Shown here one piece after another: positions 1-32,918 of a DNA stretch of 32,918 nt. Position 1 is the stretch's first letter. The number at the start of each line of letters is the position of its first letter. The stretch is taken from positions 1 to 32,918 of the forward strand of contig CAMCSH010000008.1 in assembly GCA_945877655.1 (NCBI GenBank), in the 5' to 3' direction. The position numbers and the translations under genes are program-made. This DNA is from Lentisphaera araneosa HTCC2155 (lineage in GTDB: Bacteria > Verrucomicrobiota > Lentisphaeria > Lentisphaerales > Lentisphaeraceae). The notes beneath the pieces are model-generated. The model made no database searches and was not told the DNA's origin. It worked only from the letters and a program-made list of their open reading frames with translations.

Positions 1-2
1 TC

Positions 3-479
3 CAGCTCACTCGTCTACCCGCCTTCACCCAAGCCCGCAAAGACAACTGGCAGGCCTTGCGCGAAGCTCTTGCGCCCTTTGCCCAGCATGTGGAATTCTC
101 CCTGCCGACCCATGCTGCTAGGTGGGCTACTTCCGGCTTCGCGTGGGACTCTAGCGGATGCGAAGCCATTCCTTCCTGGTTCGGCTTCATGCTGTTGGTC
201 AAACCCGGAGCCCCCTTCTCCCGCACCGATCTTGCCCGCCGTCTTGACGATCACAAGATCGGCAACCGCATGCTCTTTGGCGGTAACCTGGTACGCCAGC
301 CCGCTTTTGTTCAGCTTCGCCACGACAACCCGCAAGCCTTCCGCACTCCGGTGCCTCTGCATGGTGCAGATCAGCTGATGAACGAGGCGGTTTTTGTCGG
401 GGTTTATCCGGGAGGCGACATAAAAGCCCTGGCACTGGGCTTGCGCCATATTTTCGCCACAATCCATCGGGGGGATTGA
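3..479 (+). CDS. rfbH: RfbH-type CDP-4-keto-6-deoxyglucose 3-dehydratase (E1), 3' part
   Basis: Only the last ~158 codons are present; the frame is open to the window edge, so the start lies upstream. The C-terminal pattern HKIGNRMLFGGNLVRQPAF, then a GADQLMNEAVFVGVYPG segment, is the ending I know from RfbH/DdhC. These are PLP- and iron-sulfur-dependent DegT-fold enzymes that remove the C3 hydroxyl of CDP-4-keto-6-deoxy-D-glucose, the committed step to CDP-3,6-dideoxyhexoses. The catalytic region (His in place of the PLP lysine, cluster cysteines) is outside the window, so catalytic identity rests on the C-terminus. Its stop overlaps the next start as TGATG, suggesting translational coupling to the SDR. 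Another DegT-family sugar aminotransferase is less likely, because the RMLFGGNL-type motif is characteristic of the dehydratases. Confidence 0.82.
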   Translation, partial: QLTRLPAFTQARKDNWQALREALAPFAQHVEFSLPTHAARWATSGFAWDSSGCEAIPSWFGFMLLVKPGAPFSRTDLARRLDDHKIGNRMLFGGNLVRQPAFVQLRHDNPQAFRTPVPLHGADQLMNEAVFVGVYPGGDIKALALGLRHIFATIHRGD

Positions 480-1477
480 TGCAGCCGGAACTTCCGTACG
501 TCGAACTGGAGGCCGCCGCCGATGAAATTGGCGGCCTTTGGCAGCAGCTTGCCGGGCGGCGCGTCATGGTCACCGGCGGCACTGGCTTCATCGGCAAATG
601 GCTGGTCGGCACCTTCTTGGTTGCTAATCGCAAATTCGAGCTAGATGCCCGGATTGACATCATCACGCGGTCTTCGGCTCGATTATCTGATTTTCGCGAC
701 GAGTCCTTGTCCTTCGTCACAGGGGATGTCCGGAGTTTTCAGTCGTCCCAGGCTCCCGATTTTATCATCCACGCCGCCACGCCGGTCCATAACTCCACTG
801 AAGATGGAATCGAGCTGCTGGATCTGCTTGGCTCCGGCACGGCAAATACGCTGCGGCACGCAGAAAAGCCGGGATTTCAAAGATCCCTTCTCCTCAGTTC
901 CGGGGCCGTCTATGGTCCCCAGCCGGCGGGGCTAGCCGGCTTCCCGGAAACTTGGCGGGGAGAAATCGACTGGCTTGCCCATGGAGCTGCCTATGCTCAA
1001 GGCAAGCGCCAGACTGAGGCGATGAGCCTCCTGCATGCTCGGCGACACGGCTATCCCCTCCGCTGCGCCCGCGGTTTCGCGTTTACCGGCCCCGGCCAAC
1101 CGCTTGATCCCCGGTTCGCCATTAGCAGCCTCTTTGCAGATGCTCTTCACGGACGCTCTGCGCAGCTTCGCTGCGGTGGATTACGACGATCATACCTCTA
1201 TGCTGCCGATCTTGCCGTCTGGTTATGGACTTATCTGCTGCTTCCCCACGCTCCAGAGTTCCTCAATGTCGGTTCTGATCAGGCGGTTACTCTAGATCAG
1301 TTGGCCGTCCTGGTGGCGGAAATCTGCGGGGCGCCGCCGCCAGCCGCCGCTGAAGACATGCGGCAAGGGAGCGACTACATCCCCGACATCAGCACCGCCC
1401 GCGCCTTGGGCTTGCGCGTGTCCACCCCGCTTGACCAATCCATCTTCAAGACATGGAGCCATCATGGACGCCGCTGA
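479..1477 (+). CDS. NAD(P)-dependent sugar epimerase/reductase (extended SDR)
   Basis: This 332-residue extended short-chain dehydrogenase has the Rossmann motif GGTGFIG at residues 33-39, the serine pair S140/S141 in LLLSSGAVYG, and the YxxxK pair Y172/K176. It should act in the cytoplasm on a nucleotide sugar. Between an RfbH-type dehydratase and a YerE-like ThDP enzyme, the natural role is the ketoreductase or epimerase finishing a CDP-3,6-dideoxyhexose, comparable to abequose/paratose synthases or to YerF. The exact substrate cannot be read from the sequence. I chose ATG 479, which overlaps the RfbH stop and follows a GGGGGGA tract; an in-frame TTG at 476 is the alternative. The 3' end overlaps the ThDP gene by 14 bp. 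Confidence 0.8.
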   Translation: MQPELPYVELEAAADEIGGLWQQLAGRRVMVTGGTGFIGKWLVGTFLVANRKFELDARIDIITRSSARLSDFRDESLSFVTGDVRSFQSSQAPDFIIHAATPVHNSTEDGIELLDLLGSGTANTLRHAEKPGFQRSLLLSSGAVYGPQPAGLAGFPETWRGEIDWLAHGAAYAQGKRQTEAMSLLHARRHGYPLRCARGFAFTGPGQPLDPRFAISSLFADALHGRSAQLRCGGLRRSYLYAADLAVWLWTYLLLPHAPEFLNVGSDQAVTLDQLAVLVAEICGAPPPAAAEDMRQGSDYIPDISTARALGLRVSTPLDQSIFKTWSHHGRR

Positions 1478-3182
1478 CTACATCGCCAAGAGACTGGCCG
1501 AACTCGGCGTCACCCATGTATATGAGCTGGTAGGCGGCATGACCACGATCATGTTGGACGCCATTTCCCGGCGCGGCGATACCCAGATCATCTGCATGCA
1601 TCATGAACAGGCCGCAGGCTTCGCCGCGGAAGGACACTCCCGCATTACCGGCCTCCCTGCCGTGGCGATGGCCACCAGCGGCCCCGGCGCCACCAACCTG
1701 CTCACCGCGGTCGGCAGTTGCTTCTTTGATTCCGTGCCAGCGCTGTTCATCACCGGCCAGGTCAACAGGCATGAACTCAAAGGCGATCGAGGGGTTCGGC
1801 AGCTCGGATTCCAGGAGACTGACATTGTGACCATGGCCGCGCCAGTCACCAAAGGTGCTTGGCTGATCAATGACCCGGCGGAGTTGCCTGAAATCCTCGA
1901 ACGAGCGTTTCTCCTAGCCGTCAGCGGGCGCCCTGGTCCGGTGCTGCTCGACATCCCCATGGATGTCCAGCGCAGTCCCGTTCCCGATTTCATGCCGCCA
2001 GTCCCGCAGCCGGCCAAATCAGGAGAATGCGGGCACTTCCTCGCCCAGCTTCAATTGGCTATAGCCGCCGCGCAGCGCCCCCTTCTCCTTGTCGGCGGCG
2101 GTGCTGCGCAAACTGGCTGCCGCCAAGCCTGCCGCGCCTTCGCCGAGAAGATGGGTATCCCGGTGGTCTGCTCGCTGATGGCGGTCGATCTCTTGCCCGA
2201 CGGCCATCCCCTGCGCGTCGGCTTGATCGGCAGCTATGGCAACCGCTGGGCCAACACCGCGCTGGCGCGCGCCGACCTCGTCATCGTCTTGGGTAGCAGG
2301 CTCGACATCCGCCAGACCGGCGCTGATGTCGCCTCCTTTGTCGCCGGCAAGCAGATCTTTCAGATCGATGTCGACGCTGCCGAGCTCAACAACCGCATCA
2401 AGAGCGCGGTGTCTCTGGCCATGGATTTGAACGGCTTCTGTGCTGCCGCCGCCGGCGTGCAAACTACCAAGTCCATTCCGCGTGACTGGCAGGAGTCCAT
2501 CGTCACCGACCGCCAGCGCTGGCCGGATGACCGAGAGCTTGACATGGGCGAATCGATCAATCCCAATAGTCTCATCAAGTCCCTCTCTGTCGACCCCGCC
2601 GCCCGTAGCGTGGCCGCCTATGTCAGCGATGTTGGACAACACCAGATGTGGGCAGCCCAGTCGCTCCGCTTTGCCGAAGGCCAGCGTTTTCTCAACTCCG
2701 GCGGCATGGGAGCCATGGGCTTCGGCCTTCCCGCTGCCATCGGCGCATGCTTCGCTGCGGAGCGTCGTCCGGTGCTGCTGATCAGCGGCGACGGCAGCCT
2801 CCAGATCAATATCCAGGAAATGCAGACACTACACCGCAATCGCATGCCGGTGAAAATCGTCGTTATCAACAACTGCTGCCTAGGCATGGTTCGCCAGTTT
2901 CAGGAGTCCTACTTCAACTCCAGATTCCAGTCGACAGTCGTTGGCTACAGTGCCCCTTCATTCTCCAAGGTCGCTGCAGCCTATGAAATCGACAGCGCCG
3001 CTATCAGCCGCCCGGAAGAGCTGATCCCCGCGCTCGCGGCACTGTGGCGGGATCCTTCCGCGCCTTACCTGCTTGAAGTCTTCGTTCCCTCGGCAGCTAA
3101 TGCCTACCCGAAACTTGCCTTCGGTAAACCGATGTCGGAGATGGAGCCCTTCTCCCGTCCGCTCGATATGGAAGGCACCTGA
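1464..3182 (+). CDS. ThDP-dependent acetolactate synthase-like enzyme, YerE-type candidate
   Basis: This 572-residue protein has the full acetohydroxyacid synthase architecture: an N-terminal Pyr domain with the activating glutamate E48 in HHEQAAGFAAEG, a central domain, and a C-terminal PP domain with the ThDP motif GDGS (442-445) running to NN (469-470). Relatives decarboxylate pyruvate and transfer the resulting two-carbon unit. No regulatory small subunit and no ilvC/ilvD lie nearby, so branched-chain amino acid synthesis is unlikely. In Yersinia yersiniose synthesis, YerE adds an acetyl group to C4 of a CDP-3,6-dideoxy-4-ketosugar. Here the gene directly follows RfbH and an SDR, so the same role is inferred. 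Start ATG 1464 is preceded by GGAGCC; a TTG at 1431 would add 11 poorly conserved residues. Confidence 0.85.
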   Translation: MDAADYIAKRLAELGVTHVYELVGGMTTIMLDAISRRGDTQIICMHHEQAAGFAAEGHSRITGLPAVAMATSGPGATNLLTAVGSCFFDSVPALFITGQVNRHELKGDRGVRQLGFQETDIVTMAAPVTKGAWLINDPAELPEILERAFLLAVSGRPGPVLLDIPMDVQRSPVPDFMPPVPQPAKSGECGHFLAQLQLAIAAAQRPLLLVGGGAAQTGCRQACRAFAEKMGIPVVCSLMAVDLLPDGHPLRVGLIGSYGNRWANTALARADLVIVLGSRLDIRQTGADVASFVAGKQIFQIDVDAAELNNRIKSAVSLAMDLNGFCAAAAGVQTTKSIPRDWQESIVTDRQRWPDDRELDMGESINPNSLIKSLSVDPAARSVAAYVSDVGQHQMWAAQSLRFAEGQRFLNSGGMGAMGFGLPAAIGACFAAERRPVLLISGDGSLQINIQEMQTLHRNRMPVKIVVINNCCLGMVRQFQESYFNSRFQSTVVGYSAPSFSKVAAAYEIDSAAISRPEELIPALAALWRDPSAPYLLEVFVPSAANAYPKLAFGKPMSEMEPFSRPLDMEGT

Positions 3183-3184
3183 CG

Positions 3185-4132
3185 ATGGCCAGCGATCTGA
3201 CCATCTACATCCTCTGCCGGGATCGCATCCCATACTTGCGCGAGATGTTGTCCCGCCTGCAAGTCTTGGCGCATCCCTTGGTCATATCTGATAATTCCGT
3301 CGATGAGGCTGCCGCCGCGACGATTCACAGCTTGGCTGAAGCTGGCGGCTTTGGGTACCTCCGTCAGCCTAACCTGCCGGTGCTGCTTCACATCAAGACT
3401 CTGATGGCGGAGTGCCCCAGCGACTACTTTTGCCTTCTCCACGATGATGACGTGGTAGACCCGGCTTATTTTGATGCCGCCCTCGCTATCCTGCGGGGGG
3501 ATCTTGGCTGTGTCGCAGTCGCAAGCTACCCTCAATTTATTGATGGCGATTCCGCCCCGCGGCCCAGCCCGGTTTGCAGCACCTGGGGGCTGGACTCACC
3601 AGAGGAGCTTTACCGCCGCTACCTCAACCATGAGCCCATCGCCGTCTTCCCTTCTTATGTCTATCGGACGTCCAGCGTGAAACCCGCTTTGTCGGCCTGG
3701 GACGATCTCTGCGGATTCGGCAAGCACAGCGATCTGCTTTTCCTGACGCTGCTGATCAAGCAGGGGCGATTCCATTGGATCGGCACCGAGAACCGTTACT
3801 TTCGCTATCGACAGCATGCCGGGCAGGACTCGGCCAAGCTCTGCGCTGGAGAGAGGATCCGCCTCTCCGATTACGCCCGCCATCGCTGGCCGGGCCTGCG
3901 CAGACAGACCGCGTTTTTCCGTGCCGTCAATATTTGTGCCTGGCTGGAGCAAAGACAATCCTTGCTTCGGTTTTCTCCACGGGTTTGCTCGCGGGCGCTC
4001 GGTCACCGTCATCTCGCCCGCCTTAACACCCTCTTGATCTGCCACCGGATCAAAGCTAAAATTGTAGCGCTATTTAGACGCTTTAAATACTCACAGCAAC
4101 CCCATATTCAGGGCACTAAAAATTTTATATGA
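3185..4132 (+). CDS. Family 2 glycosyltransferase
   Basis: This 315-residue protein begins with a GT-A nucleotide-binding strand (LTIYILCRDR) and has the acidic triad D87-D89 in CLLHDDDVVDP, where GT2 enzymes bind divalent metal and the nucleotide sugar. No transmembrane segment is evident, so it is probably a cytoplasmic or peripheral transferase building the repeat unit on a lipid carrier. It starts 2 bp after the ThDP gene stop and ends in an ATGA overlap with the GT10 gene. The last ~25 codons become AT-rich and lysine/isoleucine-rich, marking the left edge of the AT-rich patch that covers the 5' half of the next gene. Donor and acceptor cannot be assigned. Confidence 0.85.
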   Translation: MASDLTIYILCRDRIPYLREMLSRLQVLAHPLVISDNSVDEAAAATIHSLAEAGGFGYLRQPNLPVLLHIKTLMAECPSDYFCLLHDDDVVDPAYFDAALAILRGDLGCVAVASYPQFIDGDSAPRPSPVCSTWGLDSPEELYRRYLNHEPIAVFPSYVYRTSSVKPALSAWDDLCGFGKHSDLLFLTLLIKQGRFHWIGTENRYFRYRQHAGQDSAKLCAGERIRLSDYARHRWPGLRRQTAFFRAVNICAWLEQRQSLLRFSPRVCSRALGHRHLARLNTLLICHRIKAKIVALFRRFKYSQQPHIQGTKNFI

Positions 4133-5157
4133 AACTGGCCACACTCTATGTCGATCCACCCTACCTCCAAGATCGAATTTTTGACCCTGGAAAATCAATA
4201 ATAAATCGCGATGACTGCCTTTGTTTTTATCGGTATTTAAAAGACTTTTTTAAGTTTAAAGGATATTTTTTATCTACACAGGATATCCATCCCGTAGATC
4301 AATCAGAATTTGTGATATATAACAGTAATTATTATACGGAATCCAATATAATTAATACACATAAATCATTCATGATCATGTGGGAGAGTGAATTAATTGC
4401 TCCACAAATCTGGAACTTAAAAAATCATTATAAATACAATAAGATATTCACTTGGTGCGATACATTAGTGGACCAAAAAAAATATTTCAAGTATAACTAT
4501 TATTACTACTCAAAAAATGGATTTTCTGGAAAATTTTCCGAACATAAAAAATTAGCAGTTATGATTTCTGGTAATAAGACAAATTCGCATCGCCATGAAC
4601 TCTATTCTGAAAGACTGAAAGTGATCAATTGGTTTGAGCGCCATCAGCCTGCAGATTTTGATCTTTTCGGGCCTGATTGGAACAAGAGTGTGTTCCATGG
4701 GGTTTGGCGTCCCTTGAACCGTATAAAACCTTTGCGCAATGTACAAATTTTTAATCACCCCTGCTACCGAGGCGAGGCCGAGGATAAACTGGCTACATTG
4801 GCCAATTATAAATTCTCAATTTGCTTTGAAAATGCCAAGGATATCCCTGGATACATTACGGAGAAAATATGGGATTCTTTATCCGTTGGCTGCATTCCAG
4901 TCTATTGCGGTGCTCCGAATATATTTGATTGCATTCCGGAAGGCTGCATTATTGATTATCGCAAGTATGCAAGCTTGCCCCAGCTTTATCAATACCTCAA
5001 GGCCATGCACCCGGCGGAGCTGCGATCTCGATTCGATCTCATCGAATCGGCTTTTATGCAGTCGATAGCCGGTAATTTCAGCGCCCGTAATGTGGCCGAA
5101 AATATCGGCCGTGAAATACTCAGAACTAACTTGAACGAGAGAGGAGAGCTCACATGA
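4129..5157 (+). CDS. GT10 family (alpha-1,3/4-fucosyltransferase-like) glycosyltransferase
   Basis: The 342-residue product carries the CAZy GT10 signature at residues 229-248: [10 protein letters not shown], then [10 protein letters not shown], followed by an [14 protein letters not shown] stretch. This is the GDP-fucose-binding region of Helicobacter-type and eukaryotic alpha-1,3-fucosyltransferases. The gene sits directly before gmd, an fcl/colC-like gene and colD, so the donor should be GDP-L-fucose or its 3-deoxy analogue GDP-L-colitose. The 5' half (about 4129-4620) is strikingly AT-rich, with many Lys, Asn, Tyr and Ile codons, unlike its neighbours; the 3' half approaches local composition. 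This suggests relatively recent transfer, perhaps as a mosaic. Start and stop both use 4-bp ATGA overlaps with the flanking genes. Confidence 0.88.
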
Positions 5158-6275
5158 AACGTGCTCTGATCACCGGTGTTACCGGACAAGATGGCTCCTA
5201 CCTTGCCGAACTGCTGCTCAGCAAAGGCTACGAAGTACACGGCATCAAGCGCCGCGCTTCTCTCTTCAACACGGGACGCATCGACCACATCTTCGAGGAC
5301 GTCCACCTGCCGTCGCGGCACTTTCACCTCCACTACGGCGACCTCACTGACACCTCCAACCTGGTTCGCATCCTGCAGGAAGTGCAACCTGACGAGATCT
5401 ACAACCTCGGTGCCCAAAGCCACGTCAAGGTCAGCTTCGAGTGTCCCGAATACACTGCCGACACCGATGCCCTCGGCACCCTGCGCATGTTGGAAGCAAT
5501 CCGCATTCTCAAGCTCGAGAAAAAAACCCGTTTCTATCAAGCCTCGACTTCCGAGCTTTACGGTCTGGTGCAGGAGATCCCTCAGCGGGAGACGACGCCC
5601 TTTTATCCCCGTTCTCCCTATGCGGTGGCGAAGATGTACGCCTATTGGATCTGCATCAACTACCGCGAGGCTTACGGCCTCTACGCCTGCAACGGCATCC
5701 TTTTCAACCACGAATCACCGCGCCGTGGCGAGACCTTTGTCACCCGCAAGATCACCCGTGCCTTGGCTCGAATTGCTACCGGTCAGCAAGATTGCCTCCA
5801 CCTCGGCAACATCAATGCCCTGCGCGACTGGGGCCATGCTCGCGACTACGTCGAGGCGATGTGGCTGATGCTGCAGCAGGACAAGCCGGACGACTTCGTC
5901 ATCGCCACCGGTAGCCAGCGCTCGGTGCGCGAATTCATCGAGCTCAGTGCCGCCCGGCTCGGGATCGTCATCCGTTGGCAAGGCGAGGCGGAAAAGGAAG
6001 TCGGCATCGTCGTCTCCTCAAGCACTCCGGATGCGCCAGCCAAAGTCGGGCAAGTCATTGTCCGCATCGACCCCCGCTACTACCGCCCCACCGAAGTGGA
6101 GACCCTGCTCGGCTGCCCCGATAAAGCCCGAGCGCAACTCGGATGGACCGCCAAGACCAGTCTCGAAGAGCTGGTGGCCGAAATGATCGATGCCGATCTG
6201 GTGGAGGCACGACAGGAAGCCATCCTGAAAAACCATGGCTTCAGCATCTCTCCGGCTGAAGAAAGCCGCAGCTAA
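5154..6275 (+). CDS. gmd: GDP-mannose 4,6-dehydratase
   Basis: Gmd converts GDP-D-mannose to GDP-4-keto-6-deoxy-D-mannose in the cytoplasm. The 373-residue length is standard. The sequence begins with the family-specific [18 protein letters not shown] Rossmann segment and [17 protein letters not shown] loop. Catalytic residues lie in STSELYG and in the YxxxK pair Y156/K160, and the [18 protein letters not shown] segment is typical of Gmd. A GAGGAG ribosome site at about 5141 precedes ATG 5154, which overlaps the GT10 stop (ATGA). The product can feed the Fcl/ColC-like enzyme or ColD immediately downstream. GDP-mannose would come from the manC/manB genes on the opposite strand further right. 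Confidence 0.97.
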
Positions 6276-6287
6276 GAGCAACTGACT

Positions 6288-7214
6288 ATGAAAATCCTTC
6301 TGACAGGCGCCGGCGGCATGGTGGGGCACAACATCCTGGAACACCCTAGAGCTGCCGATTATGACTTCCTCTCCCCTCGCCGGGGAGATCTTGACCTAGC
6401 GCAGAAACAGCAAGTCGACGCCTATCTCTCGAAACACCGTCCCGATCTGATCATTCACGCATCCGGACGTGTAGGCGGCATTCAAGCCAACATCCGTCAT
6501 CCGGTCGAATTCCTCCTCGAAAACCTCGACCAAGGGCGGAATTTGGTGATGTCTGCCCATGAACACGGAATTCAGCGTTTGCTCAACTTCGGCAGCACCT
6601 GCATGTACCCACGACAGGCCGCCTCTCCCTTGACCGAAGACCTCATCCTCCACGGCGAGCTTGAGCCGACCAACGAAGGCTATGCCTTGGCCAAAATCAC
6701 CATCGCCAGGCTCTGCCAATACCTTAACCGTCAATACGGTAGAAGCTATAAAACGCTCATCCCTTGCAACCTCTACGGACGTCACGACAAGTTCGACCCG
6801 AAACACTCTCACCTGATTCCCGCCATCATCGCCAAAATCGATGACGCGCTTCTCTCTGGCAGTGAGGAAGTAGGTATCTGGGGGACGGGTGAAGCTCGTC
6901 GCGAGTTCCTCTATGCTGGCGACCTTGCCGAGTTTGTCTTCCAAGCCCTGGCTCGATACGATGAAGTCCCGGAACTGGTCAACGTCGGTTATGGCAACGA
7001 CTTCAGCGTTAACGACTATTATCAAGCGGTCGCGACCGTGATCGGCTATCGGGGGCGGTTCACCCATGATCTCAGCCGTCCAGTCGGAATGGCCCGCAAG
7101 CTCTCTTCTACGGTCCTCGCCGCCCGCTTTGGCTGGCACCCCAAAACCTCGCTTGAGGAAGGACTCCGCCTAACCTGCGATTATTATCAAGGCAGCAAAG
7201 GAAACCTCTCATGA
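6288..7214 (+). CDS. fcl: GDP-L-fucose synthase / GDP-L-colitose synthase family 3,5-epimerase-4-reductase
   Basis: This 308-residue SDR matches the GDP-fucose synthase family: N-terminal LTGAGGMVG, catalytic C105 in NFGSTCMYPRQA, Y132/K136 in YALAK, and H175 in the SHLIPAII segment. These correspond to the Cys, Tyr/Lys and His used for epimerisation and reduction by E. coli GDP-fucose synthase. With colD overlapping its stop (ATGA at 7211-7214), the enzyme could instead be ColC, which performs C5 epimerisation and C4 reduction of GDP-4-keto-3,6-dideoxymannose to GDP-L-colitose. The two are homologous, and I cannot separate them by eye. The gene begins 12 bp after gmd. Confidence 0.9.
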   Translation: MKILLTGAGGMVGHNILEHPRAADYDFLSPRRGDLDLAQKQQVDAYLSKHRPDLIIHASGRVGGIQANIRHPVEFLLENLDQGRNLVMSAHEHGIQRLLNFGSTCMYPRQAASPLTEDLILHGELEPTNEGYALAKITIARLCQYLNRQYGRSYKTLIPCNLYGRHDKFDPKHSHLIPAIIAKIDDALLSGSEEVGIWGTGEARREFLYAGDLAEFVFQALARYDEVPELVNVGYGNDFSVNDYYQAVATVIGYRGRFTHDLSRPVGMARKLSSTVLAARFGWHPKTSLEEGLRLTCDYYQGSKGNLS

Positions 7215-8389
7215 AAGTCACACAATACCCCCTCGCAACCAGCAGCTGGGGTGAAGCCGAGATCGAGGCCATGCAGAAAGTCATCGCCAGCGGCAATTTC
7301 ACCATGGGAAAAGAAGTCCTCGCCTGCGAAAAGGCCTTTGCCGAATTTTCCGGGTCTCGGCATGCTCTGATGGTCAACTCCGGCTCCAGCGCCAACCTGC
7401 TGATGATCGCCGCCCTCTTTTATTGCCGCGATCGGCCTCTTCAACGCGGCGATGAAGTCATCGTTCCCGCCGTTTCCTGGAGCACCACCTATTCCCCCTT
7501 GGCGCAATACGGACTCAAGGTGAAATTCGTCGATATCGACCTCGAAACACTCAACTTCGACCTCGATGCCCTCCGCTCCGCCATTGGCCCCAAGACCCGC
7601 CTGATCCTAGCTGTCAACCTCCTCGGAAATAGCAACGATTACCTAGCCATCCAAGCCATGATCGCAGATCGCCCGATCCGCCTGCTTGAGGACAACTGTG
7701 AATCTCTCGGCGCCACCTACGGCGGTCGGCAGCTCGGCACCATCGGCCTGATGGGCACCTACAGCAGCTTCTTCAGCCACCACATCTCGACCATGGAGGG
7801 TGGCTTCGTCGTCACCGACGACGAGGAGCTCCATCACATCCTTCTCTGCTTGAGGGCCCACGGCTGGACCCGCAATTTGCCGAAGTTCAACCATGTCACC
7901 GGCGAGAAGGACGACGACCCATTCGTCGAGTCCTTCAAGTTCGTCCTCCCCGGCTACAACTTCCGCCCCCTCGAGCTGGAGGCGGCGATCGGTATCGAAC
8001 AGATCAAGAAGCTGCCGTCTTTCATCGCCGCCCGCCGCGCCAATGCCAGAGTCTTCCAGGATCTCTTTGCCGAGTCCCCGGATTTCATCATCCAGAAAGA
8101 GCTTGGTGACAGCTCCTGGTTTGGCTTCAGCTTCGTCATCCGAGCGGAGTCCCCCTTGACTCGATTGCAAGTCGTCCGTTGCCTTCAAGACGCCAAAATC
8201 GACTGCCGTCCGATTGTCGCCGGCAATTTCGCCAAAAACCAGGTCCTCAAGTGGTTTGACTATGAAATTCATGGCGAGCTCAAAAATGCCGATTGGATTG
8301 ACCAGAATGGCCTCTTCGTGGGTAATCACCAGTATGATATCAGCCAGGAATTGAATTACTTGAATGACACCCTGAAATCCCTTGGTTGA
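7211..8389 (+). CDS. colD: GDP-4-keto-6-deoxy-D-mannose 3-dehydratase (ColD)
   Basis: The 392-residue protein follows the E. coli ColD pattern almost throughout: PLATSSWGEAEIEAM near the start, a VPAVSWSTTYSPLAQYGLKV segment, EDNCESLGA, and GLFVGNHQ near the end. The decisive feature is SHHISTMEGG: H191 occupies the place of the PLP-anchoring lysine, as His188 does in ColD, so the enzyme should dehydrate at C3 rather than aminate. It converts GDP-4-keto-6-deoxymannose to the 3,6-dideoxy-4-ketosugar, the precursor of L-colitose. A perosamine synthase is excluded by the missing lysine. The start overlaps the fcl/colC-like stop, and the stop lies 4 bp before the short remnant ORF. Confidence 0.94.
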   Translation: MKVTQYPLATSSWGEAEIEAMQKVIASGNFTMGKEVLACEKAFAEFSGSRHALMVNSGSSANLLMIAALFYCRDRPLQRGDEVIVPAVSWSTTYSPLAQYGLKVKFVDIDLETLNFDLDALRSAIGPKTRLILAVNLLGNSNDYLAIQAMIADRPIRLLEDNCESLGATYGGRQLGTIGLMGTYSSFFSHHISTMEGGFVVTDDEELHHILLCLRAHGWTRNLPKFNHVTGEKDDDPFVESFKFVLPGYNFRPLELEAAIGIEQIKKLPSFIAARRANARVFQDLFAESPDFIIQKELGDSSWFGFSFVIRAESPLTRLQVVRCLQDAKIDCRPIVAGNFAKNQVLKWFDYEIHGELKNADWIDQNGLFVGNHQYDISQELNYLNDTLKSLG

Positions 8390-8393
8390 AGCC

Positions 8394-8549
8394 ATGAAAA
8401 TCGCGCATGCTTCGTATTCAGATCTTCCGGGCGCCGCCGCTCGCGCCGCCATGCGTCTGCACCCAAAACTACTGATCCGTGTGCATGCGTCTGAATCTTT
8501 CGCCAATATACAATCATCTCCCTCAATCAGACCGAAGTCTGTCGAATGA
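8394..8549 (+). pseudogene. Glycosyltransferase N-terminal remnant (51 codons)
   Basis: Between colD and the next GT4 is a 51-codon ORF starting MKIAHASYSDLPGAAARAAM. It resembles the opening of GT4 glycosyltransferases that begin with an S-x-S-D-x-x-G-G-A-A-R-A-A-x-R-L-H motif. After RLH the similarity is lost, and the frame ends in an ATGA overlap with the downstream GT4 start at 8546. No transferase domain follows, so it is most likely a large internal deletion or truncation of a former glycosyltransferase. It may persist because it keeps translation coupled into the next gene. A functional small peptide cannot be excluded. Confidence 0.5.
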
Positions 8550-9763
8550 ACGTCTTTCTCATCCCCTCTTGGTACCCCCACGACGGCAACCCTCTCGAGG
8601 GCTGCTTTATCGCCGAGCAGGCACGGGCCTTTGCCGAGATTCATCCGGAGCATCGCATCGCGGTGTCGGTCTGTGGCGCCGGCGCCTACCACCTGCACTT
8701 CCGCAAGCCCGGCTGGCCGCTTCTCGTCTGCAAGCGACTCTTCAGCCGGGACGAGATTCGCCGTCCTCTTCCCAACCTGATCGAGCTGCAACGCCCCTGC
8801 CTGGAATGGACCTGGCGGCTAGCCGGAGGCAATCTTAAAAGCCGGCTCGCCGGAGCGGAGAGGAATCTTGAGGTCGCCAAACGTGAAATGGGTGGCATCG
8901 ACATCATCCACGCTCACGTCACTTATCTGGGCGGCTGGATCGCCGCCGAACTGGCCCGCCGCCACCGCTTGCCCTTCGTCATCACCGAACACATGGGACC
9001 CTTCCCCTTCGCCGAAGCCCGCTTTTTGACGCCCGAGGGCCATCTCACTCCCTGGCTGCGTCAGCCCCTGGAACAGGCCGACGCCGTCGTTGCCGTCAGC
9101 GACTACCAGGCCGACCGGATCGCCTCCTTCGGCCTGAAACGTCCTGGGGTGATCCCCAATGTCGTCGATGAACGGCAGTTCCGCCCTAGTGACCGCCCTG
9201 CCGCAGCAGACCCGATCTTCCTCAGTGTCGCCAGTCTGGTCGAGGCCAAAGGCATCGGCGAACTACTGGCCGCGATCGCCCGCAACCGCGGCCTGGGCTT
9301 CCGCAGCCGCCACCTGATCGCCGGCGACGGTACGGCGGCGGCGAGCTTCCGCCGGCAAGCCGAAGAGCTGGGTATCAGCGACCAGATCGACTGGCTCGGC
9401 ATGGTGGGTCGTGACGCCCTTCCCGAGGTCTTCCGCAGAGCCGATGCCTTTGTCCTCGCCAGCTGGCAGGAGACATTCGGCGTCGTCTATGCCGAGGCAC
9501 TGGCCTCGGGTCTGCCCGTGATCGCCAGCCGCTGCGGCGGCCCCGACACCATGATCACCCCGGAGGATGGCTTGCTGATCCCGCCGCGCGACGTCGATGC
9601 GCTGGCCACGGCACTCCGCCAAATGACGCTGGGAATCGCATCCTTCGACCGCCAGGGCATTCGCGAGCGTTTCCTGTCGCGATTCTCCCGTCCGGTGGTC
9701 GCCGGCAAGCTCCTCGATCTCTACTCCTCGACCCTCGCTGCCTCCCCCCCGGAGCTCCGCTGA
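8546..9763 (+). CDS. Family 4 glycosyltransferase (GT-B fold)
   Basis: This 405-residue GT-B protein opens with FLIPSWYPHDGNPLEGCFI, a common start in this GT4 group. It has an HAHVTYLGG segment and the retaining-transferase motif E309-x7-E317 in WQETFGVVYAEALASGLP, where the glutamates contact the sugar-nucleotide donor. It should be cytoplasmic or peripheral at the inner membrane and add one sugar to the lipid-linked repeat. Translation is probably coupled to the preceding remnant ORF (ATGA), and its stop overlaps the asnB start by one base. Donor sugar unknown. Confidence 0.9.
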   Translation: MNVFLIPSWYPHDGNPLEGCFIAEQARAFAEIHPEHRIAVSVCGAGAYHLHFRKPGWPLLVCKRLFSRDEIRRPLPNLIELQRPCLEWTWRLAGGNLKSRLAGAERNLEVAKREMGGIDIIHAHVTYLGGWIAAELARRHRLPFVITEHMGPFPFAEARFLTPEGHLTPWLRQPLEQADAVVAVSDYQADRIASFGLKRPGVIPNVVDERQFRPSDRPAAADPIFLSVASLVEAKGIGELLAAIARNRGLGFRSRHLIAGDGTAAASFRRQAEELGISDQIDWLGMVGRDALPEVFRRADAFVLASWQETFGVVYAEALASGLPVIASRCGGPDTMITPEDGLLIPPRDVDALATALRQMTLGIASFDRQGIRERFLSRFSRPVVAGKLLDLYSSTLAASPPELR

Positions 9764-11601
9764 TGTGCGGAATTTCGGCCATTCTCTGCCCCGCTCCGGA
9801 CGCCTCGCTGGTGGCGGCGATGAACGACATCATCGTCCACCGCGGCCCCGACGGCTCCGGAATCTGCGTCGACGGCCAGGTCGCCCTCGGCCATCGCCGC
9901 CTCGCCATCGTCGAGCTCAGCGAGGCCGGGGCCCAGCCGATGCTCGACGGCAGTGCCGCCCTGGTCTTCAACGGCGAGATTTACAACCACGACGAACTGC
10001 GCGACGAACTGCGCCGACTCGGCTTCACCTTCCGCGGCCACAGCGACACCGAGGTGATTCTGGGCGCCTATCAGGCCTGGGGCATCGACTGCCTGCAGCG
10101 CTTCAACGGCATGTTCGCCTTCATTCTTCATGATCGCCGCCGCCGACGCATTGTCGCCGCCCGCGACCGCTACGGCATCAAGCCGCTCTACCTCTGGCGC
10201 TCGCCCGCAGGCCTTCTCGCCTTCGCCTCCGAAATCAAGCAGTTCTCCGTCCTGCCCGGCTGGTCACCAGCAGTAGATCCCGCCGCCGCAGCACGCTTCA
10301 TCGCCAGCGGCATCCTTGATGACGGCGACATGAGCTTCTTCTCCGGCGTCCGGCAAGTTCCCGGCGGCAGTCTCCTCGATATCGACGAAACGGATCTCCC
10401 CCTGGCCAGGATGCCGCAGCCGCGGCCCTGGTACGTCCTGCCGCAAGCCTCATTCGATGGCGGATTCGATGAAGCCGTGGCGGAATTCAACCGACTCTTC
10501 ACGGATTCCGTCCGCCTCCAGAACCGCGCCGACGTCGCCGTCGGTTCCTGCCTATCCGGCGGCCTCGACTCTTCGTCGATCGTCACCACCGTCAGCGAGC
10601 TCCGCAGCGGCTCATCGAAGGTTCAACACACCTTCACTGCCGCTTCGGAAGATGCTCGTCTCGACGAGAGCTCTCTCGCCCGTCTCGTCGCCGTCCGTGC
10701 CGGAGCGGAGGCCGCCTTCTGCACTCCCTCAGGCGACGAACTCGCCCGGATCCTGCCGCATATGGCCTGGCATCAGGACGAACCTTTCGGCTCCAGCAGC
10801 ATCTTTGCCCAGTGGGAGGTCTTCCGCCTCGCCGCCGCCAGCGGCGTAAAGGTGATTCTCGACGGCCAGGGAGCGGACGAGATGCTCTTCGGCTATCACC
10901 GTTATCAGGAGCTGGCCTTCCGCCAGCTCGCCGCCGACAGGCGCTGGAGCGAGCTGCTGCGGCAGTTCGCCGCCGTCCGCCGCCGCGGCTCCCTCCCCTT
11001 GCGCAGCCTCGTCTTCGGCCTCCTCCGGCCGCTGCTGCCGGCCGCCGACGCCGCCTATTCCCGCCGCCACTCCGGCCGATTCCTGCTCCGCCCCGACGGC
11101 CTCGCTGCTTTGCCCGCCAGCCCGAGCCCCGCCAGCCCCGCGGAGCTGTCGCGGCGGCAGCTCCTGAACGACAACCTGCCGATGCTGCTCCACTGGGAAG
11201 ACCGCAACTCGATGGCGCACGGCATCGAGGCGCGGGTCCCCTTCCTCGACCACCGCTTGGTCGAATTCGCCCTCTCCCTGCCCGACGACTTCAAGCTGGC
11301 CGCAGGCGTCAGCAAACGGGTCCTGCGTGAATCAATGCGCGGCCGTCTGCCGGAGGAGGTTCGCGACCGCCGCGACAAGCTCGGCTTCGCCACTGCCGAG
11401 CTCAAGTGGCTGCGGCAAGGTTCTGCCAGTTTCCGGCCCTATGTCGAAGCCGCCCTCGAGACGGCGCCGCAATTCTTCGACGCCGCCGCGGCCCGCCACC
11501 TCTGGAAAGACACCTTGGCGGGAAGCCGCGGCTTCACTTTCCTCCCCTGGCGCCTGGTCAGCTTCGGCGCCTGGCTCCGAGCCTTCAACCCCAGGTTCTG
11601 A
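9763..11601 (+). CDS. asnB: AsnB-type glutamine-hydrolysing amidotransferase (first copy)
   Basis: This 612-residue protein has the class II glutaminase domain starting with Cys2 (MCGI), an RGPDGSG and GHRRLAIVELS region, NGEIYNH, and a C-terminal ATP-pyrophosphatase domain with P-loop SGGLDSSS at 265-272. The family makes asparagine, but in polysaccharide loci AsnB-like enzymes such as WbpS are thought to amidate sugar uronic acids. It lies between two glycosyltransferases (1-bp overlap upstream, 1-bp gap downstream), and the wbpBDE uronic-acid genes are close. Amidation of a uronic acid is therefore a reasonable inference, not shown by the sequence. A second, distinct copy lies at 20495. 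Confidence 0.88.
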   Translation: MCGISAILCPAPDASLVAAMNDIIVHRGPDGSGICVDGQVALGHRRLAIVELSEAGAQPMLDGSAALVFNGEIYNHDELRDELRRLGFTFRGHSDTEVILGAYQAWGIDCLQRFNGMFAFILHDRRRRRIVAARDRYGIKPLYLWRSPAGLLAFASEIKQFSVLPGWSPAVDPAAAARFIASGILDDGDMSFFSGVRQVPGGSLLDIDETDLPLARMPQPRPWYVLPQASFDGGFDEAVAEFNRLFTDSVRLQNRADVAVGSCLSGGLDSSSIVTTVSELRSGSSKVQHTFTAASEDARLDESSLARLVAVRAGAEAAFCTPSGDELARILPHMAWHQDEPFGSSSIFAQWEVFRLAAASGVKVILDGQGADEMLFGYHRYQELAFRQLAADRRWSELLRQFAAVRRRGSLPLRSLVFGLLRPLLPAADAAYSRRHSGRFLLRPDGLAALPASPSPASPAELSRRQLLNDNLPMLLHWEDRNSMAHGIEARVPFLDHRLVEFALSLPDDFKLAAGVSKRVLRESMRGRLPEEVRDRRDKLGFATAELKWLRQGSASFRPYVEAALETAPQFFDAAAARHLWKDTLAGSRGFTFLPWRLVSFGAWLRAFNPRF

Positions 11602-11602
11602 C

Positions 11603-12706
11603 ATGGAAATCCGCAAAATCCTCACCATCAGCCCCAACGACCAAGGAATCTCCTGGGGTCCGGCGATCCACTATCTCGAGCTGTGGAACGCCCTGCGGCA
11701 GGCTCGTCCCGCCTGGGAGATCGAAGGCCTGGCGCCAGACTGGACCGGCAAGGAGCCGATCCTCACGCCGGTCTTCGCCTTGCGCCGTCTCAAGGTGGCC
11801 GACCTGCCGCTGCTCCGTTCGGTGTTTTTCGACCTGCGTGCCGCGTTGGCCATCCTCTTCGGGCGCGCTTCGCTGGTCTATCTGCGCACCTCGCACTTCC
11901 ACCTCTTCACCTTGGCCGCCCTCCTCCTGCGGCGACTGCCCCTGGTGATCGAGCTGAACGGCATCAACTCCTCCGACTCCCGCAGCGCCGGTAAAGGCTG
12001 GCTCTACCGCAAGATCTCGCATTTCCAGGAACGCAGCCTGTTCCGGCGCTGCCAGGCGGCGATCGCGGTCAGCCACTCGATCGAGAATCACGCCCGCGCC
12101 GCTGGAGTCCGGCTCTGCGTCACCATCGCCAACGGTGTCGCACCACGCTACTTCGCCAACCCGCCGCGCCAGATCCCATCGCGGCCGCGCATCATCTACG
12201 TCGGCACCTTTACTCCCTGGGACGGCGCCGCCGAGGTCATTACTTTGGCCCGCGATTTCCCCGAGGTGGACTTCCTGATGGTCGGCGACGGCAGTCGCCG
12301 CACCGGCCTTGCCGCCACCGCTCCCGCCAACGTCGAATTCCTCGGCTCCCGCCCTTACGGCGAACTGCCCGTAATTTACGCCGGCGCCGATGCCGGCATC
12401 GTCCTCTACGAACTGGAGCGTCATCGCAGCGTCGAGGTGTCGTCGCTGAAGACCCTCGAATACGTCGCCTGCGGCTTGCCTATCTTCTCCAGCGCCATTC
12501 CCGGCCAGTCCTTCATCGCCGACAACGGCATCGGGGTCTTGACGCCCGAAACCGCGGGAGAAGTCTGCAACGAGCATTTCCGCACCTTCATCGCCGACTT
12601 GCCGCAATTGCGCGCCCGGGCCCTGGAATACCGTGCCGGCGCCGGACGCGAGCTTTCCTGGGAGCGCACTGCCCGCGAGACGGCGAGCTTCCTCGAGTCC
12701 CTGTGA
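11603..12706 (+). CDS. Family 4 glycosyltransferase (GT-B fold)
   Basis: This 367-residue protein starts MEIRKILTISPNDQGISWGP at the ATG one base after the asnB stop. The frame stays open upstream inside asnB, but that extension has no family character. A membrane-associated stretch around VYLRTSHFHLFTLAALLLRR, the PRIIYVGTFTPWDGA strand that opens the second Rossmann domain, and an E-x7-E motif in EVSSLKTLE identify a GT4 retaining transferase. It is the last gene of the left plus-strand operon and ends tail to tail with wbpE: the stop codons abut with no spacer in TGATCA. Confidence 0.85.
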   Translation: MEIRKILTISPNDQGISWGPAIHYLELWNALRQARPAWEIEGLAPDWTGKEPILTPVFALRRLKVADLPLLRSVFFDLRAALAILFGRASLVYLRTSHFHLFTLAALLLRRLPLVIELNGINSSDSRSAGKGWLYRKISHFQERSLFRRCQAAIAVSHSIENHARAAGVRLCVTIANGVAPRYFANPPRQIPSRPRIIYVGTFTPWDGAAEVITLARDFPEVDFLMVGDGSRRTGLAATAPANVEFLGSRPYGELPVIYAGADAGIVLYELERHRSVEVSSLKTLEYVACGLPIFSSAIPGQSFIADNGIGVLTPETAGEVCNEHFRTFIADLPQLRARALEYRAGAGRELSWERTARETASFLESL

Positions 12707-13792
12707 TCAGCCACGCAACAGTTCGGCCACCTGCCCGATCTCATCGCTGCTGAGATAAGGGTGCATCGGTAGGCTTAGGACTTCCTCCGCCAAGCGCTCG
12801 GCGCTCGCCAGTCCGTCGACAGGTGCCCAGCTCAGGTAGGCCGGCTGACGGTGCAAAGGAGTCGGATAATGCACCGCGGTCGGCACTCCGGCCTTCCTGA
12901 AGCGCTCCAGAACCGCGGCGCGATCCTTGACTCGCACCGTCATCTGGCCCCATACCGATCTCCTCTCCTCGCGGACGGCAATCATCTCGACTCCTGAAAT
13001 TCCGGCCAGCGCCTCGCGGTAGCAGTCGCCGAGCAGGAAACGGGCTTCCACCTCGGAGGGGAAACGCTCCATCTTGGCCAAGACCACGGCGCATTGGAGC
13101 GTGTCCATCCGGCCGCCGACACCGATGCGGGTGTGATGGTAACGGCGTGACTGACCGTGGACGCGGATTTCGCGACAGGCTTGGGCCAAGGCGGGATCGT
13201 CACAGAAGATCGCCCCGCCGTCGCCGTAGCAGCCGAGCGGCTTGCTAGGAAAGAAGCTGGTGCATCCGAAGGTCCCCATCGAACAGCTTCGCCGTCCTTT
13301 ATAGAGGGCGCCAAAACTCTGGGCTCCGTCCTCGATCACCACCAGTGAATAGCGACTGGCAAGGTTTGAGATGGCATCCATGTCGGCCAGCTGACCATAG
13401 AGGCTCACCGGCAGGATCGCCCGAGTGCGAGGCGTGATCGCTGCCTCGAGCTGCGCGGCGTCGATCAGAGCGGTGTCCGGCTCGACATCGACGAAGACCG
13501 GCACCAAGCCAAGAAGAACTAGGACCTCGGCCGTGGCGACGAAGGTAAAGGGGCTGGTGATCACCTCGTCGCCAGGCTTGAGGCCCAGAGCCATCAGGGA
13601 AATCAGCAAGGCCTCGGTACCGCTGGCGACGGTGATGCAGTGCGGCGTCCCGACATAGGCAGCCAAGCTGGTTTCCAGCTCCTGGACTTCCGGACCCATG
13701 ATAAACTGACCGTGATCGAGAACCGCTTGGATGCGGGCGTCGACCGCAGGTTTCAACTCGCGGTATTGACGTTTCAGATCGATGAATTCCAT
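12707..13792 (-). CDS. wbpE: UDP-3-keto-GlcNAcA aminotransferase (WbpE/DegT family)
   Basis: This 361-residue PLP-dependent sugar aminotransferase retains the Schiff-base lysine, K184 in SFFPSKPLGCYGDGG, unlike ColD in the same window. The start MEFIDLKRQY and the HGQFIMGPEV and VASGTEALLISL segments are typical of WbpE/WlbC. These transaminate UDP-2-acetamido-3-keto-glucuronate with glutamate to the 3-amino sugar. The assignment is reinforced by the adjacent acetyltransferase (wbpD) and dehydrogenase (wbpB), transcribed in the order B-D-E. ATG 13792 lies 2 bp after the wbpD stop. The product would be cytoplasmic UDP-GlcNAc3NA on the way to a di-N-acetylated uronic acid. Confidence 0.9.
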   Translation of the reverse strand: MEFIDLKRQYRELKPAVDARIQAVLDHGQFIMGPEVQELETSLAAYVGTPHCITVASGTEALLISLMALGLKPGDEVITSPFTFVATAEVLVLLGLVPVFVDVEPDTALIDAAQLEAAITPRTRAILPVSLYGQLADMDAISNLASRYSLVVIEDGAQSFGALYKGRRSCSMGTFGCTSFFPSKPLGCYGDGGAIFCDDPALAQACREIRVHGQSRRYHHTRIGVGGRMDTLQCAVVLAKMERFPSEVEARFLLGDCYREALAGISGVEMIAVREERRSVWGQMTVRVKDRAAVLERFRKAGVPTAVHYPTPLHRQPAYLSWAPVDGLASAERLAEEVLSLPMHPYLSSDEIGQVAELLRG

Positions 13793-13794
13793 GC

Positions 13795-14376
13795 TCAGCT
13801 CCTGTTACAGCTCAATCCGGTGGCGTCGAGGCGATAGTGATCGCCGGTGTGGGGGCAGATCCAGGCGCCCTGCCCTTTAACCGGCAAGGGGATGCGCTCG
13901 CCAAAGCGGCTCATCCAGCCGATCTGGCGGGCCGGCACCCCGACCATCAAGGCAAAAGCCGACACATCGCGGTTGATGACGCTGCCGGCGCCGACAAAGG
14001 CGCACTCGCCGATGGATACGCCGCAAACCACGGTGCAATTCGCACCGAGGGTGGCTCCGCGCCGGACCAGGGTATCCCGATACTCGTCCTTGCGGCTGAA
14101 GGCCGATCGGGGGTTGTAGACATTGGTGAAGACCATGCTCGGACCGCAGAAGACGTCGTCCTCCAGAATGACCTTGTCATAGACCGAGACATTGTTCTGG
14201 ATTTTGACGTTGTTTCCGATCCTCACGAGGTTGCCGACAAAGACATTTTGCCCCAAGGAGCAGGCCGATCCGATGACCGCGCCGGCGCAGACGTGGCTGA
14301 AATGCCAGACTCGCGTTCCCTCGCCGAGAATGGCCCCGACGTCGACGATCGCCGAGGGATGAATGTTTGCATCCAT
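13795..14376 (-). CDS. wbpD: UDP-3-amino sugar uronate N-acetyltransferase (WbpD, left-handed beta helix)
   Basis: The ~193-residue protein is a hexapeptide-repeat acyltransferase: [20 protein letters not shown] opens the coil series, followed by repeated I/V-G-x-x-x motifs such as [19 protein letters not shown]. WbpD-type enzymes transfer acetyl from acetyl-CoA to the 3-amino group made by WbpE, giving UDP-GlcNAc(3NAc)A. ATG 14376 lies 8 nt after a GGAG; a GTG at 14382, overlapping the wbpB stop as GTGA, is an equally possible start giving 195 residues. The tight B-D-E spacing supports co-translation. Confidence 0.9.
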
Positions 14377-14378
14377 CG

Positions 14379-15437
14379 TCACAACTCCAAAGGTAGGCTG
14401 ATCTTGCGTCCTTCCCGGGCGGACCGATAGGCGGCGATCATCAGCTCCAATGACTTCAGGCCTTCGCGCCCATCGGTTTCCGCTTCTACTTCGCCCCGCA
14501 GGGTGCGAATGACGTTGTCGTAATAAAGAGGGTGACCGTAGCCATAGACCGAAGTTGTCTGGTAACTAGCCTCTTTTATTCCCGTATCCATTTCGTGCGC
14601 TTCCATGAAGTCCCAGGTCTGAATCTCGTTGACAGCGACGCCGCCGATCCGCACCGTCCCCTTCTCGCCGATGATGGTGATCGAGCCCTCGTAATTCTTC
14701 GGCCAGGTGAGCATGCTGACGTTGACGGTGCCGAGGGCGCCGTTGCGCCAGCGCAGGGCCATGACGCCGCTGTCTTCCACCTCGATGTCGCGGGCGAGGG
14801 TGGAGGTGTAAGCCTGGACACTCTCCACCGGCCCGATCAGCCAGTCGAGAAGGTCGATGTAGTGCGAGGCCTGATTCATGAAGGCGCCGCCATCGAATTC
14901 CCAGGTACCGCGCCATTTGGCACTGTCGTAATAGGACTGCGGGCGGCTCCAGAAGACATTGATGGCGACATTGTAGATGCGGCCGAAACGTTTCAGCGCG
15001 ACCGCCATTTTCAGACACTGCAAAGTGGCATTGCGGCGGTTCTGCTTGACCACGAAGAGGCGGACGCCGGCGCGGTCGCAGGCCTCGACCATCTTCAATC
15101 CGTCCTGCCAGCGAGTCGCCATCGGCTTCTCGGTCATGACATGGAAACCGGCCTCGGCGGCGGCAAGCGCCTGCTTCGAATGCAGGCCGCTAGGTGTGGT
15201 GAGGATGACGCAATCGGCATCGCTGTTGGACAAGAGCTGGGCGAGATCATCGTGGACCCGCACACCGGAAATGGCCGAGGCCGCGGCCAGAGCCCCCGGC
15301 TCGACGTCGCAGATGTCGACTAGCTCGGCCCGGTCGCTATGGCCCCGGATCGCCTCCAGGTGGTTTCTGGCGATGCGGCCGAAGCCGACAAGGGCGAAAC
15401 GAACCTTCCTGTCGGCACTGATGATTTTTTCGCGCAT
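14379..15437 (-). CDS. wbpB: UDP-GlcNAcA 3-dehydrogenase (WbpB, Gfo/Idh/MocA family)
   Basis: This 352-residue NAD-dependent oxidoreductase has an N-terminal Rossmann motif in [12 protein letters not shown] (from residue 15), the family EKP motif at 103-105, and [18 protein letters not shown] with the expected catalytic-side histidine. WbpB oxidises C3 of UDP-GlcNAcA to give the keto substrate of WbpE. I chose ATG 15437, which has AAGGAG six bases upstream; an ATG at 15473 would add 12 residues without similarity. WbpA (UDP-GlcNAc 6-dehydrogenase) and the epimerase WbpI are not in the window. The gene follows manB by 72 bp on the same strand. Confidence 0.9.
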
Positions 15438-15509
15438 GTGAGACTCCTTAAAGGGATGCAGGATGATGATCAATCTAAAACCCCAAACACGAAAAACTTG
15501 CCCCGAGCT

Positions 15510-16946
15510 TCAGTTTAAGAACCCAAGAAGAGCCCGAGAAGACCTCGCCATCAGTTCCCAATCCCCCCGGCTCTCGACATTAAGCCGCAGCAGAGGTTCG
15601 GTGTTCGATCCACGCAAATTGAAGCGCCAGGCGCCCATGTCCATCGACAGGCCATCGGTGCGATCGATGGCGAGTGCGGCGGGAGCAAATTCGGCCTCGA
15701 TGCGGGCCAATACTGCGGAGATGTCAGTCACCTTGCGGTTGATCTCACCGGAACAAGGGAAGAGCCGTTGCCGTCCGGCGACCAGGGAGGAAAGAGACTG
15801 GCCGCGTTTGGACATCAAAGCCACGACCAGCAGCCAGGGGATCATGCCGGAGTCGCAAGAATAGAAGTCGCGGAAGTAGTGGTGGGCGCTCATCTCGCCG
15901 CCGTACACCGCGTCTTCCTCGCGCATCACTTGCTTGATGAAGGCGTGGCCAGTGCGGCTCTGGATCGCCTTGCCACCACTGGCTTGGACGATGTCGATGG
16001 TGTTCCAGGTGAGCCTTGGGTCGTGAATGATCTTGGCGCCGGGATGATCGAGGAGGAAGGCCTCGGCGAGAAGGCCGACGAGGTAGTAGCCTTCGATGAA
16101 TTCGCCCCGCTCGTCGAAGAAGAAGCAGCGGTCGAAATCGCCGTCCCAGGCAAGGCCGAGGTCGCAGCCGTGTTCGCGCACGGCGGCGGCGGTGAAGTCG
16201 CGGCATTCGGGTAGCAAAGGATTGGGGATTCCCGTCGGGAAAGTGCCATCCGGTTCGCAGCGGACTTGGATGAATTCGAGCGGCGATCCGGCTTCTTTGA
16301 GCTGGGTGATGATGGCGTTCAGCGCCGGCCCGGCGACGCCGTTGCCGCCGTCGCAAAGGATGCGCAGCGGCTTGAGCTCGGCCGGTTTGATGAAGCTCAG
16401 GCATTTGGTCGCGTAGGCTTGTCGGATTGGGACACAACTGGGACACGGTTGGGACACGGTTGGGACACAATTGGGGGATGATGAAACGCCATTGAGTTCT
16501 GCGGTTTCTCCCAGTTGTGTCCCAATTGTGTCCCAATTGTGTCCCTGTTGTGTCCCTGTTCCCATCACCAGCTGCTCAACCTCTCCCAGGCCATTGTCGC
16601 GGCTGATCGGAGTCGAACCCGGGCCGACGAATTTCATGCCGTTGTAGTCGATCGGATTGTGGCTGGCGGTGACTTCGACCCCGAGGTCGACGCCAAGATG
16701 AGATGTCGCAAAATAGATCTCCTCAGTGCCGCAGAGGCCGATGTCGGTGACCGTGCAGCCGCCTTTGCGAAGGCCGCGAATCAGTGCGGCTTTTAGTCCG
16801 GGGGAGCTGAGGCGTGCGTCGTGCCCGACCACCGCAGTGGCGGGCTTGCGGACGGCGCAAAGAGCTAGGCCGATGCGCTCGGCGCGTTCTTCCGTGAGCT
16901 CGGTGCCGAGCTTGCCGCGGATGTCGTAGGCTTTGAAGGGATTCAT
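15510..16946 (-). CDS. manB: Phosphomannomutase/phosphoglucomutase with in-frame repeat insertion
   Basis: ManB interconverts mannose-6-phosphate and mannose-1-phosphate for GDP-mannose synthesis. It starts MNPFKAYDIRGKLG. The phosphoserine S95 lies in TASHNPIDYNG, the metal loop in DGDFDRCFFFDERG, the sugar-binding loop in GGEMSAHHYFRDF, and the phosphate-binding RGSNTEPLLRLNVES at the end. At 478 residues it is longer than usual: about residues 129-174 are a Gln/Pro/Cys/Thr-rich insert encoded by 11-bp repeats (16428-16563). It falls between the first and second domains without breaking the frame. All catalytic motifs are intact, so activity may survive. No good ribosome site precedes ATG 16946. 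manC lies upstream on the same strand. Confidence 0.93.
   Translation of the reverse strand: MNPFKAYDIRGKLGTELTEERAERIGLALCAVRKPATAVVGHDARLSSPGLKAALIRGLRKGGCTVTDIGLCGTEEIYFATSHLGVDLGVEVTASHNPIDYNGMKFVGPGSTPISRDNGLGEVEQLVMGTGTQQGHNWDTIGTQLGETAELNGVSSSPNCVPTVSQPCPSCVPIRQAYATKCLSFIKPAELKPLRILCDGGNGVAGPALNAIITQLKEAGSPLEFIQVRCEPDGTFPTGIPNPLLPECRDFTAAAVREHGCDLGLAWDGDFDRCFFFDERGEFIEGYYLVGLLAEAFLLDHPGAKIIHDPRLTWNTIDIVQASGGKAIQSRTGHAFIKQVMREEDAVYGGEMSAHHYFRDFYSCDSGMIPWLLVVALMSKRGQSLSSLVAGRQRLFPCSGEINRKVTDISAVLARIEAEFAPAALAIDRTDGLSMDMGAWRFNLRGSNTEPLLRLNVESRGDWELMARSSRALLGFLN
16428..16563. repeat. 11-bp-period inverted-repeat element inside manB
   Basis: The left arm has four units starting GGGACAC at 16429, 16440, 16451 and 16462, exactly 11 bp apart. 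The right arm has four GTGTCCC units at 16517, 16528, 16539 and 16550, also 11 bp apart. The arms are imperfect reverse complements (unit consensus GGGACACRRYT) around a ~40-bp unique centre, so the element could fold into a long hairpin. It is read through in frame by manB on the minus strand. Confidence 0.9.
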
Positions 16947-16953
16947 GGTCAGG

Positions 16954-17075
16954 AGTTTAAGGTTATAAGTTTAAAGTTTAAAGTCGAAGGCAGGGGGACG
17001 CCGTCGATCCAGTAGAGGAACAGCACTCGGGATGCATATAACTTTAAACCTTAAACTGTTAAACTTTAAACTGTT
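16954..17075. repeat. TTTAAA-rich inverted repeat between manB and manC
   Basis: The left arm (about 16954-16984) and right arm (about 17041-17075) are AT-rich, built from GTTTAARGTTTAA-like units, and are imperfect reverse complements over about 30 bp with one indel. They enclose a ~56-bp unique GC-rich centre. The right arm runs into the manC stop codon. The layout (repeat arms plus unique loop) parallels the 11-bp element nearby, but the unit sequence differs. Confidence 0.75.
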
Positions 17076-18471
17076 ACTGTCGCCCATAACGATCCTCGAA
17101 ACGGACGATGTCATCTTCTCCAAGGTAGGAGCCGATCTGGGTTTCGATCAGGACCAGGGGAATCCGACCGGGATTGGCGAGGGCGTGTTTCATGCCGATC
17201 GGCAGATAGACCGATTCGTTCTCGTGGATTTGCAAGATCTCTTCGCCGCGAGTCACCTCGGCGGTACCGGAGACGACAACCCAATGTTCGGCGCGGTGGT
17301 GGTGGAGCTGCAGCGACAGCTTGGCACCGGGTTTGACGGTGAGTCGTTTGACTTGATAACGCTCTTGATGGTCGATTTGCTCATAATGGCCCCAAGGACG
17401 ATGGACCTTGGTGTGATTGAGGTGCTCCTGGCGCCCTTCCTTGTCGAGGCGGGCGACAATCTCCTTGACCTTGCCTGCCTGGTCCATCGTCGAGACCAGC
17501 AAGGCGTCGCGGCTGTCGACGATGAGCAGATTCTTCAGGCCGATGGCGGCGACCAGCCGCTCGGAGCCCTGCACCAAGCAGTGATCGCAATCGACCAACA
17601 TGGCGTCGCCGATGACGCTATTGCCCCGAGGATCTTTGGTGCGGATTTCCTGCAAGGCCGACCAAGCGCCGACGTCGCTCCAGCCGGCGTCGAGAGGAAC
17701 CATCACGGCGCTCGCGGTCTTTTCCATCACGGCGTAGTCGATCGATTGGGCCGGACAAGCAAGGAAGGCCTCGCGATTCGGGCGAATGAAATCGAGATCC
17801 GTAGTTTTTGCGTTCATCGCATTTCGGCATGCGGCAAGGATGTCGGGACGATGGATGCCGAGCTCTTCGAGGAGGCGATCGGCGCGGAAGAGGAACATGC
17901 CGGAATTCCAGAAATGACCGCCGGCAGCGAGCAGTTTTTCGGCTGTGGCGAGATCAGGCTTCTCAAGGAAACGGGTGATCGGCTGTATCGCTTCGCTGCC
18001 CTCGGCCTGGATGTACCCATAGCCGGTGTCAGGGCGGGTCGGGACGATGCCGAAGGTGACCAGTTTGCCGGCCTGGGCCGCAGGAATCGCTGAGCTGACG
18101 GCTTGGCGGAAGGCGTCGGGATTCCGGATGTCGTGATCGGCGGCGAGAACAAGAAGAAGTTCATCGGCCTTGCCACGGCTTTCCGCCTCAATCGCGGCGA
18201 GAGTGAGTGCCGGGGCCGTGTTGCGTCCAGCCGGCTCAAGAATCAGTGATCCTTTTGAGTCGAGTTCCAGCAGCTGCTGAGCGGCAATGAAACGATGGTC
18301 CTCGTTGCAGACGACGAGCGGAGCGGAAAGCTCTAGTCCCTTCAGTCGAAGCAAGGTCTCCTGCAGCATCGAATGTGTGCCGGTGAGAGGGAGAAACTGT
18401 TTCGGCATGAGCTGCCGTGACAAGGGCCAGAGCCGGGTGCCGGCGCCTCCGGACATGAGAACGGGGATCAT
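17074..18471 (-). CDS. manC: Mannose-1-phosphate guanylyltransferase / mannose-6-phosphate isomerase
   Basis: This 465-residue bifunctional type II enzyme has an N-terminal nucleotidyltransferase domain with GGAGTRLWPLSRQLMPKQFL from residue 8 and a FLEKPDLATAEKLL segment. Its C-terminal cupin carries RPWGHYEQID and LHHHRAEHWVVVSGTAEV, the isomerase half. It makes GDP-mannose, the precursor for gmd. I chose ATG 18471, preceded at 7 nt by AAGGAAG; the frame is open for another 34 codons upstream, but these lack family similarity and cover the likely promoter. The gene is divergent from the GT4 at 18617. Its stop codon lies within the right arm of a TTTAAA-rich inverted repeat. Confidence 0.95.
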   Translation of the reverse strand: MIPVLMSGGAGTRLWPLSRQLMPKQFLPLTGTHSMLQETLLRLKGLELSAPLVVCNEDHRFIAAQQLLELDSKGSLILEPAGRNTAPALTLAAIEAESRGKADELLLVLAADHDIRNPDAFRQAVSSAIPAAQAGKLVTFGIVPTRPDTGYGYIQAEGSEAIQPITRFLEKPDLATAEKLLAAGGHFWNSGMFLFRADRLLEELGIHRPDILAACRNAMNAKTTDLDFIRPNREAFLACPAQSIDYAVMEKTASAVMVPLDAGWSDVGAWSALQEIRTKDPRGNSVIGDAMLVDCDHCLVQGSERLVAAIGLKNLLIVDSRDALLVSTMDQAGKVKEIVARLDKEGRQEHLNHTKVHRPWGHYEQIDHQERYQVKRLTVKPGAKLSLQLHHHRAEHWVVVSGTAEVTRGEEILQIHENESVYLPIGMKHALANPGRIPLVLIETQIGSYLGEDDIVRFEDRYGRQ

Positions 18472-18616
18472 CAGAGCTTCCTTGGTTAGAATCGAAAAAA
18501 TGGAGTTTCGTGACAGCTTACACCTGAAAAAGCTTGTGAAATCAGCCTCCAATCGTTTTTTATACAGTTGCATGCGCCTGCGTGGACACTAAGGTTCAAG
18601 CTAGCCAAAAGCGACC
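18472..18616. promoter_or_regulatory. Divergent promoter region manC / GT4
   Basis: This 145-bp spacer separates the divergent manC and GT4 starts and should hold promoters for both polysaccharide transcription units. It is more AT-rich than the genes (TTTTTTATACAG near 18560) and carries the manC ribosome site AAGGAAG. I found no -35/-10 pair with good spacing on either strand. Confidence 0.4.
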
Positions 18617-19681
18617 ATGAAGATCTTTTTTCTGATCACCGAACTTCACGAAGGAGGCGCCGAAAATGCCTTCTTCCACACCGCCGTGGAACTGAAGAGG
18701 CGAGGCCACGAAATTCATGTAGCTAGCCTGCATGGGGGCGACGGCGCGGTAGCGCAAAGGCTCCGCGATCAGGGCATGGCTGTCTTTGATCTCGGCCTCC
18801 GCCGTCCTTGGCACCTGTGGAAGCTGCTGAAACTCCGCCGATACATCCGAGAACTCGCGCCGGATTGGATTTATTCCTGGCTCTTCCATGCTAATCTCGC
18901 CGCCAAATTGTGCTGTGGCTCCATCCCTCTCGCCATTGGCCTGCGCGTCCTCGAACCGCGGAGCACACATCTCGCACTGGAGAAAATCTTTCGTTCCCGG
19001 GTGAAGACGGTCTTCGCCGTCTCCCGAGAGGTTCTAGACTGGGCCTCTCATACCCTTGGCTACCCAGCTGAAATCTGCCACTACACGCCAAACGGCGTCG
19101 ACCCGACGCCCTTCGCAGGCATCGTCCGCCAAGCATGGCGGCCCGGCCAGCCCCTCCGCCTCCTCACTGTGGCCCGCAAGACTCGCCAGAAAGGCCTCGA
19201 CATCTTGGTCGAAGCTTTGGCTATGCTGCCGCCCGAAAGCGATTGGAGCTGGACCCTGGTCGGCGAGGAGCCTGAATCTGACTATCTAGAAGAGCTGCAC
19301 ACGCTCATCACTCGATTTGGGCTTAAGCACCGCATCGAATTTCGCCCAAAAATCAATCGAGATCAGCTTCCCTCCATCTACGCAGCTCACAACCTCTTTG
19401 TTCTTCCTTCTCGCTGGGAAGGCCAAGCCAATGTCGTTCTCGAAGCGGCGGCTGCAGGATTGCCTGTGCTCTGCAGTGAGCACTGCGGCTACAGCGCTGA
19501 TGAAGTCCATGCACTCAAACTCGATCCTCGGGACTGGGCGTTCGCCTTGACCGACATCCTGCTCGGCAAGCGCACCCCTGCGAAACCAGAATCGCTTGCC
19601 CAGCTCAGCTCTGGCTATAGCTTCTCTCGCAATGCGGAATTCATTGAAGACATTTTTATCACAAGGATCTCAAATGCCTGA
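18617..19681 (+). CDS. Family 4 glycosyltransferase (GT-B fold)
   Basis: This 354-residue protein begins with the typical GT4 opening MKIFFLITELHEGGAENAFF and carries a TPNGVDPTPF loop. Its E-x7-E motif, in SRWEGQANVVLEAAAAGLPV, contacts the nucleotide-sugar donor. It is the first gene of a second plus-strand transcription unit, divergent from manC, and overlaps the methyltransferase start by 8 bp. It probably adds one residue of the repeat unit at the cytoplasmic face. Donor and linkage cannot be assigned. Confidence 0.9.
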   Translation: MKIFFLITELHEGGAENAFFHTAVELKRRGHEIHVASLHGGDGAVAQRLRDQGMAVFDLGLRRPWHLWKLLKLRRYIRELAPDWIYSWLFHANLAAKLCCGSIPLAIGLRVLEPRSTHLALEKIFRSRVKTVFAVSREVLDWASHTLGYPAEICHYTPNGVDPTPFAGIVRQAWRPGQPLRLLTVARKTRQKGLDILVEALAMLPPESDWSWTLVGEEPESDYLEELHTLITRFGLKHRIEFRPKINRDQLPSIYAAHNLFVLPSRWEGQANVVLEAAAAGLPVLCSEHCGYSADEVHALKLDPRDWAFALTDILLGKRTPAKPESLAQLSSGYSFSRNAEFIEDIFITRISNA

Positions 19682-20477
19682 TCAAAGTTGCTGCGTCTGC
19701 CAAAACGCCCTCAAAGAAGATCTAAAATTTAATCAATTCCTTGGTACTGAAGGAACTGATCATCGCTGCCGGATCTGCATCCATTGCGGACTCATCCAAC
19801 GATCTTTACTGCCAGCTCCAGACGAACCGACAGAAGGCCTTCTTTACGGTGAATACACCGCCGGCGACAACTCTGCTAATCGGCGTTCATTGATGCGCCT
19901 TGATCTCATTCGACAACTCCTGCCTGAAAATGGACTAATGCTCGATGTCGGTGCCGGCTCTGGCGCCTTCGTTAAAGAAGCTAGACATCAGGGATTGAGT
20001 GCTTACGGCATCGAAATGCTGCCGCAAGATGGTGTTTGTGAGTGGCTTGTTAACCATGACATCAGCAAAGCTCCATTCCTCATCGACGGGAGAACATTCG
20101 AAGTTATCAACCTGAATCATGTCCTCGAACATGTGAGTGACCCGATTCCATTCCTCAAGGGGATTTTGGCATCGCTGAGCGATTCAGGCACTCTGATAGT
20201 TGAAGTCCCCAATGAAGTCCGAGCTCTCTCCATACGCATCAAGCAAGTCCTCGGCAAAAAAAGCAATTCAAAAACCGCCTTTCTTGATCACCGACTGTTC
20301 TTCGAACGCCGATCTCTTATCAACTGCCTTGAGAAGGTGGGTTTTCAAGTCATCAAGGCGAGCACCCCGCGTGTCTGTTACCGCAATGGATTCATCCACG
20401 AATCTTTCGATCAATTCCAATCCCTTATCGGCCAAGGTAATGTTTTGGAAATCCTTGCCAGAAAACACAATTTATAA
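19674..20477 (+). CDS. Class I SAM-dependent methyltransferase with N-terminal zinc ribbon
   Basis: The 267-residue protein starts at ATG 19674, behind AAGGA. Four cysteines arranged as C6xxC9 and C35xxC38 form a probable zinc ribbon, a layout seen in sugar C-methyltransferase-like proteins and other small-molecule methyltransferases. SAM motif I is LDVGAGSGAF (about 90-99), and the LNHVLEHVSDP segment is a typical motif after strand 4. Lying between a GT4 and an AsnB-type gene, it probably methylates a sugar or glycolipid intermediate. O- versus C-methylation cannot be decided. Codon use is somewhat less GC-rich than in the flanking genes. Confidence 0.82.
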   Translation: MPDQSCCVCQNALKEDLKFNQFLGTEGTDHRCRICIHCGLIQRSLLPAPDEPTEGLLYGEYTAGDNSANRRSLMRLDLIRQLLPENGLMLDVGAGSGAFVKEARHQGLSAYGIEMLPQDGVCEWLVNHDISKAPFLIDGRTFEVINLNHVLEHVSDPIPFLKGILASLSDSGTLIVEVPNEVRALSIRIKQVLGKKSNSKTAFLDHRLFFERRSLINCLEKVGFQVIKASTPRVCYRNGFIHESFDQFQSLIGQGNVLEILARKHNL

Positions 20478-20494
20478 TTTCCGGAATCTCTCTC

Positions 20495-22348
20495 ATGTGC
20501 GGCATCGCCGGCCTCTCAGGCCAAGATTCACCGGTGCTCGATGCCCTCGAAAAAATGGCGTCGCGGATGCGCCTGCGCGGCCCCGACGGCGATGGCTTCG
20601 TCAGCCGCGACGGAGCCGGCCTGGCCCACACCCGGCTCGCCATCATCGACCTCGAGGGCGGTCGCCAGCCGATCTTCAACGAGGATGAAAGCCTCGCCAT
20701 CGTCTGCAATGGCGAGATCTACGACTTCGCCGGACTTCGCAGCGAGCTCGAAGCCAAGGGGCACTGCTTCCGCACCCACAGCGATTCCGAGGTCGTCCTC
20801 CACCTCTACGAAGAAATGGGCGAACGCTGCGTCGAACGCCTCAAGGGCATGTTCGCTTTTGCCATCCTCCACCTCGATTCCGGCAAGATCTTCATCGCCC
20901 GCGACCGATACGGCAAGAAGCCGTTGTTTTACACCGTCCGCGATGGACGCTTCGCCTTCGCCTCCGGTCCGCAAGCCCTGCTCAGCCTCGACTGGGTCGA
21001 TTCCACTCTCGATGAAAGCCACTGGTCGATCTACCTCGATCAGGGCTACCTGCCGACCCCGCACAGCGCCTGGAAAGCGATCCGTAAATTGCCTCCGGGG
21101 CACTGTGCCGTCTGGGATCAATCCACGCTCCGCATCGACTCCTGGTGGCAATATCGCGTCCGGGGCGATTTCTCAGGAAGCTTCGACGAAGCGGCGCAGG
21201 AGACCCGACGCTTGGTTGAGGCCGCGGTCGAACGCCGCCTCGTCGCCGACGTGCCGCTCGGCTGCTTCCTCTCCGGTGGCGTCGATTCCAGCATCATCGC
21301 CAGTGTCGCCGCGAAACGGAAACCCGGACTGAAGACCTTCTCCATCGGCTTCCCCGAGGCCAAGTTCGACGAACGCCATTACGCCGCCGAAGTCGCCCGC
21401 CACCTGGGTACCGATCACCAGTTCCTCGAAGTCGACCCCGGCAGCTTCCATGATTTTGCCGCCATCGTTGAGCGCTACGAAGAACCCTTTGCCGACGCCT
21501 CGATGATCCCCACTAGTTTGCTCTGCCGCTTCGCCCGTCAACAGGTGACCGTGGCGCTCTCCGGCGACGGCGCCGACGAGCTCTTCGGAGGCTACGAGCG
21601 TTACAGCGCGATGAACATCCTCGGGCGTTTCGACGGCCTGCCCCTTTGCCTGCGTCGCGGCGCCCGCAAAAGCGCGGAATTCCTGCTGCCGCCGAAAACC
21701 GAAGAACGCACCCGCCTCGGACGACTCCGTCGCGTCGCCGGACTTCTCGATCTCGAGGGAACCGCACGTTGGTGTCGCGTCCTCAACCGGATGGAGCCGA
21801 CGCTGATTTCTCAAGTCCTCCGCCCCGAGCTTCTCGAGCAGCAGCAATCGCTCGCCGATCACCTGGCGCCGCTGTGCCGTCCCGAGATCGGGCCCGATGC
21901 CTGGGGCGAGAACGATGTCCGGGCCTATATGGTCGACGACATCCTGGTCAAAGTCGACCGCGCCAGTATGGGTTTCTCGCTTGAGGCGCGGGCACCCTTC
22001 CTCGACGCCGATCTCGCCGACTTCGCCATGTCGATTCCTTTCGCCTTCCGTCAGCGCGGCCGCCGGCGCAAGCTGCTGCTCGAAGCGGCCTTCCGCAGCG
22101 ATCTGCCGGCGAACGTCTTTGACCGCGCCAAGATGGGCTTCGGCGTTCCCTTGTCGCGCTGGTTCCGGGGTCCCTGGCTCAAGGACTCGAAGCAGCTTCT
22201 GCTTGACTCGCCCTTCCTGCGACAACGCTGCCGCGAAGGCGCTCTCGAACAGCTTTTTCAAGGGCATCTGAACTGCCGCACAGATGGCGGCGCCCTGCTC
22301 TTTTCCTTGTGCAGCCTGGCGCTGTGGGCCGAGAGCCATCAACGATGA
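20495..22348 (+). CDS. asnB: AsnB-type glutamine-hydrolysing amidotransferase (second copy)
   Basis: This 617-residue protein has Cys2 (MCGIAGLSG) in the class II glutaminase domain, RGPDGDGF, CNGEIYDF and RDRYGKKPLFY, and a synthetase domain with P-loop SGGVDSS at 260-266 and ALSGDGADELFGGYERY. The MGFGVPLSRWFRGP ending is typical of the AsnB type. It differs clearly from the copy at 9763, so it is a paralogue and not a recent duplicate. It may amidate a carboxylated sugar or peptide substituent of the polymer, or simply make asparagine. It ends in an ATGA overlap with the GT-C gene. Confidence 0.9.
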   Translation: MCGIAGLSGQDSPVLDALEKMASRMRLRGPDGDGFVSRDGAGLAHTRLAIIDLEGGRQPIFNEDESLAIVCNGEIYDFAGLRSELEAKGHCFRTHSDSEVVLHLYEEMGERCVERLKGMFAFAILHLDSGKIFIARDRYGKKPLFYTVRDGRFAFASGPQALLSLDWVDSTLDESHWSIYLDQGYLPTPHSAWKAIRKLPPGHCAVWDQSTLRIDSWWQYRVRGDFSGSFDEAAQETRRLVEAAVERRLVADVPLGCFLSGGVDSSIIASVAAKRKPGLKTFSIGFPEAKFDERHYAAEVARHLGTDHQFLEVDPGSFHDFAAIVERYEEPFADASMIPTSLLCRFARQQVTVALSGDGADELFGGYERYSAMNILGRFDGLPLCLRRGARKSAEFLLPPKTEERTRLGRLRRVAGLLDLEGTARWCRVLNRMEPTLISQVLRPELLEQQQSLADHLAPLCRPEIGPDAWGENDVRAYMVDDILVKVDRASMGFSLEARAPFLDADLADFAMSIPFAFRQRGRRRKLLLEAAFRSDLPANVFDRAKMGFGVPLSRWFRGPWLKDSKQLLLDSPFLRQRCREGALEQLFQGHLNCRTDGGALLFSLCSLALWAESHQR

Positions 22349-23640
22349 AAGCCCACGCTCAAATTCTCGCCCTCTTCGCCGTCGCCCTGGCCCTGCGCCT
22401 AGCGCAGATACCGGGTCCGGTCGAGGCCCTCATGCGCCCCGATTCAAGCGATTATCTGCGACTGGCGCAAAGCCTGGCTGAAGGCCATTACGGCGACAGG
22501 GAGATCTTCCGAGCCCCCGGCTATCCGGCCTTTCTCTGGCTCTGCCAATCCTGCTGCATAGGGATGAAAGCCATCGCCTGCATGCAAGCGCTCCTCGACT
22601 GCGCCACGATCGCCTTGACGATGCGCATCGCGCGCCGCCATCTCGGCCTCGATGGCCTGCTCAGTGGCTGGCTCGCCGCTATTAACGTCAGCCTGGCAGC
22701 CTTCGCCGTCACCTTCTTATCGGAAGGACCATTCACTTTTCTGCTGATCGCCGCGACGACCTTGCTTTTTGAAGCTCTCGAAAGCCCCGACCGTCGCCGC
22801 GAAGCGAGCCTGGTGTTCTGCGCCGGACTAGCCTTCGCCGCCGCCCTATACCTGCGGGCCGCTGCGAGCCTGTACCTGATCCTTCCCCTGGGACTGCTAC
22901 TTGCTCGCCGGCGAGCCCTTTCCGCCGCTCTTTTGGCCTTGGTGCTCGCACTCGCCGCAACCCCCTGGGTGCTGCGCAACCAGCGCGTCGCCGGCTATGG
23001 CGGCTTCTCCAGCGTCGGCGATCTCAATTTGTACCGTTACAACGCCGCCGCCCTGCAAGCCCGGCAGGAGGGGCGCCCCTTCGCCGAGGTTCAGGCTGAG
23101 ATCAGCTCCCGTTATCCCGACGCCAACGATCCGCAGCAACTGCATCAAGGTAAGGCTAAAGCCCTGCAACGGATAAAAACCGCACCCTTGAGTTACGCTG
23201 CCATTCATCTCCGATCGTCCCTGCGATGCCTGCCCCCGGCGACCGGCGACTATCTACAGAATTGCGGATTCATGGCCGGGGAACAGGGTACCCTGGCGAT
23301 CGTCGAGACTCAGGGGTGGATCGCCGGGATCAAGCATTACTGCGGCGGCAAGGCGGGAGTTTTCGCCATACTGGTCTTGACCAGCCTGATGACCATCGGC
23401 CTGTATTTTGCCGCCGCTTGGGGGCTTTGCAGCTGTTGGAACTCGGAGAGTCGCTTGGCTGGACTCTTCCTCGCCGCTTCGGCAGGTTATTTCCTCATCA
23501 TCGCCGGGCCGGCGGCCCATCCCCGCTTCGGCGTCCCGGCGCAGCCTTTCCTCATCCTCTTGGCGGCGCTTGGCTGGCAGCACCGGCCGCGATGGATGTC
23601 CGAACTGAAACCACCTTCAGCGATCAGCGCAGAAGGTTGA
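22345..23640 (+). CDS. GT-C (GT39/ArnT-like) integral membrane glycosyltransferase
   Basis: This 431-residue protein is strongly hydrophobic, with many predicted transmembrane segments. The first loop contains RPDSSDYLRLAQSL and FRAPGYPAFLWL, resembling the extracytoplasmic D-x-x-x-Y-x-x-x-A and P-G-Y-P motifs of PMT/ArnT-family enzymes. These take the sugar from a polyprenyl-phosphate carrier on the outer face of the inner membrane. Start ATG 22345 overlaps the asnB stop. It converges with a DPM1-like gene, overlapping 17 bp at the 3' ends; that enzyme could make the lipid-linked donor. A role in decorating the polymer or a protein is inference. Confidence 0.75.
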   Translation: MKAHAQILALFAVALALRLAQIPGPVEALMRPDSSDYLRLAQSLAEGHYGDREIFRAPGYPAFLWLCQSCCIGMKAIACMQALLDCATIALTMRIARRHLGLDGLLSGWLAAINVSLAAFAVTFLSEGPFTFLLIAATTLLFEALESPDRRREASLVFCAGLAFAAALYLRAAASLYLILPLGLLLARRRALSAALLALVLALAATPWVLRNQRVAGYGGFSSVGDLNLYRYNAAALQARQEGRPFAEVQAEISSRYPDANDPQQLHQGKAKALQRIKTAPLSYAAIHLRSSLRCLPPATGDYLQNCGFMAGEQGTLAIVETQGWIAGIKHYCGGKAGVFAILVLTSLMTIGLYFAAAWGLCSCWNSESRLAGLFLAASAGYFLIIAGPAAHPRFGVPAQPFLILLAALGWQHRPRWMSELKPPSAISAEG

Positions 23641-24346
23641 ATTTGACGATGTACCACAGCGCCTTGAAGCCGTCGCGCCAAGTGATCTTCTTGCCGGCGT
23701 CGTAGTTGCGCGGCTCGTAGTAGATCGGCACCTCAAAAATGCGCAGCCGCATCTTCGCCAGTTTGGCGGTGATTTCAGGCTCAAAACCAAAGCAATGGCA
23801 CTCGATGGTCACTTGCTTGAAGATATCAGCGCGAACCATCTTGTAGCAAGTCTCCATGTCGGTGAGATGGAGATTGGTGAGCAGGTTCGAGCACATGGTC
23901 AGGAAGCGGTTGCCGTAGTAGTGAATGAAGGTGTCGACCATGACTTCGTTGCCGCTGTAGCGCGAACCGAAGACGGCATCGGCCTGGCGTTCATGGAAGA
24001 ACTTCCACATCTTGGGATATTCCGCCGGATCGTATTCGAGGTCGGCGTCCTGGATGATGACGACATCGCCGGTGACCGCAGCTTGCCCGGTGCGAATGGC
24101 GGCGCCCTTGCCTTGATTGCGTTCGTGATGGAGGATCTTCAGATCCGGAGCTGCCGGAAGCGCCTCAAGGATCTCCCTCGTCCGGTCCCGCGAACAGTCA
24201 TTGACGATGATGATTTCCTTGTCGATCGGCACGGCGCGAACGCGCTCGAGGATGGTGAGAATCGTTGCTTCTTCATTGTAAGCAGGAATGATGACTGAGA
24301 GTTTCATAAGCCAGCTTTTTTTGATTTGGAAGGAATTGAGGCGCAT
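23624..24346 (-). CDS. DPM1-like family 2 glycosyltransferase (polyprenyl-phosphate sugar synthase type)
   Basis: The core starts MKLSVIIPAYNEE and contains IIIVNDCSRDRTREIL, QGKGAAIRTG and the metal-binding IQDADLEYDPAEYP, all typical of soluble dolichol-phosphate mannosyltransferase-like GT2 enzymes. No C-terminal transmembrane helices are present. I chose ATG 24346, seven bases after an AGAGGAG site (240 residues). The conserved family start would be ATG 24307 (227 residues), which has only a weak site. The gene is divergent from rlmH and convergent with the GT-C gene, for which it may supply a polyprenyl-phosphate sugar. Confidence 0.88.
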   Translation of the reverse strand: MRLNSFQIKKSWLMKLSVIIPAYNEEATILTILERVRAVPIDKEIIIVNDCSRDRTREILEALPAAPDLKILHHERNQGKGAAIRTGQAAVTGDVVIIQDADLEYDPAEYPKMWKFFHERQADAVFGSRYSGNEVMVDTFIHYYGNRFLTMCSNLLTNLHLTDMETCYKMVRADIFKQVTIECHCFGFEPEITAKLAKMRLRIFEVPIYYEPRNYDAGKKITWRDGFKALWYIVKFNLLR

Positions 24347-24420
24347 AAATAGACTCCTCTCCCGCCTTCTCGCAACTTGTCGCGGCACCGCTAAGTTCGC
24401 GGCAAACCCAGGACCTCACG

Positions 24421-24894
24421 ATGAAGATCACGCTTTTGACACATGGTAAAACCAGCAGTGGCTGGATTCGCGACGGCATCACCGAATACGAGGGACGATT
24501 GCAGCACTACCTCAAGTACGAGCATGTGGCCTTGCCCGATCTGAAAGGCCTCGGCACCCTGCCGAAGCCGGAGCAGATGCGCAAGGAAGGGGAATTGCTG
24601 CTCAGCCGGATCAAGCCGGGCGATCTCCTGCTGCTTCTTGATGAAAAGGGCAAAGCCCTCGGATCAGAGGATTTCTCACGCGATCTGCAGGGACTGTTCA
24701 ATCGAGGCCCGCGCCAATTGGTCTTTGCCGTTGGCGGTCCCTACGGCTTTGGCGACGATGTCCGCCGCGCCGCCGCCGGTTCCTTCTCGCTGTCGAAGAT
24801 GACTTTCACGCACGACATGGTGCGGCTGTTCTTCACCGAGCAACTGTACCGGGCGATGACCATCCTCAAGGGCGAGAAGTACCACCACTCATGA
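24421..24894 (+). CDS. rlmH: 23S rRNA (pseudouridine1915-N3)-methyltransferase RlmH
   Basis: This 157-residue SPOUT-class methyltransferase methylates pseudouridine 1915 in helix 69 of 23S rRNA using SAM. The deep-trefoil knot signature is clear: FAVGGPYGFGDDVRRAA, SLSKMTFTHDMVRLFFTEQL and the terminal ILKGEKYHH. Length matches the family (about 155). An AGGA site lies 7 nt before ATG 24421. It marks the boundary between the polysaccharide locus and the conserved chromosomal genes. Confidence 0.97.
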   Translation: MKITLLTHGKTSSGWIRDGITEYEGRLQHYLKYEHVALPDLKGLGTLPKPEQMRKEGELLLSRIKPGDLLLLLDEKGKALGSEDFSRDLQGLFNRGPRQLVFAVGGPYGFGDDVRRAAAGSFSLSKMTFTHDMVRLFFTEQLYRAMTILKGEKYHHS

Positions 24895-24955
24895 GCTTGG
24901 ATTTAATCAGAGAAGCCTCGTCAAGCCCCAGTCCCATAGCCTGGAAAAGACCTGT

Positions 24956-26233
24956 TCAAGCCAGATCCAGAAGATTCCGGGCGTCGCCGTGCAAGGGCTT
25001 GGGCTCGCCGGCCCAACTGAGGAAGAGGCTGTGCAAGGAGTTGACCGATTGTCCAGGACGGGAAATGCAGCGGCCGGGCTGGAGGCGTCCACCGGCGCCG
25101 CCGGCGAGGATGAGGGGCAGTTCGCCGTGATCGTGTCGATCGCCGTCATTGATGCAGGAAGCGAAGACGATGGCGCAGTGGTCGAGGACCGAGCCGGACC
25201 CTTCCGGGGTGGCGGCCAGAAGCTGCAGGAAAAGAGCGAATTCCTCTTGGTGCCAGCGGTCGATCTGAGCTAGCTGGCGGAGCTTGGTGGCATCGCGTTG
25301 GTGGTGGGAGATGGTGTGGTGGCCTTCGCTGTGGCCGAGCCAGTGATGAACGCGATCGCTGCCGCCGTTGCCGAGCATCAGGGTGGCGACGCGGGTCCGA
25401 TCAAGACGGAGAGCTTCGGCGAGGAGGCGGTAGAGCTGGCGCAGGTGTTCGCGCGGATCAACCGGGATGCCTTCGGGGATCGGGACCCGGCTGCTCATCC
25501 GGCTTTTTCCGGAGCTGCCGAGCCGTGCTTCGCGGCGGCACTCTTCGAGACTGGCGAGATAGGCGTCGAGGCTGTCGGAACCGGCTTGGCCGCGAGCTTG
25601 CTTGGTGACCAGGGGCGCCAATGCTTCAAGGTCAGCCGCTTGGCGGACAAGTTCGGCGTCATTGGCGAGGCGTTTCGGATCGCCGAAAAGACGGGTGAAG
25701 ACGCTGCGGGGATCGCAATCCTTGCCGGCGGGACGGGTCGGGGCGGACCATGAGAGATTGTTGGAGTAAGCACAGGCGTAGCCGGAGTCGCATTCGCCGG
25801 CGGGGCGCCCGGCTTCGAGGCCGAGTTCGAGGCTGGGAATGGAGGCGCGCATCGAGGGTAAGGCGGCGAGGCGCTGGTCGACGCTGATGCCGGCGCGCAG
25901 GCCTTTTTTGTCGATGCGGACACCGGTGAGGAAGCAGCCGACTTCACGGGCGTGGTCGCCGGCGCCGTCGGGTCCGCCGAAGGCGGTTTTCTGTTCGAGT
26001 CCGCGGATCACGGTGATCTTCGATTTGAGCTGCTGCAGCGGCGCGAGGCTGGGCGGGAGCTGACCGAGGGCGCCGGCGTTCACGGGGTGGTGCCATTGCT
26101 CGCCGACGACGCCGTTGGGCTGGTAGATGTAGATGATCCGCAGCGGAGCTTGGGCGGCTGGAGCCGCGTCAGCGAGCCGAGGCAGGGCGGCGAGTGAGGC
26201 GAATCCGGCGAGTGTCTGGCGTCGATTGAGCAT
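24956..26233 (-). CDS. DUF1552 domain protein with twin-arginine-like signal
   Basis: This 425-residue protein begins MLNRRQTLAGFASLAALPRL, a twin-arginine pair followed by a hydrophobic stretch and an alanine-rich cleavage region, so Tat export is plausible. The body, with PLRIIYIYQPNGVVGEQWHH, ITVIRGLEQK, GDHAREVGCFLTG and a C-terminal DHCAIVFASCINDGDRHDH stretch, matches DUF1552. The family has no established biochemical function. Start ATG 26233 is 8 nt from AAAGG. It lies 17 bp downstream of the cytochrome-like DUF1592-type gene, the usual order for this pair, implying a shared periplasmic job. Confidence 0.88.
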   Translation of the reverse strand: MLNRRQTLAGFASLAALPRLADAAPAAQAPLRIIYIYQPNGVVGEQWHHPVNAGALGQLPPSLAPLQQLKSKITVIRGLEQKTAFGGPDGAGDHAREVGCFLTGVRIDKKGLRAGISVDQRLAALPSMRASIPSLELGLEAGRPAGECDSGYACAYSNNLSWSAPTRPAGKDCDPRSVFTRLFGDPKRLANDAELVRQAADLEALAPLVTKQARGQAGSDSLDAYLASLEECRREARLGSSGKSRMSSRVPIPEGIPVDPREHLRQLYRLLAEALRLDRTRVATLMLGNGGSDRVHHWLGHSEGHHTISHHQRDATKLRQLAQIDRWHQEEFALFLQLLAATPEGSGSVLDHCAIVFASCINDGDRHDHGELPLILAGGAGGRLQPGRCISRPGQSVNSLHSLFLSWAGEPKPLHGDARNLLDLA

Positions 26234-26250
26234 AAAATTACCTTTGGAGT

Positions 26251-28356
26251 TTAACGGCTGCCGTGTTTTTGAAAGGCGTCGCTGTTGACCAGTTGCCAAA
26301 GCATCTGGCGGAGTCCGGTGGGATTGCGGCTGAGCTGATCGAGAAGGGGTTCGTCGGCATCGGTGGATTCGCGACCGAAGGCGAGAATGAAGAATTTCAG
26401 GGCCATGGCGCGGCGGAGCTGGAGCTCGTCGGCGGCGAGGACTTGCTGCAGTTCGCGGAGGCCCTGCACCTTGCGGCCATCGGGGAGTTGGCCGGAGAAG
26501 TCTTCGCTGCCGGCAGGGCGGAATCGCCCGAGGGGATCGAGCTCTTCCAAGGCGAAGCCGAGGGGGTCGATGCTGCGGTGGCAGTTGGCGCAGGAGGGCT
26601 TGTTGCGGTGGGCGGCGAGGCGTTCGCGGGCGTTGCCGCGCGCTGCCGGACCGGCTTCGGCGAGCGATCCGGCGTCGGGAGGCGCCGGTGCCGGCGGGCG
26701 GGCGAGGAATTCGGCGAGGACGGCGCTGCCGCGCAGAACCGGGCTACTGCGCAAGGGGCGGCTGGTGACGGCGGCAAAAGCGGCGGTGCCGAGGAGTCCG
26801 CCGCGGCGGAGTTCCCCAGGCGGGAGCTCGATGCGTTGGAAGTCATCGCCGCCAGTCCAAGAGAGACGGTAATGGGAGGCCAGTTCGCGGTTGAGCCAGG
26901 TCCAGGAAGAGTCGACCAGTTCTCGGGCGGGGCGATCGCGGCGGATCATGTCGAGGAGGACGAGTTCGGCCTGGCGTCGGGCGGAGTTGCGCAGCGAGGG
27001 TTTCCAGGCAGCGGCGAATTCTCCTTGTGGCGCCCAAGCGTCGAGGAGCTTGGTGCCGAAGCCCAGTCCGGCGAGATTGCGGCCGAGGGCTTCGGAGGAA
27101 TCGAGCAGGCGGTCGAAATGGGTTTTCAGCTCGGCGCGGAGCTTGCCGGACTCGGCGCTTTTAAGCAGTGGCTCATCCGGGGCGGCGCCGCTGAGGAAGA
27201 AGCTGAGGCGCGACGCGAGTTCGACTTCTGAGACCAGGCTCAGTACTTCGCTGCGGCTTTCGAGGCGGAAGACGAAGGCGGGCGCGGCGAGGATGGCGAG
27301 GGTGGCGCGGCGAAGGGCGGTTTCGCGGCTCTCGCCCGGAGCGCGTTGGGCGAGGACGGCGAAGGCGGGCCATTCCTCGGGCGTTGGATCGCGCCGCCAA
27401 GCGAGACGGGCGAAGGCGCGCAGACCATCGGCTTGGCCGAGAAGCTTGGCGGCGAGGCACGGCGCTTGATTGCTTTTGAGCTCGACTCGGCTGAGGATGA
27501 AAGTGCGGTCGAGCTTTTTCACCGGATCGTAGAAGTCGTTGAGGAATTCGAGCTCGAGAAGGTTGTCGCCGGGGAGGAGATCGAGGTCGAAGTTTTGCGC
27601 CTTGCGCGAAGCGTCGCAGTTGAAGGGCTCGCCGGCTTTGCCGTTGATCCAGAAGCGGAGCCGTCCGGGGCCTTGGCCGATCTCGTTGGAGGAGGCGAAG
27701 AGGCTGAGCTTCCAGGTGCCGCCGCGAGGGGCGGTGAAATGGGTGGCGAGGCGGCCGTTGGTCCACAGGCTGGCTTCGCCTTCGATCATGCCCCTCCCTT
27801 CGGTGATTTTGAAGGTGGAAGCGGCTAGGCTGATTTTGTCCTTGCCGGCTTCGGGCAGAGTTCGTTCGAGGATCAGGCGGCAGATTTCGAGGTGACGACG
27901 AGTCCACAGCGGGTTGACGCTGAGGCTGGAGCCGATGGTGTCGAAGCCGGCCTTTAGGTCGTCGCTAGGTAGTTGTGGTAAGGCTCCGGGCCCGCTGAAA
28001 AGTCCGGCGCCGAAGAGCTGTTCGACACAGGCTTCGTATTCGCGTCGGTTGAGGCGCCGGCTGCTGACGTTGGGGGCATAGGGGGCGGCTGCGGCGAGGG
28101 CTGTCTGGCGGCTTTGGTGGATCCAATTGAGCAGCTCAGTTCTGGCTGCGGGGCTGAGGGCTGGTTCCGAGGCTGGCGGCATCAACCCGGCTCGCACTTG
28201 TTCTTCAGCGCGGCGCCAGAGCGAGTGTTGCGACAGAGCCGCATTTTCGAGGACGACCTGGCCTTTGGCAGATTCGCGGTCATGGCAATCCATGCAGCGT
28301 TTCTCGAGCTCTGGCGAGGCTTCGAGGCAGAGCAAGAGAGTGCAGAGTAGATGCAT
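26251..28356 (-). CDS. Cytochrome-like DUF1587/DUF1592/DUF1588/DUF1585 protein
   Basis: This 701-residue protein has an N-terminal heme-type site C21-M-D-C24-H25 with a possible distal Met in GLMPPAS (M59). DUF1587-type LNRREYEACVEQLFG starts at residue 102. Then come a central carbohydrate-binding-like region, DUF1592, DUF1588 with C589-A-N-C592-H593 in CANCHRSIDPLGFALEELDP, and DUF1585 to the end. This is the standard multi-domain order in PVC bacteria. Function is uncharacterised; a periplasmic redox role with the DUF1552 partner is inferred. The N-terminal hydrophobic segment is short, so export by a standard signal peptide is not certain. A GGGAGG site precedes ATG 28356. Confidence 0.88.
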   Translation of the reverse strand: MHLLCTLLLCLEASPELEKRCMDCHDRESAKGQVVLENAALSQHSLWRRAEEQVRAGLMPPASEPALSPAARTELLNWIHQSRQTALAAAAPYAPNVSSRRLNRREYEACVEQLFGAGLFSGPGALPQLPSDDLKAGFDTIGSSLSVNPLWTRRHLEICRLILERTLPEAGKDKISLAASTFKITEGRGMIEGEASLWTNGRLATHFTAPRGGTWKLSLFASSNEIGQGPGRLRFWINGKAGEPFNCDASRKAQNFDLDLLPGDNLLELEFLNDFYDPVKKLDRTFILSRVELKSNQAPCLAAKLLGQADGLRAFARLAWRRDPTPEEWPAFAVLAQRAPGESRETALRRATLAILAAPAFVFRLESRSEVLSLVSEVELASRLSFFLSGAAPDEPLLKSAESGKLRAELKTHFDRLLDSSEALGRNLAGLGFGTKLLDAWAPQGEFAAAWKPSLRNSARRQAELVLLDMIRRDRPARELVDSSWTWLNRELASHYRLSWTGGDDFQRIELPPGELRRGGLLGTAAFAAVTSRPLRSSPVLRGSAVLAEFLARPPAPAPPDAGSLAEAGPAARGNARERLAAHRNKPSCANCHRSIDPLGFALEELDPLGRFRPAGSEDFSGQLPDGRKVQGLRELQQVLAADELQLRRAMALKFFILAFGRESTDADEPLLDQLSRNPTGLRQMLWQLVNSDAFQKHGSR

Positions 28357-28536
28357 GTGGCCTCCCTGGTTTATCAGAATCTAATCTGGCGGACGATTCT
28401 GACGAGTCAGTAATGAGGAGAAATTAACGGAGTAAATCTGAGAGCGGCAATAAGCTTCAGAACATCAATGTCTGTCTAAATCAAGATAGCTATCGAAGGA
28501 ATGGGCAGACATCGTGGCTAGTAATCAATCCCTGGC
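28357..28536. promoter_or_regulatory. Spacer upstream of the DUF1592-type gene, probable promoter region
   Basis: This 180-bp AT-richer spacer lies between the start of the DUF1592-type gene and the end of hom, both on the minus strand. It should carry the promoter for the DUF1592/DUF1552 pair. No convincing hexamer pair or terminator hairpin was identified. Confidence 0.3.
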
Positions 28537-29835
28537 TCAGTCCATCACCGGCAAGCAGAGGCTGCGGGCGCTGGTGATCGGCAGTTGATCAATGGCTTTG
28601 ATCGCGGCGTTGGCGGCGGCTTGGCTGGCAACGTGGGTCATCATCACCAAGGTGACCGGGCCGCCGGGAGAGTCGGCCGGTTCTTTCTGCAGGAAGGAAG
28701 CGATCGAGATCAGGTGAGCGCCCAAGATGCCGGTGATCACCGCCAGGACGCCGGGGTTGTCGGCGACGGTGAGGCGGATGTAGAAGCGTGACTTGGTCTG
28801 GCTTAAGTCGGCGAGGGGCACGGCGGGGCGATTCTCGGACCACAATTGCAGCAGATTGAAGGTGATCTGGGCGCGTCCGACAACGGTGTCGACGATGTCG
28901 GCGACGACGGCGGAGGCGGTGGGTTTTTCACCGGCGCCTTGACCCTGGTAGAAGAGCTGGCCGACGGCATCGCCGTGGAGAGCGACGGCGTTGAAGGCTT
29001 GGCGGACTTCGGCGAGGGGCGAGCCGAGGCGGACGAGGGCAGGGGAGACGCCAAGGGCGAGGCTGCCTTGATCGAGGCGGGCCGAAGCGATGAGTTTGAT
29101 CCGGCAGCCGAGTTCACGGGCGAAGGCGATGTCCAGCGGGCTGAGGCAGTCGATGCCGAGGCGCGGAATGTCTTTCCAATACGCCCGGGCGCCGAAGCCG
29201 AGATGGGCGAGGATGGCGAGTTTCTGGGCCGCGTCGGAGCCGTCGACATCCATGGTCGGATCGGCTTCGGCGTAACCGAGATGCTGCGCTTCTTTCAGTG
29301 CGACGCCGTAGTCCTGGCCTTTTTCGTCCATGCAGGTGAGGATGAAGTTGGTGGTGCCGTTGAGGATGCCTGAGAGGCCGCTGAGCTGGTTGGCGGAGAG
29401 GCATTGGCTCATGTTGGTGATGATCGGGATGCCGCCGGCGACGGAGGCCTCGAAGGCGATCGAGCGTCCGTGCAGGCGCGCGGCTTCGAAGAGTTCGGTG
29501 CCGTGTTCGGCGAGGAGGGCCTTGTTGGCGGTGATCAGATCCTTGCCGGCGGTGAGGAGTCGCAGGGCGATGCTGCGGGCCGGTTCGAGACCGCCGACGA
29601 GAAGGACGGCGATGCGGCATTCGGTGTCGGCGATCAGCGCTTCGATGTCGCCGCGGATCAGGCCCGGAGCAAGCTCGATCTGGCGGGCTTTGGCAGTGTC
29701 GCCGACGACGACATGGCGGAGCTCGAGAGTGTGACCGGTCTGACGCCGCATCAATTCGGCATTTTCAATCAGAATCCGAGCCACGCCTGTACCGACAGTG
29801 CCGAGACCGATGAGACCGATGCGAATGCTGGACAT
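28537..29835 (-). CDS. hom: Homoserine dehydrogenase with C-terminal ACT domain
   Basis: This 432-residue enzyme reduces aspartate semialdehyde to homoserine for threonine and methionine synthesis. It has the NAD(P)-binding motif GLGTVG (10-15), TANKALLAEHG with K105, NGTTNFILTCM, and the catalytic EADPTMDVDGSDAAQKLAIL segment. The C-terminal ~80 residues (SRFYIRLTVADNPGVLAVIT) form an ACT domain, the usual site of threonine feedback. I chose ATG 29835, ten bases after GGAG; upstream codons lack similarity. A TTGACA hexamer on the minus strand (29931-29936) may be its -35 element, but no good -10 follows. Confidence 0.96.
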   Translation of the reverse strand: MSSIRIGLIGLGTVGTGVARILIENAELMRRQTGHTLELRHVVVGDTAKARQIELAPGLIRGDIEALIADTECRIAVLLVGGLEPARSIALRLLTAGKDLITANKALLAEHGTELFEAARLHGRSIAFEASVAGGIPIITNMSQCLSANQLSGLSGILNGTTNFILTCMDEKGQDYGVALKEAQHLGYAEADPTMDVDGSDAAQKLAILAHLGFGARAYWKDIPRLGIDCLSPLDIAFARELGCRIKLIASARLDQGSLALGVSPALVRLGSPLAEVRQAFNAVALHGDAVGQLFYQGQGAGEKPTASAVVADIVDTVVGRAQITFNLLQLWSENRPAVPLADLSQTKSRFYIRLTVADNPGVLAVITGILGAHLISIASFLQKEPADSPGGPVTLVMMTHVASQAAANAAIKAIDQLPITSARSLCLPVMD

Positions 29836-29948
29836 GACTGATTTCTCCGATTGATGATGAGGGCTGCAGAAGGAGACGTCGTGGCGCGACAAGTTCAAGA
29901 CTGATTCACTTTCGCGAGAGTCTTAATGTGTGTCAACACTAACTAACT

Positions 29949-29997
29949 GGGAAACGACTGGGACACATTTGGGAAACGACTGGGAAACGACTGGGGG
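29949..29997. repeat. 11-bp direct repeats between hom and proC
   Basis: Four tandem 11-bp units start at 29949, 29960, 29971 and 29982. Three are GGGAAACGACT and one is GGGACACATTT; a degenerate GGGGGAAC follows. Period and GGGAMAC core match the element inside manB, but here there is only one arm and it lies in the 273-bp divergent hom/proC spacer. The rest of that spacer holds the hom and proC leader sequences. Confidence 0.85.
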
Positions 29998-30048
29998 AAC
30001 TCAAACGATGAGCTGCAGCAGCATCCCTTCAACCTTTCAACCTCTTCC

Positions 30049-30078
30049 TTGAGGCTGTTTGCCCATCCGCGTTTATCT
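30049..30078 (+). promoter_or_regulatory. Candidate sigma-70-type promoter of proC
   Basis: TTGAGG (30049-30054), an 18-bp spacer and TTATCT (30073-30078) lie 30 bp before the proC start. The match to TTGACA/TATAAT is moderate. Confidence 0.35.
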
Positions 30079-30108
30079 TCGTGCAGTTCACAACCCAAGG
30101 ATTCCAAG

Positions 30109-30915
30109 ATGAAATCAAGCGAGATTTTTTTTGTCGGTGCCGGACGTATGGCGACAGCTCTGGCGATCGGAGCGGTGAAGGCGGGGATTCATCCTGCTGA
30201 GGCGATGATGGCCTCGGCGCTGACTGAAGCAAGTCAAGCCAAATTCACTCAGGCGACGGGCATCCGCTGTGTCGGCGCCAATGATGCTGCGGCCTCCGCA
30301 AAAATGCTGCTTCTCTGCGTCAAGCCGCAGAAGGCTCGCGATGTCTGTTTTGAGCTGGCGCCGCGCTTGTCGCCCGAGGTCCATGTGGTCTCGGTCTGCG
30401 CCGGCTTGTCGATCGACACCTTGGCTTCCTGGCTGGGCACGCGTCGGATCACCCGGACCATGCCGAACACGCCTTTGTCCGTGGGCATGGGTGCCACTGG
30501 TCTGGCGCACAGCGAGCTTCTGACTGCGGTCGAGCGCGCCGCGGCGCAGCGTCTTTTCGAAACCGCCGGTGTGGCGGTGGAAGTCGCCGAGGACAAGCTC
30601 GATGCGGTGACCTCTTTGTCGGGTTCGGGGCCGGCCTATGTCTTCGAGCTCTGCGCTGCTTTGGAAGAAGCTGTGGCGGCGCAGGGTTTGCCGCCGGAAT
30701 TGGCGCATAAGCTAGCTGTTCAGACTCTGGTCGGCGCTTCGGAGATGCTGCGTCGCGGACTGGGCAGTCCCGACGCCTTGCGCGACGCGGTGACTTCGCC
30801 CGGTGGCACCACGGCGGCGGCTCTCGGAGTGCTCAAGGAGCATCAGTTCCGCGGCCTCTGGCGCGAGGCTCTTGCGGCGGCAGTGCGGCGGGCGCAAGAA
30901 CTCGGGAAGAAGTGA
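30109..30915 (+). CDS. proC: Pyrroline-5-carboxylate reductase
   Basis: This 268-residue enzyme performs the last step of proline synthesis, NAD(P)H reduction of pyrroline-5-carboxylate. Evidence is the Rossmann motif FVGAGRMATAL at the N-terminus, LLCVKPQKARDV, TRTMPNTPLSVGMG, and the signature SGSGPAYVFELCAALEEA followed by TSPGGTTAAAL. Length matches the family. ATG 30109 has AAGGA seven bases upstream. A plausible promoter (30049-30078) and a downstream hairpin (31026-31045) suggest a single-gene unit divergent from hom. Confidence 0.96.
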   Translation: MKSSEIFFVGAGRMATALAIGAVKAGIHPAEAMMASALTEASQAKFTQATGIRCVGANDAAASAKMLLLCVKPQKARDVCFELAPRLSPEVHVVSVCAGLSIDTLASWLGTRRITRTMPNTPLSVGMGATGLAHSELLTAVERAAAQRLFETAGVAVEVAEDKLDAVTSLSGSGPAYVFELCAALEEAVAAQGLPPELAHKLAVQTLVGASEMLRRGLGSPDALRDAVTSPGGTTAAALGVLKEHQFRGLWREALAAAVRRAQELGKK

Positions 30916-30950
30916 AGAACTGCGTCTTTCGAATTAGCGACAGAAACCCA

Positions 30951-30995
30951 GGGTTGCCGCCCCGGACCCAACTCGGGGACGCCGCCCCGAACCCC
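30951..30995. repeat. GC-rich direct repeat pair after proC
   Basis: Two near-identical copies, GGGTTGCCGCCCCGGACCC at 30951 and GGGGACGCCGCCCCGAACCC at 30975, lie about 24 bp apart in the proC/CpXC convergent spacer (30916-31076). They share the core GCCGCCCCGRACCC. The rest of the spacer holds the candidate terminator. Confidence 0.6.
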
Positions 30996-31025
30996 ATATT
31001 GGCGTCGCTCTGCTCCTGCTGGGAC

Positions 31026-31045
31026 AACCCGTAGCGCCGGGTTTT
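31026..31045 (+). terminator. Candidate rho-independent terminator of proC
   Basis: The 6-bp stem AACCCG/CGGGTT encloses the loop TAGCGC and runs into TTTT, about 110 bp after the proC stop. The stem is short and the T run brief, so this is tentative. Confidence 0.35.
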
Positions 31046-31076
31046 CCCAGACCCTTTCCCAACTTTTTTAACAAGC

Positions 31077-31754
31077 TCAGCCGCCGGTGTGGCGTTCCGC
31101 CGCGACCCAGGCACCGGGGAAGAATTCGTTGAGATCGAGATCGGGCTCGTCTTCTTCCTGGGCTTGCACCAGTTCGTCGTAGGTGATTTTTTCGATGGCG
31201 ATCTTGCGTTCCGCCTGGCCGCCGCGTCGTGAAAAGAGGTCGAAGGCGAGTTTGTCGGAGCCACTTTCGGTGAAGTCGAAGAGGAGGCGATGGGTGCGCG
31301 GATTGAGGCCCGGCTCGCTGCGGAAGAGTTTGATCTTGAGCAGCTCGAGTGCGCGGTCGTCGAGGTCTTCGAGGGCGATGGCGACCTTTTCGACAAAGGC
31401 CGGCATGTCGAAGACGAGGCGGAACTCGGGTCGGAGCTCGGGCGGGAGATCCTTGATGCCGGCGGCGATGACTTCGCTCATCTGTTTTTCGGCGACGCGC
31501 CAAGGGATCTTGGCGAGGCCGGGATTGAAGAAGATCATCAGGTTGCGTTCGGCGTTGCGGAAAACCACCGGGGTGTCGATCCGGAATTCGACGCCGCAGG
31601 CGTTGCAGTGGATCAGGTTGAAGGAGCCGTGGAAGAGCTTGCCGACGGCGGCATCGCCTTCGTGCAGGGCGTCGACGATGTCCGCCTCGAATTCCTCGTG
31701 GCAGTTGGGGCAGGTGACGGGGCGGAGGGGGCGGTCTTCTTCAGGGTTTTGCAT
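31077..31754 (-). CDS. CpXC domain zinc-ribbon protein
   Basis: The 225-residue protein carries two cysteine pairs, C15-P-N-C18 and C50-N-A-C53, separated by a short beta-like region, as in CpXC-domain proteins of unknown function; it probably binds zinc. The remainder is acidic, predicted mixed alpha/beta, with an Asp/Glu-rich stretch (QAQEEDEPDLDLNEFFP) near the C-terminus. No signal peptide is evident, so it is probably cytoplasmic. Its start overlaps the stop of the upstream membrane-protein gene by 14 bp, so the two are probably co-translated. Confidence 0.75.
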   Translation of the reverse strand: MQNPEEDRPLRPVTCPNCHEEFEADIVDALHEGDAAVGKLFHGSFNLIHCNACGVEFRIDTPVVFRNAERNLMIFFNPGLAKIPWRVAEKQMSEVIAAGIKDLPPELRPEFRLVFDMPAFVEKVAIALEDLDDRALELLKIKLFRSEPGLNPRTHRLLFDFTESGSDKLAFDLFSRRGGQAERKIAIEKITYDELVQAQEEDEPDLDLNEFFPGAWVAAERHTGG

Positions 31755-32847
31755 CTTGATCTCCGAGATATTTCCACAGGCTGGTCGCGGCCTTGACGCG
31801 TTGGTGAAGATCGTGCATGGAGATCTTCTTGGAGGGATCGACCATCGGGTAGACCACTGGTCCTGGGCCTTCGCCCCAGACGTCTTCGGAGCTTACTTTC
31901 AGGATCACGAGTCGGCGACCTTCTTCGTCCCAGCGCATCAGGTTGTTGCTGGCCACGGTCCAGTCCTTGCCTTTTTCCACGGTTGGAATTTGATCCAGGC
32001 AGCAGCGCAGGGAGGATGCGATGTCCTCGAACTGGAAAGCGGAGAGCTGGTTGCCGTGGTACCAGGGTGAGGCGCCCTGCATTCTTTCGGAGACTTCCAT
32101 CGCGTGGAGAAGGATGCCGGTGGTCACCGCCCAGCGTTCTTCTGCCGACGCAGGAACCTGGATCTCATAGGACGGCGAGAAGGACACCTTGAAGCCGAGA
32201 GGGGCCTTCCAGCCTTCGTGCAGAGTGACGCGGGCGACTTTGCCGGAGCCGGCCTTGTCCATCGCGGCGTAGACTTCTTCGAATTGATCCGGGCGGTAAT
32301 GGGTTTTGTCGACCCAGCCCCAGCCGTCGCGCCAGTAGATGTCGCCGTGAGCGATGTGCATTTTTTTGTAGGCGAAGAGGAAGTCGCGGCGGATGTAACT
32401 GTCGGAGGCGAGGCAGGCGGTCATCAATCCGATGATGAGGGCGGCGGCGAGGCCGACGAAGAGCGTACCGTGGACCCAGGGGCGGGCACCTTCGCGATGA
32501 TGAAGAGTGAGGCTGGCGGCGATGATGCCGGCGAGGATGAGGGCGGCGGGGCCAAGGAGGACAAGAAGCAGGATGGTCCAGACGACGAAGACGATATTGA
32601 CGCCGTGGCGGGTGGGCAGGAGCCAGCGGCAGAGGGCCCACTCGAGCAGCGGCAGGCTGATGGCGCAGCCGAGTCCGTACATGGCCATGCGGGTCTTGCT
32701 AACGCAGCATTCGGCGATGCGAGTGACGAGGAAGCTGGTCCACGGCGAGTCGATACTGAGGAGCACGGCGAAGGCGGCGAGCGGCAACAGACTTTGGACG
32801 ATAAGGCGGCCGAGTCGCTGGCTTGCGGGAGAGTCGGAAGTGTTCAC
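31741..32847 (-). CDS. Hypothetical membrane protein with soluble C-terminal domain
   Basis: I do not recognise this 368-residue protein. The N-terminal ~150 residues contain about four to five hydrophobic helices (roughly 15-32, 54-76, 83-115 and 126-147). The C-terminal ~215 residues are soluble and probably outside the membrane, with IYWRDGWGWVDKTHYRPDQF and SFSPSYEIQVPASAEERWAV segments. The start is GTG 32847 with AAGGA five bases upstream; no internal ATG is better placed. It is translationally linked to the CpXC gene (14-bp overlap), the only clue to its role. Confidence 0.7.
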   Translation of the reverse strand: MNTSDSPASQRLGRLIVQSLLPLAAFAVLLSIDSPWTSFLVTRIAECCVSKTRMAMYGLGCAISLPLLEWALCRWLLPTRHGVNIVFVVWTILLLVLLGPAALILAGIIAASLTLHHREGARPWVHGTLFVGLAAALIIGLMTACLASDSYIRRDFLFAYKKMHIAHGDIYWRDGWGWVDKTHYRPDQFEEVYAAMDKAGSGKVARVTLHEGWKAPLGFKVSFSPSYEIQVPASAEERWAVTTGILLHAMEVSERMQGASPWYHGNQLSAFQFEDIASSLRCCLDQIPTVEKGKDWTVASNNLMRWDEEGRRLVILKVSSEDVWGEGPGPVVYPMVDPSKKISMHDLHQRVKAATSLWKYLGDQDAKP

Positions 32848-32918
32848 GGGGATCCTTGGGAATTGGCACCCGGCAATGTCGCGATGGCGGAGGAGAAGTC
32901 AACCTAAAAACCTAAGTT

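Follow-up and report, generated by a model that had tools for sequence, protein, structure and literature searches.

A facing pair of 11-bp tandem arrays in the domain linker of a manB-type gene, a probable member of a dispersed, strand-polar repeat family of Lentisphaera araneosa

Rickettsia palindromic elements (RPEs) are stem-loop sequences of 105–146 bp that occur both between genes and in frame within conserved protein genes, whose products apparently tolerate them (PMC2229807, PMC3767692); they have been found in 19 reading frames, with an active guanylate kinase among the examples (PMC2229807). The TAACTGA direct repeats of marine Beggiatoaceae have a unit of 7 bp, are situated just before start codons, and contain stops in all frames of the forward copies (PMC4679880). 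REPs are palindromes of 20–40 bp that occur with RAYT transposases (PMC3733652, PMC3116915), and the tandem repeats of Borg elements arise independently at each site, the coding ones giving disordered protein segments (PMC9879509).

The window analyzed here is a stretch of 32,918 nucleotides, contig C8 of the 3.9-Mb draft genome of L. araneosa HTCC2155 (370 contigs). It contains a manB-type phosphohexomutase gene (15510–16946, minus strand; 478 aa), identified by the Pfam domains PGM_PMM I–IV, by alignment with orthologues, and by an AlphaFold core with a PDB match. Codons 129–175 of this gene are occupied by an element of about 139 nt (16424–16562), delineated by pattern search and hairpin folding, which consists of two facing 11-bp tandem arrays separated by a spacer (16479–16506). 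The first arm (16507–16562, minus strand, i.e., manB sense) has the left edge GGAAC, four [A/T]GGGACACRRY units, of which the [A/T]GGGACAC parts span 16517–16557, and the right edge TGGGAGA. The second arm (16424–16478, plus strand) has four TGGGACACRRY units, with TGGGACAC repeated four times at an exact spacing of 11 bp (16428–16468), and the right edge TGGGGGA. A preliminary description of the locus had reported opposing GGGACAC arrays with an exact 11-bp period and had called them hairpin-forming; both observations are confirmed, as the element folds far better than dinucleotide shuffles either as DNA (z = -9.6) or as mRNA-sense RNA (-86.7 kcal/mol, z = -8.8). Between the stop codon of a manC-type gene and the start of manB, the gap is filled by a facing pair from another family, with a 7-bp unit (AGTTTAA / TTAAACT; 16954–17076). 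The second array of the 11-bp family in the window is intergenic and has a single orientation (29948–29997, plus strand).

The manB frame stays open across the whole element, and the Pfam profile contains all four domains, with domain I (residues 4–118) and domain II (177–281) flanking the insert. The motifs TASHNP, DGDFDR, GEMSAHH, and RxSNTEP are invariant in an alignment with 25 orthologues, so the catalytic motifs are indeed preserved, as described earlier; the absence of stops from the insert is likewise confirmed. None of these orthologues has the insert or a conserved segment of the same length: their linkers between domains I and II comprise 21–26 residues, as compared to 50 in manB. 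Since the element amounts to about 46 codons but the net gain is only about 28 residues, approximately 18 native linker residues are gone by simple arithmetic and, judging from the alignment, the insert is a replacement of the native linker and not a pure addition. Hence, the earlier view of an in-frame insert stands as far as coding is concerned, but the linker has been exchanged rather than merely lengthened. In the PDB match, 46 query residues are unaligned at the linker versus 18 residues of the chain. The characterization of the inserted peptide as Gln/Cys/Pro-rich is loosely right, there being three cysteines among the 50 linker residues.

In the AlphaFold model, the mutase core is mostly well predicted, whereas residues 131–136 and 148–171 have pLDDT below 50; most of the inserted stretch is thus predicted to be disordered and the enzyme core to be intact. 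The nearest solved structure is a phosphoglucomutase from X. citri, and comparison of the model fold with 5bmn yields TM-scores of 0.84/0.89. Together with the flanking Pfam domains, the model agrees with the proposal that the coding insert lies at a probably tolerant site, in the linker after domain I. ManB with the insert most likely still works, as far as conserved motifs and the predicted fold can tell, and the peptide encoded by the insert is most likely without a function of its own. The gene had also been called essential-type, which is not claimable because a more distant paralogue is encoded on contig C315.

The 11-bp unit is abundant in this genome. Two-unit matches number 96 and looser matches 164, while a reversed control pattern yields none in either search; the two-unit counts exclude a chance origin of the repeat. 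A catalogue built from the flanks of sites listed by the pattern search contains at least 55 arrays, each with about two units or more, and at least 232 units, both numbers being lower bounds. Among the matches listed, the unit is TGGGACACRRY, its last three bases being mostly AAC, AGT, GAC, or AAT (232 units); the left edge is a recurrent RRY triplet, mostly within GAAC, TAAC, or GAGC, and the right edge is a recurrent TGGGGRA. A candidate for a fixed right end, AGCTCAAA, was rejected, as it follows only a minority of arrays. A G-quadruplex, considered because of the GGG spacing, was likewise rejected, since the conservation of ACAC is about equal to that of GGG and the number of units is too small in many arrays. 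One uncommon two-unit string, TGGGAAACCAT-TGGGACACGAC, is common to two loci, suggesting that arrays have been copied between loci.

Facing pairs of 11-mer arrays were observed at only four loci among the matches listed; all four pairs point inward and have defined outer ends. The basic unit is therefore a one-directional tandem array and not a palindrome. No combination of RRY units produces a stop codon in any of the six frames (0 in 3072 frame tests), which makes in-frame tolerance easy. However, approximately one-half of random 11-mers at this GC content are likewise stop-free in all frames, and hence this property permits, rather than explains, the manB case. The array in manB is the only one seen in the middle of a protein among the matches listed. 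Three arrays of the opposite orientation enter N-terminal leaders of prepilin-like, GspK-like, and ApbE-like proteins, and one array extends the C-terminus of an ABC ATPase (all named by sequence reading). At locus L155, two 11-mer arrays are situated in frame in the leaders of the prepilin-like and GspK-like proteins (1982–2426 and 3160–4329).

Outside this genome the repeat is rare. No 11-mer arrays were found in five genomes of the same family; 8-mer arrays were not found in the family either, and 754 kb of sequence from relatives contains no facing pairs. Among 198 genomes of the class and 388 of the phylum, only four others have matches, one or two at most in each. In the sequence sampled, this genome has a GC content of 0.61, as compared to 0.39–0.41 in three same-family genomes (G001, G002, and G004).

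The placement of arrays relative to genes was analyzed in the array flanks and in a 397-kb genome sample, with gene calls made by a home-made hexamer gene finder. Among the matches listed, 24 of 55 arrays (~44%) start 1–9 nt past the stop of a same-strand gene, against a mean of 1.3 and a maximum of 4 in 200 trials of random intergenic placement; none of the 55 has the opposite orientation just past a stop, and about half do not directly follow a stop. The 397-kb sample, selected regardless of repeats, contains 20 facing pairs of short tandem arrays and one same-direction pair; block-shuffled sequence contains no facing pairs. These pairs (loci L268–L287, sampled from contigs C1–C23) are formed by several unit families, e.g., GGTTGAAA (8 bp), GTTTAAA and TTAAGAA (7 bp), and AGGGAGT(C/A) (8 bp), and mostly fill gaps between co-directional genes. 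In one facing 8-mer pair (L276, 5692–5810), the variant TTCAAAGG occurs in each arm at the matching position, which looks as though the two arms were copies, one made from the other. For GGTTGAAA, GTTTAAA, and TTAAGAA, the unit strand follows a stop by no more than 20 nt in 13 cases, and the complement precedes a start by no more than 20 nt in 17, with no reversed case of either kind. In mixed gaps, most clearly at L158, L169, L171, L178, and L189, an 11-mer array after the stop is combined with a 7- or 8-mer array before the next start, and hence complementarity of the two facing arms is not required. The idea that the 11-mer generally serves to form hairpins was rejected, as most arrays are without an opposing arm of 11-mers and, where a far arm is present, it is often of another family.

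We consider it probable that the manB insert belongs to a family of 11-bp tandem arrays, with the unit TGGGACACRRY, that is specific to the lineage, dispersed, and strand-polar. Judging from the array edges and the very few shared unit strings, short arrays would have been copied between loci by replication slippage or template switching; no dedicated transposase was found. The arrays may persist at gene ends either because they are neutral or because of a role at the RNA level. In the case of manB, a facing pair would have landed in the gene and displaced the linker between domains I and II. Its survival may be due to the lack of stops in all frames of the array, to a length that keeps the frame, and to a linker that tolerates a disordered loop.

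A possible, though less than even, alternative is that the arrays have a function in RNA, as signals at gene junctions involved in ribosome release, reinitiation, or the formation of transcript ends, the manB copy being a stray. The polarity of the 11-mer (24:0 among the matches listed) and of the 7- and 8-bp units (13:0 after stops, 17:0 before starts) speaks for such signals, as does the filling of co-directional gaps by facing pairs, mixed-family ones included. On the other hand, the distribution is limited to a single lineage, array length is very variable, there is no conserved gene set, and complementarity between opposing arms is not needed. A rule at the RNA or insertion level is suggested by the strict polarity, selfish or neutral growth by the single-lineage spread. 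We tentatively suggest that the genome might have a boundary grammar of several unrelated repeats, with the unit strand immediately after stops and the complement immediately before starts, so that many co-directional gaps would begin and end with arrays, possibly constituting a genome-wide ribosome or transcript-end device from which the manB insert is an escaped copy.

The preliminary description had favored a small mobile or amplifying palindromic element, similar to REPs or MITEs. Dispersal in the genome is borne out, and neither of the two refuting outcomes named in that description (a conserved segment of equal length in orthologues, or absence of the 11-mer elsewhere in the genome) was observed, but the copies are mostly tandem arrays of a single orientation and not palindromes. 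It is unlikely that a facing pair with GGAAC/GGAT ends is moved, in the manner of a MITE or an RPE, by a transposase acting in trans, with single arrays being its broken halves. The defined outer ends and inward polarity of all four facing loci among the matches listed would fit, as would the presence of the uncommon second unit TGGGAAACCAT in both arms of the C97 pair, and the length and in-frame tolerance recall RPEs (PMC2229807). Nevertheless, the facing pairs are few and have dissimilar spacers, no RAYT or other transposase gene adjoins an array, and single arrays follow stops in one direction only, which is unexpected of random halves. The sequences covered yielded neither a parent element with which the copies could share terminal inverted repeats nor a matching transposase, a target duplication, or an empty site from a close strain, so that an assignment to MITEs is not supported. 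Spread driven by RAYT was also considered and rejected: RAYT-type genes are present, but TGGGACAC is absent from the six RAYT flanks examined. The arrays of contig C166 lie about 5.7 kb from the RAYT gene of that contig, and about 2.6 kb separates a weak RAYT match on C4 from an array.

Integrase arm-type direct repeats, e.g., DR2 of Tn916, have a spacing of about 11 bp. We consider it rather improbable that the arrays go back to recombinase or operator sites of genomic islands, with TGGGACAC at this spacing serving a tyrosine integrase as its arm-type site and such sites having seeded the genome. The TGGGACAC arrays of other genomes and viral contigs adjoin genes for tyrosine integrases, in many cases with a tRNA alongside (L201, L202, L222, L224, and L227; integrases identified by Pfam for L222 and L224 and by sequence reading for L201 and L202), or lie by a tRNA at a contig end (L203). 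By analogy, these arrays resemble arm-type sites, and a recombinase-site origin is conceivable. In this genome, an island integrase linked to a tRNA on contig C16 has its own facing GGTGGGAAG repeats upstream (L282, 7853–7941). However, no TGGGACAC array is situated beside any of the five integrase-type genes of this genome, and these genes were rejected as the source of the arrays; moreover, most arrays follow ordinary genes, and other, unrelated unit families are placed in the same way. An integron cassette, considered because of stop codons followed by ...AAC, was rejected, as the genome has no integron integrase above the TIGR02249 cut-off. In unrelated phage settings TGGGACAC arrays occur as well (L223 and L226), and an ORF without a Pfam match on a phage contig (L225, 1529–2293) carries an in-frame array whose peptide, VGHKWDTSGTQ, resembles that of manB.

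An assembly artefact or a decaying gene is very improbable: although repeats do occur at contig ends (C136, C155, and C166) in this draft of 370 contigs, the two halves of manB are parts of a single mutase, share a frame, and retain all motifs, the array ends are unlike one another and unlike those of other loci, and an artefact would not preserve the frame and trim the linker.

The manB locus is a clean case of repeat DNA turned into a protein segment, beside the known ones of Rickettsia and Wolbachia, and the conversion is made easy by a unit without a stop in any frame. More surprising than the insert itself is that, within one lineage, several unrelated families keep so strictly to one strand at gene ends; this offers a direct way to ask whether such repeats are passengers or junction signals. 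In the open-access literature, we found no description of the 11-mer repeat or of the mixed-family boundary pattern.

With REPs and BIMEs the arrays have in common that they are short, dispersed, intergenic, and sometimes arranged in facing pairs, but the unit is a non-palindromic 11-mer in tandem instead of an imperfect palindrome of 20–40 bp, and no RAYT gene adjoins it (TGGGACAC is absent from the six RAYT flanks examined), so that the proposed REP membership fails. The comparison with MITEs is limited to the facing arms at four loci (among the matches listed), with no parent element found. Similarly to Borg repeats, these are lineage-specific tandem repeats that yield, where coding, predicted disordered segments; unlike them, one unit sequence recurs throughout the genome. 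The arm-type repeats of integrases share the spacing of about 11 bp and, in relatives and viral contigs, the vicinity of integrase genes, whereas the arrays of this genome are not beside integrases. The TAACTGA repeats are closer: in both cases, short tandem arrays are dispersed over many loci (here at least 55 arrays and 232 units), are mostly intergenic with a fixed position and strand at gene boundaries (24 of 55 listed after stops, none reversed), and only a few enter ORFs. In contrast to TAACTGA, TGGGACACRRY is 11 bp long, lies just after stops, is open in six frames, and coexists with several other families. Like an RPE, the manB element is about 139 bp long, forms a stem-loop, and is inserted in frame in a conserved gene with its motifs kept; but RPEs are palindromes without short tandem units, while here an 11-bp unit forms mostly single-direction arrays, often after stops, and only one mid-protein case occurs among the matches listed. 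Thus, RPEs are the nearest precedent for in-frame inserts and TAACTGA repeats for boundary-placed arrays, and the present case shares features with both while fully matching neither.
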